Shown in pieces: positions 1 to 64,000 of a DNA stretch of 64,000 bases. The translations under genes and the position numbers were made by a program. Below the pieces are notes generated by a model that was not told the origin of the DNA, did not search any database, and worked only from the letters and a program-made list of their open reading frames with translations. Within the stretch, counting starts at the first letter, position 1. Each line of letters starts with the position of its first letter. Source of the stretch: Eubacteriales bacterium (GTDB lineage Bacteria; Bacillota; Clostridia; Oscillospirales; Oscillospiraceae); the NCBI GenBank assembly GCA_030536255.1, contig JAUNQI010000010.1, forward strand, positions 1-64,000, given 5' to 3'.

Positions 1-144
1 AGCATTTCTTCCATTGAAACCGGTCTGTTATTATTAAGCATGGTCATATTATTATAAACAGCGTTCAGCCGCTTGTACCAACTCACTTTTCTTCTCTTTA
101 TTGTTCTTCAGTATCTCCCAAAGTTTATCATATGAGATTTTCAT
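1..144 (-). pseudogene. Broken XRE-type (helix-turn-helix) regulator fragment at window edge
   Basis: Read on the minus strand, an ATG at 144 preceded by a GGAGGT ribosome site opens a frame starting MKISYDKLWEILK, the hallmark start of a family of very small (about 65-70 aa) Cro/CI-like DNA-binding proteins. The frame stops at 52 after 30 residues. In a shifted frame the same strand continues with NNMTMLNNNRPVSMEEML (to position 1), which matches the second half of the same family (the stretch around the recognition helix). I therefore read this as one gene broken by a frameshift within roughly 55-75, not two genes. The rest lies outside the window. A sequencing error could give the same picture. 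Confidence 0.5.
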
Positions 145-280
145 TGCCTACCTCCATTTTTCAAAATTGAGTATAGTACACGAATATATTATTTTTTATA
201 ATATAACATGTATTTTTGTTTTTTTCAAAAGTTTACAGCAATTTTCTCTGGCAAATCCTATACATTGTCGCCGATAATTG

Positions 281-320
281 TCAAAAAAGTGGATGTAACT
301 GAAATCCGTTACATCCACTT
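281..320 (-). terminator. Rho-independent terminator of the pyr operon
   Basis: A perfect 13-bp inverted repeat (287-299 with 308-320, 8-nt loop) is followed in the minus direction by a run of six T (281-286 are the complementary A's plus neighbours). It sits about 50 nt beyond the pyrB stop, so it closes the pyrimidine operon. Confidence 0.85.
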
Positions 321-368
321 GATATGGCTGTGCAAAAAGAAGTTTAATCTACGACCTCCGGTGATAAG

Positions 369-1475
369 TTATTCTCCATTTCTTACGGATTTTTCCGTTT
401 CGCAGTAGAGGCAGCGGCAGCTGCCGTTTAAGCCCTGAGGGGCGAGGAAGATCTGGTCCAGCTCCTGCTCCACAGTAGAAATGCATCTTGGGTTTCCGCA
501 GCGCAGCTTATTGATGAGCACGCCTTCGTCCGGGATTCTCTGTTCGTTTTCCGGATCCTCCTCCGCAAGCATCAGGAGGCGGAGGATCAGCGCCATGCGG
601 ATGAACTTTCCGTTCAGCGCCTGCCGAAAGTAGGCCGCGCGGGGATCCTTGTCCACGGCGGTGCTGATCTCGTTTACTCTCGGCAGCGGATGGAGGATGC
701 TCATATCACTCTTCGCATTCCGGAGCTTCTCCGGCGTCAGGATATAGCTGTTCTTCAGGCGCTCATATTCCTCAATATCCGTAAAGCGCTCCCGCTGAAT
801 GCGGGTCATATACAGGATATCCAGACCGGAAATGCTCGCTTCCAGATCATCGGTCTCCTCATAGGGAATGTTCCCCTTTTCAAGAATCCCTTCCCGCACA
901 TAATCCGGGATCCTCAGCTCATCGGGAGAGATCAGGACAAAGCGGATCCCGCTGTATCTGGACATGGCATTGATCAGGGAATGCACCGTTCTTCCGTATT
1001 TCAGGTCGCCGCAGCAGCCGATCGTAAGGTCGGTCAGGCGGCCTTTTTCACGAAGAATGGTAAGGAGGTCGGTCAGCGTCTGCGTGGGGTGATTATGTCC
1101 GCCGTCCCCGGCGTTGATCACCGGCACGGAAGCATTCATGGAGGCCACGAGCGGTGCGCCGTCCTTCGGGTGGCGCATGGCGATGATATCCGCGTAGCAG
1201 CTGAGCATTCTCGCGGTATCGGCGATGCTCTCCCCTTTTGCCGCCGAGGAACTGTTCGGCTCGGAAAAGCCGAGGACCTCTCCCCCGAGCTCATACATCG
1301 CCGCTTCAAAGCTGAGGCGGGTACGCGTTGACGGCTCATAGAAAAGCGTCGCCAGCTTTTTCCCTCTGCAGCTCTGGCTGTACATGGCCGGATGCGCGAT
1401 GATATCCAGCGCCGTGGCCATCAGATCATCCAGCTCCTTTACGGAGAAATCCAGTATATCAATCAGACTTCTCAT
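369..1475 (-). CDS. pyrB: Aspartate carbamoyltransferase catalytic chain fused to a PyrI-like zinc domain
   Basis: This is a 368-residue aspartate transcarbamylase, which joins carbamoyl phosphate and L-aspartate in the second step of UMP synthesis. Residues about 1-305 are the usual catalytic chain: the carbamoyl-phosphate loop [12 protein letters not shown] lies at 45-56, [10 protein letters not shown] at 129-138 and [10 protein letters not shown] at 261-270. The remaining 60 or so residues are extra. They hold cysteines C326 and C331 (CGNPRC) and C355 and C358 (CLYC), the C-x4-C and C-x2-C spacing of the zinc domain of the regulatory chain PyrI. The nucleotide-binding allosteric half of PyrI is missing. 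The gene is last in the operon; its ATG overlaps the pyrE stop by 4 nt (ATGA). Function is certain; the role of the zinc tail is inferred. Confidence 0.95.
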
Positions 1476-2107
1476 TTTCCGATCCAGCTTTCATCCGAGG
1501 GGTTATTGCGGAAGGCAATCAGCCTTGCGATATCCTCCGGCTGAATATAACCCTCTTCCGCGGCACACTCGGCGATCACGTCAAAATTCGTCAGGGAAAT
1601 GTTCTTCACCTGTGCCTCCGCAAGCCTCTCCAGGCCCTTCTTCATGCCGTAGGTAAAGATGCTGGCAATTCCGAGCACCTCCGCTCCGGCTTCCCGGAGG
1701 ATCTCCACGACCTCGATGACGCTGCCGCCGGTGGAGATCAGATCCTCGATCACAACCACCTTCTGACCCGGCTCAAGACGGCCTTCGATCTGATTCTTTC
1801 TGCCATGGTCCTTTGCCCCGGAACGGACATAACCCATTGGCAGGCCGAGGATATGCCCCGTAATGGCCGCATGCGCGATGCCGGCAGTCGAGGTTCCCAT
1901 GAGCACCTCCGCCTCCGGATACTGCTCTTTAACGACCTGCGCCAGCGCGTTTTCAATGTCATCTCTCACTTCGGGAGCCGTAAGCGTGAGCCTGTTGTCA
2001 CAGTAGACAGGGCTCTTGATCCCGCTTGCCCAGGTAAAAGGCTCCTCCGGTCTGAAAAATACCGCCCTGATCTTCAGAAGATCCTTTGCAATCCGTTTTT
2101 CCATCAT
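1472..2107 (-). CDS. pyrE: Orotate phosphoribosyltransferase
   Basis: This 211-residue enzyme transfers the phosphoribosyl group of PRPP to orotate, giving OMP. The PRPP-binding motif [13 protein letters not shown] is centred near residue 120-130, and the upstream segment [19 protein letters not shown] contains the basic flexible-loop residues of the family. Length is normal. The gene starts inside the end of pyrF (4-nt ATGA overlap), with AAAGGAG eight bases before the first of two consecutive ATG codons, and ends inside the start of pyrB, so all three are translationally coupled. It would supply the substrate of pyrF in the same transcript. Confidence 0.96.
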
Positions 2108-2802
2108 CCTACAAACTCCTTTACCGCTCTTCTGTATGCAGCCACGGGATCCGCAGCCGCGGTGATCGGTCTGCCGACCACGATATAATCCGAACCGAGC
2201 TCCTTTGCCTTTTCCGGCGTTGTAACGCGCTTCTGGTCTCCCGCGTCACCTTCGGCAAAGCGGACGCCCGGCGTTACCGTAAGGAACTTTTCGCCGCAGC
2301 AGCCGTGCACCTTCCCCGCCTCGAGGGGAGAGCAGACGACGCCGTCCAGCCCGGCTTCCATGGCATTCCTTGCGTAATGCATCACGACCTCGTCAAGAGG
2401 CTCCCTGATCAGGAGATCCTTTTCCATGCTCTCCTGATCCGTGGACGTGAGCTGGGTAACGGCAATCAGAAGAGGCCTCGTGCCGTCCGGGCGGGTCAGC
2501 CCTTCCAGCGCCGCTTCCATCATTCTCTTCGTTCCGGAAGCATGCAGATTGCAGATATCCACGTCCAGAGAGCTGAGAACGCTCATAGCTTTTTTCACCG
2601 TGTTGGGGATATCATGGAGCTTGAGGTCAAGGAATATTTTGTGGCCGCGCTTCTTGATCTCTCTTACGATCTGCGGGCCCTCCGCATAGAACAGTTCCAT
2701 GCCGATCTTGACGAACGGCTTCTCCTCCTGAAATTGATCCAGGAACGCGAACACCTGTTCCGCGCTGGAAAAATCACATGCTACGATAACGTCTTTACCC
2801 AT
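2104..2802 (-). CDS. pyrF: Orotidine 5'-phosphate decarboxylase
   Basis: A 232-residue class I OMP decarboxylase, catalysing the last step to UMP. The catalytic Lys-Asp network appears in FLDLKLHDIPNTV (about residue 57-69), a phosphate-binding segment in VTPGVRF, and the C-terminal phosphate loop in YIVVGRPI. The start at 2802 has GGAGGAAGAAAG immediately ahead and overlaps the end of pyrD by 8 nt; the stop overlaps pyrE. Nothing is unusual in length or motifs, so the assignment is secure. Confidence 0.96.
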   Translation of the reverse strand: MGKDVIVACDFSSAEQVFAFLDQFQEEKPFVKIGMELFYAEGPQIVREIKKRGHKIFLDLKLHDIPNTVKKAMSVLSSLDVDICNLHASGTKRMMEAALEGLTRPDGTRPLLIAVTQLTSTDQESMEKDLLIREPLDEVVMHYARNAMEAGLDGVVCSPLEAGKVHGCCGEKFLTVTPGVRFAEGDAGDQKRVTTPEKAKELGSDYIVVGRPITAAADPVAAYRRAVKEFVG

Positions 2803-3712
2803 TCTTTCTTCCTCCTGTCAGTTCCCGAAGAGATGAAACACCGTATTTCTCCATCACTTCCGGTAAATTTTCTATGATTTTTTTACATATAAACGGATCC
2901 GTCAGATTGGCCGCCCCGATCTCCACGGCGGAAGCGCCGGCCATCATCATTTCCAGCACATTCTCCGCAGACGAGATCCCGCCGATCCCGATCACCGGGA
3001 TATTCACCGCTTCCGAAACCTGATACACCATTCTCAGGGCAAGCGGGAAAACAGCCGGACCGGAAAGGCCTCCGGTCGTATTGGCCAGAACCGGTCTGCG
3101 CGACCGAAGGTCGATGCGCATGGAAAGGACGGTATTGATCAGGCTGATGCCGTCCGCTCCGGCAGCCTCGCAGGCTTTCGCGATCCGGACGATATCCGTT
3201 ACGTTCGGCGTAAGCTTGACGATCACCGGCTTGTCCGTGACCGCCTTTACCGCCCGGACAACCTCCGCCGCTGCCTCAGAATCCGTGCCGAAGCTCATTC
3301 CGCCCCCGTGAACATTCGGGCAGCTGATATTCACTTCGAGCCAGCCGACCTGCGGGCATTCATTGAACCGGGCGCAGGTATAAACGTAATCCTCAACGGA
3401 GAACCCGCTGACATTCGCCATGACCTTCTTCCGAAAGATCTTTTCCAGATTCGGAAGCTCTTCGCTGATCACGGCATCCACACCCGGATTCTGCAGTCCT
3501 ACGGAATTGAGCATTCCGGACGGGCAGTCCGCGATCCTCGGCAACGGATTTCCGTAACGCGCTTCCCGCGTTGTCCCCTTCATGGAGAAGGTTCCGAGGA
3601 TATTGATATCATACAGCTCCGCAAATTCACGGCCGTACCCGAAGGTCCCGCTTGCGGGGATCACGGGATTCTCCAGCTCTGTTCCGCAGAGAGAAACTTT
3701 CATATCTACCAC
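2795..3712 (-). CDS. pyrD: Dihydroorotate dehydrogenase B (NAD+), catalytic subunit
   Basis: This 305-residue FMN protein oxidises dihydroorotate to orotate. Family features visible are IPASGTFGYG near residue 20, the NSVGLQNPGVD segment, the class 1B catalytic-cysteine stretch ISCPNVHGGG, and two FMN-phosphate loops (IGIGGISS and the AGASAVEIG segment). Because pyrK lies directly upstream, this is the heterotetrameric NAD-linked type found in Gram-positive bacteria. The chosen GTG start (3712) has GGAG nine bases upstream within the end of pyrK; an in-frame ATG at 3703 has no well-spaced site. The start overlaps pyrK by 7 nt. Confidence 0.95.
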   Translation of the reverse strand: MVDMKVSLCGTELENPVIPASGTFGYGREFAELYDINILGTFSMKGTTREARYGNPLPRIADCPSGMLNSVGLQNPGVDAVISEELPNLEKIFRKKVMANVSGFSVEDYVYTCARFNECPQVGWLEVNISCPNVHGGGMSFGTDSEAAAEVVRAVKAVTDKPVIVKLTPNVTDIVRIAKACEAAGADGISLINTVLSMRIDLRSRRPVLANTTGGLSGPAVFPLALRMVYQVSEAVNIPVIGIGGISSAENVLEMMMAGASAVEIGAANLTDPFICKKIIENLPEVMEKYGVSSLRELTGGRKNG

Positions 3713-4425
3713 AGCAGCTCACTCCTTTTCAGCACGGGACCGTCCCGGCAGATCCGCTTACTGCCCGTTACCGTTTTGCAGCTGCAGCCCATGCAGGCGC
3801 CGAAGCCGCAGCCCATGCGGGCTTCAAAGCTGAACTCGCCGTCCGTCTTCGCACATCCGCAGATCGCCCGGAACATGGCCTCCGGACCGCAGGAATAAAA
3901 GTAACTGTAGGAAAGGGATTCCATGGCATCCGTCACAAAGCCCTTTATCCCGCGGGAACCGTCCGCCGTGGCGATAATCACTTCGGCGCCGAGGGCCCGG
4001 AATTCCTTTTCATAGAGGATCTCGCTTTCGGTATTAAAACCGAGGATCACCGTCGGCCGCTCCAGCTTTTTCGCCAGATAGTAGAGCGGCGTAAAGCCCA
4101 TTCCGCCGCCGATCAGCAGCGGAGAAGATCCGGCAAGGGAAAGGTCAAAGCCGTTTCCGAGGCCCGTCAGAACATTCAGCGTGCCGGAGCTTTTTTTACT
4201 CAGAAGCTCTGTTCCCTCTCCGGTGATCCGGTAGATCACGGTAAGAGTGTCCTCTTCGCAGTCGCATACCGACAGCGGGCGGCGCAGGAACACGCCGTCG
4301 ATCCGGAGATTCACGAACTGGCCGGGCACGGTAATTGCCGAGGTATCTCCCCTCAGGCGAAGACGCCTTACATTTTCACTGAGCGGAGAGTTCTCCGCAA
4401 TTTCAAAAAGCGATTCTCTGATCAT
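3706..4425 (-). CDS. pyrK: Dihydroorotate dehydrogenase B, electron-transfer subunit
   Basis: The 239-residue FAD and iron-sulfur subunit passes electrons from PyrD to NAD+. It has a ferredoxin-reductase-like FAD domain (RRPLSVCD near residue 48, the flavin-binding motif), an NAD-binding fold (LLIGGGMGFTPL), and a C-terminal [2Fe-2S] cluster segment in which GCGFGACMGCSC is followed by a fourth cysteine in ICRDGPV, as expected for PyrK. ATG overlaps the carB stop (ATGA), and the end overlaps the GTG of pyrD. Subunit stoichiometry with PyrD is family knowledge. Confidence 0.95.
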   Translation of the reverse strand: MIRESLFEIAENSPLSENVRRLRLRGDTSAITVPGQFVNLRIDGVFLRRPLSVCDCEEDTLTVIYRITGEGTELLSKKSSGTLNVLTGLGNGFDLSLAGSSPLLIGGGMGFTPLYYLAKKLERPTVILGFNTESEILYEKEFRALGAEVIIATADGSRGIKGFVTDAMESLSYSYFYSCGPEAMFRAICGCAKTDGEFSFEARMGCGFGACMGCSCKTVTGSKRICRDGPVLKRSELLW

Positions 4426-7400
4426 GCGTCGATGGTGGAGATGGTAATGGTCGTCTCTTCCAGAACATCAAGAAGGACCTTTACCGTATCGAGCGCCGTA
4501 AACATCGTGATATTATATTCCGTGGCAAGGCAGCGGATCTTGTAGCCGTCGCTTGCCTGACCCAGAGAACCGACATCTCTCGTATTGATAACATACGCGA
4601 TATGGCCCTGACGGATCGCATCAAAGATCTCGTTGCTGTCCTCGAGCTTGGCGAGGGTATGGGTGCGGATCCCGTTCTTCTTCAGGAATTCCGAAGTACC
4701 CTCTGTTGCCTCGATATTGAAGCCGAGGTTATAGAAGCGGCGGATCAGCGGCAGCGCCTCGTCCTTATCCTTATCGGCGATGGTTGCGAAGACGGTACCG
4801 TAATTCTGGAGATGCATGCCGGAAGCCTGCAGCGCCTTGTACAGGGCACGGTTGAGCTTGTCATCATAGCCGATGGCCTCACCGGTGGACTTCATCTCCG
4901 GAGAGAGGTACGCGTCAAGACCTTTGATCTTGTTAAACGAGAAAACAGGAACCTTGACGTAGAAGCGGTCCTTCTCATCGGGATAGATATCGAAGAGACC
5001 GAGCTCCTTCAGGCTCTTGCCGAGGATGACCTCGGTAGCGATATCCGCAAGGCTGTAACCCGTTGCCTTGGAGAGGAACGGAACCGTGCGGGAGGAACGG
5101 GGATTGACCTCGATGATGTAAACATCGTCATTCCGGTCAACAATGAACTGGATATTGTAAAGGCCGACGATCCCGATCCCGAGACCGAGCTTTTTGGCAT
5201 ACTGAAGGATGATTCCCTTCACCTTGTCCGAAATGGAGAACGGCGGATAGACGCTGATAGAGTCTCCGCTGTGGATACCGGTACGCTCAACGAGCTCCAT
5301 GATGCCCGGAACGAAGACATTCCTTCCGTCGCAGATAGCGTCCACCTCGACTTCCTTGCCGATGATGTACTTATCCACGAGCACCGGCTTGTCCGCATCA
5401 ATCTCGACCGCCGTTTTCAGATACTGCCTGAGCTGCGGCTCGTTGGCGACGATCTGCATGGCTCTTCCGCCGAGAACAAAGCTCGGGCGCACCAGAACAG
5501 GATAGCCAATTGCTTCCGCCGCGCTGACGCCTTCTTCTATATTCGTTACGGCTCTGCCCTGCGGCTGGGGAATATGAAGCTCTTCCAGAACCTTTTCAAA
5601 GCTGTCGCGGTTTTCCGCGCGGTCAATTGCTTCGCAGTCGGTTCCGATGATCTTCACACCGCGGTCCATCAGCGGCTGGGCAAGGTTGATGGCCGTCTGT
5701 CCGCCGAGGGAGGCAATCACGCCCTCCGGCTTTTCAAATTCAATGATATTCATCACGTCCTCCGGCGTCAGCGGCTCAAAGTAGAGCTTGTCGGAGGTCG
5801 TATAGTCCGTTGAGACGGTCTCCGGATTGTTGTTGATAATGATTGCCTCATATCCGGCCTTTTTGATCGTCTGAACGGAATGGACCGTGGAATAGTCAAA
5901 TTCCACGCCCTGCCCGATACGGATGGGGCCGGCGCCCAGAACAACGATCTTCTTTTTCTCCGTCAGGATCGAGGAATTGTCTCCGGAATAGGAGGAATAG
6001 AAGTACGGAATATAGGCGTTGGTATGGCAGGTGTCCACCATCCGGAACACCGGGAACATTTTCATTTTCTTTCTCAGGTTAAAAATGCTGATCTCGGAGG
6101 TTCCGAGAAGCTTTGCGATATATTTATCGCTGAAGCCCATCTTCTTGGCTTCGCGAAGGACTTCGATATTGTCCGGATTCTCCGTGATCCGGCGTTCCAT
6201 CTTCACGATATTTTCCACCGCTTCCAGGAAAATGGCCGTGATCTGCGTCATCTCATGCAGCTTTTCAACGGTAACCCCTCTGCGGAAAAGCTCCGCTATC
6301 GCGAAGATATTGTCATCATGGAAGACCGACACATAGGAGAGGATCTCATCCTCCTCCATGGCATCAAACTTGGCCATATAGAAATGGCAGACCCCGATCT
6401 CCAGAGAACGGACGGACTTCAGCATGCACTCCTCGAGATTTGAGCCGATCCCCATGACCTCGCCTGTAGCCTTCATCTGCGTGCCGAGGGCATTCGGAGC
6501 ACTGGAGAACTTATCAAAGGGGAAGCGCGGGAACTTGGCGACGATATAATCCAGAGACGGCTCAAAGGCCGCATTGGTATTGGCAATGGTGATCTCCTCC
6601 AGCGTCATTCCCACAGCGATCTTCGCCGTTACACGGGCGATCGGATATCCGCTGGCCTTGGAAGCGAGGGCCGAGGAACGGGAAACACGGGGATTGACTT
6701 CGATCAGGAAATACTCGCTTGTCTCCGGATTCAGGGCAAACTGCACGTTGCAGCCGCCCTCGATCTTCAGCTCGCGGATGATCTTTATCGCGCTGTCATT
6801 GAGCATCTTGCGGTCATGGTCATTCAGGGAGAGGATCGGCGCTACGACGATGGAGTCGCCGGTATGCACGCCGACAGGATCGACATTTTCCATTCCGCAG
6901 ATCGTGATCGCATGGTCGGCGGAGTCACGCATAACTTCAAATTCGATCTCCTTATATCCCTTGACGGACTTTTCGATCAGGACCTGATGGACCGGGGAGA
7001 GACGGAACGCGTTCGTGCCGATCTCAACGAGCTCCTCCTCATTGTTGGCAAACCCGCCACCGGTTCCTCCCAGCGTAAAGGCAGGACGGAGAACAACGGG
7101 ATACCCGATATCCAGCGCGGCCTTCTTTGCCTCTTCCAGGCTGTAGGTGATCTCGGAGGGAATGGTGGGCTCGCCGATGGACTGGCACATCTCCTTGAAC
7201 AGCTCGCGGTCTTCCGCGCGCTCGATGCTGCTACTGTCTGTTCCGAGAAGCTCCACCTGACATTCGCGGAGGACGCCCTTCTTTTCCAGCTGAATGGCAA
7301 GATTCAGACCCGTCTGCCCGCCGATTCCGGGAACGATCGCATCGGGACGCTCATAGCGGAGGATCCTCGCCATATACTCGAGCGTGAGAGGCTCCATATA

Positions 7401-7592
7401 TACTTTATCCGCGATCGCCGTATCCGTCATGATCGTTGCGGGGTTCGAATTGCAGAGTACGACCTCGTAGCCCTCTTCCTTGAGAGCCAGACAGGCCTGC
7501 GTGCCGGCGTAGTCAAATTCCGCAGCCTGACCAATTACGATCGGACCGGAACCGATAATCAGGATCTTCTTAATATCTGTTCTCTTAGCCAT
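4422..7592 (-). CDS. carB: Carbamoyl-phosphate synthase large subunit
   Basis: A full-length 1056-residue large subunit. It has two homologous halves, each with a pre-ATP-grasp and ATP-grasp fold (first half KILIIGSGPIVIGQAAEFDY at the N terminus; second half IVVLGAGPIRIGQGVEFDY near residue 550), followed by a C-terminal MGS-like regulatory domain. It makes carbamoyl phosphate from bicarbonate, ATP and ammonia delivered by the CarA glutaminase. GGAGG precedes the ATG at 7592. The usual partner gene carA is not next to it nor anywhere in this window, so the small subunit must be encoded elsewhere. Confidence 0.97.
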   Translation of the reverse strand: MAKRTDIKKILIIGSGPIVIGQAAEFDYAGTQACLALKEEGYEVVLCNSNPATIMTDTAIADKVYMEPLTLEYMARILRYERPDAIVPGIGGQTGLNLAIQLEKKGVLRECQVELLGTDSSSIERAEDRELFKEMCQSIGEPTIPSEITYSLEEAKKAALDIGYPVVLRPAFTLGGTGGGFANNEEELVEIGTNAFRLSPVHQVLIEKSVKGYKEIEFEVMRDSADHAITICGMENVDPVGVHTGDSIVVAPILSLNDHDRKMLNDSAIKIIRELKIEGGCNVQFALNPETSEYFLIEVNPRVSRSSALASKASGYPIARVTAKIAVGMTLEEITIANTNAAFEPSLDYIVAKFPRFPFDKFSSAPNALGTQMKATGEVMGIGSNLEECMLKSVRSLEIGVCHFYMAKFDAMEEDEILSYVSVFHDDNIFAIAELFRRGVTVEKLHEMTQITAIFLEAVENIVKMERRITENPDNIEVLREAKKMGFSDKYIAKLLGTSEISIFNLRKKMKMFPVFRMVDTCHTNAYIPYFYSSYSGDNSSILTEKKKIVVLGAGPIRIGQGVEFDYSTVHSVQTIKKAGYEAIIINNNPETVSTDYTTSDKLYFEPLTPEDVMNIIEFEKPEGVIASLGGQTAINLAQPLMDRGVKIIGTDCEAIDRAENRDSFEKVLEELHIPQPQGRAVTNIEEGVSAAEAIGYPVLVRPSFVLGGRAMQIVANEPQLRQYLKTAVEIDADKPVLVDKYIIGKEVEVDAICDGRNVFVPGIMELVERTGIHSGDSISVYPPFSISDKVKGIILQYAKKLGLGIGIVGLYNIQFIVDRNDDVYIIEVNPRSSRTVPFLSKATGYSLADIATEVILGKSLKELGLFDIYPDEKDRFYVKVPVFSFNKIKGLDAYLSPEMKSTGEAIGYDDKLNRALYKALQASGMHLQNYGTVFATIADKDKDEALPLIRRFYNLGFNIEATEGTSEFLKKNGIRTHTLAKLEDSNEIFDAIRQGHIAYVINTRDVGSLGQASDGYKIRCLATEYNITMFTALDTVKVLLDVLEETTITISTIDA

Positions 7593-7613
7593 CTTTATTC
7601 CTCCAAATTTACA

Positions 7614-8858
7614 TTAATACACTCTGATGCCGCTGACGACCGTTTCGACACATCGGCCGAAAACATGTCTTCCCTCAAACGGCGTTGCCTTGCCCTGCGA
7701 AAGGAAATCGGCAGGGTCAATATCATATTCCGCGTTCAGATCCCACACCGTGTAATCGTTTCCGAGCGGGATATGAAATCTTCTGCGGGGGTTGATGCAG
7801 ATCAGTTCGATCAGTTTTTCCAGGGAGATCACATTCTTCTTTACAAGCTCCGTATACAGGCACGGGAAAGCGGTTTCCAGGCCAACGATTCCGAAAGCGC
7901 TTTTTTCCAAGCCGCGGCTCTTTTCCTCTGCGGAATGCGGGGCGTGATCCGTTGCAATGATTTCAATCGTTCCGTCTTTGATCCCTTCGATCAGGGCAAA
8001 CCGGTCCTCCTCGCTTCTGACGGGAGGATTCATCTTAAACTTTCCGTCCTCCTTCAGATCCGCATCCGTCAGGAGAAGATAATGCGGAGCCGTTTCACAG
8101 GAGACGTCCAGCCCTTCCGCTTTTGCCTGCCGGATCAGCTCAACGCTTTCTTTGGCGGAAACATGGCAGACATGATAGGCGCAGCCGGTTTCCCTCACGA
8201 GCTTTATATCCCGCTCGATCTGGCGGTATTCGCTTTCGGAACAGATCCCCCGGTGCCCGTGCGCTGCGGCATACGCGCCGGCATGGATATAGCCTCCGTT
8301 CAGGAGCTCGTTCACCTCGCAGTGCGCAACGATCATCTTTCCCTGCGCCTTTGCTGTAAGCATCGCGGAGCGCATCATTTCTTCGGACTGCACGCCCTTT
8401 CCGTCATCGGAAAAGGCAATGGCATCTCCGAGCTCCTCAAACCGGCTCAGCTCGGTTCCCTTCTCCCCTGCCGTTATAGAGGCATACGGGTAGACATCAA
8501 CCACGGCCTGAGAACGGATCAGATCCGTTTCCACCTTCAGATTTTCGGCGCAGTCCGGCACCGGATTCAGATTCGGCATCGGGCAGACCGCCGTAAAGCC
8601 GCCGCGCGCCGCCGCCATGGAACCGCTCCGGATCGTTTCCTTATAAGAAAAACCCGGCTCTCTGAAATGCACATGCACATCACAGAAACCGGGAAAAATA
8701 AAATATTCATTTTCGGGATAATTCATATCGGAACGGCTATCCGACAGAGAATAGCAATAATCCGGAAGACAAAAGCCGTCAATATAAAAAGGGAACAATT
8801 CCAGCCTGGAATTGTTCTTTATCGGCACAGATTCAATTCTGAAATCGATCGTCTGCAT
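7614..8858 (-). CDS. pyrC: Dihydroorotase
   Basis: Zinc amidohydrolase that cyclises carbamoyl aspartate to dihydroorotate. The metal-binding HxH is in GFCDVHVHFREPG (about residue 57-69); further active-site motifs are the CHVS, TAPHYLLLT and IIATDHAPHS segments, all expected of type I enzymes. I place the start at the ATG at 8858 (414 aa): GGAGAG lies seven bases upstream, and the promoter at 8919-8946 leaves a sensible leader. The alternative in-frame GTG at 8891 would sit only about 20 nt after the predicted transcription start. The N-terminal about 45 residues are somewhat long and poorly conserved. First gene of the pyr operon, 21 nt ahead of carB. Confidence 0.94.
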   Translation of the reverse strand: MQTIDFRIESVPIKNNSRLELFPFYIDGFCLPDYCYSLSDSRSDMNYPENEYFIFPGFCDVHVHFREPGFSYKETIRSGSMAAARGGFTAVCPMPNLNPVPDCAENLKVETDLIRSQAVVDVYPYASITAGEKGTELSRFEELGDAIAFSDDGKGVQSEEMMRSAMLTAKAQGKMIVAHCEVNELLNGGYIHAGAYAAAHGHRGICSESEYRQIERDIKLVRETGCAYHVCHVSAKESVELIRQAKAEGLDVSCETAPHYLLLTDADLKEDGKFKMNPPVRSEEDRFALIEGIKDGTIEIIATDHAPHSAEEKSRGLEKSAFGIVGLETAFPCLYTELVKKNVISLEKLIELICINPRRRFHIPLGNDYTVWDLNAEYDIDPADFLSQGKATPFEGRHVFGRCVETVVSGIRVY

Positions 8859-8918
8859 GTATACTCTCCAAAATCTTATTCCAAACGGCACCGCCGGACA
8901 GATCCTGTTATCGGTAAA

Positions 8919-8946
8919 AGTATACCATATTTCTCTCTTCTGTCAA
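8919..8946 (-). promoter_or_regulatory. Sigma-A promoter of the pyr operon
   Basis: TTGACA (8946-8941), a 16-nt spacer and TATACT (8924-8919) in the minus direction. Predicted transcription starts near 8912, giving a leader of only about 55 nt before pyrC. That is too short for a PyrR-style antiterminator/terminator pair, and no such structure is seen. Confidence 0.8.
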
Positions 8947-8960
8947 CAGGTGAATATCCG

Positions 8961-8990
8961 ACAAAAATCCCCGTGACGGGACGGGGATTT
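8961..8990 (-). terminator. Terminator after the MATE exporter gene
   Basis: A 10-bp GC-rich stem (8965-8974 with 8981-8990, 6-nt loop) followed on the minus strand by five T. It lies 23 nt beyond the stop of the exporter gene and just before the pyr promoter, so the two units are insulated. Confidence 0.8.
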
Positions 8991-9013
8991 CTGTTTGAAA
9001 TTTATGACATTTA

Positions 9014-10435
9014 TCAGGGGATCTCGGAACGGCTGCCTTCCGCTTCGGCTTCCGCGGCTTTCGATGCCATTTCTGCCGCGCGCTCGTCGGCCCGGCGAAA
9101 CAGCTTTTTCAGGACAAAGACCGCCGCAACGGCAAGAACGAGCTCCGCGCACAGCTGAGAGTAGGACAGACCGTAGAGAGGCCATATTTTGTTCAGGATA
9201 TACAGCGCCGGGATCTCCAGAGCGACTTTGCGTAGGACAGCAAAAAGGAAGGATTCCTTTCCCATTCCGACCGCCTGGAAAATTCCGACCGCCAGAAAAT
9301 CCACGCAGAGGAACGGAAGCCCCAGACAGAAGCCTCTCAGGAAGTCCGTGCCGTAGGAAACGATGCTTTCCGTCTTCATAAAAAGGGAGATCATCGGCCC
9401 GGCAAAGAAATAGTACAAGGCGGTTGCGATCACGATAAAGCCAACGGAGAGCTTCGCGGTAAACGTGATGGCCTTCTTCATTCTCTCCGAGTTGCCGGAG
9501 GAATAGTTATAGCCGACCAGCGGCATGATTCCCTGGCCGAGTCCCATGGAAATATACATGGGAACCATGTTGATCTTATGGGTGATGCCCATTGCGGCAA
9601 CGGCATCGGTACCGTAGGCGGAGGTGAAGTTGTTCAGCACCGTCATGCCGGTCACGTTGAGGAGATTCTGCACCGCGGCGGGAACACCGACGGCGGCCAC
9701 GGAGGAGATGATCTTCTTATCAAAGCGGAATTTGCGGGGATCAATGGAAACAAAGGTCTTTCCGCGCCTGACAAAGAGAAAGATCAGGAAATACGCGCAG
9801 GCGACGCAGTTGGAAATAAACGTGGCGCAGCCCGCTCCGGAGGCGCCCATTCCAAGGCCCCACGGCATAATGAAGACAGGGTCCAGAACCACATTGAGCA
9901 GGCAGCCGCTGATGGTTCCGATACTGGCGTGAAGAGACTCTCCTTCCGAACGGATGAGGTTTGCCAGAACCAGATTCAGGATGGACGGAGCCGCACCGAG
10001 GACGACCGTCCAGAACATATACCGGGAGGTGGCGGAAACAGTTTCCTCCGCCGCACCGAGAAGACGCAGAAGCGGAGACTGAAAGACCGCACAGCCAAGA
10101 GAATACAGCAGCGAAAAGCAAAGCGCGCAGTAAAAGCCGTAAACGGATGTGCGCTTAACCGTCTCATAATCCTTTATTCCCAGTGCGCGGCTCATATAGC
10201 TGCTGCAGCCGACGCCGAAAAGATTGATCACCGCATTGAATGCCAGAAGTACCGGGGCCGCCAGCGTGACCGCGGCGCTCTCCACCGGATCATTCAGGGC
10301 TCCGACAAAATAGGTATCCGCGAGATTATAGAGCACCATAATCAGCGTACTGAGCACAGTAGGAACCGAAAGCTTTGCAACAGCTTTCGGGATGGGCATG
10401 GTTTCAAAGAGTTCTGTTTTGCTTGCTTTGGTCAT
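9014..10435 (-). CDS. MATE-family multidrug/sodium antiporter
   Basis: A 473-residue inner-membrane protein with about twelve hydrophobic segments in two six-helix halves, typical of NorM/DinF-like MATE exporters. Family segments include PTVLSTLIMVLYNLADTYFV in helix 1 and GLGQGIMPLVGYNYSSGN between the halves, the latter a conserved MATE stretch. Such proteins expel cationic compounds in exchange for Na+ or H+; the substrate here is unknown. The C terminus carries an Ala/Glu-rich cytoplasmic tail (about residue 445-473). GGGAAGGA precedes the ATG. The gene starts 24 nt after the CPBP protease gene and probably shares its transcript. Confidence 0.9.
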   Translation of the reverse strand: MTKASKTELFETMPIPKAVAKLSVPTVLSTLIMVLYNLADTYFVGALNDPVESAAVTLAAPVLLAFNAVINLFGVGCSSYMSRALGIKDYETVKRTSVYGFYCALCFSLLYSLGCAVFQSPLLRLLGAAEETVSATSRYMFWTVVLGAAPSILNLVLANLIRSEGESLHASIGTISGCLLNVVLDPVFIMPWGLGMGASGAGCATFISNCVACAYFLIFLFVRRGKTFVSIDPRKFRFDKKIISSVAAVGVPAAVQNLLNVTGMTVLNNFTSAYGTDAVAAMGITHKINMVPMYISMGLGQGIMPLVGYNYSSGNSERMKKAITFTAKLSVGFIVIATALYYFFAGPMISLFMKTESIVSYGTDFLRGFCLGLPFLCVDFLAVGIFQAVGMGKESFLFAVLRKVALEIPALYILNKIWPLYGLSYSQLCAELVLAVAAVFVLKKLFRRADERAAEMASKAAEAEAEGSRSEIP

Positions 10436-10459
10436 TGGTCTTCCTTCCCGGTTGATTTT

Positions 10460-11386
10460 TTATGATAATGTTTCGCTTTCTTCCGGTGCGTTTTCTTCCG
10501 CTGCAGCGGCAAACCCGGCTTTCTTCCTGTAAACAAAGGCCCAGAGGATCATCAGGCAATACACTGCTACAAGAAGAATGTTGTCCTTTGTCACGTCGGT
10601 CGAGTGATCGACAAACAGGGCCGGGAAGCTGAGGGAAGAAACCTCTCCCGTGAAAAGAAGCGCGGAAATGAGATTATTGAGGGCATGGATCACAACGGAC
10701 GCCTCATAGCTCCCGACGAGCAGATCGATCGCCATGAGAGAAAAGCCCGTAAAGAAATACTGGACCACGGCCATTCCGTATCCGTATGCCCCGACCTCCG
10801 GATTGGCAAGATGCGGAGCAAAAAATATCAGGCCGGAAAGGACGGAAACCAGAAACACCTTCCACAGCGGCGCCGGGAAACGGTTTCTGAAGAAATATCT
10901 GCCGATCACGCAGCGGAAAAGGAGCTCCTCTACCGTGGTCTGAAACGGGATCAGGAGCAGACAAATGACAACGGAAACGAGCCGAAGCTTCAGCTCCGCC
11001 GGCTGATAGGTGATGATATCCGACGTGAAGATCCTAATAATGCTCGGCACTAACAGCAGAAGATATATGATCACACAGCCGGCTACATACTTTTTCTTCC
11101 AGGGCTGGCCGTTGGAAATGATCTGCTTCACATTAGTCTTCAGCATTTTTTTCAGGAGCCATACTAGGATCAGGAAGTTAAAGAAGAATACCAGCAACAG
11201 ATACGTGCTTTCATAAATACTGTGAAAATATCCGCCTGCTCTGAAGGAGGGAATAAGCCGGATCAGCAGCGCAGGAACGGCCCCGAGGATCTGACCTCCG
11301 AGAAACGCGACCAGCAGGAACAGGACTCCTCTGAGCAGCGAATATTCATGCGACCCGAACGGGATTATTTTCTTTTCTTTTTCCAT
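10460..11386 (-). CDS. CPBP (CAAX/Abi) family intramembrane protease
   Basis: A 308-residue polytopic membrane protein with about eight hydrophobic segments. The three signature motifs of the CPBP/Rce1 glutamic-type protease family are present in order: EELLFR (about residue 155-160), FAPHL (about 189) and HALNN (about 236). In bacteria such proteins are linked to bacteriocin self-immunity or processing of membrane proteins; nothing here identifies the substrate. No bacteriocin precursor gene is recognisable next to it. AGAAAGGAT precedes the ATG. Upstream of and probably co-transcribed with the MATE exporter. Confidence 0.88.
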   Translation of the reverse strand: MEKEKKIIPFGSHEYSLLRGVLFLLVAFLGGQILGAVPALLIRLIPSFRAGGYFHSIYESTYLLLVFFFNFLILVWLLKKMLKTNVKQIISNGQPWKKKYVAGCVIIYLLLLVPSIIRIFTSDIITYQPAELKLRLVSVVICLLLIPFQTTVEELLFRCVIGRYFFRNRFPAPLWKVFLVSVLSGLIFFAPHLANPEVGAYGYGMAVVQYFFTGFSLMAIDLLVGSYEASVVIHALNNLISALLFTGEVSSLSFPALFVDHSTDVTKDNILLVAVYCLMILWAFVYRKKAGFAAAAEENAPEESETLS

Positions 11387-11506
11387 TCATTTATCCTTTC
11401 TGCACAATTTGTTCCGCTTTACAGTTTTGCATCGGAACAGCTCTCTATCGATTTTATGTCAACTGAATTATTTTAATTAAATTATCGCAATGTATATTAC
11501 GTAATC

Positions 11507-12709
11507 TCAGGAAGAAATCTTCCCTGCGCTTTTCATTTTTCTGAGCACAAGAACACAGAGGACCAGCACCGCCGGAAAGCCGATCCCGGCAAGGAGCCCG
11601 GCCTGAAGATCATCCCCTGCACGCTGAGAGACCGCTCCGACAATTGCCGGACCGATTGAGCCGCCGAGGTCTCCCCCGAGAGCCAGAAGGGCAAACATCG
11701 CCGTTCCTCCCTTCGGCATCACCGAAGACGAAATACTGAGGGAACCGGGCCACATGATCCCGACAGAAAAGCCGCAGAGTGCGCAGCCGATCAGACCCAT
11801 CACAGGCAGCTCCGCAAAGGCGGCAAGGAGGTAGCACAGCACGCAGAGAATCCCGGAGGCAGCCATAAATCCGGTCAGATCCACCTTTCCCCCGATTCTG
11901 CTGTAAAGCACGCGGCTGATCCCCATCAGCAGCGCGAAGCCGCAAGGACCGGCAAGGTCACCGACCGTTTTGGACACATGCAGTGCGGACTCCACGAAAG
12001 CCGAAGCCCACTGACCGAGAGCCAGCTCACTGGAACCGGAGCAGACCATCAGCACGATTAGCAGCCAGAACAGCTTTGTTTTCAGAAGCTCCCCGATGCT
12101 CATGCTCTTTCCGTCCTCTACGAGAGGCTCAATTGGGCAGGTGACAAAGTTAAACACATTATAGAACGGGACGAGCGCCCAGAGGCAGGCCAGAATCCGC
12201 CATTTCCCCGTTCCGAACGCGGAGAAGAACAGCGTGGAAAGGATCACGACCGCCATGGTTCCCCAGCAGTAGAAGGAATGAAGAAAGCTCATGACCCTGT
12301 CTTTATTGTCAAAGGGGCACGCCTCGATGATCGGGCTGCAGAGGACTTCAATCAGCCCGCTGCCGAGCGCATAGATAAAAACGCAGATGAGGATCCCGAC
12401 AAAGGGAGAGGGCAAGAGCCCGGGCAGTACAGCAAGACCGATCAGCCCTGCCGCGGAGGCGATCTCCGAGGTCACGATACACACCCTGTAGCCGAGCCGG
12501 TCAACTACGACGGCACAGAAGCTGTCCACAAGAAGCTGCGTAAAGAAAAAGCACGTGGAGATCAGGGCAAGAGAGCCGAGAGAGATCCCGTATTCCGAAT
12601 GGAACGTTGTATACAGCAGCGGGGCAAAGTTGGCAAGGATCGCCTGCGTTACAAAGCCGAGATAACACGCAAGCTGGGTCCTTTTGTAATTTTTAACGGT
12701 TTTATTCAT
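11507..12709 (-). CDS. MFS transporter (sugar/fucose permease-like)
   Basis: A 400-residue Major Facilitator Superfamily protein with about twelve membrane segments. The loop between helices 2 and 3 shows the motif-A-like DRLGYR, and the second half contains SRIGGKVD in the equivalent place. The overall pattern, including the pocket-forming EVLCSPIIEACP, resembles the FucP/bypass-of-stop-codon (YfkF-like) carbohydrate-type permeases, but the substrate cannot be told. CAGGAG precedes the ATG. It is 120 nt upstream of the CPBP gene on the same strand; that gap shows no clear terminator, so read-through is possible. Confidence 0.85.
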   Translation of the reverse strand: MNKTVKNYKRTQLACYLGFVTQAILANFAPLLYTTFHSEYGISLGSLALISTCFFFTQLLVDSFCAVVVDRLGYRVCIVTSEIASAAGLIGLAVLPGLLPSPFVGILICVFIYALGSGLIEVLCSPIIEACPFDNKDRVMSFLHSFYCWGTMAVVILSTLFFSAFGTGKWRILACLWALVPFYNVFNFVTCPIEPLVEDGKSMSIGELLKTKLFWLLIVLMVCSGSSELALGQWASAFVESALHVSKTVGDLAGPCGFALLMGISRVLYSRIGGKVDLTGFMAASGILCVLCYLLAAFAELPVMGLIGCALCGFSVGIMWPGSLSISSSVMPKGGTAMFALLALGGDLGGSIGPAIVGAVSQRAGDDLQAGLLAGIGFPAVLVLCVLVLRKMKSAGKISS

Positions 12710-12884
12710 AAAAACTCCTGTTCAAAGAAACGGGTAAGTATTTTAATATGATTTCTGTCCGGTGTTCATATTACTTTATTAACAAACGCAGAGAGCAATA
12801 TCAGAAGCAAGTTAAAAGCCTGATCATCAGCACGCCAAACTTTATACATTATAACAGAAGTTCCCAAAACAGCCAATAGAAAAA

Positions 12885-12923
12885 CAGCGGGTCAGGTTCC
12901 GGGGGATTAAAACTGATCCGCTG
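12885..12923. other. Unassigned hairpin in the 328-nt gap between the MFS and WYL genes
   Basis: An 11-bp inverted repeat (12885-12895 with 12913-12923, one G-T pair, 17-nt loop). On the minus strand it is followed by TTTTTCTATT, so it has terminator form in that direction, although no gene reads into it from the right. The rest of 12710-12956 shows nothing I recognise beyond A+T-rich leader sequence of the MFS gene. Confidence 0.4.
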
Positions 12924-12956
12924 CTCACTGATTTTCAGCCGCCGAAGGATAAGCGG

Positions 12957-13003
12957 TTTCGAAAGTGAAAAAATATTGAAATTTCGAAAGTGTATGGTAT
13001 ATT
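12957..13003 (+). promoter_or_regulatory. Promoter of the WYL regulator with an 11-nt direct repeat
   Basis: TTGAAA (12976-12981), a 16-nt spacer and TATATT (12998-13003) form a sigma-A promoter. The sequence TTTCGAAAGTG occurs twice, at 12957-12967 and 12982-12992, exactly 25 nt apart, flanking the -35 box and filling the spacer. Each copy contains the palindrome TTTCGAAA. This is a plausible autoregulatory operator. Confidence 0.65.
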
Positions 13004-13037
13004 CTTCTATGTTAAAAATTATGTCAGGAGTTTTGAT

Positions 13038-14015
13038 ATGCCAAAATCCGCCAATCAGAAATTGAAGCTGCTGTATCTCATGCGCTATCTGCAGCACAGC
13101 TCCGACGAAGACCACCCTGTCACCATTCAGCAGATGATCGACGAGCTGAGCAAGGACGAGATCAAAGCCGAGCGCAAGAGCCTGTATGACGACATTGAGA
13201 CGCTGCGCTCTTTCGGGCTCGACATCGTGCAGCAGAACGGGAATTACTACGTAGCCTCCCGTGACTTCGAGCTTCCGGAGCTCAAGCTGCTGGTGGACAG
13301 CGTTCAGAGCTCCAAGTTTATCACCCAGAAAAAGACGCTCGGTCTGATCAAAAAGATCGAACAGCTGGCAAGCGTATATGACGCACAGAAGCTGCAGCGC
13401 CAGGTTTACGTGCGCAACCGGGTAAAAAGCATGAACGAGAGTGTCTATTATAACGTTGACGAGATATCCGGAGCGATCACGCAGGATCGGATGATCTGTT
13501 TCAAATACTTTGACTATACCGTTTCCAAGCAGCGGAAATTCCGGAAGGACGGGTCATGGTACGAGATCAGCCCGTTCTCCCTGATATGGGATAATGAAAA
13601 CTACTACATGCTCGGCTATGATGCGGCCGCCGGACTTATGAAGCACTACCGCGTGGACAAGATGACCGAGATCTCCGCACTGAAAAAGAGGCGCGAGGGC
13701 AAAGAAGCCTTCCGGAAAATCGACATGCCGAATTACTCCAAAGAGGTGTTTGACATGTTCTCCGGAAAGATTGAAACCGTTACGCTCCGGTTTGCCAGCC
13801 ACCTTGTCGGAGCGGTGATCGATCGGTTCGGAACGGACACCGTGATCGTCGCAAACGACAGCGAGCACTTTACCGTAAACGTGGATGTTGCGATCAGCCC
13901 GAGATTCTATGCCTGGCTTTTCGGCTTCGGAACGGAAGTGGAGGTCATCTATCCGGAGGAAATACGCTCGGAATACGCGGAAACGCTCGACACGCTGAAA
14001 AAACTCTACGAATAA
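13038..14015 (+). CDS. WYL-domain transcriptional regulator (DeoR-type HTH)
   Basis: A 325-residue regulator. The N-terminal about 70 residues form a winged helix-turn-helix (KSLYDDIETLRSFGLDI is the recognition-helix and wing area), and residues about 130-220 are the WYL domain (YEISPFSLIWDNENYYMLGY is its core), followed by a WCX-like C-terminal domain. WYL proteins sense ligands, often nucleic-acid-related, and control DNA damage, phage defence or metabolic genes. I chose the ATG at 13038 with CAGGAG eight bases upstream; an earlier in-frame start would precede the predicted transcription start. It is a lone plus-strand gene, divergent from the MFS gene, which could be its target. Confidence 0.9.
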   Translation: MPKSANQKLKLLYLMRYLQHSSDEDHPVTIQQMIDELSKDEIKAERKSLYDDIETLRSFGLDIVQQNGNYYVASRDFELPELKLLVDSVQSSKFITQKKTLGLIKKIEQLASVYDAQKLQRQVYVRNRVKSMNESVYYNVDEISGAITQDRMICFKYFDYTVSKQRKFRKDGSWYEISPFSLIWDNENYYMLGYDAAAGLMKHYRVDKMTEISALKKRREGKEAFRKIDMPNYSKEVFDMFSGKIETVTLRFASHLVGAVIDRFGTDTVIVANDSEHFTVNVDVAISPRFYAWLFGFGTEVEVIYPEEIRSEYAETLDTLKKLYE

Positions 14016-14101
14016 TATGAACAGCAGCGGATCAATGGCTGCTATGATTGAGCAAATACTGTCTAAACCGAATTCATTAAAACCGTTTCCTTTGTCTGTT
14101 T

Positions 14102-15829
14102 TTATTTATGAAACCCGATAATTGTGTTGTTTTGCTTCATAATTTGGGCATAACGGAATTCATCGGACAGCATCAGTGCCATTCGTGTTCCGATAAATTT
14201 ATACGGAGTTTCATCATTCAGGGTCCATTCCTCCGCTCTCCTGCGTAAATCATTCAGCGGACAGTTGTCACAGATTCGCAGAATGATCTGCTCATCTGTC
14301 AGAATCATTTTCATGTTTACGATCGGATCCGCGATTCGATACTCTTTTCCATGATTCAGAAGACAGATTGCAAGTTCCTCAGCGCACAGAGAAACAGAAA
14401 AGCACAACCGTGAAGAAATACCACGGTTTGCGCAAAAGGCCCCTGCCTCGGAAGAGAAAGCGACAGCCTGTTCCGCAGTTCTGATTTCAGCACAAATCAT
14501 GTTCTTCTCCGAAATCTTAAGCAGACCATTCTGACGTTTTTCACGCAGGAACAGTACAGAACTCAAAAGAGCGGACAGAACTTCTGCACCGACAAGAGAA
14601 ACGAACACGCCCACATTCCCTTTACCGAAAACAAGAAGAAATATACAGGGAAACACACAGCCCTTTACAAGATTCAGCAAGGAACTGATGGCAGACTTTT
14701 TGAAAGCCTGCAAACCTTTTAGCGTTGCAAGGAACAAGGCGGAAAACGGAATTTGAATACTGATCGCAAGGATTGCGATTTGTGCACAGCGAAGGACATC
14801 CGCCGCATGGTCCGCTGTGTAAAACAATGCAAGAGGACGGGAAACTGCTGCCAGCAGACAACAGACCGGAACCATGGAAGTAATGACCCAAAGGGAACTT
14901 CGGAATACCTGATTGACAGATGTTCTGTCGCATTCTCCGGTGTACAGCCCTATAAGAAGCAGCGTTGTGTCGCCGACAGCGCAGCAGATAGTATTACTGA
15001 ATAGCGCAATATTCTTAAAAACCGCCACACCAAACATTGCTTCCATTCCGGCTCCGGAGATGATCAGGCTGTTGATCAGTTTATTTCCGAAAAATGCAGC
15101 CAGAGCATATACAGTTTGAGAGTATCCCAATCGAAACAGCTGCGGTATATATTCGAATCTGATGGATGGACGAAGAGAAAACAGCCTGCCGCTTCCAGAA
15201 TAATAAAGCAAAAGAACAGCCGCTCCGCCGACATAACTGATTGAAGTTGCAATACCCATTCCGATCAGTCCGCCCCGGAACAGAAACACATTCAAGAGAT
15301 CTCCGATAATATTCAAAGCACATGTAGTGATACCGGAAATGCGAACGATTCCAGTTCCACCGTCCATCTGCAGCGGACCCATGGAAACGCTTAGAAAGTT
15401 ATAAAAAACATTACCGGTAAACAGGGCACGGAGATAGCCCGCTGTCTCCGGCATCAGATAAGCTGCCTCTCCTTTCGCCCCGAGAAATGCTGCGAATGAT
15501 TCGGAATATACAACACCTGCGACCGAGACCAGTGCCGACAGGAGAAAAGAGATCCACACGGTTGTAGAAAAAACACTTTTCGCCTCGTCCGTGCGCCCCT
15601 GCCCGATTTTTTCAGAACATAGTATCTGATTACCCGTATCCAGCAAATAACTCAGAGTACTATTCAATATGAAATATGGAGTCGCAATTGTGTAAGCGGT
15701 CATTGCGTCTACACCGAGAAATACGCTTGTCAGGATACCGTCAATAAAGCCGGCCATCATGCTTGAGCTTCTGATATATACTGCGGTTACAAAAGCATTC
15801 CGATAGGTTCTGCCAATTCTATTTTTCAT
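14102..15829 (-). CDS. MATE transporter fused to a C-terminal GHKL (RsbW-like) ATPase domain
   Basis: A 575-residue protein, about 110-130 residues longer than an ordinary MATE exporter. Residues about 1-435 are twelve-helix MATE (start AGFIDGILTSVFLG, middle RISGITTCALNIIGDLLNV). Residues about 440-575 are soluble and resemble the anti-sigma-factor/histidine-kinase ATPase fold: an N-box-like CAEELAICLLNHG (482-494), a G1-like LRICDNCPLND (518-528) and a G2-like KFIGTRMALML. The usual glycines of G1 are reduced, so ATP binding is uncertain. GGAAAG precedes the ATG at 15829. It follows the nucleotidyltransferase-like gene by 30 nt on the same strand. Function unknown; the domain reading is inference from motif order and spacing. 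Confidence 0.75.
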   Translation of the reverse strand: MKNRIGRTYRNAFVTAVYIRSSSMMAGFIDGILTSVFLGVDAMTAYTIATPYFILNSTLSYLLDTGNQILCSEKIGQGRTDEAKSVFSTTVWISFLLSALVSVAGVVYSESFAAFLGAKGEAAYLMPETAGYLRALFTGNVFYNFLSVSMGPLQMDGGTGIVRISGITTCALNIIGDLLNVFLFRGGLIGMGIATSISYVGGAAVLLLYYSGSGRLFSLRPSIRFEYIPQLFRLGYSQTVYALAAFFGNKLINSLIISGAGMEAMFGVAVFKNIALFSNTICCAVGDTTLLLIGLYTGECDRTSVNQVFRSSLWVITSMVPVCCLLAAVSRPLALFYTADHAADVLRCAQIAILAISIQIPFSALFLATLKGLQAFKKSAISSLLNLVKGCVFPCIFLLVFGKGNVGVFVSLVGAEVLSALLSSVLFLREKRQNGLLKISEKNMICAEIRTAEQAVAFSSEAGAFCANRGISSRLCFSVSLCAEELAICLLNHGKEYRIADPIVNMKMILTDEQIILRICDNCPLNDLRRRAEEWTLNDETPYKFIGTRMALMLSDEFRYAQIMKQNNTIIGFHK

Positions 15830-15859
15830 AGCTTTCCAATCGATCCCTTCAACCAGAAT

Positions 15860-16891
15860 TTATTCCTGCTGATAATAATACCGTGTATAATCTTTTAACT
15901 GTCTGAACGGCTCTCTGCACAGCATTACGGATTCTTTTTTACCATCATGCTCCCAGCAGAGAATATCCCCGCAGCCTTCTATGACATTTCCTTTCCTGAT
16001 TGTGGCGTGAAAAAAAGTCTCAGCAAGAAGTACATAAGAAAAATCGCTATTTTCTACCTTAAAAAAAGGCTCCATCTGCAAGGCATACGTGTCATCCGTA
16101 ACACGGCAACGGAAGGATACATTCTCACAAATCATCTCGGCCGAGTGCAGATTGTTCCGGTTGAAATCCTCACAAACATAAAAAGCGTCTACAAGTTGCT
16201 CCCGGAATAAGAATCGGAACGGCAGAGGCAGCCCGTACGCCTGCGGCACGCCCTGTTTTTGGTTGATGTTGATAACGGTATTGTGGATTCTTCGGAGTTC
16301 CTCGGCATTCCCGTAAAAGACAATGTCGTAATCACTTGACTTTTCGGCGCCCAATGCCGCTGACCCGGCCAGCCCCATCTGTTCGGGGGATACTTCAAAT
16401 CTTTTTCCCAACGCGGCAACATAGGAACGGAAATCCGCATCCTCGCAGCACAGGCGTATCATGGCTGCCCTCGGGTCTATAATTTCAATAACATCCGCAC
16501 ATTCAAAACAGGTGTAGGATTGTAAAAACGAGGAATGAAACCGAGGAATGCTGTCCGGTCGGTAGCGGTACGGGAGCTCTCTGATCTGCCGGTTATCCAG
16601 AGAAACATTCCGAACACCGTCTTTCCTTATGGTTGTTTTTATCATAGGGATTCCACACTGTGTTTTTCGAAACGGAAAATCGGAACGCATCTCTTCCCGG
16701 ATATTGTTTTCACTTACGTAAAGACAAGTGCCAAAAAACTGATCCTCATTGTTCTGGAAAAGATAATTGCACGGCGCACAGATCACGGCGGAGGTATCAT
16801 ACTTCCTGCTGTGAATCAGATAATACAGAATATCGTTTGAATCATTCAGTGCTCTGCATTTTTTCAGAATATCTAAATCACTCATTTTCAT
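15860..16891 (-). CDS. Nucleotidyltransferase-fold protein of unknown function
   Basis: A 343-residue soluble protein. Residues 174-190 read LAGSAALGAEKSSDYDI, the GS...D-x-D signature of the polymerase-beta-like nucleotidyltransferase superfamily (G176, S177; acidic pair D187 and D189); D235 in QLVDAFYV could be the third metal ligand. The first about 165 residues match nothing I know, but contain several cysteines and a conserved-looking FHSSFLQSYTCFECADVIE stretch. The combined layout recalls uncharacterised predicted nucleotidyltransferases (COG1665-like), with low certainty. The start at 16891 follows GGGGTTGAG; an ATG two codons later is possible. It probably forms an operon with the MATE-ATPase gene downstream. 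Confidence 0.6.
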   Translation of the reverse strand: MKMSDLDILKKCRALNDSNDILYYLIHSRKYDTSAVICAPCNYLFQNNEDQFFGTCLYVSENNIREEMRSDFPFRKTQCGIPMIKTTIRKDGVRNVSLDNRQIRELPYRYRPDSIPRFHSSFLQSYTCFECADVIEIIDPRAAMIRLCCEDADFRSYVAALGKRFEVSPEQMGLAGSAALGAEKSSDYDIVFYGNAEELRRIHNTVININQKQGVPQAYGLPLPFRFLFREQLVDAFYVCEDFNRNNLHSAEMICENVSFRCRVTDDTYALQMEPFFKVENSDFSYVLLAETFFHATIRKGNVIEGCGDILCWEHDGKKESVMLCREPFRQLKDYTRYYYQQE

Positions 16892-16915
16892 CTCAACCCC
16901 GGTAATACAAATTGT

Positions 16916-17035
16916 TTATTCCGTTAAGCGACATTTCAGCTCCGCAATCTCAGAAACAGTCATTCCGCGCGATCTAAGACATTGCTCTGCCGAAATCTGC
17001 AGTTCCGGATATGTGTGATTATCCTGATACTTTTT
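16916..17035 (-). pseudogene. Possible remnant of a lost gene in the leader of the nucleotidyltransferase gene
   Basis: Within the 347-nt gap between 16891 and 17239, the minus strand has an open frame of 39 codons ending at 16916. Its C terminus reads RSRGMTVSEIAELKCRLTE, which looks like the end of a real protein (a helix-turn-helix-like SEIAEL stretch) rather than random sequence. No credible start or ribosome site precedes it. It may be a decayed upstream gene or simply the leader. Low confidence. Confidence 0.25.
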
Positions 17036-17041
17036 CTATAT

Positions 17042-17050
17042 ATTATACCA
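17042..17050 (-). promoter_or_regulatory. Extended -10 promoter for the nucleotidyltransferase/MATE-ATPase unit
   Basis: On the minus strand TGGTATAAT (TG, one base, perfect TATAAT at 17047-17042). No good -35 box lies 16-18 nt upstream, consistent with an extended -10 promoter. The leader to the ATG at 16891 would be about 145 nt. Confidence 0.55.
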
Positions 17051-17132
17051 TGAATCGCTCAAAAAGTCCCTGCTTTCTTGAAATAATAAAAATCAAAAAA
17101 TGAATCATTCGATGTACAGCGTATAAAGGAAA

Positions 17133-17163
17133 ACGGCTGCAGCCCTCTTCGGACTGCAGCCGT
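17133..17163 (-). terminator. Terminator of the sugar ABC transporter operon
   Basis: A perfect 10-bp stem (17133-17142 with 17154-17163) with an 11-nt loop, followed on the minus strand by TTTTCCTTTA. It lies about 75 nt after the permease stop. A T-rich stretch on the other side might also let it act on plus-strand transcripts. Confidence 0.7.
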
Positions 17164-17238
17164 CGTTTGCTTATTATCTTTTTGGTATTATGCGAGCTTC
17201 TGACAGGGATATCCGTTCTTTCTGTCAGATGGACTCCA

Positions 17239-18405
17239 TCAGTGCTGGCTGTCCTTGGTAAGGAAGTCTATGGCAACGGCGAAGAGAAGCACAAGGCCTT
17301 TTGCCAGGTATTTTTCAAAGGAGCCCATGGAAAGAATGGACATGCCGTTTTCGAGAGATGCCATAACCAGAGCGCCGATGACGCATCCGACAACAGAGCC
17401 CTTGCCGCCGGCAGGAGAGGTTCCGCCGATGATCGCGGCAGCGATGATATCGGTCTCAGCACCGGTTCCGGCTGCGATTGCGGCGGAATTCAGTCTCGCG
17501 GTGTAAACGATACCGGATGCCGCGGACATCGTGCCCATCAGGATAAACACGAACCAGGTGACCTTCTGAACGTTAACGCCGGAAAGGGCGGCAGCTTCAC
17601 GGTTTCCGCCGATGGCGTATACATGGCGGCCGAATGCTGTCTTCTTGGAAATGAAGTTAATGGTAAATACGATGACCGCAAGGATAACCAGCGGGATCGC
17701 AACGCCGCGGTCCAGATTGAACACATAGAAGAATACAGCGATAACGATGCTGATGAGAGCAACGCGGGCAACAAACATTCCGGTGGACTCCACCTTGAAG
17801 TCATAGCGCTGTTTTTTCCTTCTGTTGCTAAGCTGAGAGGCAATGAACAGTACAATGCAGATTGCACCGATCAGCAGGGCGGTAAGGTTCACATTTGCAT
17901 CCTCTCCGAGGATGTTGGGGAGATAGCCCTGACCGATTGCCTTAAAGGTCGGGTTGTTCGGCTGGATCGTGGTGCTGTTCGTAACGCGGATGATCAGACC
18001 TCTGAATACCCACTCGGAGGAGAGCGTAACAATGAATGCGGGAAGACCGAACTTTGCTACCCAGAAGCCCTGCCATACGCCGATGAGTGCGCCGCAGGCG
18101 AGAACAATGATGATAGCAACCCAGATATTAATGTTCGTAAACTTCAGGAAGTATGCGATCAGCGCTCCGGAGAAGCCGATGACAGATCCTGTTGAAAGGT
18201 CTATGTGACCGCAAACCATGATCAGCACCATCGTGCTCGATGCAATACCGACATAAGCCATCTGGAGGAAAAGGTTCGTAATGTTTCTCGGGGTGAGGAA
18301 AATGCCTTCGGTTGCGATAGTAAACACGAGCCAGATCACTATCAGAGCAATGATCATTGTGTACTGCTGAATATTCTTTTTCAGCGTGCTTTTAAGTTGT
18401 TCCAT
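17239..18405 (-). CDS. gguB: Monosaccharide ABC transporter permease (GguB/XylH type)
   Basis: A 388-residue permease of the ribose/xylose/galactose class, forming the membrane channel of the importer. About ten hydrophobic segments are present; family motifs include the GHIDLSTGSVIGF segment near residue 65 and the C-terminal AAIIGGTSPAGGKGSVVG, the region that contacts the ATPase. The length, near 390 residues with an insertion of about 70 residues after the AFIVTLSSEWVFRG segment, fits the multiple-monosaccharide (GguB) and XylH branch rather than RbsC (about 320 aa). AAGGAAAACAAA precedes the ATG; the gap from the ATPase gene is 14 nt. The symbol is by similarity; the actual sugar is unproven. 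Confidence 0.88.
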   Translation of the reverse strand: MEQLKSTLKKNIQQYTMIIALIVIWLVFTIATEGIFLTPRNITNLFLQMAYVGIASSTMVLIMVCGHIDLSTGSVIGFSGALIAYFLKFTNINIWVAIIIVLACGALIGVWQGFWVAKFGLPAFIVTLSSEWVFRGLIIRVTNSTTIQPNNPTFKAIGQGYLPNILGEDANVNLTALLIGAICIVLFIASQLSNRRKKQRYDFKVESTGMFVARVALISIVIAVFFYVFNLDRGVAIPLVILAVIVFTINFISKKTAFGRHVYAIGGNREAAALSGVNVQKVTWFVFILMGTMSAASGIVYTARLNSAAIAAGTGAETDIIAAAIIGGTSPAGGKGSVVGCVIGALVMASLENGMSILSMGSFEKYLAKGLVLLFAVAIDFLTKDSQH

Positions 18406-18419
18406 TTTGTTTTCCTTCC

Positions 18420-19958
18420 TTACATTGCTGTCGGCGTTTCATCTGTGCCGGTGCAGTACTGCATAACAATCTCCTGAGTGGCATCCTTCCAGTCCAGCTC
18501 GGCTGTAATGGAGCCCTCATGCATGACATAGATCCTGTCGCTGATTCCGAGGACCTCGGGGAGCTCAGAGGATATCATGATAACGCTCATTCCCTGCGCC
18601 ACGAGATCGTTCATAATATTGTAAATCTCAACTTTGGCTCCGACGTCGATCCCTCGCGTAGGCTCATCCATGATCAGCACCTTGGGCTGCGTCATCAGCC
18701 ATTTTGCCAGAACCACCTTCTGCATGTTACCGCCGGAGAGATTCCGCGTAAGCTGCTCAATGCTCGGGGTCTTGATGCTCAGATCCTTCACGTACCCGGT
18801 AACGTCGTGGAAGATCTTATTGTCATCGATCACGCCGCCCTGGGACAGTCTCTTCAGAACCGGAAGGCTGACGTTGAATTTAATATCCTGCATCAGGACA
18901 AGGCCGTAGCGTTTCCGGTCTTCGGACATATAGCAGATTCCCTGCTCGATCGCATCCGAAGCATTGCGGATGTTAACCTTTTTCCCTTCAAACCAGACTT
19001 CACCGGTAATATTGGAGCCGTACTCGTGCATCATGCTCATCATGAGCTCCGTGCGTCCGGCACCCATCAGGCCGGCAATACCGACGATCTCGCCTCTTCT
19101 TACGTTTATATTAACGTCTTTAATGATCTTCTTGTCTTTGATCTGAGGATGGTTCACATTCCAGTTGCGCATCTCGAACACAACCTCTCCGGGGTTGTGC
19201 TCCTGACGCGGGAACATCTGGGAAAGCTCACGTCCGACCATGAAGGAGATCATCTGACTTTTTGTGATCTCGGATTTATCTCTGGTTGCCACCGTCTGTC
19301 CGTCACGGAGAACAGTAACGGTATCGGCTATTTTCAGGACCTCATCCAGTTTATGAGAGATATAAATACAGGTAACGCCCTGAGACTTGAATTCCTCAAT
19401 CAGGTTGAGAAGGCGCTCGGATTCGTCATCCGTCAGAGCCGCGGTAGGCTCATCGAGGATCAGAAGCTTCGCGTTCTTGCTGATTGCCTTGCAGATCTCA
19501 AGGAGCTGCATCTGGCCAACACCCAGATTGACCACCAGCGTCTCCGGATTGAGATCAAGATGAACGACCTTCAGGTACTCGGCGGTCTTCTTGTAGGTTT
19601 CCTCCCAGTCGATCAGGCCTCTTTTATTTTTGATTTCCGAACCGAGGAAAATGCTTTCCGCAACATTCATGTTCTTGCAGAGAGCAAGCTCCTGATAAAT
19701 GATTGCGATGCCTTTGTCTTCGCTGTCTCTGATGCTGGAGAAGCTCTGAACCTCGCCGTTCAGAACGATCTCGCCTTCATAAGTACCCGCGCCGTAAATG
19801 CCGCTGAGCACCTTCATCAGAGTCGACTTTCCCGCACCGTTTTCACCGACAAGCGCATGGATCTCGCCGCGCTTGACGTTGAAGCTGACATTATTCAGCG
19901 CTTTTACACCGGGGAAGGTCTTGGTGATGTTCTTCATTTGCAGAATGAAGTCTTCCAT
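18420..19958 (-). CDS. gguA: Monosaccharide ABC transporter ATPase with two nucleotide-binding domains (GguA/XylG type)
   Basis: A 512-residue double ABC protein that powers the sugar importer at the inner face of the membrane. The first half has a complete Walker A (GENGAGKSTLMKVLSG, about residue 36-51), a signature NLGVGQMQLLEI and Walker B LLILDEPTAAL. The second half has the degenerate Walker A usual for this family (GLMGAGRTELM), signature LSGGNMQKV and Walker B LIMDEPTRGIDVG. The phrase ERLLNLIEEFKSQGVTCIYI and length fit XylG/GguA. The ribosome site AAAGGAT is about eleven bases before the ATG, rather far. It is separated from the binding-protein gene by a hairpin. Confidence 0.93.
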   Translation of the reverse strand: MEDFILQMKNITKTFPGVKALNNVSFNVKRGEIHALVGENGAGKSTLMKVLSGIYGAGTYEGEIVLNGEVQSFSSIRDSEDKGIAIIYQELALCKNMNVAESIFLGSEIKNKRGLIDWEETYKKTAEYLKVVHLDLNPETLVVNLGVGQMQLLEICKAISKNAKLLILDEPTAALTDDESERLLNLIEEFKSQGVTCIYISHKLDEVLKIADTVTVLRDGQTVATRDKSEITKSQMISFMVGRELSQMFPRQEHNPGEVVFEMRNWNVNHPQIKDKKIIKDVNINVRRGEIVGIAGLMGAGRTELMMSMMHEYGSNITGEVWFEGKKVNIRNASDAIEQGICYMSEDRKRYGLVLMQDIKFNVSLPVLKRLSQGGVIDDNKIFHDVTGYVKDLSIKTPSIEQLTRNLSGGNMQKVVLAKWLMTQPKVLIMDEPTRGIDVGAKVEIYNIMNDLVAQGMSVIMISSELPEVLGISDRIYVMHEGSITAELDWKDATQEIVMQYCTGTDETPTAM

Positions 19959-19999
19959 AGGTAAAACGATCCTTTTATTAAAATTAATGCTGAAATATA

Positions 20000-20029
20000 G
20001 GTCCGATCAGCCGGATGGCTGACCGGACC
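20000..20029 (-). promoter_or_regulatory. Intra-operon hairpin between binding-protein and ATPase genes
   Basis: A 13-bp stem (20000-20012 with 20017-20029) with a GGAT/ATCC tetraloop. The one non-Watson-Crick position is a G-U pair only if read from the minus strand, which suggests selection on the operon's RNA. The downstream sequence TATATTTCAG is only weakly T-rich, so this is likely a partial terminator or a 3' stabiliser keeping binding-protein mRNA more abundant. Confidence 0.65.
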
Positions 20030-20051
20030 CTGAGTATGCGGTTAAATTGAC

Positions 20052-21095
20052 TTATCCGAGGATCTCAGCTTCGGTGTGGTAGCCGGACTCGTAAACAACG
20101 TTCATGTTGTTTGCATCGATGAATTCGCAGGTAACAAGAACTGCGGGAACATCAATGGGATTGCCGTCTGCGTCAGTGCCTTCCATGGTCTTGTCGGTGT
20201 CGTACTTGCCGTTCTTTACGAACTCAGCAGCGATATCAACAGCGACTTTGCCCATCTCACGGGAGTCACCGAAAACAGTCATGGACTGAGTGCCGGCAAG
20301 AATTCTCTGGCAGGCAGCGACTTCGCAGTCCATACCGGTGATGAAGGTCTCCTTTGCGAGGTCATCGCCCAGAGCTGCGATAGCGCCGGAAGCAAGACCG
20401 TCGTTCGGGGAAAGAACTGCGTCAATTACGATGCCCTTTGCGTCTGCAATGGACATAGCGTTCTCAACGTGCTTGGTTGCCTGAGCAGGATCCCAGCCAA
20501 TGCAGTCATTGTCGGAAATGACATTGATTGCGCCTGCATCAACATACTCAGCGATCTGCTCGTATGCGCCGCCGTAGTAAAGGGGTGCGCAGGAGTCACC
20601 GGGGTCGCCGTGAAGGATAACGATGTTGCCCTTGACTTCGCCGTACTTCTCCTTGAGGTTGTCAGCGATGTACTTGCCCTGGAGCTGGCCCTGATACCAG
20701 GAGTCGAAGGTGATGTACATATCGAGGTCGGAGGTACCGGTGATCATACGGTCATAGGAAATGACGAAGATGCCGGCTTCCTTGCACTCCTCAACGATTG
20801 CTGCTGCGGCGTTGCCGTCGTTCGGAGCAATAACGAGAGCCTTGATGCCCTGCATGATCATGGTGGAAACCTGATCCTTCTGCTTGTTGCTGTCGCCCTC
20901 GGCGCAGGCAGTGACGTACTCGATGCCGAGCTCATCACAATGAGCCTTCATTGCGGCTTCATCAATGGACCAGCGCTCTTCAGCGAAGGTAGGCATTGAG
21001 ATACCGATCTTGATCTTGTCTTCTGCAAATGCGCAGGTGCTGAGGAGAGCGCAAATCATAACGACGGTAAGAATTGCTGCGATGATTTTTTTCAT
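20052..21095 (-). CDS. chvE: Sugar-binding protein of ABC importer (ChvE/XylF type)
   Basis: A 347-residue extracytoplasmic binding protein. It starts with a signal peptide (KK, hydrophobic core, then CAFA before EDK). The mature part begins KIKIGISMPTFAEERWSIDE, the ligand-facing first strand of the ChvE/XylF class of periplasmic-binding proteins, and continues with ISYDRMI, the hinge-region NDGLASGAIAAL and ITGMDCE, all diagnostic of this class. The cysteine near the end of the signal (LSTC) is a poor lipobox, so secretion by signal peptidase I followed by another anchoring mode, or imperfect lipidation, is open. GGAGGACC precedes the ATG. First gene of the importer operon. Confidence 0.9.
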   Translation of the reverse strand: MKKIIAAILTVVMICALLSTCAFAEDKIKIGISMPTFAEERWSIDEAAMKAHCDELGIEYVTACAEGDSNKQKDQVSTMIMQGIKALVIAPNDGNAAAAIVEECKEAGIFVISYDRMITGTSDLDMYITFDSWYQGQLQGKYIADNLKEKYGEVKGNIVILHGDPGDSCAPLYYGGAYEQIAEYVDAGAINVISDNDCIGWDPAQATKHVENAMSIADAKGIVIDAVLSPNDGLASGAIAALGDDLAKETFITGMDCEVAACQRILAGTQSMTVFGDSREMGKVAVDIAAEFVKNGKYDTDKTMEGTDADGNPIDVPAVLVTCEFIDANNMNVVYESGYHTEAEILG

Positions 21096-21154
21096 TGGGG
21101 TCCTCCATAAAAAAATTTAGTCAGAATGCATAAAGCAACTCTGTTTCTGTTTAA

Positions 21155-21183
21155 ATATTAACACGATTAAGGGTGAAAATCAA
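21155..21183 (-). promoter_or_regulatory. Sigma-A promoter of the sugar importer operon
   Basis: On the minus strand TTGATT (21183-21178), a 17-nt spacer and TAATAT (21160-21155). It places the transcription start about 55 nt before the binding-protein ATG and lies after the epimerase stop, so the importer has its own promoter. Confidence 0.7.
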
Positions 21184-21198
21184 CATCGGATTATATTT

Positions 21199-22266
21199 TT
21201 ATCCATTAACGTTCACAACATACTCCGTTACGGTGTGGAAGCGCTCTCCCGGCCGGATCAAAACAGAGCTGCGCAGGACCGGAATATTCACGGCGTTCGG
21301 GAAATTTTCCGTTTCAAAGGCGATCCCGCCGTGCTTCCCGTAAATCTCTCCGCCTTTCCCCTTCTCCGCCTGAAGCCCGTTTCCGGAGTAGACGAGAACC
21401 CCCGGCGCATCGCTCATGCAAAGAAGCTCCGTTTTCCCGTCCGCAGACCTAAGGTGGGCATGCGGGCGAAAGCCGGAGCCGTCCGTCAGGAAATAGTTAT
21501 CCACTCCACCGCCTGCCGACTCGATTTCGGGAAAGTCCGCTGCGGATACCGCGTCCCCGATCCTTACGCCGCCGCGGAAATCAAACGGCGTTCCTTCCAC
21601 GCTCCGCAGATTCCCGGTTACAAGAGGATCCGCCGAACAGTCCGTTTCCGCATACTGCGAGGCAAACAGGGTAAGGCGGTCATTCAGGCAGCTTCTGTTC
21701 TGCGTCCCCTCTTCCAGATTAAAATAGCTGTGGTTCGTAAAGCTGAGCGCAGTTTCCTCCGAGCAGGCAGCCTCATACGTAATCCGGAGGATATCCGGAG
21801 CCGGAATAGAATAGAATACAGAAACATCGAGCTTTCCGGGCAGAGGGTCATCTTCAAAGGAGGAAGAAAAGCAGACGCCGTCCGGAAGGATCTCCGTATT
21901 CCAGACACGGGCATGGAATCCCGCGGAGCCGGAATGCATGCAGTCATTTCCCGCATTCGCCTCCAGAAGGATCTCTTTCCCGGCAAGAGACAGTCTTGCT
22001 CCCCCGGTCCTGTCCGCAAGAGGGCCGACGAAAGCGCCGAAGAAGGTACTGCTCCGGACGTATTCCTCCACGGTATCATATCCCAGAACGATATCTCTTG
22101 CATCCGGTTCCGGCGTGAAAAAGGACTGCAGGATCCCTCCGTAATCCGATACCTTTACGGTGATCCCCCCGGCGCAGGAGAGCTCGTACAGGGAAACTTC
22201 CCTGCCGCCGACATTCCCCCACGGATGCTTTCTGATTTCCGCAGCTTTATTCTTATCACTGTTCAT
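21199..22266 (-). CDS. galM: Aldose 1-epimerase (galactose mutarotase family)
   Basis: A 355-residue protein of the GalM beta-sandwich fold that interconverts alpha and beta anomers of sugars. Expected residues are present: the first catalytic-site histidine in GNDCMHSG (about residue 105), the second in FTNHSYFNL (about 176), and the catalytic glutamate in AFETENFPNAVN near the C terminus. It lies upstream of, and on the same strand as, the importer, so it probably conditions the sugar that the importer brings in. CAGGAGAAC precedes the ATG. Confidence 0.9.
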   Translation of the reverse strand: MNSDKNKAAEIRKHPWGNVGGREVSLYELSCAGGITVKVSDYGGILQSFFTPEPDARDIVLGYDTVEEYVRSSTFFGAFVGPLADRTGGARLSLAGKEILLEANAGNDCMHSGSAGFHARVWNTEILPDGVCFSSSFEDDPLPGKLDVSVFYSIPAPDILRITYEAACSEETALSFTNHSYFNLEEGTQNRSCLNDRLTLFASQYAETDCSADPLVTGNLRSVEGTPFDFRGGVRIGDAVSAADFPEIESAGGGVDNYFLTDGSGFRPHAHLRSADGKTELLCMSDAPGVLVYSGNGLQAEKGKGGEIYGKHGGIAFETENFPNAVNIPVLRSSVLIRPGERFHTVTEYVVNVNG

Positions 22267-22331
22267 GTCTCTGTTCTCCTGAAAACCATGTCATCTGAAA
22301 ATATACATTGCGAATTATTATCTATGATGAT

Positions 22332-22360
22332 ATCATATTATTAAAAGAAACAAAACTCAA
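22332..22360 (-). promoter_or_regulatory. Probable promoter of the aldose epimerase gene
   Basis: On the minus strand TTGAGT (22360-22355), a 17-nt spacer and TATGAT (22337-22332), within the A+T-rich divergent gap between galM and the Gfo/Idh gene. Both boxes differ from consensus by one to two bases. Confidence 0.45.
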
Positions 22361-22392
22361 AAAATATTCTGATTCATGAAAGGTATTTCCGA

Positions 22393-23457
22393 ATGATGAA
22401 AAAGCTTCGTTTTGGGATCCTCGGGGCCGGAGAGATCGCCGTGACCCGGACGATTCCGGCTATGCTGGAGTGCGAGTACGCAGTCCCCGCAGCCGTTATG
22501 AACACAAAGATCGAAAAAGCCCGGAATACCTGTGAAAAATTCGGAATTCCCGCTGCCTATGACTCCGTTGACAGTCTTCTCGCTGACGAAAGCATCGATG
22601 CGGTCTACATTGCTTCCCCTGTTTATCTTCATACCGCGCTCACGAAAAAGGCCGCGGACTACGGGAAGCACGTTCTCTGCGAAAAGCCGTTGGGCATGAA
22701 TACGGAAGATGCGCTCAGCGCAGTGGAGTACTGCCGCGAAAAGGGTGTTCTTCTCTCCGTCGGGCTGATGATGCGGTACGGAACGCACATCCGCAATGTA
22801 AAGCGGATCATCTCCGAGGGCGGGATCGGCCAGGTCGTATCCGGCAACGCCAGATTCTCCTGCTGGACGCCCGACCGCCCCGGGCACTGGCTCCACCAAA
22901 TTGAAAAAGCCGGCGGCGGCCCGGTGATGGACATGGGATTTCATCTGATCGACATCATGCAGTATATCACCGGAATGAAGGTGACCGCTGTTACCGCCAT
23001 GCAGGAGCGCATTACCTTCTCCGGAGACGACTACACCGTTGACGATTCCTCCACGCTCATCATGCGCATGCAGAACGGGGCTCAGTTCGTTGTTCAGACG
23101 AATTTCAACATTCCCGACACCGCGGCGAAGTGGCGCCTTGACTTTTACGGCACCAAGGGCCGGCTCCTCGGCGATATGATCGTTGCGCAGGAGGACGGCG
23201 GCATTCTCAATGCCATCACACTTTCCGATACGGACGACATGTTCCTTCAGCCTGAAGCGGGATTCGGCCCCGGAAAAAATATTGAGGGCGATTTCGGCAA
23301 CATGTACCGCTCTGAAATTGACAGCTTCAGTCTTTCCATATTAAACGGGACGCCGGTTGAGGTGGATCCGATGGAGGCGGTTCAGGTACAGAGGATCATT
23401 GACGCTGCCTACCGCAGCTCCAGAGAAGGGATAACGGTTTCCGTTCCTTTCGCCTGA
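22393..23457 (+). CDS. Gfo/Idh/MocA-family sugar oxidoreductase
   Basis: A 354-residue NAD(P)-dependent dehydrogenase. The N-terminal Rossmann fold has GILGAGEIA (residues 8-16), and the family signature CEKPLGMN (about residue 96-103) supplies the catalytic lysine. The C-terminal alpha/beta domain contains GGGPVMDMGFHLIDIMQY, where the aspartate and histidine (D-x3-H) complete the usual active site. Such enzymes act on inositols, glucosides or amino sugars; this one cannot be assigned a substrate. It is divergent from galM and precedes the NagB-like gene by 65 nt, suggesting a shared role in breakdown of the imported sugar. An ATG at 22396 is an equal alternative start. Confidence 0.9.
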   Translation: MMKKLRFGILGAGEIAVTRTIPAMLECEYAVPAAVMNTKIEKARNTCEKFGIPAAYDSVDSLLADESIDAVYIASPVYLHTALTKKAADYGKHVLCEKPLGMNTEDALSAVEYCREKGVLLSVGLMMRYGTHIRNVKRIISEGGIGQVVSGNARFSCWTPDRPGHWLHQIEKAGGGPVMDMGFHLIDIMQYITGMKVTAVTAMQERITFSGDDYTVDDSSTLIMRMQNGAQFVVQTNFNIPDTAAKWRLDFYGTKGRLLGDMIVAQEDGGILNAITLSDTDDMFLQPEAGFGPGKNIEGDFGNMYRSEIDSFSLSILNGTPVEVDPMEAVQVQRIIDAAYRSSREGITVSVPFA

Positions 23458-23522
23458 TTGTTTCCCCGGTTATTCTTTTGTTTTTTAATTATTTTATATA
23501 ATCTTTTTGGAGGTAATGCTTT

Positions 23523-24473
23523 ATGAACATGCTGGACACGATCAAGGGTTCCTATTTTTCCGAGATCCTTCCCGAGGGATGGGATATTGCGAAAATTATG
23601 GATTGCGTATCCAATGACCCTGCAAGCGTCTGCGAGCCCCAGGACTTCTGGTGCAAGGATTTCAGACCCGTAAAATGCACGAATCTGGAAGAATTCGGCG
23701 CATACATGGGCCACGAGATCGCCATGCAGATCAAGCTCACGAAAGAAGAAGGACGCAAGCTGATCCTTATTCTCCCCGTAGGACCGATGGGAATGTACAA
23801 ATGGGCCGTCTATTTCCTCAAGGAGTGGAACGTCGACTGCAAGCACGTTTACGGCTTCAACATGGATGAGTGGGCGGATGCCGACGGCAACACCCTTCCC
23901 GCTTCCGATCCCGCTGCTTTCCAGAATGCGATGACAGAGGCATTCTACGGACCGCTTGGTGAGCTCACTGTTCCCGAAGATCAGAGAAACTTCGCTACCA
24001 GAGAGAATCTTCCGACCTATCCGGAGAAGATCGCCGCTCTCAAGGCAGAAGGCGCAAAGCAGGTTCTTGTATACGGTATCGGCCGTATGTGCCACATTGC
24101 TTTCTGGGAGCCCCATTTTGCAAAGGACTATGCTACCGTTGAAGAGTGGAAGGCCGCTCCTTACCGCGTAGGCGCCAGACTCCATCCCTTCACCATTGAG
24201 CAGAACGCCATTACATCCTTCCGTTCCTCCTGGCCTCTGATTCCCTGCTATGCCAACACCATCGGACCCGCAATCATTTTCAATTCCGACTATGCGATTG
24301 GCGGCGCTGACGGCGTTCTCTCCAGAGGCATGCAGTGGCAGGGCATGAGCTTCTGGATGACGCTCCGTCACGGCCCCACGAAGGCGATCACCTCCAGCTG
24401 GATCCCAACGATGCCCGGAAAGCTGTTCTTCATGGAAGAGCTCGCCGGTCCTCTCTGCCCGGATACCAACTGA
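23523..24473 (+). CDS. Divergent glucosamine-6-phosphate deaminase (NagB) family protein
   Basis: A 316-residue protein of the NagB/RpiA/SugarP-isomerase fold. LILPVGPMGMYKWA near residue 82 is the phosphate-loop area, and GFNMDEW (111-117) corresponds to the conserved FNMDEY. The segment GIGRMCHIAFWEP (185-197) aligns with the NagB active-site stretch, keeping the ring-opening histidine and the glutamate but with methionine where NagB has its catalytic aspartate. The protein is also longer than NagB (about 240-270 aa). The reaction may therefore differ from deamination. GGAGGT precedes the ATG; a terminator follows. The tandem arrangement with a Gfo/Idh enzyme implies joint action on an amino-sugar or related phosphosugar (inference). 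Confidence 0.75.
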   Translation: MNMLDTIKGSYFSEILPEGWDIAKIMDCVSNDPASVCEPQDFWCKDFRPVKCTNLEEFGAYMGHEIAMQIKLTKEEGRKLILILPVGPMGMYKWAVYFLKEWNVDCKHVYGFNMDEWADADGNTLPASDPAAFQNAMTEAFYGPLGELTVPEDQRNFATRENLPTYPEKIAALKAEGAKQVLVYGIGRMCHIAFWEPHFAKDYATVEEWKAAPYRVGARLHPFTIEQNAITSFRSSWPLIPCYANTIGPAIIFNSDYAIGGADGVLSRGMQWQGMSFWMTLRHGPTKAITSSWIPTMPGKLFFMEELAGPLCPDTN

Positions 24474-24537
24474 GTCGGGCTGTACTATCGGTTTCAGTCG
24501 GATACTGATCCCTGCTCTTAATTTTAAACAGTCTCAC

Positions 24538-24570
24538 GGCACCGGAAGCGATTCCGGTGCCTGTTTCGTT
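24538..24570 (+). terminator. Terminator after the NagB-like gene
   Basis: A perfect 10-bp stem (24538-24547 with 24552-24561) with a GCGA tetraloop, followed by TGTTTCGTTTTC. It ends the Gfo/Idh-NagB-like unit. Confidence 0.85.
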
Positions 24571-24640
24571 TTCTATGATAATATTCTGTGTTGCCGAACT
24601 TCTGTTATAACAATTCCGGTCATTATAATTGTTCTTTTTA

Positions 24641-24670
24641 TTGACGAAATCAGGCAAATAATGATAAAAT
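24641..24670 (+). promoter_or_regulatory. Promoter of the repeat lipoprotein gene
   Basis: TTGACG (24641-24646), an 18-nt spacer and TAAAAT (24665-24670), about 43 nt before the ATG at 24714. Confidence 0.6.
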
Positions 24671-24713
24671 TAAACATCATTATAACAAAAAAACAAACCG
24701 AAAGGAGAACGCT

Positions 24714-27245
24714 ATGAAAAAAGCACTGTCTATTTTTCTTGTTCTTATAACAGCGTTTATTCTGTGCGGCTGTTGCCTATGGCATGACATGGCGCCCGCA
24801 ACCTGTACAGAACCCTCCACCTGCACAAAATGCGGGAAGACAGAGGGCGAAGCGCTGGGCCACAAACCCGTCACTGACGCTTCGGTATATCCGACATGCG
24901 CCGAGCCCGGCCTGACGGAGGGCAGCCACTGCTCCGTCTGCGGAGAGATCCTTGTCAAACAGGAAGTGGTTCCCGCACTCGCTCATATCGCTGTGACGGA
25001 TGCAGCCGTTGCTCCCACCTGCACAAAGACAGGTCTGACCGAAGGCAGTCACTGTTCTGTCTGCGGAGAGATTCTTGTCAAACAGGAAGTGGTTCCCGTT
25101 CTGGGGCATACTGTTGTATCTGATCCGGCTGTTGCTCCCACCTGTACAAATTCGGGACTTACGGCAGGCAGCCACTGTTCTGCCTGCGGGGAGATCCTTG
25201 TTCCGCAGAAATCTGTCTCTCCGACCGGGCACAGTGCTGTAACCGATGCAGCTGTCTCTCCGACCTGCACAAAGACCGGACTCACGCAGGGCAGCCACTG
25301 CTCTGTCTGCGGAGAAATATTTGTTGCGCAGAAAGAGGTCTCTGCACGGGGACACAATGCAGTCACTGATGCGCCGGTCTCTCCGACATGCACGAAGTCC
25401 GGTCTGACACAGGGAAGCCATTGTTCTGTCTGCGGAACGATTCTTGTCGCTCAGGAAGAGGTCGAAGCGCTCGGGCATACCATTGTTACCGATGCTGCCG
25501 TTGCTCCCACATGCACAAAAGCGGGGCTGACGGAAGGCAGCCACTGCTCCGTCTGCGAGGAAGTACTTGTCGCTCAGGAAGAAGTTAAAGCGCTGGGTCA
25601 TACCGTTGTTTCCGATGCTGCCGTTGCTCCCTCCTGCACAAAAGCGGGGCTGACTGAAGGCAGCCACTGCTCCGTCTGCGAGGAAGTACTTGTCGCTCAG
25701 GAAGAGGTCGAAGCGCTGGGACATACCGTTGTTACCGATGCGGCTGTTGCTCCCACCTGCACAGAGACGGGCCTTACCGAAGGCAGCCACTGCTCTGTCT
25801 GTAATGAAGTCCTTGTCGCTCAGGAAGAGGTTGAAGCGCTCGGGCATACCATTGTTACCGATGCTGCGGTTGCTCCCACATGCACAGAGACGGGCCTTAC
25901 CGAAGGCAGTCACTGCTCCGTATGTCAGGAAGTTCTCGTCGCTCAGGAAGAGGTTGAAGCGCTCGGACACACTCCGGTGAAGGATCCGATGGTTCCTCCG
26001 ACACTCACCGAGCCCGGCTTGACGGAGGGAAGCCACTGCTCCGTCTGCGAAGAAATTCTTGTGAAACAGGAAGTTATTCCTGCTCCGATATTCATAATTG
26101 AGCCTGAAGCAGAAGTAAAATCTGAAGATCTATTCACTGAAAGCATACCAGAAAACACAGAAGAAGTTTCAGAAAAAGGAACAGAAGCTGTGGAAGAGAC
26201 TCCCGCAGAAATAACTGTGGAAGAGATTTCAGCAGAAAGTTCCGAAGAAGCTGAAGAGATCATTGAAGAACCCTCTGAAGTATTTACTGAAGAAATTCCT
26301 ACTGAAGCGGTAACTGCCGAGGAATCTCCTGCCGAAGTAGTATCTGCCGAAGAATCTCCTGCTGAGGAAGAACCTGCAGAAGAGATCGTTGAAGAAGCGG
26401 CCCCCGTCGTCATGTCTTATGCGGAGTATGCAGTCGCAGAGCTTGACTCCCCTGTTTGCGTAGAGGCTTACGTTCAGGCGCATCAGTCCTGGTGGGATGA
26501 CAAGATCACGGTCTATGCTCAGAATGAAGACGGCGCATACTTCTTCTATGACATGGCCTGTTCCGAAGAGGACGCGGCAAAGCTCGTTCCCGGAACAAAG
26601 ATCCGGGTCAGCGGCTACAAGTCCGAATGGGCCGGAGAGATTGAAATCGTTGACGCAACCTTCGAGATCCTCGAAGGCGACGGTTTCATTGCAAAAGCGG
26701 AAGACGTCACTGAGCTTCTTGGCAAAGAAGAACTGATCCTTCAGCAGAACAAGCTCGTTGCTTTCAAGGGACTTACCATAGAGCCATACGATGAAACCGG
26801 TGCTGCATTCGCCTATAAGAATGAGCTTGAGAAGACGGATGATCTATACTTTAAGGTCTCCAAAGACGGAAAAGTTTATGAATTCTGCGTAGAGTACTAT
26901 CTCTGCGGGAAAGAAACTGATGTCTATCAGGCGATCGAGGCACTGAAGGTCGGTGATACCGTTGATCTGGAAGGCTTCCTTTACTGGTACAACGGAATTA
27001 ATCCCCACATCACATCCTGCATAGTTACCGCGTCCGCTCCGATAGCCGAAGAAGTAATTGAAGAGGTTCCCGAGGCATATGTAGATATTCCTGAAGTAAT
27101 TGAAGAGATTATCGCGGAACCGGCTGCAGAGGAATATGCAGCAGAAAGTTTTGTGGAAGAGTCCGCAGAGTTTATAGAACAGAGCTTTGATGAGATCTCC
27201 GAAGAAATCATACCCGAGACCACAGAAGGTGAAATTAACGAATGA
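24714..27245 (+). CDS. Surface lipoprotein with ten cysteine-containing 41-residue repeats
   Basis: An 843-residue exported protein. A signal with the lipobox-like ILCGC (cysteine at 20) suggests lipid anchoring. After a short cysteine-rich start ([21 protein letters not shown]) come ten tandem 41-residue repeats (residues 49-458), each of the form GH-x-V-x-D-x4-P-x-C and [11 protein letters not shown]-x-E. The TxC and CxxC pairs could bind metal or form disulfides. Residues about 460-560 are a Glu/Pro/Ser/Thr-rich acidic stalk. Residues about 567-780 hold two beta-rich, OB-like segments ([14 protein letters not shown] and [16 protein letters not shown]), and the C terminus is again acidic. 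Repeats of this type occur in surface proteins of gut Bacillota; function unknown. AAAGGAGAAC precedes the ATG. The stop overlaps the next start (ATGA). Confidence 0.85.
24858..26087 (+). repeat. Ten tandem copies of a 123-bp coding repeat
   Basis: Ten in-frame units, each exactly 123 bp with no length change, running from the GH codons at 24858 to the last unit starting at 25965. Units 6-9 (25473-25964) are the most alike at DNA level, with long shared blocks, which suggests recent duplication; units 1, 3, 4 and 10 are more diverged. Confidence 0.95.
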
Positions 27246-28117
27246 AAATCAAACATCATGCAAAAACAATTAGCCTCCCGGATTATCTGACGAAATACAG
27301 CGATCTTCGCACGTCTCTTTCCGACTTTTATGTAAAGACAAGAAACTGCAAAATCATCGGAATAGCTGATGAAGCAATCAGCGGCAAAGGTTTTTTGCTG
27401 GCGGATATGGGCGCAGTTACCGAAGTCCTCTTCATCGCTGCGGAAAATGACAATGCATCTGTAAAAAAAGCGCTTCTCAATTATCTGAAGGGAAAGCTTC
27501 CGGCCGGATCGACGATCCAGTGGCGGATCGTTGATAACCCTGTGAATGAAACGCTGGCTCTTGAGTACGGTTTCCGCTGCGGGAATACCCTAAATATTTT
27601 CCATTCCGTGGACCGGGATAACGAGCAGGCAGATAAGATCCTGCAGGACTATGATAAGCTCTATACCTTCATGGAAAGGCGCGGCTACCGCACGGTAAGC
27701 TTTGACGAGCTGTCAGAAGACGAGCTGCTGCAGATTAGAAATAATCCGGACGGAGAGTTCGACTCCTATCTCCGTCCGGGAGCCCTGATGGATGACAAGC
27801 TCGGCGGCTTTTCCGGTAAATTGAGCTCCGCATCCATCAGAGACGGGAAGGTCGCCGCCTATACGATCATCCGAAATTCTGACGGAAACGTCTGTATCTT
27901 TGAGATCATCTGTGTGGCGGAATCTGAGAGGAAAAACGGAACCTTTATTCTCCCCTTCCTGAGATCTTTCCGTGAAATGAAAGATTCCGGCGCAAAATCT
28001 GCCCTCTTTGCCGTATATGACACCAACAGCGAAATGCTGAAGATCGTCAAAAAACGCTTCTCCGGTCTGATCGCTTCGCAGTCCATACAGCATAATATGG
28101 TCTATCTTGTTCGCTGA
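27242..28117 (+). CDS. GNAT acetyltransferase-like protein coupled to the repeat lipoprotein
   Basis: A 291-residue cytoplasmic protein with no signal or membrane segment. I do not recognise a named family. The pattern of strands and helices ([11 protein letters not shown] with a following helix; then [11 protein letters not shown]; later [31 protein letters not shown], ending in a beta-strand and helix with [17 protein letters not shown]) is what one sees in proteins with two degenerate GNAT folds. The acetyl-CoA loop is not convincing in either half. The start overlaps the stop of the repeat lipoprotein gene by 4 nt, so the two are translationally coupled and presumably work together. Function unknown. 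Confidence 0.5.
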
Positions 28118-28238
28118 CTTAATGACGTTACCCCAAGTAAAGCAGTTATTCATCCCTTGTATGCAAATGCTGTTCCACAACATTTCCTGTTATCCCCCAA
28201 AACATTTCATATTACAGATATAAGAAGGAGAAACTGAC

Positions 28239-28484
28239 ATGGGACGCTATTCAAGACGCAGAAATATCAAAAAATTCTGGAAAAATCCTTTGGTGAACCT
28301 CTGCTATGTGCTTTCGGTTCTGGCTTTTGTTGCCGGAGTGCTTCTGGTATTCGGCTTTATCGGCGGTGCTGACTGTCTTCCGGCCGCGATTATCGCTCTG
28401 GCTGCCGGAGTTCTGCTGATCATTCTGGGAAAACGGCTCAACATACGAAAAAAAGAAGCCGCATCGGCTGAGGAGAAACGGTAG
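28239..28484 (+). CDS. Small two-helix membrane protein
   Basis: An 81-residue protein. A basic N terminus (GRYSRRRNIKKFWKN) is followed by two hydrophobic segments (about residues 20-42 and 46-63) joined by the short turn GGADCL, and a charged C-terminal tail rich in Lys and Glu. It is read as a real gene because AGAAGGAG stands seven bases before the ATG and the YitT gene begins 7 nt after its stop. Both termini would face the cytoplasm. No family recognised. Confidence 0.7.
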   Translation: MGRYSRRRNIKKFWKNPLVNLCYVLSVLAFVAGVLLVFGFIGGADCLPAAIIALAAGVLLIILGKRLNIRKKEAASAEEKR

Positions 28485-28491
28485 ATTCATA

Positions 28492-29418
28492 ATGACGGTT
28501 AAACAAAAAAGCACAGAGATAAAACAATCACAAAAAGCTTCCGTAAAAAATGAGATGAAAAAGCTGAAGCTGTTCTCTTTTCTCATGCTCACGATTGCCG
28601 GCACGATCAATGCGTTCGGTGTCACAATTTTCCTGTACCCTGTAAAGCTGTATGACAGCGGGATCTCCGGCCTGTCCATGCTGCTGGATCAGGTGACGCC
28701 CAATCAGCTGTCCCTCTCTCTGTTCCTCCTGGTGTTTAACATTCCGATTTTCATCTTTGGGCTGAAACGTCAGGGACTTACCTTTACGATCTATTCTGTT
28801 TTTACGGTTGCGGTTTATTCATTTGTATCCTATCTGATCATGGAAGTTCTGCCGGTAGACGTTTCCTTTATTTCTCCACTGGCAGGATCTGATCTGCTGT
28901 TATGCGCAATTTTCGGCGGTTTGATCTCCGGAATCGGAAGCGGAATGACGATCCGGTATGGCGGCGCCATTGACGGAATCGATGTTCTGTCCGTAGTGTT
29001 TGCAAAAAGGATCGGCATATCGATCGGCACATTCGTGATGATATTTAACGCGCTCCTTTATATCGTCTGCGGAATCGTTATTCACAGCTGGATCCTGCCG
29101 TTATATTCGATTGTTACCTACTACGTCGGATCTAGGACTGTGGATTTCATCGTGGAAGGCTTTGACCGGGCAAAATGCGCCATGATCGTAACCTCAAAAG
29201 CAAATGAGATCTCCGATGCTTTGTCCGCCAACTTTGAGGTCAGCGGTACCATTGTAAACGCAGTCGGCGGTTATTCAAAAGAGGAAAAAGAAATTGTTTT
29301 CTTTATCATCAACCACTTCCAGATCAATAAACTAAAGCAGATCGTGCACGAAATTGACGCTACAGCATTTATTTCCCTGCAGGATGTTTCAGATATTATA
29401 AAGACCCGCGATATATAA
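28492..29418 (+). CDS. YitT/YvjA-family membrane protein (DUF161-DUF2179)
   Basis: A 308-residue protein with about five to six membrane segments (residues 25-225) typical of the YitT family, including GTINAFGVTIFLYP, the glycine-rich GGLISGIGSGMTIRYGGAIDG, and a cytoplasmic C-terminal DUF2179 domain (about residue 225-308, from AMIVTSKANEISDAL to DVSDIIKTRDI). Members are common in Bacillota in several copies; their transport or signalling role is not settled. A soluble basic N-terminal extension of about 25 residues precedes the first helix. The ribosome site is weak, and coupling to the small upstream gene is likely. Confidence 0.88.
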   Translation: MTVKQKSTEIKQSQKASVKNEMKKLKLFSFLMLTIAGTINAFGVTIFLYPVKLYDSGISGLSMLLDQVTPNQLSLSLFLLVFNIPIFIFGLKRQGLTFTIYSVFTVAVYSFVSYLIMEVLPVDVSFISPLAGSDLLLCAIFGGLISGIGSGMTIRYGGAIDGIDVLSVVFAKRIGISIGTFVMIFNALLYIVCGIVIHSWILPLYSIVTYYVGSRTVDFIVEGFDRAKCAMIVTSKANEISDALSANFEVSGTIVNAVGGYSKEEKEIVFFIINHFQINKLKQIVHEIDATAFISLQDVSDIIKTRDI

Positions 29419-29469
29419 GCACCGCGAAAAAGTGTATTGCAGCGCGGTATAAACAGAAAGGATAATGAT

Positions 29470-30522
29470 ATGAAGGCACTTGTTATGACCGCTCCCCGCA
29501 CAGTTGAGCTCACCGAGCTCCCTACTCCCGTTCCCGGTGATGACGAAATACTGATCCGCATCCGGGCATGCGGGATCTGCATGAACGATATGCGGGACTA
29601 CGCGGGAAACTGCAGTTATTCCTACCCCCGAATCGGCGGGCATGAGTTTTCCGGCGATATCGTCGCCATGGGCAAAGACGTAAATCATTATCATGATCGC
29701 TTTCATATCGGGCAGCGGGTCGTATCCTATATTATCGACAACTGCGGACAGTGCTATCATTGCAAAAACGGATTTGAAAATGTCTGTCCGGACTTTGCGC
29801 ATACGGATACCTATCTGAATCCCGGCGGGATCTCCGGATTTAAAGGTTTTTCCCAGTATTATCTGGCGAAGGCAAACGACGTATATATCTGCAATGATGA
29901 GATCCCCTATGAACAGCTTGCTATGGTTGAACCTCTGGCCTGTGTTCTCACTGCCGTAAACAGAGGAAATCCTCAGTTCGGGGATGATGTGCTGATCATC
30001 GGGGGCGGCTCCATGGGACTGATGTTCATTCTGATGTGCAAGCTGAAAGGTGTGCGTATCATTGTTTCCGAGCCGAGGGAGGACAGACGGAAAAAGGCGC
30101 TGGAGCTGGGTGCAGATATCGTCATTGACCCCCTGAGCTGCGACCTGAAGGAAGAGATCATGCGGCTTACGGACGGCGTAGGCGTACAGACTGTTTTTGA
30201 TACGATAGAGATCCCGGAACTTGCCGTTCAGGCGGTTGACTGCGCATCAGTATGCGGCACCGTGGTGCTGTATTCCTCAATGCACCCGAACACGCCCATG
30301 CCTCTGGACCTGGGAAAAATTCATACCATGCAGAAAACGCTTGCGGGAATTCAGAACGGTTCGCTGAAAACCTTCTGGCAGGCAGTACAGCTTCTCAGCA
30401 AGAAAATCGTAGATATCTCCCCTGTCATTGACAAGGTATTCGATTATAAGGACATTGACGCAGCGATGGAATACGCCATGCGGCCGGACACCTACAAAGT
30501 GGTCATACAAATAACAGACTGA
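29470..30522 (+). CDS. Zinc-dependent medium-chain alcohol/polyol dehydrogenase
   Basis: A 350-residue MDR-family dehydrogenase. The catalytic zinc site is formed by C in ACGICMNDM, by GGHEFSG and downstream residues. The structural zinc site has four cysteines in NCGQCYHCKNGFENVC. The NAD fold has VLIIGGGSMGLMFI (about residue 171-184). The acidic residue after the second strand (SEPRE) favours NAD over NADP. Overall it resembles sorbitol/threonine dehydrogenases, but the substrate is unknown. The ATG at 29470 has AGAAAGGA ten bases ahead; an earlier TTG frame extension has none. It may share a transcript with yitT (gap 51 nt). Confidence 0.9.
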   Translation: MKALVMTAPRTVELTELPTPVPGDDEILIRIRACGICMNDMRDYAGNCSYSYPRIGGHEFSGDIVAMGKDVNHYHDRFHIGQRVVSYIIDNCGQCYHCKNGFENVCPDFAHTDTYLNPGGISGFKGFSQYYLAKANDVYICNDEIPYEQLAMVEPLACVLTAVNRGNPQFGDDVLIIGGGSMGLMFILMCKLKGVRIIVSEPREDRRKKALELGADIVIDPLSCDLKEEIMRLTDGVGVQTVFDTIEIPELAVQAVDCASVCGTVVLYSSMHPNTPMPLDLGKIHTMQKTLAGIQNGSLKTFWQAVQLLSKKIVDISPVIDKVFDYKDIDAAMEYAMRPDTYKVVIQITD

Positions 30523-30603
30523 AATTGATATGCTCCCTCTGTGAGACACCTTAAAATTGCTTGGCACCATTATGGTGCGCCTTAAAATCAAGCAAATTTA
30601 ATA

Positions 30604-30635
30604 ACAAAAGGGTGCCAGATTTTGCCTGACACCCT
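30604..30635 (-). terminator. Hairpin terminator between the dehydrogenase and the small ORF
   Basis: The stem AGGGTG (30609-30614) pairs with CACCCT (30630-30635), extended by CAG/CTG inside after one mismatch. On the minus strand the stem is followed by CTTTTGTT. It lies 7 nt past the end of the small minus-strand reading frame. A second small hairpin (GGCACCATTATGGTGC at 30561-30576) lies nearby. Confidence 0.55.
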
Positions 30636-30642
30636 GCTCATT

Positions 30643-30868
30643 TTATTCTGTTGGTGTAGTATTGAATTCATCTGGCTGCGCATATCCATGTGAGCCCATA
30701 TCATAACCATTCTGATACTTAACCGTCATGTATTTTGTTTCTCCATCAACCTGGAACTGTAAATAACAGATACCATCTTCAAATTTATCGGTAATATCCA
30801 TCTGTTGATTCAGATAGTATACTCGATATATGGTATCCATGTATTTCTGCAAATTCTTCTTTTGACAT
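30643..30868 (-). pseudogene. Small hypothetical gene, apparently frameshifted
   Basis: On the minus strand a good ribosome site (AAGGAGC, 77-83 of the 30800s) precedes an ATG at 30868 that opens a 27-codon frame (MSKEEFAEIHGYHISS) ending at 30785. A second, overlapping frame of 69 codons runs to 30643 and contains ITDKFEDGICYLQFQVDGE, which looks like genuine protein (alternating beta pattern) but lacks its own ribosome site. A single frameshift near 30785-30800 would join both into a protein of about 75 residues. It is AT-rich like the AbiE genes just upstream and may belong to that island. No family recognised. Confidence 0.4.
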
Positions 30869-30934
30869 ATATGTTCGCTCCTTAAGGCCTTACATATATA
30901 ATATGCGCGAGACGATCGATTCCTTTCATACGTT

Positions 30935-31735
30935 TTAAAAATTTTTAAGAAAATCTGTTATCTCTAATAACACATCCTCTGTTGTTTTCTCTAACCAGTT
31001 TTTACGGGAGCGCTCCAGACGAGATTTGTATCTTGAATCTGAAAATGTCTTAGCAACTCTCCGCCTGATATCTACCATGTTATTCTCCTTCATACCTGGA
31101 TCGGAAAAAATGAAAGTTTCCAGGCAATCCATTAATTTCTCGCTATCTACCAGTGTACTAAGGTAACAAAGATCAAAGATATCTTTATATCTAGTCGAGT
31201 TGGATCCAAATTTTAGCAATGATCGCAGTTTTTCGGTAAACATCTGCTCTTTTGAATTAATTAAAAGACTGGCGCCCTCATCATATCCAGCTATATCAAA
31301 ACAATACTCCTCCTGTTCTATAGTCAGGTTTTTATGAACTCCCAGATCAATTTTACTTTCGATCATATCACCGCTTGAATCTGATATTCTTACATAGATT
31401 CGCTTGCCGTGATAATCCTGCTGCTTTAATTCTTCTGGGATACCCATCTGTTCAAATATGATATCTGGTATACAATTTAACCGTTCTACAAATGTAGCTA
31501 TAGCTGTGTCACTCAGCGAGTATCGTATAAAATCAATATCCATATCCTGCGTAGCTCGACGAGCACTTCCAGATAAACTTCTCATAACAACACCGCCCTT
31601 AATCGTAGCAGTTCTGCTTAGGGAGCTTCTGGACAAAGCAAGTAAGACCAGATTTTGACAAACATACGCCTCTGCATTTTCTTCCGAATATCCTTCATCT
31701 ATGGCAGTCTGTATCATATCATTTATAATTGCCAT
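30935..31735 (-). CDS. abiEii: AbiEii-type nucleotidyltransferase toxin
   Basis: A 266-residue toxin of the AbiE system. The nucleotidyltransferase core is visible: IKGGVVMRSL (K46 onward) and RRATQDMDIDF (D64, D66 and D68 acidic residues), then the conserved SKEQMFTEKLRSLLKFG and RYKDIFDLCYL of this family. Members modify RNA or nucleotides and arrest growth, and protect against phage by abortive infection; related enzymes add nucleotides to tRNA. The ribosome site GGAGG is embedded in the last codons of the antitoxin gene, whose stop immediately precedes this ATG, so translation is coupled. It is intact and full length. Confidence 0.92.
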   Translation of the reverse strand: MAIINDMIQTAIDEGYSEENAEAYVCQNLVLLALSRSSLSRTATIKGGVVMRSLSGSARRATQDMDIDFIRYSLSDTAIATFVERLNCIPDIIFEQMGIPEELKQQDYHGKRIYVRISDSSGDMIESKIDLGVHKNLTIEQEEYCFDIAGYDEGASLLINSKEQMFTEKLRSLLKFGSNSTRYKDIFDLCYLSTLVDSEKLMDCLETFIFSDPGMKENNMVDIRRRVAKTFSDSRYKSRLERSRKNWLEKTTEDVLLEITDFLKNF

Positions 31736-32278
31736 TTAAAAAACCTCCAAATCTAATGCGTCTGAAATCATTTTACTTCGAGGAAAAGTTGCGGCATATT
31801 CCTGAATCCTCTCAATGTCTAAATCCTGAATTATATTCCTGTAGTTACCTAGTATTTCTTTATAATAGTCGTACGGGAGCTTATTTTTAAAGCGTAATAG
31901 TTCAATTAACATTCGCTCTTTATCATATATCTTAAAAATAGCATCCCTCTTTTTCATTGTTGAAACACCTAGATTCAATATATCTGAATGGACATACATC
32001 TGTCGTACTCTAGGATCTCTCAGCGCTCTGGCTGATTTATCTGTCGCAATCCAGTATTCATCTGGGATAACGTCTGTCAATCCATGGTAATAAAACGCTG
32101 TATCCATAGTTATAATTGCCTGCGGATACTTTGCTGCAATAATGGCCAATGTAGATACTTTTGGCGTATCAGCATATATGCCTTTTTCAATTCTGTATAG
32201 TGCACCATTTTGAAGAGCTCGATTAATCTGATAATCTGATGACCATTTTTCGATACAGCTTTTGTATGTATATACCAT
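31736..32278 (-). CDS. abiEi: AbiEi-type antitoxin / transcriptional autoregulator
   Basis: A 180-residue antitoxin. The N terminus is a winged helix-turn-helix (YQINRALQNGALYRIEKGIY is its second half), followed by the AbiEi domain containing AIITMDTAFYYHGLTDVIPD, a pattern diagnostic for this family. I use the ATG at 32278, with GGAG eight bases upstream, because the promoter at 32345-32373 makes a longer N terminus (to 32443) impossible. AbiEi proteins repress their own promoter through the winged helix and neutralise AbiEii without a stable complex (type IV system). The gene pair is more A+T-rich than its neighbours, indicating transfer. Confidence 0.92.
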   Translation of the reverse strand: MVYTYKSCIEKWSSDYQINRALQNGALYRIEKGIYADTPKVSTLAIIAAKYPQAIITMDTAFYYHGLTDVIPDEYWIATDKSARALRDPRVRQMYVHSDILNLGVSTMKKRDAIFKIYDKERMLIELLRFKNKLPYDYYKEILGNYRNIIQDLDIERIQEYAATFPRSKMISDALDLEVF

Positions 32279-32306
32279 ATTCTCACTCCAACCGTATTTC
32301 AGTAAT

Positions 32307-32335
32307 TGTAGGTTTATTTTTGTTTTTAGCCTACA
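32307..32335 (-). promoter_or_regulatory. Candidate AbiEi operator
   Basis: TGTAGG (32307-32312) and CCTACA (32330-32335) form an inverted repeat with centres 23 nt apart, placed right after the predicted transcription start. AbiEi regulators are known to bind inverted repeats at their own promoter, which makes this the best candidate site; assignment is by position. Confidence 0.45.
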
Positions 32336-32344
32336 TTTGCTAAA

Positions 32345-32373
32345 ATTATAAACTAAACAATTTATGCTGTCAA
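32345..32373 (-). promoter_or_regulatory. Consensus sigma-A promoter of the abiE operon
   Basis: On the minus strand TTGACA (32373-32368), a 17-nt spacer and TATAAT (32350-32345): both boxes are perfect consensus. The gap 32279-32610 otherwise holds the operator candidate and the terminator at 32484-32517. Confidence 0.9.
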
Positions 32374-32483
32374 CCGTATAATCACAGCCAAAATATGTCA
32401 CGCTTTCAACTTCATTTTCAGCTTTCGTGGACAAATATTCCACTTTCTTGAAAATGAGCCTCAGAAAGCTTGTAAATGCAGAG

Positions 32484-32517
32484 AAAAACGGGACTGTATT
32501 TACAGTCCCGCTTTTTT
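32484..32517 (-). terminator. Bidirectional terminator ending the aconitase-X/mannosidase cluster
   Basis: A perfect 10-bp stem (32489-32498 with 32501-32510) with only two bases between the arms, so the real loop is 4-6 nt. It has T runs on both strands (CTTTTTT to the right; TTTTTCTC on the minus strand). It lies 100 nt after the last gene of the cluster. Confidence 0.85.
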
Positions 32518-32610
32518 CCCGTTATTCTTACCAGACTTTCTTTCAGCCTGAAACATATAAACAAAGTTTTCCGAAGATTATGTGCATCAGCGAAAATATA
32601 CCCGCATTTC

Positions 32611-33708
32611 TTATGAATTCAAAATGGTATACAGCACACACAGCAGATCTTTGTTATCTGCGCTGAAATAGTCTGTTGTTCCGCCCATACGGTTAAACGT
32701 CTTCATAAAGCGAAGGTAATACGCCGGATCATCCATCGGCGGCTCTCCCCGGCTCCAGTCCCAGCTTGCTTTTTGCAGATCAACAACATGGATCTTAAAG
32801 TCATCGATTGGAACATTCTTCTGCAGACTGACGTTTCTGGACATTGAAAGGGATTTTTCAAAGATCATCGGGGACATGACGGCAGAGCCGACGGAAAGAT
32901 AAACGCCATGCTGAAGATTTGAAACACTCTCCGCATACTTCAGGAAATCATGCTCCGCTGTGCGGCCGATACATGCTCCGCTGTTTGCGTAATGCGTATA
33001 AATAATATCGTGACCAAACATCGGATGGCAGGTAAATTCGCCGGATGACCTGTCTGCATATGCGTGAATACTGTACTCCTTAAACGGATGTTCGATCCTG
33101 AGGTATCCCTCTGGGATCCCGCACTTATTCAGCACTTCCAGATAGTCCAGCGCCGCCGATCTTTTCCATGACGGAAGGCCGGCATCGGAGGCATCCGCCT
33201 TCAGCTGATCCGCGGACGGAATCGCCAGGCCGTCATTTATCACCATTCTGCCAACGGATTCCGCGTAGCCCAATCCTTCATAGGCGCCCGCAGCAATTGC
33301 CAGATTGATATATTTCCCTGTTTCATCCCACGTTCCGAATCTGCCGATCTTTACGTTCTGACGCACATCCTCGCTGCTTTTTCCTAAGAAGGCGAATTCC
33401 CAGTCATGAATAATCCCCGCGCCGTTTGTCGCAATATGGGTAAACCAGCCTTCTTCCAGAAGCGATCCCAGAATTCTGCCCAAGCCGTTCTTGATGGAAT
33501 GTGCTCCGAACGCGCAGATAACAGCCGCGTTCTGCTTTCGGGCAGTTTTTATCTCTTCAGCAACTTTTTCCGCATATTCGACCAAATCATCCTCGTAATG
33601 AACCAGAGATACTTTTTCCGGCGGAACACTTGCCTCAAGAATCGAAACCTTGCTGTACCGCTCATGAAGAGACGGGTATTCCATTTTTGTTCTGTCAAAT
33701 TCAGTCAT
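32611..33708 (-). CDS. Deoxyhypusine synthase-like protein of unknown function
   Basis: A soluble 365-residue protein. The core AAVICAFGAHSIKNGLGRIL, then HIATNGAGIIHDWEFAFLGK and a conserved FGTWDETGKYINLAI, match in pattern the NAD-binding heart of the deoxyhypusine synthase superfamily (its TGAGIVHD-like motif), but the remainder is unlike true deoxyhypusine synthase and bacteria have no eIF5A substrate. I read it as a member of the uncharacterised bacterial branch. The ATG at 33708 follows GGGGTGGAG; a GTG at 33729 overlapping the kinase stop is an alternative (372 aa). Last gene of the cluster, coupled to the PfkB kinase, hence likely to act on that kinase's product or pathway. Confidence 0.6.
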   Translation of the reverse strand: MTEFDRTKMEYPSLHERYSKVSILEASVPPEKVSLVHYEDDLVEYAEKVAEEIKTARKQNAAVICAFGAHSIKNGLGRILGSLLEEGWFTHIATNGAGIIHDWEFAFLGKSSEDVRQNVKIGRFGTWDETGKYINLAIAAGAYEGLGYAESVGRMVINDGLAIPSADQLKADASDAGLPSWKRSAALDYLEVLNKCGIPEGYLRIEHPFKEYSIHAYADRSSGEFTCHPMFGHDIIYTHYANSGACIGRTAEHDFLKYAESVSNLQHGVYLSVGSAVMSPMIFEKSLSMSRNVSLQKNVPIDDFKIHVVDLQKASWDWSRGEPPMDDPAYYLRFMKTFNRMGGTTDYFSADNKDLLCVLYTILNS

Positions 33709-33725
33709 TTCTCCACCCCAACTGT

Positions 33726-34691
33726 TCACAGAGCTCTGTAATCAGGATCCTGCAGGAGCTCTTCTATTTCGCTTTTTGTCGGATGTCCGGTAGCCCTCAG
33801 CGTTTTCGTACTTACCGCTGCCGACGCATTGGCAAACGGCAGCGCTTCTGACAGCGACGCAGAACCGGCTAAAGAATACACGAGACCTGAAAGGAAGGCA
33901 TCTCCGGCCCCGACAGTATCCATCGTCCAGGTTGCATTGATTCCGGGGACTCTTCCGATTGCATTGCCATCATAGGAAATAGCGCCTTCCGCTCCAAGCG
34001 TAACAACGATACTGGGTCTGAAATCTCCCGCACAATATTTCTCATATAACGCAGTGACACACTCTTCCGGGGTCTTTTTTCCGGAGTGAGCCTGCGCCTC
34101 CGACAAGTTGATCTTATACGAACAGCGCGGATAATTGATACCCTCTCTGGAATCCAGCCAAACAGAAATACGGCTTTTTTCCAGAATTCTCGTCAATTTC
34201 TCCTGAAAATACGGCGTATGCAAGCTATTGGAAAACTGCTGGTTAATGACAAGCTCGTCATATTGATCGAGATTCATTTCAAGCTGCTCCAAGAGCGTAT
34301 CCAGAGCCTCAGTAGGATAGACGTTGTCTCCCCCAAGGTCATATCTCGGGAGTTCCTGATCGTCTTCCGTGTATATCTTATGGTACACAAACGTATTAAA
34401 ATCCGGTGAAGCGATGTAATGCTCCGTATGAACACCGGCGGAATTCATCGAACGCTTCAGGATATCCGCCCAGATGTCATCTCCGCAGATCCCGTAGATA
34501 TCGCATTCAGCGCCCAGCGTGGCAATGTTAACAGCCAGATTTCCCGCGCCTCCTGCTCCGTATGAATACCTGGAAATAATATTTACCGGTAAATTTGTTT
34601 CGACGGATATTTCGTCGCTTAGTTTCGTAAAATAATAGAAATCGAGGGCGACATCACCCAGGACGGCTATTTTTCTTTTTTCACCTTTCAT
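33726..34691 (-). CDS. PfkB-family sugar kinase, RfaE/HldA-like branch
   Basis: A 321-residue ribokinase-fold enzyme. The N-terminal block IAVLGDVALDFYYF, then SVETNLPVNIISRYSYGAGGAGNLA and NIATLGAE, is the pattern of the heptose-kinase (RfaE/HldE N-domain) branch, where a P-V pair and a GGAGN-type PfkB signature occur. The second signature TMDTVGAGDAFLSGL carries the catalytic aspartate in DTVGAGD. It phosphorylates some sugar or sugar phosphate with ATP. It starts 14 nt after the GH38 gene and overlaps or abuts the DHS-like gene. No other heptose genes are seen here, so the substrate is open; a mannose-derived sugar is an obvious guess given the mannosidase. Confidence 0.88.
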   Translation of the reverse strand: MKGEKRKIAVLGDVALDFYYFTKLSDEISVETNLPVNIISRYSYGAGGAGNLAVNIATLGAECDIYGICGDDIWADILKRSMNSAGVHTEHYIASPDFNTFVYHKIYTEDDQELPRYDLGGDNVYPTEALDTLLEQLEMNLDQYDELVINQQFSNSLHTPYFQEKLTRILEKSRISVWLDSREGINYPRCSYKINLSEAQAHSGKKTPEECVTALYEKYCAGDFRPSIVVTLGAEGAISYDGNAIGRVPGINATWTMDTVGAGDAFLSGLVYSLAGSASLSEALPFANASAAVSTKTLRATGHPTKSEIEELLQDPDYRAL

Positions 34692-34705
34692 ACAGCACCT
34701 GCCAG

Positions 34706-37700
34706 TTACAGTTTAAACAGTAAAGTTTTAATCTCATAGGGGTGGAAGCGAAGAGTGATCTCTTCCTGATTTCCCATGAATTCCGTTACCGGATTTTCCA
34801 TCAGATCGCATTCCGCGAATTCGGAGAACTGAAAAGCGGTTTTCACGCTGCAGACAGAAGCGGAACCTCTGTACTCATGGAATCTGACGACCAGGCAGTC
34901 CCCTTCCTCGCTCTGCTTCACAGCATCCAGTGATATATTATCTGCCGAAACAGACACGAAACTCTCTGAAGAAATCGTTCCTTCCGCACAACGGACGGGA
35001 TCATTCAGATAAAACGATTCCTTTTCCACATCGCAGTGCAAAGCATCTCCCTCATGCGGGAAAAGAGAATAGGTAAAGGAATGCTCGCCCTGATCCTGCA
35101 GATAATCCGGATATGTTGCCGTCTTGATCAGCGAAAGACGAATCGTATTCCCCTTCACATCACATCCGTATTTCCCGTTATTCATTACGCTGACGCCGTA
35201 ATCCGAATCGGAAAGGTCGACCCATTTGTGCATGACCGTTTCAAATTTTGCGATATCCCAGCTCGTGTTCCAGTTATTTGCCCGGCGGACATTACCATAC
35301 TGGATATCATACGTGGCAAAGGTTGTTCTTACCTCAATGGGGAATGCAACTTTCAGAAGCTGATGCGTTTCATGCATATCAACATGGGCTTCAAAGTCTA
35401 TTTTCTTTTCATTTGCATAAAACGTTACATTTTCTTCGATGGCCGAATTTCCGTATTCCCAGCGGAAATACAGCGTAAACGCCAGCGCACCGTTTTCGAT
35501 AATCTTTGTCTCTGTAAGCTTCTCGACCTCATGCGCTTTCTCATTGTAGAAAATATTGATATTCCATGCATCGCATATGACCGGTTCATCTTCAAAGAAG
35601 ACCAGGCGGTTTGCGGTCTCCCCTTCTGGGACAATCTCTCTGGATGCCGTTTTGTCGAACAGGCGGGTGATCCGTCCGATTTCGTCAAAGCTCACCTTGT
35701 ATAACGGAGTATCCAGTTCTTTTCCTGTATAGACAAACGGTGACTCAGCCTGCTCTGATACATCCGCTGCTACGGAAAACGGCGTAATGCTCATTGGCGG
35801 GAGGAAACAGTCCACCATCGCTGTTTCCGGGGTCAGATGCTGAATTCGGCAGGCTTTCCCGTCCCGGTCAACAAGCGTTTCCGATGCGCCCAGAGGAACC
35901 CTGACACTGCCTTTATAGGGCCAGATCCCGCTGTTGATCAGGGACATTCCCTTCTCATCATCTCTCATTATGTTCAGAGATTCCGATATTACCGACTGCG
36001 CAATATTTTCTGCACGGCGGTAATCCTCTTTGCTGTCCTCATAGACCTCATAAATTGCGGAGCCCGGGATCACATCATGGAACTGATTGAGAAGGATCAG
36101 CTTCCATCCCTCCGTCAGTTTGTTTTTCGCTTCCGCAGACAGATACCCCTTCTCTGTGCGGGCAAGCACCGAGATCCATTCGCTGCAGCGGTAGAGATGT
36201 TCCAGATAACGGTTCATCCGTTTATTATATGCATGGCTTGTATAAGTTCCGCGGTGATTTTCAAGGTAGAGTTCCCCGTCCCATTCCGGGAAATATCCGT
36301 CAAAGTTCTCTGCCTTTTCATGCAATCTTTTAAAGTATTCCACGCCACTGCCGGTCGTAACATGCGGAAGCCCGGGAATGGAATCAAGAAGACGGCGCTG
36401 TTCAAGCTCTTCTCTGTTTACACCGCCTCCCCCGTCACCGTAGCCGTAGGCAAGCAGAAGCTCATTCGTCAGATTCTTATTTTTATAGTTGTTCCAAATT
36501 CCGGTTACGGAAGAAGGAAGCATTTCCCCGTTATAGGTATAATACCAGGAGCCCTGTTCCTCAGCGGCTGCCGGTGTGGTTATGAAGTGCGCAAGAACCG
36601 AGGTTCCGTCAATTCCTTTCCACTCGAAAGTATCATATGGCATCTGATTGCATTCGTTCCAGCTGATCTTTGTGGTAACGAACGTATCGATTCCGGATTT
36701 CTTCAGGATTTGCGGAAGCGCCCATGAATACCCGAACACGTCCGGGAGCCACAGGATCCGCATATCTTTTCCAAATTCTTTTTTTGCAAAGCCCTTGCCG
36801 ATGAGGAACTGACGCGTCAGCGATTCTCCGCTGGGAATATTGCAGTCTGCTTCGATCCACATTCCGCCTTCAATTTCCCATCTTCCCTCGGCGATTCTTT
36901 CTTTTATCTGCTGATAAATCGTCGGGAAATCGTTCCGGATATATTCGTAAAGCTGGGGCTGAGACATCAGGAAGGAGTACTCCGGATACTTTTCCATCAG
37001 CCGAAGCACCGTTGAAAAAGATCTGGCAGACTTCTCCCGGGTATGTTTATATCTCCACAGCCATGCCACATCAATATGTGTATTTCCGACAGCAAGAACA
37101 TTTACCGGAAGCTTTGAATCGATTTTTCCGAGACTGGACCGAAGATACTCCGCAGCCTGAGAGACAGAAGAATAGAAGCTGTCGCTGCCCAAAGCCCTTC
37201 TGTCAATCATATTTTCCGCTTTATTCAGACCGGAAAGCAGCTGATCATAGAGAGGATCATTCTTATTCAGAAGCTTTATCGTTCCGAGAAGCATTTTCCC
37301 CATATAGTAAAGATAATCCGTATCCGCGTCAAGCTTGGCCGTAAAGGCTTCCGAGAAGCGATGCTCCTGAATCTGCGGAACGCCGCCTCCTTCCAGGCCG
37401 GACCAGATCCGAAAAATAAGCGTGCGCGTTGTGCCTGCCCAGCTTTCTGGGAAAAACACTTCATTATGATGCGTGTCGACCCCCTGATATGGCTCCCCGT
37501 CAACAAACAGCTGAGATTCAAAACCGCTGCAGTTGCAGTTTCCGGTTCTGCCGAAATCAAAGACGCCGACAGGGCAGCCGGAGGTTGTATCGTCAGGGAA
37601 ATGCGCATCGCATTTCAGCCACAGATAAGTATCTCTGCCTGACCAGGTATCTCCGATATGAACCGGCTGCCAGGGAGCGTTCTCATCCGGAAGCGGCGGG

Positions 37701-37825
37701 TTCACAGTCTCTGAAGGACAGGGGCAGCTCATCATTTGTTCCATTTGTGTTACCGCGCGAAAACGGTATTTTGCAAGAGAGTCAATACGAACATCCAGTT
37801 TTTCCAAAGTAAAGAAAATATCCAT
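34706..37825 (-). CDS. GH38 alpha-mannosidase
   Basis: A 1039-residue glycoside hydrolase family 38 enzyme with no signal peptide, so it works in the cytoplasm on imported oligosaccharides. The N-terminal beta-sandwich (about 1-240) precedes the catalytic domain. The latter has zinc ligands in NTHIDVAWLW, the ERIAEGRWEIEGGMW stretch, and the nucleophile aspartate in ILWLPDVFGYSWALPQIL. A central three-helix bundle and C-terminal beta domains follow. Length and motif order match the YbgG/MngB-like bacterial branch. The ATG at 37825 has AAAGGA six bases before it; an upstream in-frame start at 37852 has none. The 189-nt gap to the HD gene could hold a weak internal promoter, though I see no clear one. 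Confidence 0.93.
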   Translation of the reverse strand: MDIFFTLEKLDVRIDSLAKYRFRAVTQMEQMMSCPCPSETVNPPLPDENAPWQPVHIGDTWSGRDTYLWLKCDAHFPDDTTSGCPVGVFDFGRTGNCNCSGFESQLFVDGEPYQGVDTHHNEVFFPESWAGTTRTLIFRIWSGLEGGGVPQIQEHRFSEAFTAKLDADTDYLYYMGKMLLGTIKLLNKNDPLYDQLLSGLNKAENMIDRRALGSDSFYSSVSQAAEYLRSSLGKIDSKLPVNVLAVGNTHIDVAWLWRYKHTREKSARSFSTVLRLMEKYPEYSFLMSQPQLYEYIRNDFPTIYQQIKERIAEGRWEIEGGMWIEADCNIPSGESLTRQFLIGKGFAKKEFGKDMRILWLPDVFGYSWALPQILKKSGIDTFVTTKISWNECNQMPYDTFEWKGIDGTSVLAHFITTPAAAEEQGSWYYTYNGEMLPSSVTGIWNNYKNKNLTNELLLAYGYGDGGGGVNREELEQRRLLDSIPGLPHVTTGSGVEYFKRLHEKAENFDGYFPEWDGELYLENHRGTYTSHAYNKRMNRYLEHLYRCSEWISVLARTEKGYLSAEAKNKLTEGWKLILLNQFHDVIPGSAIYEVYEDSKEDYRRAENIAQSVISESLNIMRDDEKGMSLINSGIWPYKGSVRVPLGASETLVDRDGKACRIQHLTPETAMVDCFLPPMSITPFSVAADVSEQAESPFVYTGKELDTPLYKVSFDEIGRITRLFDKTASREIVPEGETANRLVFFEDEPVICDAWNINIFYNEKAHEVEKLTETKIIENGALAFTLYFRWEYGNSAIEENVTFYANEKKIDFEAHVDMHETHQLLKVAFPIEVRTTFATYDIQYGNVRRANNWNTSWDIAKFETVMHKWVDLSDSDYGVSVMNNGKYGCDVKGNTIRLSLIKTATYPDYLQDQGEHSFTYSLFPHEGDALHCDVEKESFYLNDPVRCAEGTISSESFVSVSADNISLDAVKQSEEGDCLVVRFHEYRGSASVCSVKTAFQFSEFAECDLMENPVTEFMGNQEEITLRFHPYEIKTLLFKL

Positions 37826-38014
37826 AATTATCCTTTCACGGCAGCTGCGCAAAGCCTTTTATGCTTTGAAGCATTCTGCCTGATCTTCACCGTTTGCCAA
37901 GATACAATGCAGTCTGCTGCAGGGAGAAGATTCCCCGTATTTGCTGCTTAAATAAAGACATAAGGCTTCACGATCCAGCCAATCGCGAAACCTCATGACT
38001 TTTATTCGATTTGA

Positions 38015-38581
38015 TTACGCCTCGGTACCGAGAAGGCCAAGCTCCGACGCGAACGGTTTCATTCCGTCAATGCAGATCTGCGCAACATCCCGGACTTCCA
38101 TTCCCAGCATACCGCACCCCGTCTTTATCAGCTCACGGTTGCACTTTGCTGCGAATTTTTTATCCTTGAATTTTTTCATAAAGCTGGAAATTTCCAGATC
38201 CGTTATCCCCTGCGGGCGCATTCTGGCGCATGCGGATATGATTCCGGTAAGCTCATCCACCGTGAACAGGCTTTTTTCACAGTTTGTGAGCGGCTCAACA
38301 TCCGTACAGATGGAGTAACCGTGTGAAAGGATCACCCGAACTTCTTCCGGCTCGAGACCGGCCTCAAGGAGAGGCTGCTCCGTATGCTGAAGATGCTCCT
38401 CCGGATATTTTTCATAATCATAATCATGAAGATAACCGAGGGCCATCCAGTGCTCTTTATCCTCGCCAAAGTGCTCCGCCATTGCCCCCATTGCAGCCAT
38501 AACCGCAAGAGCATGGACGATCAGATGCGGTTCGCTCACCATTGTGGCGTTCAGTTCCTTTGCTCTTTCAAGTGTAAGCAT
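38015..38581 (-). CDS. HD-superfamily hydrolase (COG2316-like)
   Basis: A 188-residue protein. The metal site reads H in EPHLIVHALAV (about residue 22-32), HD in LGYLHDYDYEKYPEEH, and a distal DELTG. The phrases HGYSICTDVEP and KFKDKKFAAKCNR are characteristic of a small family of predicted HD hydrolases of unknown substrate. Such proteins are often phosphatases or phosphodiesterases. The ATG at 38581 has GGGAGG nine bases upstream; TTG codons just before it are less likely starts. It follows the aconitase-X small-subunit gene by about 24 nt. Confidence 0.82.
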   Translation of the reverse strand: MLTLERAKELNATMVSEPHLIVHALAVMAAMGAMAEHFGEDKEHWMALGYLHDYDYEKYPEEHLQHTEQPLLEAGLEPEEVRVILSHGYSICTDVEPLTNCEKSLFTVDELTGIISACARMRPQGITDLEISSFMKKFKDKKFAAKCNRELIKTGCGMLGMEVRDVAQICIDGMKPFASELGLLGTEA

Positions 38582-38605
38582 TCTCAACAACCTCCCGATT
38601 CAGGA

Positions 38606-39046
38606 TCAGCCGACCTGAACGACTCCGTCTTCCAGAACCGTAACCTGATCCCCGGTCTTTACTGCTTCCAGAAATTCGGGGCCGAGTCTGTCAATAACAG
38701 GCATGGACGTATCCGTCCAGACGGAACCCATGATTGCGCCGGAAGCGGCAAGAGAATCGATGCTTTCAGAGAACAGCATGCATGCAGGAGCCTTTCCAAG
38801 TTTGCAAACCGTAAAAAGGATCATTCCGCCGGTAGTTGATCCGATCGTAATAGGAAGGCAAAGTGCTTTTCCCTCCATTGGCTTTCCGTTGATCTCCGGA
38901 TTATTCTGATCCCCGCACGGGATCCCCTTTTTATTGAACATGATTGCCATCTGAAAAGAAGCAAGAGTATTAAATCCGTTATGAGAAACAAGGGCCTCCG
39001 CCTGACATGTTCCCGGAACAACAACGCGTCCTTTGAACTCCTTCAT
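38606..39046 (-). CDS. Aconitase X swivel-domain (small) subunit
   Basis: A 146-residue protein of the aconitase-X swivelling domain (DUF126) type. The pattern LVSHNGFNTLASF, the NNPEINGKPMEGKALCLPITIGSTTG region and the C-terminal TGDQVTVLEDG are all as in this family; the G-S-T-T-G loop binds the substrate carboxylate in relatives. It pairs with the large subunit encoded immediately before (the stop and ATG touch: TAAATG; SD GGAGGG). Together they form a dehydratase. Characterised relatives are cis-3-hydroxy-L-proline dehydratase in bacteria and phosphomevalonate dehydratase in archaea. The substrate in this cluster is not evident. Confidence 0.9.
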   Translation of the reverse strand: MKEFKGRVVVPGTCQAEALVSHNGFNTLASFQMAIMFNKKGIPCGDQNNPEINGKPMEGKALCLPITIGSTTGGMILFTVCKLGKAPACMLFSESIDSLAASGAIMGSVWTDTSMPVIDRLGPEFLEAVKTGDQVTVLEDGVVQVG

Positions 39047-40324
39047 TTATTTGCCCTCCTTGCTTGTAATAATATCCAGGATCTGAGAATCGGTATAGTA
39101 CCGGGCACTGGTATATGTACGAAGCTTGTTCGACGAGGTAATGACCGGCTTTGCCTTGCAAAGAGGATTATTCATATACATGAGCGGGCAGATATAGCTC
39201 AGAATGACTCCGCAGGCAGCAAGTCTGGCAGCTCCGCCGGATTCCTTGAATGCTTTTATGACCGGAGGAGACGCCGTAAACACCGTAGGAACCGTGACCT
39301 TCTTCAGGTGATTGAAGGAGAGGCTGTTTTCGATTTTATTCGTCCAGTCCTCCAGCTGCTCAAGGGACAGATGCGGGCAGCCGACGAAGCAAAGCTTCGG
39401 AGAAGCAAGCGGATTCTTCCAGATCACAGGATAATTTTTCTGAACCCGCTCCAGCTCAGCATCATCAATAACGTAAACCTGTGCGTTTTCTTTGATCAAA
39501 GACTCTCCGAGCTCTTTTGCCTCAGGAGTCAGGTTGTCAATATGGTAAAGACCGACGGCACCGTTCGAAGCTGTTGCAGCGCCCATGTCCTTCAGATATG
39601 CACTGACTTCCGGAGTGATCTCCGTTCCGAGCCACTCTTCCATGCCTTTGATATACGGGACATCTTCCATTACCTTCATGCCGATTGCAGAACCAAGAAG
39701 CTGCGCCTCAGGCTTCTTGCTGCATTTTACTTCAACGATCCAGCTTGCTTTCCGTCCTTCATCCGTCAGGAAGCCAAACTCGGGAACGAAGCCGGAAACA
39801 GAGCCCATCAGCTCAAGCATACCGGAATTCCTGTTGCAGCGGGCACCGAGGACAGAGTTCGCATAAACAACGGCAGAGGATTCCGCCCAGGAGAGGATGT
39901 CACCCTTTTTGGGGGTATTACCCACCTGCGGGAGATAACAGGTGCAGGTATAATCGTCATCACTCGTTATACCCAGCTTGCGCATCTGTTCCTCAAAACG
40001 CGCCTGATCGGTATACATGATTTTCTTGAAAACGACATCTTCCAGCAGATTCGTCGGGACATTCTTATCAAGAGGACGGGGATCCGCGGTAAATTTCTGT
40101 CCGTCAACAAGACCGGCATCAATGATCTCATCAAAAACATCCAGCACAGGACCGAGAACCTTCAGACCGTAGCTGATTACGGTATGACCATACTGACTGC
40201 TTACCGGGACAAGGCGCTCAGCGCCGAAAGTATCACCAAACATAACGAGGGTCTTCATGATCTTTGCCATGACCTCGCCTTTTTCGCCGTTAAGTAAAGC
40301 TTCCTGTTCAGGTGTCAATTGCAT
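39047..40324 (-). CDS. Aconitase X catalytic (large) subunit
   Basis: A 425-residue protein of the aconitase-X catalytic (DUF521) type, a dehydratase distantly related to aconitase and dependent on an Fe or Fe-S centre. Conserved pieces are FGAERLVPVSSQYGHTV, the NSVLGARCNRNSGM segment that positions a catalytic cysteine, GFVPEFGFL, and the CPHLSLEQL segment and YICPLMYMNNPL, which supply further cysteines. It is first in the six-gene cluster. The separate-subunit form fits the bacterial hydroxyproline-type group, but no proline racemase or reductase gene is present nearby, so another hydroxy-acid substrate is possible. Confidence 0.9.
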   Translation of the reverse strand: MQLTPEQEALLNGEKGEVMAKIMKTLVMFGDTFGAERLVPVSSQYGHTVISYGLKVLGPVLDVFDEIIDAGLVDGQKFTADPRPLDKNVPTNLLEDVVFKKIMYTDQARFEEQMRKLGITSDDDYTCTCYLPQVGNTPKKGDILSWAESSAVVYANSVLGARCNRNSGMLELMGSVSGFVPEFGFLTDEGRKASWIVEVKCSKKPEAQLLGSAIGMKVMEDVPYIKGMEEWLGTEITPEVSAYLKDMGAATASNGAVGLYHIDNLTPEAKELGESLIKENAQVYVIDDAELERVQKNYPVIWKNPLASPKLCFVGCPHLSLEQLEDWTNKIENSLSFNHLKKVTVPTVFTASPPVIKAFKESGGAARLAACGVILSYICPLMYMNNPLCKAKPVITSSNKLRTYTSARYYTDSQILDIITSKEGK

Positions 40325-40356
40325 AGGAATTACCCTTCCTTCTCTATAGATTGTTA

Positions 40357-40388
40357 ATAGTGTAACAGCACACTATGCTATTTGTCAA
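40357..40388 (-). promoter_or_regulatory. Promoter with perfect palindromic operator for the aconitase-X cluster
   Basis: On the minus strand TTGACA (40388-40383) with an 18-nt spacer to TACACT (40364-40359) (or 17 nt to TTACAC). The spacer and -10 box are covered by the perfect inverted repeat ATAGTGT-6 nt-ACACTAT (40357-40376). A repressor bound there would block RNA polymerase; the half-site spacing suits a GntR- or LacI-type dimer. No regulator gene lies beside it. Confidence 0.7.
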
Positions 40389-40483
40389 CCGATTATTATT
40401 TACTTGCTTTAAAAGTATTTAGTCATTATAATTCCGGTAGAAAGAGTCCATACAGAAATAACCGGAGAGGAGATAATCTCCCA

Positions 40484-41008
40484 ATGCAAGGAAAAACGCA
40501 TATCGCTGGTGGGATTCTGGCCGGTGAGCTTCTTCTGGCAGTACATGGCCAGACAACTCCCGTTCTGGCCGGCGAGCTTCTGACTGCCGCTGCAGCAGGA
40601 GCGCTGTTTCCGGATATCGATCACGGAGAGTCCAAAATATCCAACACAAACTTTGTAACGAAAATTCTGGCGAACCTCTTTGAGCTGATTCTGAAGCATC
40701 GCGGTCCGATTCATACGCCGGTCACCGGCGCCCTTCTGACTGTTTTCGTCTGGTTCAGCCTTTCCGCTGCCGCTGTCGCTCCCGGCACAGTGTATGCTCT
40801 GACAGCCGGCTTTGCCGTTGGATTTGCTTCCCATCTGATTCTGGACTCCTTCAATCCCGGCGGGATCATGTGGCTCTGGCCGTTCCGGAAAAAGAGATAT
40901 CATCTTGCACGGATAAAGAACAGAACCGCAAAGGAAACGATATTATTCATTTTCCTCATCGCACTGGACCTGATTGCCGAGTCCGTTTTTCACATCATTG
41001 TCATCTGA
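40484..41008 (+). CDS. YdjM-family membrane metal-dependent hydrolase
   Basis: A 174-residue membrane protein of the YdjM/DUF457 family (LexA-regulated in E. coli). Metal-binding histidines and aspartates are in MQGKTHIAGG, FPDIDHGESK, the KHRGPIHTP segment (H-R-G-x-x-H) and the HLILDSFNPGGI segment. Four hydrophobic segments are present. I chose the ATG at 40484 (MQGKTHIAGG is the family's normal start), with AGAGGAG eleven bases upstream; an N-terminal extension back to 40382 has no homologous sequence and overlaps the divergent operator region. Exact substrate unknown; related to phospholipase C-like fold. Confidence 0.88.
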   Translation: MQGKTHIAGGILAGELLLAVHGQTTPVLAGELLTAAAAGALFPDIDHGESKISNTNFVTKILANLFELILKHRGPIHTPVTGALLTVFVWFSLSAAAVAPGTVYALTAGFAVGFASHLILDSFNPGGIMWLWPFRKKRYHLARIKNRTAKETILFIFLIALDLIAESVFHIIVI

Positions 41009-41070
41009 TACGAATACCTGACAGAAATCGGACAGTTCTTCCGGTAAATAGTCATTCTGTTATAACTGAA

Positions 41071-41124
41071 AAAGCGTAATGCATCATCCGGACAAGTGAC
41101 CGGTGCATCACGCTTTTATTTTTT
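41071..41124. terminator. Bidirectional terminator between the YdjM-like gene and the symporter gene
   Basis: A long stem in which 41072-41077 (AAGCGT) pairs with 41110-41115 and the next bases (ATGCA with TGCAT) extend it. TTTTATTTTTT follows on the plus strand and CTTTTTCAG on the minus strand. It serves both convergent genes. Confidence 0.8.
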
Positions 41125-41149
41125 GTTCGATTCTGTTACAGGGAAATGA

Positions 41150-42325
41150 TCAGTTTCCCGCTTCGATTCCGTGCTTCTCCGCGTATGCGGTAAGCATCAG
41201 GGTCAGAGCTCCGTCACCGGTAACATTGCAGGCCGTTCCGAAGCTGTCCTGAAGGGCAAAAATAGCAAGGATCAGGGCCGTTCCCTCTGCATCAAATCCG
41301 AGGACGCCGGTAACAAGACCAAGCGAAGCCATTACCGTTCCTCCCGGAACACCGGGCGCACCGATTGCGAAAACGCCGAGGAGCAGGCAGAACAGCACCA
41401 TCGTTCCAAAGGAAGGAAGCGAGCCGTAAAGGATCTTGGAAATGGTCATGCAGAAGAACACTTCCGTCAGAACAGAGCCGCAAAGATGAATATTGGCGAA
41501 AAGCGGAATACCAAAGTCAACCATATCCCTGCGAAGGACCTTGCTCTTCCGGGCGCACTCAAGAGCAACCGACAGCGTCGCTGCGCTGGACATTGTTCCG
41601 ACCGCGGTAATATATGCAGGGCCGTAGTGCTTCACGACCTCAATCGGATTCTTCCCTGAATAAGCTCCTGCGACAAGGTACAGAACGGCAAGCCAGACAT
41701 AATGGCCCAGCATTACGATAACGATTATTTTAAGAAATACCGGAAGCTGGTCTGTGATCATTCCTTCATAGCTCAGGTTGCAGAAGGTTGCGCAGATATA
41801 TACCGGAAGAATCGGAATAACGATCTTCTCAACGATCTTCAGCACAATATTCTGGAACTCTTCGAGAATATTGCATGTAAGGGTGCTCTTCGTCCAGACG
41901 GCAGCCAGACCGAGCAGCAGGCTGAAAGCAAGGGCGCTCATGACACTCATGATCTGAGGGATATCCAGCTGAAATACGACTGCGGGAAGCTCTCTCAGAT
42001 TTTCCATGTTCGTAACAATTGAAAGATGCGGGATCAGCGCGTAGCCGGCAGCCGTGCTCATAAACGCAGCGAGGATTGAGGAAGCATATGCTATGATTAC
42101 CGCCACACCGAGCATTTTGGAAGCATTATTTCCCATACGGGTAATCGACGGGGCAATAAAGCCTATGACGATCAGAGGAACGCAGAACATGATCAGCTGG
42201 CTTAAAACATACTGCACGCTGACGACGACCTTCATCACGCCAAAAGAAAAGATACGGCCAAAAACAATACCGAGTGCCAAAGCAAATAAAAGTCTCACGG
42301 GAAGACTGGAAAAAGCTTTCTTCAT
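41150..42325 (-). CDS. Dicarboxylate/amino acid:cation symporter (DAACS family)
   Basis: A 391-residue secondary transporter like GltT/SstT. Eight membrane helices and two re-entrant hairpins are expected. The first hairpin shows the serine-rich TMSSAATLSVAL, the second GAPGVPGGTVMAS, and helix 8 ends with SFGTACNVTGDGAL, where the D, T, N and final D positions bind Na+ and the substrate carboxylate in relatives. It imports glutamate, aspartate, serine/threonine or C4-dicarboxylates with Na+ or H+; the exact substrate is uncertain. AAGGAGATAA precedes the ATG at 42325. Confidence 0.9.
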   Translation of the reverse strand: MKKAFSSLPVRLLFALALGIVFGRIFSFGVMKVVVSVQYVLSQLIMFCVPLIVIGFIAPSITRMGNNASKMLGVAVIIAYASSILAAFMSTAAGYALIPHLSIVTNMENLRELPAVVFQLDIPQIMSVMSALAFSLLLGLAAVWTKSTLTCNILEEFQNIVLKIVEKIVIPILPVYICATFCNLSYEGMITDQLPVFLKIIVIVMLGHYVWLAVLYLVAGAYSGKNPIEVVKHYGPAYITAVGTMSSAATLSVALECARKSKVLRRDMVDFGIPLFANIHLCGSVLTEVFFCMTISKILYGSLPSFGTMVLFCLLLGVFAIGAPGVPGGTVMASLGLVTGVLGFDAEGTALILAIFALQDSFGTACNVTGDGALTLMLTAYAEKHGIEAGN

Positions 42326-42371
42326 AAAATTATCTCCTTATTTAACTAATCATATATACGGCGGAAACGGA

Positions 42372-43895
42372 TCAGTCCCAGCAATGAATGCCATGCTTTT
42401 CATTAAACGATTCATCGGGACAAACCGTACATTCTATGTATTCGGAAACGAGGCCATGCTTGTTCAGCGTCAGGGAAATACGATCTTTCATATAATATGT
42501 ATGCGGCCAGTTATCGGAATCCTCTCCGCCCTTTGTATCCAGGACATGGAGGTCAAATTCCGTCAGGCCCTCTTTTTCCGCCGCCTGAAACTGAGCAATC
42601 AGATCCTCTCCGATCTCAATACATCGGTCTCCGTCAACGAGGATATCATTTGAATCAAGGAAAGTAACATAGGACGTATTCGTAAGAGAAACCAGAAGGC
42701 AAAAAATGAAAGGAAGGAAAACGGAGATGCTGCTGAAATGCTCCGCCGCACAGGCCAGAGAAGATACCGCAGCAAGAAAGACAAAGAACAAAACCGCGAG
42801 AAGATTCGTGGAGATCCCGGCATACCGGGCGGAGGATGCCGCCGCCAGCAGGATCAGAAGCACGGAGACGACGATAAACGAAACCGCACATTCCAGGATC
42901 ATGGATACATACCGGCATGAATCATCCTCTTTTTTATTTCTGCGAAGGATCAGGCAAAGCACGGCAAGAAAAACAGCGGCAAACAGGAACAGCAGAAGGA
43001 TCTTATTGGCAGAGCGCAGACTGCCGAAAAATGCCGACAGTGCCTCCGGAAGCATCAGCCCGATATTTCCCACGGCGCTGTCTTCAATCACAGCAGCTTC
43101 CGCTCTGTCCCCGCAAAGCTCAAACACAGCAGAAACGATCCACAGCAGTTCGATCAGGAGCTCAACCGCGTTGTCTTTCAGGAAACGGACGGCCGGTATC
43201 TTCTCCCTGATACATTTCACAAGCCTGAGGACAAGAACGGATGCCAGATAGCCCGCGATAATAATGCTGGCATACAGGTTTGAGAAAACCGAAAAATACA
43301 CCAGAAGGATAAACAGCGATTTCCTCAGGTACTCTCCCTCTGAACTGAAATCCGGAATATTCTTTCTCATAAAGCGCATCACAAGGATACAGTTCATCAG
43401 GATCGGGATGTTGTAATAGAAATAACACGTTGCATCCTTCGACCAGAAAAGATAGGTATTTCCGGAAGGAGACGTCCTGAAAAACATAAAATGAAAAACG
43501 AGGAAGATCAGAGAAAGGAAATACTCTGCGATTGCCGGAATACGGAACCTGCTTCTTAAGAATAAAACCATTTCAAGCGCATACGCTGCAATGAAAAGAC
43601 TGTACGCAGCCGCCATGACAGCCGTAACCGCTTTCATGTACTGCCCTGTTACGGGAGTGATCACGAAAGCCGCAATGCTGCCGCAGAACGACATGAAAAC
43701 TTCCGGAAAGATCCTGGCAGGGTTAAAAAATTTGGTTGAAGGAAGGATCGCCCGGGAGAAGGAAATGTACGTCCAGTCATCAGCATCCAGGAGCGTGACC
43801 GGATGAATGACGCTGAAGAAGACAAACATAAACAAAAAGACCAATACGAAAAACAGTGCCTCATTCAGTTTTCTTTTTTTATTGTCAGACATCAT
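42372..43895 (-). CDS. Polytopic membrane protein, GT-C-glycosyltransferase-like (DUF6056-like)
   Basis: A 507-508-residue protein with about eleven hydrophobic segments. After the first helix comes an acidic extracellular loop, HPVTLLDADDWTYISF, in the place where GT-C enzymes (GT39/GT83, DUF6056) have their catalytic aspartates; the extracytoplasmic C terminus (about residue 440 on) is soluble. It may move a sugar from a lipid carrier to a surface acceptor. I start at ATG 43895 (MMSDNKK) with GGGGTG seven bases ahead; an extension to 43919 is less likely. Located 46 nt upstream of the symporter gene and next to LCP, suggesting wall-glycan work. Exact function unknown. Confidence 0.65.
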   Translation of the reverse strand: MMSDNKKRKLNEALFFVLVFLFMFVFFSVIHPVTLLDADDWTYISFSRAILPSTKFFNPARIFPEVFMSFCGSIAAFVITPVTGQYMKAVTAVMAAAYSLFIAAYALEMVLFLRSRFRIPAIAEYFLSLIFLVFHFMFFRTSPSGNTYLFWSKDATCYFYYNIPILMNCILVMRFMRKNIPDFSSEGEYLRKSLFILLVYFSVFSNLYASIIIAGYLASVLVLRLVKCIREKIPAVRFLKDNAVELLIELLWIVSAVFELCGDRAEAAVIEDSAVGNIGLMLPEALSAFFGSLRSANKILLLFLFAAVFLAVLCLILRRNKKEDDSCRYVSMILECAVSFIVVSVLLILLAAASSARYAGISTNLLAVLFFVFLAAVSSLACAAEHFSSISVFLPFIFCLLVSLTNTSYVTFLDSNDILVDGDRCIEIGEDLIAQFQAAEKEGLTEFDLHVLDTKGGEDSDNWPHTYYMKDRISLTLNKHGLVSEYIECTVCPDESFNEKHGIHCWD

Positions 43896-43993
43896 GAAGA
43901 CACCCCATAAAAAAATCAATCATATAAATGCAGTATACCATATCTGCCCGTTGAATACAATCCGGACAGACTACGGCCGATCAGCAGCAAAGC

Positions 43994-44887
43994 TCATTCT
44001 CCGCCATAGATAAACTCATGGATCCTCACCGATTCCGCCGCATAGTCACAGGTAATCGGGCTGGTTTTGACGGGAACCGTCATCTGATCTGCAACAGTAC
44101 CTGTAAATTTATCCACACACGCAAGCAGCGAACAGATTTGGATTGCAGAGAGATTTGTATCCACATAATTCAGAATTGCCTTGGCAGCATTTACGTTATG
44201 TTCAAGGGTCTGGGTCTTTGCCGTATCAATGACCGCCTGGATCAGGTTCCTCTGACGCTCCACTCTGTGCCAGTCGGAATCGATGCAGCGCAGACGGCAG
44301 TACATCAGGGCATCATAACCGTCCAGATGGTTGAGCCCCTCCACCATTTCATGCGCGGCAAGCGCACTGTTTTCAGGGCACAATTCGTTCCAGAGTCCGT
44401 TAAGCCCGGTTTCTTCCGGTTCAGTCAGAACGATATCGATCCCGCAGATCGCATCGATTGCGTCAATAAACCCCTGATAGTTTATTTCACAGTAGCCCGC
44501 AAGCTCGATATTAAAATACTGCGAAACGATCTCCTGCATCAGCTCCGCGCCGCCGTAATAATGCGCATTCGTTATCAGGTCTTTTCCGACTCCCGGAATA
44601 TCCACGTAGATTGCGCGTTCAATGGAAATCAGCTTGATTGCGCCGGTATCCTTGTTCAGAGAACAGATCATCGTGCAGTCAGCTCTTCCCTGATCCTTTA
44701 CGCCGTCCATCAGGGCATCTGTTCCGATCAGCAGAATATTTACAATCCCTTTTTTATCATCATCAGAATACGCTGCGTTATAGTCTATGTCCGCTGCGAA
44801 AGCCGGCATGCATAAGCCGGAGAGCATCAAGACACAAATAAGAAAGGAAAGCATTTTTCTGCAACAAGCAAATAAATTCATATCCAT
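43994..44887 (-). CDS. LytR-CpsA-Psr (LCP) family protein, wall-polymer ligase
   Basis: A 297-residue exported protein. A signal peptide ends near ACMPAFAA (residue 24-32). The LCP domain follows: NILLIGTDA and GRADCTMI (catalytic/pyrophosphate-binding residues), IKLISIERAIYVDIPG (a key arginine in R-x-I-Y-V), INYQGFIDAIDAICGIDIVL, and the RLRCIDSDWHRVERQRNLI stretch, whose arginines bind the diphosphate. LCP enzymes transfer teichoic-acid-like or glycan polymers from a polyprenyl carrier onto peptidoglycan. The usual long cytoplasmic tail is absent. It starts with AAAGGAAT upstream of the ATG. Confidence 0.9.
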   Translation of the reverse strand: MDMNLFACCRKMLSFLICVLMLSGLCMPAFAADIDYNAAYSDDDKKGIVNILLIGTDALMDGVKDQGRADCTMICSLNKDTGAIKLISIERAIYVDIPGVGKDLITNAHYYGGAELMQEIVSQYFNIELAGYCEINYQGFIDAIDAICGIDIVLTEPEETGLNGLWNELCPENSALAAHEMVEGLNHLDGYDALMYCRLRCIDSDWHRVERQRNLIQAVIDTAKTQTLEHNVNAAKAILNYVDTNLSAIQICSLLACVDKFTGTVADQMTVPVKTSPITCDYAAESVRIHEFIYGGE

Positions 44888-44987
44888 CGTGATTCATTCC
44901 TTTGAATTATCAGTTTTACCGCTGCTTCCCCTGTTTCCGGTTCCACAGCAGTTCCGGCAGGAACAGGCTCCCGCCCGATATCGAAAC

Positions 44988-45012
44988 AGCTCACAGCATT
45001 CGGCTGTGAGCT
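44988..45012 (-). terminator. Hairpin after khpA
   Basis: A perfect 10-bp stem (44988-44997 with 45003-45012, 5-nt loop) 12 nt past the khpA stop. The minus-strand tail GTTTCGATA is poor in T, so termination may be partial. Confidence 0.5.
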
Positions 45013-45024
45013 GTAATCATATAG

Positions 45025-45255
45025 TTAATCAACTATTTCAACAGAGACCTTTCTGCCCTTTCTCTGTGCGACAGCACGCATAAGGATACGGATCTGCTTT
45101 ACAATTCTGCCGGAACGGCCGATTACCTTACCGTAATCGCCCTGAGCAACCCGAACCTCAAAAACCGTTTCGCCGCCGGAGGTGCGCTCGGTCACAGAAA
45201 CCTCATCGGGATGTTCAACGAGGTTCTGTACAATGTAGGTCAGTAATTCTTTCAA
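45025..45255 (-). CDS. khpA: KH-domain RNA-binding protein KhpA (YlqC)
   Basis: A 76-residue protein made of one KH domain. GKVIGRSGRIVKQIRILMRA carries the GxxG loop (GRSG) that grips single-stranded RNA. KhpA works with KhpB in Gram-positive bacteria in cell-elongation and RNA control and typically sits after rpsP. The start codon is TTG (45255) with AGGAGC nine bases ahead. The gap from rpsP is 15 nt. The usual next genes rimM, trmD and rplS do not follow. Confidence 0.93.
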   Translation of the reverse strand: MKELLTYIVQNLVEHPDEVSVTERTSGGETVFEVRVAQGDYGKVIGRSGRIVKQIRILMRAVAQRKGRKVSVEIVD

Positions 45256-45270
45256 GGCGTAAAGCTCCTA

Positions 45271-45507
45271 TCAGCCTTCTACCTTTTTGAGGAGTCCGCG
45301 GACAGTGTCGCTCGGCTGAGCACCGTTGGAGATCCAGTACTGAACGCGATCCATATCTACTGTGAGCTTACCGGTTTCCTTTTCAGGATCATAAGTACCG
45401 ATTTCTTCAATAAAACGACCGTCACGAGGGCTGCGGGAATCCGCAACAACGATACGATAATAGGGAGCCTTCTTTGCGCCCATTCTGCGAAGTCTGATCT
45501 TAACCAT
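45271..45507 (-). CDS. rpsP: Ribosomal protein S16
   Basis: A 78-residue S16, full length. It begins [41 protein letters not shown] in family style (shown here in description only by its first signature [16 protein letters not shown]). It binds 16S rRNA and assists 30S assembly. TAAGGAGATT precedes the ATG. Located between ffh and khpA, the standard Bacillota order. Confidence 0.97.
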
Positions 45508-45591
45508 TTTTAATCTCCTTAAAATATAAAAATAAACAATTTATACAAATGCCGCTCAAATAATACGATTTGCGGCAGATTTGCCTGATTT

Positions 45592-46965
45592 TCAGAAACC
45601 GAAGCCTCCGAAGCCACCGCCCATTCCGGGCATTCCTCCAAGACCGCCGAACTTTTTCTGAAGCTTCTTCATCTTTTTTCCGGAGAACTGCTTCATCATC
45701 TGGTTCATTGCGTCATACTGCTTCAGGATACGGTTGACATCAACAACTTCCTGCCCGCATCCGGCAGCAATCCGTTTTTTTCTGCTTGCATTGATAATTG
45801 ACGGATTTTCGCGCTCTTTCAGCGTCATCGACTGAATTACGGCTTTCTGACGATTCAGCGCTTTTTCATCGATCTGAGCACCCTTCAGGGCTTTTGCGTC
45901 CATCCTGGGGATCATTGCCATCAGGTCACCGAGATCACCCATATTCTTCAGCTGTTCCATCTGATCAAGGTAATCATTCAGCGTAAATCTGTTGGCTCTG
46001 AGCTTTTCGGCTGCTTCCAGTGCTTTCTTTTCGTCAAAGCTCTGCTCGGCCTTTTCTATCAGGGTAAGCATATCTCCCATGCCGAGGATTCGAGAAGCCA
46101 TACGATCCGGGTGGAAAGGCTCGATCATGTCAAGCTTCTCACCTGTTCCGATAAACTTTATGGGCTTTCCGGTAACGGAAGAAATAGAGAGCGCGGCTCC
46201 GCCTCTTGCGTCGCCGTCCAGCTTCGTAAGCATAACGCCGGTAATATTCAGGGCTTCGTCAAACGCCGAAGCCGCATTCACGGCGTCCTGACCCGTCATG
46301 GCGTCAATTACCAAAAGGATCTCTGCGGGATTAACTGCGGATTTGATATTCCGAAGCTCATTCATGAGCTCCTCATCCACGTGAAGACGACCGGCCGTAT
46401 CCAGAAAGACGATATCATTGCCATGCTTGGAGGCATGCTCTACCGCAGCCTTTGCGATATGAACAGGATCCCCCTGCCCCATCTGGAAAACAGGAATATC
46501 CAGCTGCGCACCGACGGTTTCCAGCTGCTTAATTGCCGCGGGACGGTATACATCACACGCAGCAAGGAGCGGGCGCTTTCCCTGCTTCTTGATATATCCG
46601 GCAAGCTTGGCCCCGTTCGTCGTTTTACCTGCGCCCTGAAGACCGACAAGCATTACCACGCTGGGAAGCTTCGAGCTGATATTGATCTTCTGATTTTCGG
46701 AACCGAGAAGCCTGCACAGCTCCTCATTGACGATCTTTATGACCTGCTGGGCAGGAGAAAGAGCTTCAAGGACATCGGCGCCGGTAGCACGCTCCGTTAC
46801 GCGGGAGGTGAATTCCTTTACGACTTTATAGCTTACATCGGCTTCCAGAAGAGCCATGCGAACTTCCCGCATGCCTTCTTTGATATCCGCAGGGGTAAGC
46901 CTTCCCTTGCCGCGGAGCACTTTAAATACATTGTTCAGTTTGTCGGAAAGATTCTCAAACGCCAT
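45592..46965 (-). CDS. ffh: Signal recognition particle protein Ffh
   Basis: A 457-residue SRP54 GTPase that, with 4.5S/6S RNA, brings ribosomes making membrane proteins to FtsY. The N domain is followed by the G domain with GLQGAGKTTNGAKLAGY, the DVYRPAA segment, DTAGRLHVDE and TKLDGDARGG, and then the methionine-rich M domain (KQYDAMNQMMKQFSGKKM near the end) with a Gly/Met/Phe-rich tail. The true start is ATG 46965 (MAFENLSDKL), inside the last codons of ylxM, with GGA-rich sequence ahead; a longer N terminus is not conserved in the family. First in line with rpsP and khpA. Confidence 0.97.
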   Translation of the reverse strand: MAFENLSDKLNNVFKVLRGKGRLTPADIKEGMREVRMALLEADVSYKVVKEFTSRVTERATGADVLEALSPAQQVIKIVNEELCRLLGSENQKINISSKLPSVVMLVGLQGAGKTTNGAKLAGYIKKQGKRPLLAACDVYRPAAIKQLETVGAQLDIPVFQMGQGDPVHIAKAAVEHASKHGNDIVFLDTAGRLHVDEELMNELRNIKSAVNPAEILLVIDAMTGQDAVNAASAFDEALNITGVMLTKLDGDARGGAALSISSVTGKPIKFIGTGEKLDMIEPFHPDRMASRILGMGDMLTLIEKAEQSFDEKKALEAAEKLRANRFTLNDYLDQMEQLKNMGDLGDLMAMIPRMDAKALKGAQIDEKALNRQKAVIQSMTLKERENPSIINASRKKRIAAGCGQEVVDVNRILKQYDAMNQMMKQFSGKKMKKLQKKFGGLGGMPGMGGGFGGFGF

Positions 46966-47212
46966 ATTTTTCCAGCTCCGCTTCAAGTTCTTTTATTCTG
47001 GCAACAACACCGGTCTTCTCTTCAAATTCAACCAGCCTTGATTCCGCATGCCTGATCGCATCCCAGGCTCCCTGACGTGAAATTCCCTTCAGCTCGGCTA
47101 TTTCCGACAAGGACAGATCATCATTATAGTACAGGTCATAGCAATCGCGCTGTCTGTCCGAAAGAAGAGGACCGAAATAATCAAAGAGGAGACTCTTATC
47201 GGATCTGGTCAT
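46955..47212 (-). CDS. ylxM: YlxM-type helix-turn-helix protein, SRP-associated
   Basis: An 85-residue UPF0122/YlxM protein. The sigma-4-like helix-turn-helix (SLSEIAELKGISRQGAWDAI) is followed by a basic/acidic helix ending in LEAELEKYGV. Relatives stimulate GTPase cycling of SRP components. I place the start at ATG 47212 with GGGAGGGGAAC upstream; an 18-nt longer frame is not supported. It overlaps ffh by 11 nt, so both are co-translated. Confidence 0.93.
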   Translation of the reverse strand: MTRSDKSLLFDYFGPLLSDRQRDCYDLYYNDDLSLSEIAELKGISRQGAWDAIRHAESRLVEFEEKTGVVARIKELEAELEKYGV

Positions 47213-47247
47213 AAGTTCCCCTCCCGTCAAGCTTTTTTACTTGGCAG

Positions 47248-47276
47248 AGTATATCATCCTGCAATCCGTCTGTCAA
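47248..47276 (-). promoter_or_regulatory. Sigma-A promoter of ylxM-ffh-rpsP-khpA
   Basis: On the minus strand TTGACA (47276-47271), a 17-nt spacer and TATACT (47253-47248). Near consensus, with the start about 35 nt ahead of ylxM. Confidence 0.85.
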
Positions 47277-47330
47277 GTATTTTTTATTGACACCCACGCA
47301 GATGATTATTTCTTTTCATTTTTTACTATT

Positions 47331-47341
47331 TATGATATAAT
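47331..47341 (+). promoter_or_regulatory. Extended -10 promoter for the M16/lgt/glycosyl operon
   Basis: TATGATATAAT, that is TG, one base, TATAAT (47336-47341), 30 nt before the ATG at 47373; only a weak TTTTCA stands where a -35 box would be. Divergent from the ylxM promoter. Confidence 0.55.
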
Positions 47342-47372
47342 GTAGAAAAATTATAAGCAGAAGGGTGATCGT

Positions 47373-48680
47373 ATGGGAATAAAACGTGAAGAAATCATGC
47401 CCGGCGTCTGGCTGAATTATATTCATTCGGATAAATTCAAAACTGCCCAGATCAGTTTTTCTTTTCTCACTCAGCTTGAGCGAGAAACTGCCTCAATGAA
47501 TGCGCTCATTCCTGCCGTCCTTACCAGAGGTTCGGTCTTATATCCTGATATAGAAAAGCTAAGCAACCGGACAGATGAGCTTTACGGCGTCGATCTCTGT
47601 CCTCTCGTCCGGCTGTCCGGAGAAATCCAGTGTACCGGTTTGGTCGCCTCCTTCCCGGAAGCGAAATATCTTCCTGTTACCGACGGCTACACAAAGGAAA
47701 TCATCGATCTCGTCGGTGAAGTACTTCTCCATCCCCTTACTCACGGCGGTCTGCTGATCAAGGAATACGTTGACAGCGAACGCCAGAAGCTCGCCGACAA
47801 TATCCGCTCTGTCATCAACGAAAAAAACAGCTATGCTGTTCAAAGATGCATCGAAGAAATGTGCTCCTATGAAAGCTTTGCTGTCGGCAGATTCGGAAGC
47901 GCAGAGGACTGCGAGAATATTAATTATAAAAAACTGACAAAGCAGTACCATAGTCTTCTCATGTCCGCTCCGATGGAGATCATCTACTGCGGCAGTGAAG
48001 CTTTTGAGAATATATCCGCGTTCATTCTCGAAGCGTTTGTTACCTTGCCGAGAGGTGAGATCAACTATGACATCGGAACCGACATCCGGATGAATTCTGT
48101 GGAAGAATCCGCCAGATACTGCGAGGAGAAGCTTGACGTTACCCAGGGAAAGCTTGTGCTCGGCTTCCGTCTGGGAGAATGGATGAATGCTCCCGATCCT
48201 GCCGTGCTCAGCGTATTCAACTGCATTTTCGGAAGCGGAGTCACCTCGAAACTGTTCCGGAATGTGCGGGAAAAGCTGCAGCTCTGCTATTACGCCTCCT
48301 CTATTCCAAAAATCGCAAAGGGCATTCTGCTTGTCACCTCTGGAATCGATTTCGATAAATTTGAAACAGCGAAGGATGAGATCCTGTTTCAGCTTGATGA
48401 AGTCCGTCAGGGTAATTTCACGGATGAAGAGCTCGGCTGGGCCAAAACAGCTGTAAAATCCGATCTGAAGTCCATTCCGGACAGTCCGGGCAATCTGGAA
48501 GCCTATTATTTTTCCAGGATCCTTACCGGGACTCTTTTCTCCACTGAGGAATACTTAGTGGCCGTTGAAGAAGTATCCAGAGAAGAAGTGATCCAATTAG
48601 CGGAAAGCATCGTGCCGGACATGGTGTATTTCCTTCGCAATGATCCTGACGAAACTGCTGAGGACGGTGAAGATCAATGA
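47373..48680 (+). CDS. ymfF: M16 peptidase-like subunit lacking the zinc motif (YmfF type)
   Basis: A 435-residue protein with the insulinase/mitochondrial-peptidase fold. The zinc signature HxxEH is absent at the place it should be (the first about 80 residues), so it is the non-catalytic partner, as YmfF is to YmfH. SVFNCIFGSGVTSKLFRNVREKLQLCYY is the conserved substrate-arginine stretch of the C-terminal half (R-E-K-L-x-L-C-Y). AGAAGGGTGATCG precedes the ATG. ATGA overlap with the next gene. Partners of this sort digest short peptides in the cytoplasm or help process small secreted peptides. Confidence 0.88.
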   Translation: MGIKREEIMPGVWLNYIHSDKFKTAQISFSFLTQLERETASMNALIPAVLTRGSVLYPDIEKLSNRTDELYGVDLCPLVRLSGEIQCTGLVASFPEAKYLPVTDGYTKEIIDLVGEVLLHPLTHGGLLIKEYVDSERQKLADNIRSVINEKNSYAVQRCIEEMCSYESFAVGRFGSAEDCENINYKKLTKQYHSLLMSAPMEIIYCGSEAFENISAFILEAFVTLPRGEINYDIGTDIRMNSVEESARYCEEKLDVTQGKLVLGFRLGEWMNAPDPAVLSVFNCIFGSGVTSKLFRNVREKLQLCYYASSIPKIAKGILLVTSGIDFDKFETAKDEILFQLDEVRQGNFTDEELGWAKTAVKSDLKSIPDSPGNLEAYYFSRILTGTLFSTEEYLVAVEEVSREEVIQLAESIVPDMVYFLRNDPDETAEDGEDQ

Positions 48681-49966
48681 ATATGATAAAATCGGATTAT
48701 CCCGGCATCGGTGAAACGATCTATTCCGGCGAGCTTCCCAACGGACTCAGAATATCCGTCATCCCCAAGCCCGGCTTCAGCTCTTATTATGCCGTCTTCG
48801 GCACGAATTACGGCGGAGCAATGCGGAAATTTGAAGTTGACGGCATTGTTACGGACACGCCTGCCGGTGTTGCCCATTTTCTGGAGCATAAAATGTTTGA
48901 TATGCCTTCCGGGGAGAACGCACTTTCTGTATTCTCTGAAAACGGGGCAAGTCCAAACGCATTTACCTCTTCCTCGTACACCTGCTATTATTTCAAGTGT
49001 ACCGACGGATTCGAAGCGAATCTCCGGCTTCTCCTTCAGTTCGTATCCACCCCATACTTTACTCCCGAAACGGTAGCGAAGGAGCAGGGGATCATCGGGC
49101 AGGAGATCCTGATGGGAGAAGATTCACCCGGCAGCGAAATTTATTATAATCTTTTATCCCTTTTGTATAAAAACCATCCCATCCGCGATAAGATCGCCGG
49201 CACCATTGAAAGCATCGCGCAGATCTCGGATAAGACGCTGTATGACTGCCACAAGATCTTCTATGCCCCCAGCAACATGGTTCTGTGTATAGAAGGTGAT
49301 GTTGATCCCGAAGCAGTATTCAATATTGCTTTGGAAGAGCTTTCAAAAGAAAAGAGAAGCATTCCTCATGCCGACTTCGGCGAGCCAGAGGATGACCTTC
49401 CGTCTTCCCCAAGAAAAGAAGTTCAGATGCCCGTCAGCGAACCTATGTTTCTCGTCGGATGCAAGAACATCATGATGTCAGATAAAAAAGGTCCCGATGA
49501 TCTTCGGGAACGAATGATCAGCAGCATTGCTCTCCGTCTTCTCGCCGGTCAATCTTCTCCTTTTTTCTCCAGACTCTATTCAAAAGGGATCATTACGAAC
49601 AGTATCGATGCGGAATGTGATTACGCTGCGGGAACGTCAACCGTAATGATCGGTGCCGAAGGCCCCGACCCGGATCTGTTTCTGCAGGAGCTGAACGCTG
49701 AGATCTCCGGTATCGCCAGTACAGGATTTGACAAAGGATTTTTTGAGCGCACATTAAAATCTGCAATCGGCGGGCATCTCAAAGGATTCGAGGATTTTGA
49801 CGAGACCTGTGTAAATCTGTGTCTTGGCCTTCTTGACGGATTTAACTGTCTGGATGCGTACGACCTTCTAAAGACTCTCACGAAAGAAGAATGTGAGCGC
49901 TGGATCACAGCAAACCTGTCGCCGGAGCGTCTGGCTATGTCGGTTGTTTCTCCGCTTCGTCAGTAA
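48677..49966 (+). CDS. ymfH: M16 zinc peptidase, catalytic (YmfH type)
   Basis: A 429-residue zinc peptidase. The inverted zinc motif HFLEHKMF (H-x-x-E-H, about residue 71-78) is intact, and the distal glutamate lies in the ETVAKEQGIIGQEILMGED stretch about 75 residues on. The C-terminal half carries ALRLLAGQSSPFFSRLYSKGI. It pairs with the inactive subunit encoded just before it (4-nt overlap). In Bacillus the homologous pair sits near pgsA; here it is followed 2 nt later by lgt. Confidence 0.92.
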   Translation: MNMIKSDYPGIGETIYSGELPNGLRISVIPKPGFSSYYAVFGTNYGGAMRKFEVDGIVTDTPAGVAHFLEHKMFDMPSGENALSVFSENGASPNAFTSSSYTCYYFKCTDGFEANLRLLLQFVSTPYFTPETVAKEQGIIGQEILMGEDSPGSEIYYNLLSLLYKNHPIRDKIAGTIESIAQISDKTLYDCHKIFYAPSNMVLCIEGDVDPEAVFNIALEELSKEKRSIPHADFGEPEDDLPSSPRKEVQMPVSEPMFLVGCKNIMMSDKKGPDDLRERMISSIALRLLAGQSSPFFSRLYSKGIITNSIDAECDYAAGTSTVMIGAEGPDPDLFLQELNAEISGIASTGFDKGFFERTLKSAIGGHLKGFEDFDETCVNLCLGLLDGFNCLDAYDLLKTLTKEECERWITANLSPERLAMSVVSPLRQ

Positions 49967-49968
49967 TT

Positions 49969-50847
49969 ATGGAATTTGATTCGGTCAGTACAATTCAGCG
50001 CGGCAGCATCATTACTTTTCCCTCTTTCGGTCTGTCTCTTGATCCGCCCGCTTCCTTTCAGCTTTTCGGCAAAACCATCTATCTTTACGGCGTCATAATC
50101 GCCGCTGCCTTTATCATCGGGATACTATATTGCGGCAGGAAAGCCGAAAGAAACGGAATAAAGGAAGACGACATCTATGACCTGCTCCTGTGGCTCCTCC
50201 CCTTCTCCATTATCGGCGCCCGCCTGTACTTTGTCCTGTTCAATCTGGATTACTACCTTGAAAATCCTTCGGAAATAGCGGCAGTATGGGAAGGCGGACT
50301 GGCTATTTACGGCGGAGTCATCGCCGGAGCACTGGTCATTCTGATCTTTACACGGAAGAAAAAGATCTCCACGCTGTCTTTTCTGGATCTATTTCTCACG
50401 GCCTGCATCTTGGGTCAGGCAATCGGGCGCTGGGGAAATTTCACCAACCGGGAAGCGTTTGGCTGTCAGACGGACGGTTTTTTCAGAATGGGGCTGACGG
50501 ATCTGTCCGGCACGACGATCTATGTTCACCCGACCTTTTTGTATGAAAGTCTGTGGGACTTTGCAGGCTTTCTGATCATGAACCATTATATCAGCAAGGC
50601 GAAAAAATACCGGGGGCAGTGCTTTTATATTTACTGTTTATGGTATGGAACCGGAAGAGCCGTTATTGAGGGCCTGCGCACAGACAGCCTGTTTATCCCC
50701 GGAACTTCTGTTCGCGTATCCCAGCTTCTGTCGGTAATTCTGGCTGTCTTCGGGCTCGTTATGCTGATTAAAAATCGCGGCAGAGCGGATCAAAGCATTT
50801 CTTCTGCCGATCCCATTCCCGATTCCACGGAATCAGGTATTATCTGA
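49969..50847 (+). CDS. lgt: Prolipoprotein diacylglyceryl transferase
   Basis: A 292-residue membrane enzyme with about seven helices, which adds diacylglycerol to the lipobox cysteine of prolipoproteins. The signature IGRWGNFTNREAFG (about residue 145-158) is the catalytic-loop region of Lgt, and EGGLAIYGG provides the upstream conserved glycines. The N-terminal about 25 residues carry no membrane segment. No clear ribosome site precedes the ATG; coupling to ymfH (2-nt gap) explains this. It would lipidate the lipoproteins at 24714 and 53959. Confidence 0.93.
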   Translation: MEFDSVSTIQRGSIITFPSFGLSLDPPASFQLFGKTIYLYGVIIAAAFIIGILYCGRKAERNGIKEDDIYDLLLWLLPFSIIGARLYFVLFNLDYYLENPSEIAAVWEGGLAIYGGVIAGALVILIFTRKKKISTLSFLDLFLTACILGQAIGRWGNFTNREAFGCQTDGFFRMGLTDLSGTTIYVHPTFLYESLWDFAGFLIMNHYISKAKKYRGQCFYIYCLWYGTGRAVIEGLRTDSLFIPGTSVRVSQLLSVILAVFGLVMLIKNRGRADQSISSADPIPDSTESGII

Positions 50848-50848
50848 A

Positions 50849-52492
50849 ATGAAATTAAAAAACTTTCTAATTAAATACTGGACTGTATTCATGGTCTTTC
50901 TTCTCAGCGGATGTGTTGTCGGCCTTTTTGCCTGCAGGAAAAGCGGCCTGTTCATCGACGAGGTTTATTCTTACGGTCTGTCCAACAGCTATTTCGCACC
51001 GTACCTCACCGATATCAAAGAAGGCAGCCTCACCGACAAGGAATTCTCCACTGAGGAAATCAATGACTACCTGTCTGTAAACGAAAACGATAAATTTGCC
51101 TTTTCATCCGTTTATTATAACCAGTCGAAAGACGTCCATCCTCCGCTTTATTACTGGCTTCTGAATTCTGTCTCCTCTTTTTTCCCGGGGACATTTTCCA
51201 TCTGGATCGGCGTCGGTTTGAATATCGGATTATTCTTTATTTCTTTGCTGGCGCTGTATTTCTTTGTAAAGAATCTTTTCGGAAGCATTCCGATTTCAGC
51301 GGTGTCCGTTATCCTTTTCGGAACATCCGTTCTGTCGCTTTCCATGGTAATGATGGTCCGGATGTATACGCTTCTTGCACTGTTTACGATCCTTCTTGCC
51401 TCGGTCACAGTAAAGATCATTCGTGACCCGGAAAACAACCTTCTCTATCCGCTGCTTACCCTCATCATTTTCTGCGGAATGATGACGCAGTATTATTTTG
51501 CGTTTTACGCCTTCTTCCTCTGTGCTTTGTACGTTTTCTACGCTCTTATCAAAAAACGCTGGAACAGCCTTCTCTGGTTTTCGGTCTGTGCAGTGCTCGG
51601 AGTGGCACTGATGGTCGCTGTATTCCCCGCCAGCATCCGGCAGCTTTTTGTCGGAAACGGCCAGGTCGTGGGAGGATCCACTGTTATCGATACGCTCAGG
51701 GAAACCTCCGCTTATCTGCAGCGGATCGAAGAGTTCTGGAAAGTCCGTTTTAAGCTGAAAGGAATCGGAATCGCTTTTCTGTCTGCTCTGGTTCTTACGG
51801 TTCTTTTTTCTGTCGGAGCAGTCAAAGCGACAAAAGCCGGAAAAATCCGTTATGAAGCGCTTATTCCCATCCTTCCCCTTATCCCTTCTTTTCTGATTAC
51901 CGCAATCATCTCTCCGGTTCTTGAGCAGCGATATGTCTATAATCTTATTCCGATTGCAGTTCTCGGTGTCTGCTTCGTGCTCCACGTCGCAGCGGAAGGG
52001 TTTAAAGCCTTTGTTTTCATCCGGACATCCGGCAAAAAAGCAGCTGCCGTCTCCTATTTTTCGGGAGTCATTCTGGTTTGCGCGATTACAGCCGCTTCGA
52101 TCCTCTGTGCTAAACGGTTGCCGCCTGACAACCTGTATACGGAGCACGACATACTGAATGAGTTATGCGACGCTCACGCCTCTTCCCCATGCGTTTATAT
52201 CAGCAATGAAAAATTTTCCTCTCCGACGCAGGACCTTCTTCAACTCAGGCATTTTGACAGTTTTTTTGTAACGAATGATCCTTCGTCACAAAAAATGATC
52301 GACTACATCGGCGATGCAAATGAAACTGTTCTCTATATTGACACCAACAAATTCTGGTCAAGCGGATATGACGCTGAAAGCGTTATCTCCGAATTCAAGG
52401 AATCTACGGGGATGACAGAAAGCCGACTTCTTTACTCATTTACCTATGAGGGAGTCGAAGGTCTTTCTTCAACGTATATTCTGTCCCGATAA
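50849..52492 (+). CDS. GT39-like polyprenyl-phosphate sugar transferase (membrane GT-C)
   Basis: A 547-residue polytopic protein with about eleven membrane segments. Catalytic aspartate/glutamate of the GT-C fold stands in the first extracellular loop, GLFIDEVYSYGLSN, and the second conserved site is DVHPPLYYWLL. The VMMVRMYTLLALF motif further fits the ArnT/PMT-like family. The C-terminal about 130 residues lie outside. It takes a sugar from a polyprenyl-phosphate carrier, likely the one made by the GtrB-like enzyme encoded next, and attaches it to a surface glycan or lipid. It begins one base after the lgt stop. Confidence 0.82.
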   Translation: MKLKNFLIKYWTVFMVFLLSGCVVGLFACRKSGLFIDEVYSYGLSNSYFAPYLTDIKEGSLTDKEFSTEEINDYLSVNENDKFAFSSVYYNQSKDVHPPLYYWLLNSVSSFFPGTFSIWIGVGLNIGLFFISLLALYFFVKNLFGSIPISAVSVILFGTSVLSLSMVMMVRMYTLLALFTILLASVTVKIIRDPENNLLYPLLTLIIFCGMMTQYYFAFYAFFLCALYVFYALIKKRWNSLLWFSVCAVLGVALMVAVFPASIRQLFVGNGQVVGGSTVIDTLRETSAYLQRIEEFWKVRFKLKGIGIAFLSALVLTVLFSVGAVKATKAGKIRYEALIPILPLIPSFLITAIISPVLEQRYVYNLIPIAVLGVCFVLHVAAEGFKAFVFIRTSGKKAAAVSYFSGVILVCAITAASILCAKRLPPDNLYTEHDILNELCDAHASSPCVYISNEKFSSPTQDLLQLRHFDSFFVTNDPSSQKMIDYIGDANETVLYIDTNKFWSSGYDAESVISEFKESTGMTESRLLYSFTYEGVEGLSSTYILSR

Positions 52493-52510
52493 TTTTTTCA
52501 GGAGGCAATT

Positions 52511-53440
52511 ATGCTTTCAGTAATCATCCCGGCTTTTAATGAGGAAAAAATCATACAGACTACCGCAGAAACCATTTCTTCGATTCTCCGCGCAGAGAGC
52601 ATTGCGCATGAGCTTCTCTTTGTCGATGACGGATCCAAAGACAGCACCTGGGAAAAAATACAGGCTGCTTCAAAAAACAACCCGTCCGTAAAGGGAATCC
52701 ATTTCAGCAGAAACTTCGGGAAAGAAGCCGCCATGTTTGCCGGACTTGAACAAGCTTCCGGGGACTGCTGCGTTGTAATCGACTGTGATCTTCAGCATCC
52801 CCCCGAGAAGATCATTGAAATGTACCGGCTCTGGGAGCAGGGATACGAAGTTGTTGAAGGGATCAAGGATGACCGGGGAAATGAAAGCGGCGCGCATAAG
52901 TTTGCTGCGAAATCATTTTATTCTCTTATCAGCAACGCGGTAGGAATGGACATGTCTTCCTCGTCTGACTTCAAGCTTCTTGACAGGAAGGTAATCGACA
53001 CCTTGAACAAAATGCCCGAGAGAAATGTATTCTTCCGAGCCCTGTCCTATTGGGTCGGCTATAAAAAGACAGAAGTTTATTACAGCGTTCAGGAGAGAAT
53101 TGCCGGAGAAAGCAAATGGTCAACCAAATCGCTGATTAAATACGCGATTACAAATATTACTTCCTTTTCCAGCACCCCGCTTCACTGTATCACCGTATTC
53201 GGGATCTGTATGCTTGTTATCTCCGTCATTTTCTCCATTATCACACTGGTGCAGAAAATTTCAGGAACAGCTGCAGAAGGATTTACGACCGTTATTATTC
53301 TCCTGCTTTTTACAGGAAGCATCATCATGCTCAGTCTCGGTGTTATTGCCTACTATATCGGGAAGATGTATGACGAGCTAAAAGGGAGACCCAGATATAT
53401 CATAGCTGATAAATGCGGAGAAAAAGAATATGACAGATAA
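52511..53440 (+). CDS. GtrB-type polyprenyl-phosphate glycosyltransferase (GT2, DPM1-like)
   Basis: A 309-residue GT2 enzyme of the dolichyl-phosphate-mannose-synthase-like branch. The nucleotide-sugar site reads LLFVDDGSKDSTW and the metal site VVIDCDLQHPPEKI (D-x-D). Two C-terminal membrane helices (about 228-252 and 263-285) anchor it. It makes a polyprenyl-phosphate sugar on the inner face. CAGGAGGCAATT precedes the ATG. It overlaps the GtrA gene by 11 nt, giving a complete gtrA/gtrB/transferase set. Confidence 0.92.
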   Translation: MLSVIIPAFNEEKIIQTTAETISSILRAESIAHELLFVDDGSKDSTWEKIQAASKNNPSVKGIHFSRNFGKEAAMFAGLEQASGDCCVVIDCDLQHPPEKIIEMYRLWEQGYEVVEGIKDDRGNESGAHKFAAKSFYSLISNAVGMDMSSSSDFKLLDRKVIDTLNKMPERNVFFRALSYWVGYKKTEVYYSVQERIAGESKWSTKSLIKYAITNITSFSSTPLHCITVFGICMLVISVIFSIITLVQKISGTAAEGFTTVIILLLFTGSIIMLSLGVIAYYIGKMYDELKGRPRYIIADKCGEKEYDR

Positions 53441-53864
53441 AATGAAAAGCCTGTTCGACAAATATCGCGAATTAATCATTTATGTAATCGTCGGAGTTAT
53501 TACTACCATTGTAAACTGGGTCGCCAGTTTTATTCTGGATGAATTCTTTCTGGATTCCTCCAATCCGCTGCAGAACACGATCATCAATGTCATTGCATGG
53601 ATCGTTGCGGTCGTTGTTTCTTTCCCGATGAACAGGAAATGGGTCTTCAAGAGTAAAAATCCCAACTGGATCGGAGAATTTTTCGGTTTTACCGGTGCAA
53701 GAGTTTCTACACTTCTTATTGAAGAGCTGATCATGCTTCTCTGCGTTAATGTATTTAAGATTCCGTTTAAGATTGCAAAAGTATTTATTGCATCCGTTAT
53801 CGTGATGATCCTAAACTACGTTTTCAGTAAGCTTCTTGTGTTTAAGAAGGGTCAAAAGGAATAA
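53430..53864 (+). CDS. GtrA-family lipid-linked sugar flippase
   Basis: A 144-residue protein with four membrane helices. The family pattern is seen in YVIVGVITTIVNWVASFIL, VSFPMNRKWVFKSK and NYVFSKLLVFKK. GtrA proteins are thought to turn the polyprenyl-phosphate sugar to the outer face. The ATG lies inside the end of the GtrB gene. It completes the plus-strand operon from 47373. Confidence 0.93.
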   Translation: MTDKMKSLFDKYRELIIYVIVGVITTIVNWVASFILDEFFLDSSNPLQNTIINVIAWIVAVVVSFPMNRKWVFKSKNPNWIGEFFGFTGARVSTLLIEELIMLLCVNVFKIPFKIAKVFIASVIVMILNYVFSKLLVFKKGQKE

Positions 53865-53881
53865 CCTGAGCAATCAAGTTT

Positions 53882-53914
53882 ATAAAAAAGACCCGACCTG
53901 AGACGGCCGGGTCT
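53882..53914 (-). terminator. Terminator between convergent GtrA and lipoprotein genes
   Basis: AGACCCG (53890-53896) pairs with CGGGTCT (53908-53914). On the minus strand the stem is followed by CTTTTTTATA, so it ends the lipoprotein transcript; it may slow plus-strand transcription too. Confidence 0.7.
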
Positions 53915-53958
53915 AAAACTATGTAAGGCAGCTTTCACTACCTGAAGGAGACAAAGGT

Positions 53959-54642
53959 TTAAGTATTGAGATAATACTCTACGCCATCAAAACTGAAGCC
54001 CTGCAGCTGTCCTGCACCGCCGAAGATGATGCTGAACGAAAAGGTCTCTTTGCTTCTGTTATCATACACGCTGATCGTATCTGACGTTGCGAGACGCCAT
54101 CTCCCCGGAAACGCCATATCTCCGAAGTATTCGATCGACTTTCCGGTAGATTTAAAGACATACCAGTCATTCGGATTGTCTTTATTTACAAATTTTCCGG
54201 AAGTGATTGCATTTAAAAGCACATTGTAATCCGCCCGCTGATAATAGACGCCTGAAATCGTATCATACGCCGTCATTTCATCAACAAAGATCAGATCATA
54301 GCTCCTCCCTCCGGAAGAGCAGCTCATATGCATATCATCTACCGTATAGCATACTCCTTTCGCTCCTGCGTCAGAAGTACCCTTTGAGCTGGAATAAAAA
54401 CAGATTTCGCCGGCTCCGTTTTTTCCTGAAACGACGGAAAAACACTCCGAGCCGCGGGTCCCGTTGGCGTACCAGTATTCTCCGTAGCCATTCTCATCGC
54501 ATCCCCAGGATATTTCTTCGGGATCCAGTTCCGCATCCGGAACAGCGGAAGAACCGGGAGCGCCGGCCGTAAGAAGCTTGCAGGATGCAAAAAGCAAAGA
54601 CATGATAAACACAGGAAGTATAAGGTAATCCTTATATTTCAA
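53959..54642 (-). CDS. Hypothetical lipoprotein
   Basis: A 227-residue protein with a short signal and the lipobox LLFASC, so it is a lipoprotein at the outer surface of the membrane. The mature part is rich in Ser, Gly and Tyr, beta-structured, and carries several cysteines (DENGYG...EYW; GEICFYSSS; KGVCYT; HMSCSS). No family recognised. I choose the TTG at 54642 as the start because AAGGGG lies at correct spacing there; a GTG at 54651 has the ribosome site directly against it. A monocistronic gene in an A+T-rich setting. Confidence 0.7.
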   Translation of the reverse strand: MKYKDYLILPVFIMSLLFASCKLLTAGAPGSSAVPDAELDPEEISWGCDENGYGEYWYANGTRGSECFSVVSGKNGAGEICFYSSSKGTSDAGAKGVCYTVDDMHMSCSSGGRSYDLIFVDEMTAYDTISGVYYQRADYNVLLNAITSGKFVNKDNPNDWYVFKSTGKSIEYFGDMAFPGRWRLATSDTISVYDNRSKETFSFSIIFGGAGQLQGFSFDGVEYYLNT

Positions 54643-54904
54643 GACTATCACCCCTTTGCATAAAATCTATAACATAAAAATTAATACATAAACCAGTTAA
54701 CGTAATTATTAACTATGTTATATCATTTATGTAAACTCATTTCAAGGTTTTTTTTTGTTTTTTTCTGTATTCTTTTTGTATTTTTTATATAACGGACCTT
54801 GCAATTTTGCCATCGATAACGGAAGACAGACGGAACGAAATGATCCGATTGTTCCGGCTTAGTTATCATAGAATCAGGCCTGCCCGACAGAGGAGAATTC
54901 ATTT

Positions 54905-56269
54905 ATGACGATAAAAGATGTTGCCAAAAACAAGTCCTTCTGGAGATCACTTCTGACGCTTGTCATACCAATCACCATACAATCTTTTCTTTCCAATGCC
55001 GTCAACTCTGCGGATGTGGTAATGATTGGGAAGGTCGGACAGACGGAGCTTTCCGCAGTATCGCTGGCGAACCAGTTTCAGTTTCTTCTTTTTGGTCTGG
55101 CCTACGGTCTGAACTCCGGCATCACAATGCTTGTATCTCAGTACTGGGGGAAAAAGGATACAAAAGCAATTGAAATTGTCCTTGGCATTGCGCTGAAAAT
55201 CGGCTTTGTTATCTCTCTGATCATTACGCTGAGCACAATGTTCCTTCCGGGAACGATGATGCGCATCTATACGTCAGATGAAGAGCTGATTGAGATCGGA
55301 AGCGTTTATCTCCGTACGCTCGGCCCGGCATATCTTCTCTGTGCTCTCTCGGCTGCCTATCAGGCAATGCTGCGCAGCGTTGAGCGTGCCGCAAAGGCAA
55401 CGGTTTTCTCTTCCTGTGCCCTCGTGCTGAATGTTTTTCTGAATGCTGTGCTGATTTTCGGCCTTTTTGGTCTTCCTGCAATGGGGGTAAAAGGAGCCGC
55501 CCTTGCTACCCTGATTGCAAGAGCGGTAGAATTTATTTTGTGTCTGGCAGACGCCGTCAGCGGCAGAACGATGCGCTTTCATCTCCGAACCGTGCTGGGA
55601 CATAACAAAGCTCTCACGAAGGATTACTTCCGCTTTGCTGTTCCGGCAGCGCTGGGTGATATTTTATGGACCGTCGCCTTCTCCACCTATTCTGTTATTA
55701 TGGGGCATCTGAATGCAGATGTCGTAGCGGCAAACTCCGTTGCGGTAACCGTTCGGGATCTCTGCACGGTAATTGCCTATGCCATCGGCGGTGGCGCCTG
55801 CGTAATGATCGGGATCAAGATTGGGGAAGGATGCCTGGAAGAAGCCCGCGTACAGGCAGATCTTTTCTGCTGGCTGTCTATGGGAGTCGGGGTTCTTACC
55901 TGCATTGTGATCCTCCTGATCCGGCCATTCATCCTCCGGTATTTCGAGCTGACGGAACGGGCGCAAAGTTATCTCAATATCATGCTGATCATCAGTTCTT
56001 ACTATGTCATCGGTCAGATCATGAACACGCTGTGGATCGGCGGCATCTTCCGATGCGGCGGGAATACGAAATGGGGACTTATCTGCGATACCGTAACCAT
56101 GTGGGGTGTCAGTGTTCCGCTTGGATTTCTCAGCGCCTTTGTTTTCAAGTTTCCCCCGATGGTCGTGTATTTTATCCTATGCCTCGATGAATTCTGGAAA
56201 ATTCCGATCGTTTACAAACATTACAAAAGCTATATCTGGCTGAAGGATATCACCCGTGAAATCGTCTGA
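54905..56269 (+). CDS. MATE-family exporter (DinF-like)
   Basis: A 454-residue twelve-helix MATE protein. Its start, LVIPITIQSFLSNAVNSADVVMIG, the repeated GLNSGITMLVSQYWGKKD and the GFLSAFVFKFPPMVV segment near the end match NorM/DinF-like exporters. It is only loosely similar to the two other MATE proteins in the window and has no ATPase tail. The ATG has GAGGAG eleven bases upstream. It stands alone between a long A+T-rich leader (54652-54904; a T-rich stretch near 54748-54780, nothing else recognised) and a strong terminator. Confidence 0.9.
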   Translation: MTIKDVAKNKSFWRSLLTLVIPITIQSFLSNAVNSADVVMIGKVGQTELSAVSLANQFQFLLFGLAYGLNSGITMLVSQYWGKKDTKAIEIVLGIALKIGFVISLIITLSTMFLPGTMMRIYTSDEELIEIGSVYLRTLGPAYLLCALSAAYQAMLRSVERAAKATVFSSCALVLNVFLNAVLIFGLFGLPAMGVKGAALATLIARAVEFILCLADAVSGRTMRFHLRTVLGHNKALTKDYFRFAVPAALGDILWTVAFSTYSVIMGHLNADVVAANSVAVTVRDLCTVIAYAIGGGACVMIGIKIGEGCLEEARVQADLFCWLSMGVGVLTCIVILLIRPFILRYFELTERAQSYLNIMLIISSYYVIGQIMNTLWIGGIFRCGGNTKWGLICDTVTMWGVSVPLGFLSAFVFKFPPMVVYFILCLDEFWKIPIVYKHYKSYIWLKDITREIV

Positions 56270-56273
56270 AAGC

Positions 56274-56306
56274 AAAAAGAGGTCACCGTGTCGTGACCTC
56301 TTTTCT
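56274..56306. terminator. Terminator after the MATE exporter
   Basis: A perfect 12-bp stem (56275-56286 with 56293-56304) with A and T runs as part of its arms, hence usable in both directions. It is 5 nt past the exporter stop. Confidence 0.88.
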
Positions 56307-56381
56307 GATTTCATACATTATGCTCTGCGTTCTCCGCCTCGCCTGACACATTTTTCCTCGGAAATCTTTGTCCTCTTCTTA

Positions 56382-57509
56382 TCAGGTATTCGTATTATCG
56401 TTTTTCCTTTTAAAGACCCATTTTTTCTGGATGTAATAGCTGATAAAAAAGATGATCGTCTCAATGATGATCTTTACAACCGTAGCCAGACCCGGAGAGG
56501 AAATATTCAGCAGAGAATCCACTGAATTTACCAGAATATATGACACAATTGCCTGCGGGATACAAAGGCAATAATATCTCAGACATTCCTTCCCATAGTT
56601 GTCCTTTGTTCTGAACGCAAAAAACTTGTTCATATTGAAATTAAAGAACGAGGAAACTATTCTCGAAATGATCTGATACAGCCCTTTATGAGCCATTCCA
56701 AGGAAACGAAGAAGGAAATAATAAATACCGTTATCGATAATAAACGAACAAACGGAGCTCACAGCATATCGGAAACCGCACCCGCTGCAAAGAAACCGGA
56801 GCATTACTTTTCCAACCTTCCAGGAATCTTTTACCGCGTTATAGTGAGAGCTGTAATCCTCTTCATCGTATACCGTTTCGATCGGCTGCTCAATAAAATC
56901 AATTCCGTCACGCTTCATTTGAAGAAGCATGTTCGTTTCATATTCAAACCGCTCTCCGGATATTGCACAGAAACGAGTAAAATAATCTGCTGGGATCGCC
57001 CTGAGACCCGTCTGTGTGTCGCTTAATTCAATTCCGAAGAGGATCTTGAACATTCTGGAAGTAAATTTATTCCCGGCCACACTTCTCGGAGGGACATTCG
57101 GAAGGTCAAAGTCCCGGCAGCCGAGGATCACTTTATCCGGATTCTCCAGCATTTTGTTCCCGCAGGCAATAATATCCCCAATTAAATGCTGTCCGTCACC
57201 ATCAATCGTCACCACGCCGCTCAGATCAGGGAAGTTCTCAATGATATAACTGAACGCCGTCTTTAGCGCTCTTCCCTTTCCTTTATTCACCTTATGATGG
57301 ATTACAACGCACTGCGGATATTTCTCAGCCTCAGAGAACCACTTCTGATGATCGGCGTCACTGCCGTCATCTACAATTACGATATTCTCAAATCCGCTGT
57401 TTATAAGACCGTCAACAACGCCTTTGAATTTCGCGTCAGGATCCAAAGACGGCAGAACGATTGCCAGCTGTGACCGGCAATCGTTAATTTTTTTATTGAA
57501 TTCTGCCAT
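56382..57509 (-). CDS. GT2 glycosyltransferase fused to a GtrA flippase domain
   Basis: A 375-residue fusion. Residues about 14-240 are a GT2 transferase of the DPM1 type: IVIVDDGSDADHQKWF, the donor D-x-D in VVTIDGDGQH, and ERFEYETNML. Residues about 250-370 are a four-helix GtrA domain (SFFNFNMNKFFAFRTK and the C-terminal YYIQKKWVFKRK). The two functions that are separate at 52511-53864 are here one chain. It would make a polyprenyl-linked sugar and flip it. It is last in a minus-strand set after the phosphodiester glycosidase and a membrane-anchored protein. Confidence 0.9.
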   Translation of the reverse strand: MAEFNKKINDCRSQLAIVLPSLDPDAKFKGVVDGLINSGFENIVIVDDGSDADHQKWFSEAEKYPQCVVIHHKVNKGKGRALKTAFSYIIENFPDLSGVVTIDGDGQHLIGDIIACGNKMLENPDKVILGCRDFDLPNVPPRSVAGNKFTSRMFKILFGIELSDTQTGLRAIPADYFTRFCAISGERFEYETNMLLQMKRDGIDFIEQPIETVYDEEDYSSHYNAVKDSWKVGKVMLRFLCSGCGFRYAVSSVCSFIIDNGIYYFLLRFLGMAHKGLYQIISRIVSSFFNFNMNKFFAFRTKDNYGKECLRYYCLCIPQAIVSYILVNSVDSLLNISSPGLATVVKIIIETIIFFISYYIQKKWVFKRKNDNTNT

Positions 57510-57514
57510 AATTT

Positions 57515-58690
57515 TTACTCCGCACTGACCGCTCTGAGTCCGGTATCCGTTCTGCAGACGACGATTCGAAGCGTTGAGGCCTGCTGAACTGTTTTATATT
57601 CGCTGTATGCCGTAGCATCATAGCTGACATCAATGACATAGAAGCCATCACCCAGAGAGAAAGCACCGTCAAAGTTATAACTGTTGATCTGCAAAGAATA
57701 GTAGTGAATCCACGCTGCGCCGTCAAGGAATTCCGTCATCCTGCGCTCTATATCACAGCCGGGAACGATCAGCGCTTTCAGGGCGCCGGCATTCATATCA
57801 ACATTCTTTGTTCCGAAGTAGTTCAGATAAGGAGAAATGAAGGAATCCGCGTAGCCTTCAAGCTCCGCCATTTCTTCCGCAGAGGGAGGATCAAAGTCCA
57901 TATCATTGATCATGTATGTTGTTACATCCCCTTCTGAAGTGATGCAGTCCTCGTCTACCGATACAACCTCACCGTTTCTGTTATAGAAAACAGGTTCAAC
58001 GGAACCAAATATCAGATTATTCACTTCATATCTGGTCTTCATCGGAAGATTGGCGTGATCCGCATAATAATCTTCAAATTCCGTATAATGAATTCCGCTT
58101 TCAACAACATACTCAGGGCCTAACGCATTCCCGTTTATCATCACCGTAAACGTCGAAGGGCAGGTAATATGAATTGATGAGGTATTGCCGAACTGAGAAA
58201 TATCGAATTCACTGGAAGAAACATACCAGGGGCAGAGACTTTGCCGGTCAAAGAGATTCGACAGAAGACCAATATCGATCGATCCGGCTTTCGCCGTATC
58301 CTGAAGCAGAGTAACACTGCCGACAGAATGATTTCCGCTGTAGATATTATAGATGTTTCCGTCAACACTGTTTCCACCGGCTCTGTGATAGAACAGGTCG
58401 TCCCCGACTCTGTCGCGAATGATCTGTTCACATTCTTCGGCAGACTGGAACGGATGCGCCTTGGAAGCAGCCAGCTCTGTAATTTTGGAATCCCAGATCC
58501 CGGATTTCAGCTCAGTCATAAATCCGTCAATCGTAGAAGCGGGCTGAGAAGCCTCATATGCGACCAGATACTTATTCGTATCGTTCAGCACAACATATGC
58601 TCCAAACGCAAGAGCCGCGCCATAAGCAAGGAGAAGTAAATAATAAAAGACCGTGCCGATAATTCTCTTTGTCTTTTTTCTGACAGCCAT
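57515..58690 (-). CDS. Membrane-anchored extracytoplasmic protein of unknown function
   Basis: A 391-residue protein. A basic start (VRKKTKR) and one hydrophobic helix (about residues 10-34) anchor it with the rest outside. The outer part is mostly beta-strand with Asp/Tyr-rich loops; a stretch near residue 180 (FTVMINGNALGPEYVV) looks like an immunoglobulin-like fold, and the C-terminal half resembles a cystatin-like NTF2 fold, but no family is certain. It ends 5 nt before the GT2-GtrA start and begins 17 nt after the phosphodiester glycosidase stop, so it belongs functionally with them. Confidence 0.65.
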   Translation of the reverse strand: MAVRKKTKRIIGTVFYYLLLLAYGAALAFGAYVVLNDTNKYLVAYEASQPASTIDGFMTELKSGIWDSKITELAASKAHPFQSAEECEQIIRDRVGDDLFYHRAGGNSVDGNIYNIYSGNHSVGSVTLLQDTAKAGSIDIGLLSNLFDRQSLCPWYVSSSEFDISQFGNTSSIHITCPSTFTVMINGNALGPEYVVESGIHYTEFEDYYADHANLPMKTRYEVNNLIFGSVEPVFYNRNGEVVSVDEDCITSEGDVTTYMINDMDFDPPSAEEMAELEGYADSFISPYLNYFGTKNVDMNAGALKALIVPGCDIERRMTEFLDGAAWIHYYSLQINSYNFDGAFSLGDGFYVIDVSYDATAYSEYKTVQQASTLRIVVCRTDTGLRAVSAE

Positions 58691-58707
58691 TTTTACCCTC
58701 CTTCCGT

Positions 58708-59811
58708 TTACTTAAACAGCCATGCAGTCGGGAGATATCTGGATCCACCGGCAGCATTCGTCGGATTATTTTTAATTTCACCCTCATACATCATGCAGGA
58801 AGAAGAACCGCCGTCCATATTGATGGCATTCACAGCGCCGTGGTCGATCATAATCCAGGCAAGCTCTTCATAGTTCAGACCGGGGCTGAAAAACTGACGG
58901 CCATCCACGCAAAGCATGAGAACCGTTCCGTCGGCACGCTGACCGATGCAGGTACGAGGATTCGATCCGCTTTCTCCCCAATAGAAGGTAGGCGCACCGT
59001 TCATAACAAGGATCGGTTCAAAGCTGACCGCATTTACCAGGCCGAGCTGACGGCATTCTTCCATGGAAAAGTCTCCGACATGGAAAATACCATTCGCATC
59101 AAATCCGCCAACACCGCCAATCGACTGATAGCTGTATTCCACACCGTCAATGATCGTAATACCATCCGGGAATCCGCCGGTACCTGCTCCGCCGGAGTCA
59201 ATAAAACCGCCGGCATTGATTCCGCCAAGCGCGTCAAACGTGCTGATCATATCTTCGAGCATCAGACCATTACCGCCGAAGAATCCGGGGAAACCGACAA
59301 AGACACGCTTCGGATCCTGAATAGCAATCATATAACACTGAGAACCGGACTCTTTAAATTCAAGGTAGATAATACCGTCTCCGTCATCATCCGTTACTCC
59401 GCCGACTTCCCAGGAGTCATTATCCGTATCGATCTGAATTTCTATCGGAGCCGAAGACTGCAGATCAGGAGTCGGGACAGGTCTTTCGTCCTCTTTTGCA
59501 TTCAGCACAGAGTCAACTTCCTTCTCAGAAAGAAAAAGATTATTTATGAAGTCAAAACGTCTTGTTTCGGAAATCGTATGGATCCACATATTTGAGAATG
59601 CCGGAGAAGGACCTTTTACAAGCTGGTACTCCAGAACAAGACCCGCAGTCCCCAGAACAAGAACCGTTACGATAATAAACCCGGCAATTCTGTCCAGGAA
59701 TTTATTAATGCCGTTCCATTTTTTCCGATAAAGCTTTTTCTCTTTTTCCAGAACTTTATCGTCATTTTCCGGAATATCATCGAATATTGTTTTCTGTTTA
59801 TCTTTCTTCAC
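58708..59811 (-). CDS. Phosphodiester glycosidase family protein (NAGPA/DUF2233)
   Basis: A 367-residue membrane-anchored protein. A charged cytoplasmic N terminus of about 40 residues, one helix (about 43-63), then an outer domain with the full NAGPA pattern: GINAGGF, ILVMNGAPTFY, NPRTCIGQRADGTVLML, VNAINMDGGSSSCM and the closing SRYLPTAWLF. Known relatives remove sugar from phosphodiester-linked glycans or uncover mannose-6-phosphate; in Gram-positives they can act on teichoic-acid-like polymers. It is the first gene of the minus-strand set that includes a GT2-GtrA fusion. No clear promoter found. Confidence 0.9.
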   Translation of the reverse strand: MKKDKQKTIFDDIPENDDKVLEKEKKLYRKKWNGINKFLDRIAGFIIVTVLVLGTAGLVLEYQLVKGPSPAFSNMWIHTISETRRFDFINNLFLSEKEVDSVLNAKEDERPVPTPDLQSSAPIEIQIDTDNDSWEVGGVTDDDGDGIIYLEFKESGSQCYMIAIQDPKRVFVGFPGFFGGNGLMLEDMISTFDALGGINAGGFIDSGGAGTGGFPDGITIIDGVEYSYQSIGGVGGFDANGIFHVGDFSMEECRQLGLVNAVSFEPILVMNGAPTFYWGESGSNPRTCIGQRADGTVLMLCVDGRQFFSPGLNYEELAWIMIDHGAVNAINMDGGSSSCMMYEGEIKNNPTNAAGGSRYLPTAWLFK

Positions 59812-59870
59812 GATATAAACCTCTTGAACAAGATTGCATATAAATACAGAATATAGTTTATCACAGAAAA

Positions 59871-59903
59871 CAAAAAAACGCCACCCCTAAATAAGGGATG
59901 GCG
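59871..59903 (-). terminator. Terminator of the str operon after tuf
   Basis: A 10-bp stem (59879-59888 with 59894-59903, one G-U in the minus-strand RNA, 5-nt loop) followed on the minus strand by seven T. It lies 17 nt past the tuf stop. Confidence 0.92.
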
Positions 59904-59919
59904 TAAAAGTTTTCAGATA

Positions 59920-61122
59920 TTACTCGTTGATAGCAATAACAACACCGGAACCAACGGTACGGCCGCCTTCACGAATTGCGAAACGAAGCTCGTTCTCAAT
60001 TGCGATCGGGGTAATGAGCTCAACGTCCATATCTACGTTGTCGCCGGGCATGCACATCTCAACGCCTTCGGGGAGAGAGATAACGCCGGTAACGTCAGTG
60101 GTACGGAAGTAGAACTGAGGACGGTAGTTGTTGAAGAAAGGAGTATGACGTCCGCCTTCTTCTTTGGACAGAACGTAAACCTGACCTTTGAACTTGGTGT
60201 GGGGCTTGATGGAGTTGGGAGCAGCAAGAACCTGGCCACGCTCAACAGACTTCTTATCAATACCACGGAGGAGGCAGCCAACGTTGTCGCCTGCTTCTGC
60301 GTACTCGAGGGTCTTGTGGAACATCTCGGTACCGGTAACGGTGGTATCAGTGGACTCGTCCTTCAGGCCGACGATCTGAACCTTGTCGCCGATCTTAACA
60401 GTACCACGCTCTACACGGCCGGTAACAACAGTGCCACGTCCGGAGATGGTGAAAACGTCCTCGATAGGCATAAGGAAAGGAAGATCTGCCTTACGTGCAG
60501 GAGTAGGAATCCAGGAGTCAACAGCATCCATGAGCTCCTTGATGCATGCATACTCAGGAGCGGAAGGATCATTGGACTCACATACAAGAGCGTTAAGAGC
60601 GGAACCGTGAACGATAGGAGTATCGTCTCCGGGGAAGCCGTAGAAGTCAAGAAGCTCACGAACTTCCATCTCAACGAGCTCGAGGAGTTCGGGGTCATCA
60701 ACCTGGTCGCACTTGTTCAGGAAAACAAGGATGGAAGGAACGTTAACCTGACGGGAAAGGAGAAGGTGCTCACGAGTCTGGGCCATAGGTCCATCGGAAG
60801 CAGCGATAACAAGGATTGCGCCGTCCATCTGTGCAGCGCCGGTGATCATGTTCTTAATGTAGTCAGCGTGGCCCGGGCAGTCAACGTGAGCATAGTGACG
60901 AGCAGCGGTCTCATACTCAACGTGAGCGGTGTTAATGGTGATACCACGTTCTCTCTCTTCAGGAGCCTTATCAATGCTGGAGTAATCGGTGTACTCTGCG
61001 CCGCCCTGCATAGCAAGGTACTTGGTGATTGCTGCGGTAAGAGTGGTCTTGCCGTGGTCAATGTGACCGATGGTGCCAATGTTTACATGGGGCTTGGTTC
61101 TGTTGTACATCTGCTTTGCCAT
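59920..61122 (-). CDS. tuf: Elongation factor Tu
   Basis: A 400-residue EF-Tu that brings aminoacyl-tRNA to the ribosome. [15 protein letters not shown] (P-loop, residue 18 onward), [12 protein letters not shown] (switch II) and the [15 protein letters not shown] segment are all normal; domains 2 and 3 follow. The stretch after the ATG reads [18 protein letters not shown], slightly different from the usual KEKFERSKPHVN, but in place. AGGATTTTC-type sequence precedes the ATG; the 51-nt gap to fusA holds no promoter I can see. Confidence 0.98.
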
Positions 61123-61173
61123 AATGAAAATCCTCCATATGAAAATTTTATTTTTTTAATTAATTAATGCAGT

Positions 61174-63255
61174 TCATCTGAACTTGCTGAAATCAAATCC
61201 GCTCTTATCCGTAAGAGCATCCTGCAGACTCTTAGGCAGCTCTGCGAAGTGGCTCGGCTCCATAACATATGTTGCTCTGCCCTGCGTTTTGCTGCGAAGG
61301 TCTGTCGCGTAGCCGAACATCGTTGAAAGAGGAACCTTTGCTTCTATCGAAGCGGTACCGTTTACGACATCCGAGCCTGTAATCTGTCCGCGCCTTGCAT
61401 TGACATCTCCCATAACATCTTCGGGAGCGGTAACAACTACCTTCATAATGGGCTCAAGCAAGGTCGGAGAAGCTTTCTGGCTTGCTTCCTTGAAAGCCAT
61501 GCTTCCGCATATCTTGAAAGCGAGTTCGGAAGAGTCAACCTCATGAAATGAACCGTCCAGCAGCGTCGCTTTTACATCAACGACCTGATATCCTGCCAGC
61601 TCACCGGAGAGCATTGCTCCCTGAATTCCCTGATCAACACATGGAATGAATTCCTTCGGAATCGCACCGCCTGTAACTTTATTAATGAACTCATAACCTT
61701 TTCCGGGTTCATTCGGTTCAATCATCAGTTTGACGTGTGCGAACTGGCCCTTGCCGCCTGTCTGACGTACATAACGCGTATCGACCGTTGCAGACTTTTT
61801 CACCGTCTCCTTATAGGAAACCTGCGGTTTTCCGACATTTGCCTCAACCTTAAACTCCCGGAGGAGTCTGTCTACGATTATTTCCAGATGGAGCTCGCCC
61901 ATTCCTGCAATAATCGTCTGACCGGTCTCTTCATCCGTGTAGGTCTTAAACGTCGGATCCTCTTCAGAAAGCTTCTGAAGGGCAATTGCCATTTTCTCCT
62001 GTCCGGCTTTTGTTTTCGGTTCTATCGCAACACGAATAACCGGCTCGGGGAATTCCATGGATTCAAGAATAATCTGATGTTTGTCATCACAAAGAGTGTC
62101 GCCCGTCGTCGTGGTTTTCAGACCGACGGCTGCGGCAATATCACCGGAATAAACATTCTCGATATCTTCTCTGTGATTGGCGTGCATCTGAAGGATTCGG
62201 CCGAGTCTTTCTCTCTGGCCTTTCGTGGAATTCATGCAGGTCGAACCCGTTTCGAATGTACCGGAATACACTCTGAAAAACGTCAGGCGCCCTACAAACG
62301 GATCCGTCATGATCTTGAATGCAAGGGCTGAAAACGGAGCTGAATCATCAGCGGAACGGGTCTCGAGCTCATCCGTCTTTGGATTTTTTCCTTCGATCGG
62401 AGGAACATCCAGGGGGGACGGCATGTAATCCACAATTGCATCAAGCAGCTTCTGAACGCCTTTGTTTTTGTAGGACGTTCCGCAGGTAACCGGAACCATC
62501 TTTACATCAACAGTAGCTTTTCTGATCGCCGCTCTGATTTTATCGGAAGGCACATCTTCTCCGTTGAGATACAGTTCCATGATCTCATCATCGAAGTCTG
62601 ACACTGCCTCCAGGAGCTTCTCACGATACTCTGCCGCTAAGGAAGCCATTTCCTGCGGAATTTCCTCCACTCTGACATCCCGGCCAAGTTCATCGTAATA
62701 AATGTCAGCGTTCATATCCACCAGATCAACAATCCCGCGGAAGGTGTCCTCAACTCCGATCGGAAGCTGGATCGGAACGGCATTGCATTTCAGCCTCTTA
62801 TGAACCATATCAAGGACACGATAGAAATCTGCTCCATTTATGTCCATCTTATTGACATAGATCATACGGGGAACATTGTAATGATCCGCCTGTCTCCAGA
62901 CTGTTTCGGACTGAGGCTCCACACCGCCCTTTGCACACAGGACAGTAACACAGCCGTCAAGCACTCTGAGAGAACGCTCAACCTCTGCCGTGAAGTCTAC
63001 GTGACCCGGAGTATCAATAATATTGATCCTCGTGTCATTCCAGAAGCAGGTGGTAGCAGCGGAGGTGATCGTGATCCCTCTCTCCTGCTCCTGCTCCATC
63101 CAGTCCATGGTTGCGGTGCCTTCGTGGGTCTCACCGAGCTTATAGTTTATACCGGTGTAGAAAAGAATACGCTCTGTAGTCGTCGTCTTTCCGGCATCAA
63201 TATGAGCCATGATCCCGATGTTTCTTGTTTTTTCAAGCGAATATTGTCTCGGCAT
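61174..63255 (-). CDS. fusA: Elongation factor G
   Basis: A full 693-residue EF-G, the translocation GTPase. It has the P-loop [35 protein letters not shown], the [15 protein letters not shown] segment, and domains II-V, with GANVGKP-like [10 protein letters not shown] in domain IV. No internal deletions. Located between rpsG (18 nt apart) and tuf, the conserved str order. Confidence 0.98.
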
Positions 63256-63273
63256 CTGATTCTCCTGAGAGGA

Positions 63274-63744
63274 TTACCATCTGAAGTGTGCGAAAGCCTT
63301 GTTGGCTTCTGCATTCTTGTGCATGTCTTCGCGTTTTTTCACTGCGGAGCCTGTATTGTTGCAGGCATCCATAATCTCGCCTGCAAGGCGCTCTTTCATG
63401 GTCTTCTCACCGCGTTTGCGTGAGTAATCCACGAGCCAGCGGAGTGCGAGAGTCTGGCGGCGGGCAGGTCTTACTTCGATAGGAACCTGATATGTTGCAC
63501 CACCAATACGACGAGCCTTAACTTCAAGACTCGGCATAATATTATTCATTGCTTCATTAAAAGCATCAAGAGGCTCTTTACCGGTCTTATCCTTAATGAT
63601 ATCAAATGCATCATAAACGACCTTCTGAGCTACTCCCTTTTTGCCGTCGAGCATAACGCCGTTTATAAGCTTGGTTACAAGAACGGAATTATACATAGGA
63701 TCCGGCAAGATTTCTCTTTTGGGAACGTTTCCTCTTCTGGGCAC
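63274..63744 (-). CDS. rpsG: Ribosomal protein S7
   Basis: A 156-residue S7, the usual length, if begun at the GTG at 63744 ([16 protein letters not shown]). GAAGGAGGGAAGCAAC precedes this GTG at proper distance; an ATG six codons earlier has no site and would overlap that ribosome sequence. Family features are the [20 protein letters not shown] segment and the basic [20 protein letters not shown]. It organises the head of the 30S subunit and in several bacteria represses its own operon. Confidence 0.97.
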
Positions 63745-63811
63745 GTTGCTTCCCTCCTTCATTAAAAAATGGAATCATAGGTACTCAAACGCTGAATAAG
63801 CGTCCGTTTGC

Positions 63812-63841
63812 GCCCTGAGGTTTATATCAAAACCTTAGGGC
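63812..63841. promoter_or_regulatory. Hairpin between rpsL and rpsG
   Basis: An inverted repeat of 12 bp with one mismatch (63812-63823 with 63830-63841, 6-nt loop), plus a smaller 5-bp hairpin at 63789-63803. It lies in the 117-nt gap before rpsG, the place where S7 binds its own mRNA in E. coli; it may be that translational operator or a pausing site. Confidence 0.45.
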
Positions 63842-63861
63842 AAATCTGCCTTTGGTTGAAA

Positions 63862-64000
63862 TTACTTCTTCTTTGCAGCTTTGGGTCTCTTTGCACCATA
63901 CTTGGAGCGGGCCTGCATACGGCCGTTGACACCCTGAGCATCGAGGGTACCGCGGATAATGTGGTAACGGACACCAGGAAGGTCCTTTACACGACCGCCA
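63862..64000 (-). CDS. rpsL: Ribosomal protein S12, C-terminal end
   Basis: The last about 46 codons of S12 run from the window edge to a TAA at 63862. The reading [20 protein letters not shown], then a [12 protein letters not shown] end with a Lys/Ala tail, is the hallmark C terminus of S12. The N-terminal part lies outside the window. It heads the str operon with rpsG, fusA and tuf. Confidence 0.97.

Follow-up and report, generated by a model that had tools for sequence, protein, structure and literature searches.

What could a domain related to the anti-sigma switch kinases RsbW and SpoIIAB do at the C-terminal end of a MATE exporter? Partner switching is known mainly for freeing sigma factors or otherwise controlling gene expression. 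The question is raised by one gene of the window analysed here, a stretch of 64,000 nucleotides from the genome of an Eubacteriales bacterium. A sequence-only reading had described its product as a MATE exporter fused to a GHKL-type ATPase domain of the RsbW type, which might gate transport by nucleotide binding or sequester a regulator on the membrane, possibly as a one-protein sensing system. The features of the locus are as follows.

14102..15829, minus strand: MATE transporter fused to an RsbW/SpoIIAB-like tail, 575 residues (the focal protein)
14531..15829, minus strand: MATE transport domain, residues 1-433 (Pfam MatE; all-helical model)
14105..14512, minus strand: RsbW-like C-terminal domain, residues 440-575 (HATPase_c_2 match and predicted structure)
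15860..16891, minus strand: 343-residue protein of no recognised family, directly upstream of the focal gene with a 30-bp gap

Architecture of the fusion protein

The reading frame of the focal gene is intact and starts with ATG. The Pfam MatE domain matches the protein above cut-off in two stretches (E=1.1e-20; best stretch, residues 25-177), and in the full-length AlphaFold2 model (pLDDT 93, pTM 0.91) the transport part is an all-helical membrane bundle, with helices from residue 2 to residue 434. Residues 1-433 share with the MATE exporters (NorM, MepA, FepA, VmrA-like) both the MatE domains and the Asp residue of TM1. The acidic TM1 residue of MATE transporters has a role in ion coupling; it is Asp30 in the focal protein, and an Asp is found at this position in 43 of 53 homologues. 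Unlike the known exporters, the focal protein scores under the NCBIfam cut-offs and has approximately 140 additional residues. Two other MATE genes lie in the window. The first (9014-10435, minus strand) was checked and is ordinary and unfused, and the second (about 54968-55447, plus strand) has a 465-residue frame that leaves no room for a tail.

The sequence match of the tail is weak by itself, as HATPase_c_2 aligns with residues 452-568 at E=8.5e-4 and 19.8 bits, under its gathering cut-off of 27.4 bits. The predicted fold nevertheless confirms the fusion, and with it the identity first proposed for the tail. The alignments used for structure prediction comprised 50-53 relatives, and the model of the tail, based on 50 sequences, has a pLDDT of 92 and a pTM of 0.86. 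Its best structural match is RsbW (6m37; Z 15.8, rmsd 1.8 Å over 113 residues), followed by UsfX (8ih8; Z 15.3) and SpoIIAB (1th8; Z 15.2). The likeness to these switch kinases extends along the whole tail domain at Z scores of 14-16, whereas histidine kinases reach only about 8, which rules out a GHKL domain of the histidine kinase type. A chance match of hydrophilic sequence is likewise ruled out by the predicted structure.

An old subfamily of fused MATE proteins

Five full-length MATE-tail fusions are encoded in the 2.39 Mb genome that harbours the focal gene, with pairwise identities of 21-29%. Profile searches of 147 genomes from the order identified fusions in 16 and, counting only matches that span the MATE-tail junction, those of 391 genomes from the class did so in about two dozen; others were found in further classes of the phylum. 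A scan of 84,980 species with two short motifs yielded 420 encoded relatives; the 80 that were kept share 55% identity or more with the query and come mostly from rumen or gut Clostridia. Since the focal genome encodes five paralogues and other genomes, those of gut and rumen Clostridia included, several hundred further loci, we rejected the idea that the fusion is a unique or recent event.

A tree built from 91 MATE domains has a single branch (SH-aLRT 100) that separates 52 fused domains from the 39 ordinary ones sampled. One long-branched plain copy that fell among the fused proteins in an earlier tree of 103 domains was excluded from this analysis. The pattern fits one old fusion, with the ordinary MATEs represented by only 39 sequences. 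A literature search returned no paper on MATE-HATPase fusions, a weak absence since subscription journals were mostly outside the search. MATE exporters with RsbW-like tails are thus a widespread and apparently undescribed group in gut clostridia, and it is this family, rather than the focal gene, that is the point of interest.

Association with partner-switch genes

Analyses of the genetic environments linked the fusions with partner-switch genes. A STAS or PP2C gene is present within 5 kb in 60 of 128 fused loci, compared with none of 32 ordinary MATE loci (0/17 and 0/15, the second set coming from genomes that also carry fusions). For genes on the same strand and within 5 kb, the proportions are 29/59 for the loci found with profiles (Fisher p 1.7e-7 vs 0/32 unfused) and 31/69 for those of the motif scan (p 4.6e-7 vs 0/32), and p was 2.3e-4 when the control was restricted to unfused MATEs from genomes that also carry fusions (0/15); the samples of fused loci overlap and contain related sequences, so that these p values overstate independence and are indicative. 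Roughly every second fused locus has no STAS or PP2C gene within 5 kb.

The partner-switch modules in which fused MATEs are often found have three parts: a STAS protein, a PP2C phosphatase of the SpoIIE type and a kinase of the RsbW type, which can be free, joined to the PP2C or contained in a STAS::APH::HATPase protein. The acceptor serine lies in an SSAGLR motif in all 33 short STAS partners listed. The proximity of STAS and SpoIIE-type PP2C genes is a feature that the tails share with RsbW and SpoIIAB; unlike for these kinases, no sigma factor was identified as a target of the MATE tails. These neighbourhoods fit the suggestion of a STAS partner or a regulator held at the membrane. They lend no support to a one-protein sensing system, since in the informative loci the fusion is part of a multi-protein module.

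Several other genes recur in these loci. On contig C64 of the same genome (locus L009, 34-8761), an operon-like array encodes a PCP-reductase (540 aa), an NRPS (1052 aa), a MATE::HATPase fusion, a PP2C::HATPase protein and a STAS protein. Fusions directly downstream of NRPS genes are found in a subclade made up of this locus, L154 and L156. A similar cluster of NRPS, MatE, two serine phosphatases and an anti-sigma antagonist was reported in Methanobrevibacter ruminantium M1 (mru0066-0071; PMC2812497); the part of that report dealing with the cluster treats the regulators as controlling NRPS expression and does not mention a tail on the MatE protein.

In several proteins (L041, 7230-8816; L145, 7318-8526; L278, 1495-2664; L279, 1477-2658), a STAS domain is joined to a phosphotransferase of the APH type, in some cases followed by a C-terminal RsbW-like kinase; such proteins recur beside MATE fusions and are encoded twice elsewhere in the focal genome. 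Upstream of several fusions are genes for proteins of approximately 200 residues with no Pfam match (L041, 12420-13037; L274, 6351-6983), whose N-terminus resembles a divergent RsbW-like domain by eye. Lastly, one branch of fusions (L054, 6815-7681 and 9553-10359; L056) is flanked by genes of the LPG_synthase_C and GNAT types, which adjoin PP2C and kinase genes. The substrate of these exporters might accordingly be lipid-linked or modified.

Erosion of the kinase motifs

The catalytic base of SpoIIAB is Glu46; Mg is bound through Asn50, Arg105 serves to stabilise the transition state, and the nucleotide is contacted by Gly107 and Gly109 (PMC10345196). A profile alignment places Glu485 of the focal protein at the position of Glu46 and Cys489 at that of Asn50, with Asp521 and Cys523 corresponding to the Asp-x-Gly of G1. 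The three boxes of the tail are as follows.

14348..14380, minus strand: N-box-like EELAICLLNHG, residues 484-494, with Glu485 kept and Asn replaced by Cys489
14249..14269, minus strand: G1-like box DNCPLND, residues 521-527, with Asp521 kept and Gly replaced by Cys523
14174..14194, minus strand: G2-like box IGTRMAL, residues 546-552, without Gly-x-Gly and without the lid Arg

The claim that N-, G1- and G2-like boxes are present thus holds for the N-box Glu and the G1 Asp; the Asn, the G1 Gly and the Gly-x-Gly of G2 are missing.

We compared 56 MATE tails with 52 co-encoded kinases in one alignment. The N-box Glu is present in all proteins of both groups, and in 53/53 sequences of the homologue set. 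By contrast, the lid Arg is found in 4/56 tails and in 51/52 kinases, and hardly any tail has the first Gly of G2, which 51/52 kinases keep; the lid aligns as a variable loop in which single residues may be shifted, to which the pattern over 56 sequences is less sensitive. The G1 Gly is kept in 15/56 tails, often being replaced by Cys, compared with 52/52 kinases. The Mg-binding Asn of the N-box is present in about 60% of the tails (34/53). Thus, of the two N-box residues that had been singled out for checking in homologues, the Glu is invariant, and the Asn is kept in many relatives but lost from the focal protein and about a third of the homologues. As the four other members of the focal subclade retain this Asn, its loss is recent on the focal lineage. 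Across the family, loss of the Asn is not tied to missing partner genes: partners are found in 16/33 loci with the Asn and in 12/17 without it.

Fused to a transporter and nearly all devoid of the lid Arg and Gly-x-Gly, the MATE tails thus differ from RsbW and SpoIIAB, and judging from their sequences they are probably RsbW-derived domains that have lost kinase activity. RsbW Glu49 contacts the acceptor Ser56 of RsbV (PMC7340262), so the invariance of the corresponding Glu in the tails is consistent with STAS docking without catalysis. Two other RsbW residues that contact RsbV, Arg23 and Asp42, show no obvious conservation in the tails. The simplest reading of the motifs would be a pseudokinase with its docking side retained.

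Could the tail instead be an active membrane kinase that phosphorylates the STAS protein as the MATE part senses substrate flux, which would place the transporter at the sensing end of the switch rather than at its output? The invariant N-box Glu, the G1 Asp kept in most tails, the Asn of 34/53 homologues and the co-occurrence with STAS and PP2C genes would agree with this. Nevertheless, we consider it unlikely, because the lid Arg and the Gly-x-Gly of G2 are gone in nearly all tails, the modules often already hold a canonical kinase, and the focal copy is devoid of the Mg-binding Asn. An exporter switched by ATP binding to the tail appears very improbable. The GHKL fold speaks for it, as do the Asn and the Asp that many homologues retain, and with the Asn present in about 60% of the tails, some members of the family may still bind nucleotide. 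However, the ATP lid of the subfamily has lost its Arg and its Gly-x-Gly, the G1 Gly is often missing too, and the focal protein has no Asn. The nucleotide gating first envisaged is thereby weakened, and we read the tail as a putative docking domain for a partner switch, probably inactive, rather than as an ATP-gated sensor.

The neighbourhoods and the motif loss that argue for docking would be equally expected if the tail only tethered a regulator, such as a STAS protein, to the membrane and left transport unregulated; a tail without kinase activity does not have to act on the transporter at all. However, the tail and the MATE domain have stayed fused across a very divergent family, which weakly suggests that they are coupled, and we regard localisation or sequestration alone as unlikely.

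The focal gene as an orphan member

No STAS, PP2C or kinase gene was found in the neighbourhood of the focal gene, and no orthologue above 30% identity was detected among 60 genomes of its genus. The 343-residue protein encoded upstream (15860-16891, minus strand), whose gene is possibly co-transcribed with the focal gene, has no match in Pfam, NCBIfam or PHROG. It was rejected as a switch partner, since it belongs to no family and adjoins no other fusion; by eye, it appears to harbour a nucleotidyltransferase-like GS...DYD motif. The genome encodes four STAS domains, three of them with SSAGLR, and six SpoIIE-type matches in all, making a partner in trans possible.

The orphan position, the long branch of the focal copy (1.3-1.7) and the loss of an Asn that its subclade retains might also indicate a decaying paralogue whose tail no longer functions. 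The frame is nonetheless open and the full-length fold confidently predicted, and the family-invariant Glu484, Glu485 and Asn567 of the tail are all kept, as is Asp30 of TM1. We regard decay as highly improbable, and place the focal copy in an old subfamily of MATE fusions, as a divergent member and an orphan. It is a poor experimental representative of the five paralogues; the modules of L048 (STAS 5845-6141, fusion 7658-9415) or of L009 on contig C64 (STAS 8465-8761, fusion 4865-6577) are better suited.

A proposed partner switch with an exporter as output

The mechanism that we propose is drawn from relatives of the focal gene that are better placed than the focal locus itself. An RsbW-type kinase, free or fused, would phosphorylate the STAS protein, and the SpoIIE-type PP2C phosphatase would strip the phosphate. 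Once unphosphorylated, the STAS protein could dock at the inner face of the membrane, with the RsbW-like tail of the exporter as its receptor, and thereby change transport, such that the output of the switch would be an exporter instead of a sigma factor. For the focal copy, the STAS protein would have to be encoded elsewhere in the genome. The analysis shows the fusion, its fold, the family, the association with partner-switch genes and the motif loss; docking of a STAS protein, the gating of export and the partner of the focal copy are inferred.

With roughly even confidence, we propose an old MATE subfamily with an RsbW-derived, probably kinase-dead tail, in which STAS docking gates export and of which the focal protein is an orphan member. 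A little short of even confidence, we suggest that the whole subfamily may be a direct output of partner switching, the pseudokinase tail receiving the unphosphorylated STAS protein to open or close export, sometimes of a nonribosomal peptide made by neighbouring enzymes.

The SulP/SLC26 anion transporters, with their C-terminal STAS domain, likewise carry a domain of the partner-switch type at their cytoplasmic end (PMC8256260). They bear the STAS side of the switch, whereas the fused MATEs bear the RsbW side, on a MATE fold; if our proposal is correct, the latter would mirror the SulP arrangement. An exporter family with a built-in RsbW side, an eroded active site and associated STAS, PP2C and kinase modules suggests post-translational control of efflux. 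Thus, switches of the RsbW type may control the activity of export pumps as well, turning them on or off, which, if true, would represent a new mode of regulation of MATE exporters in gut bacteria.
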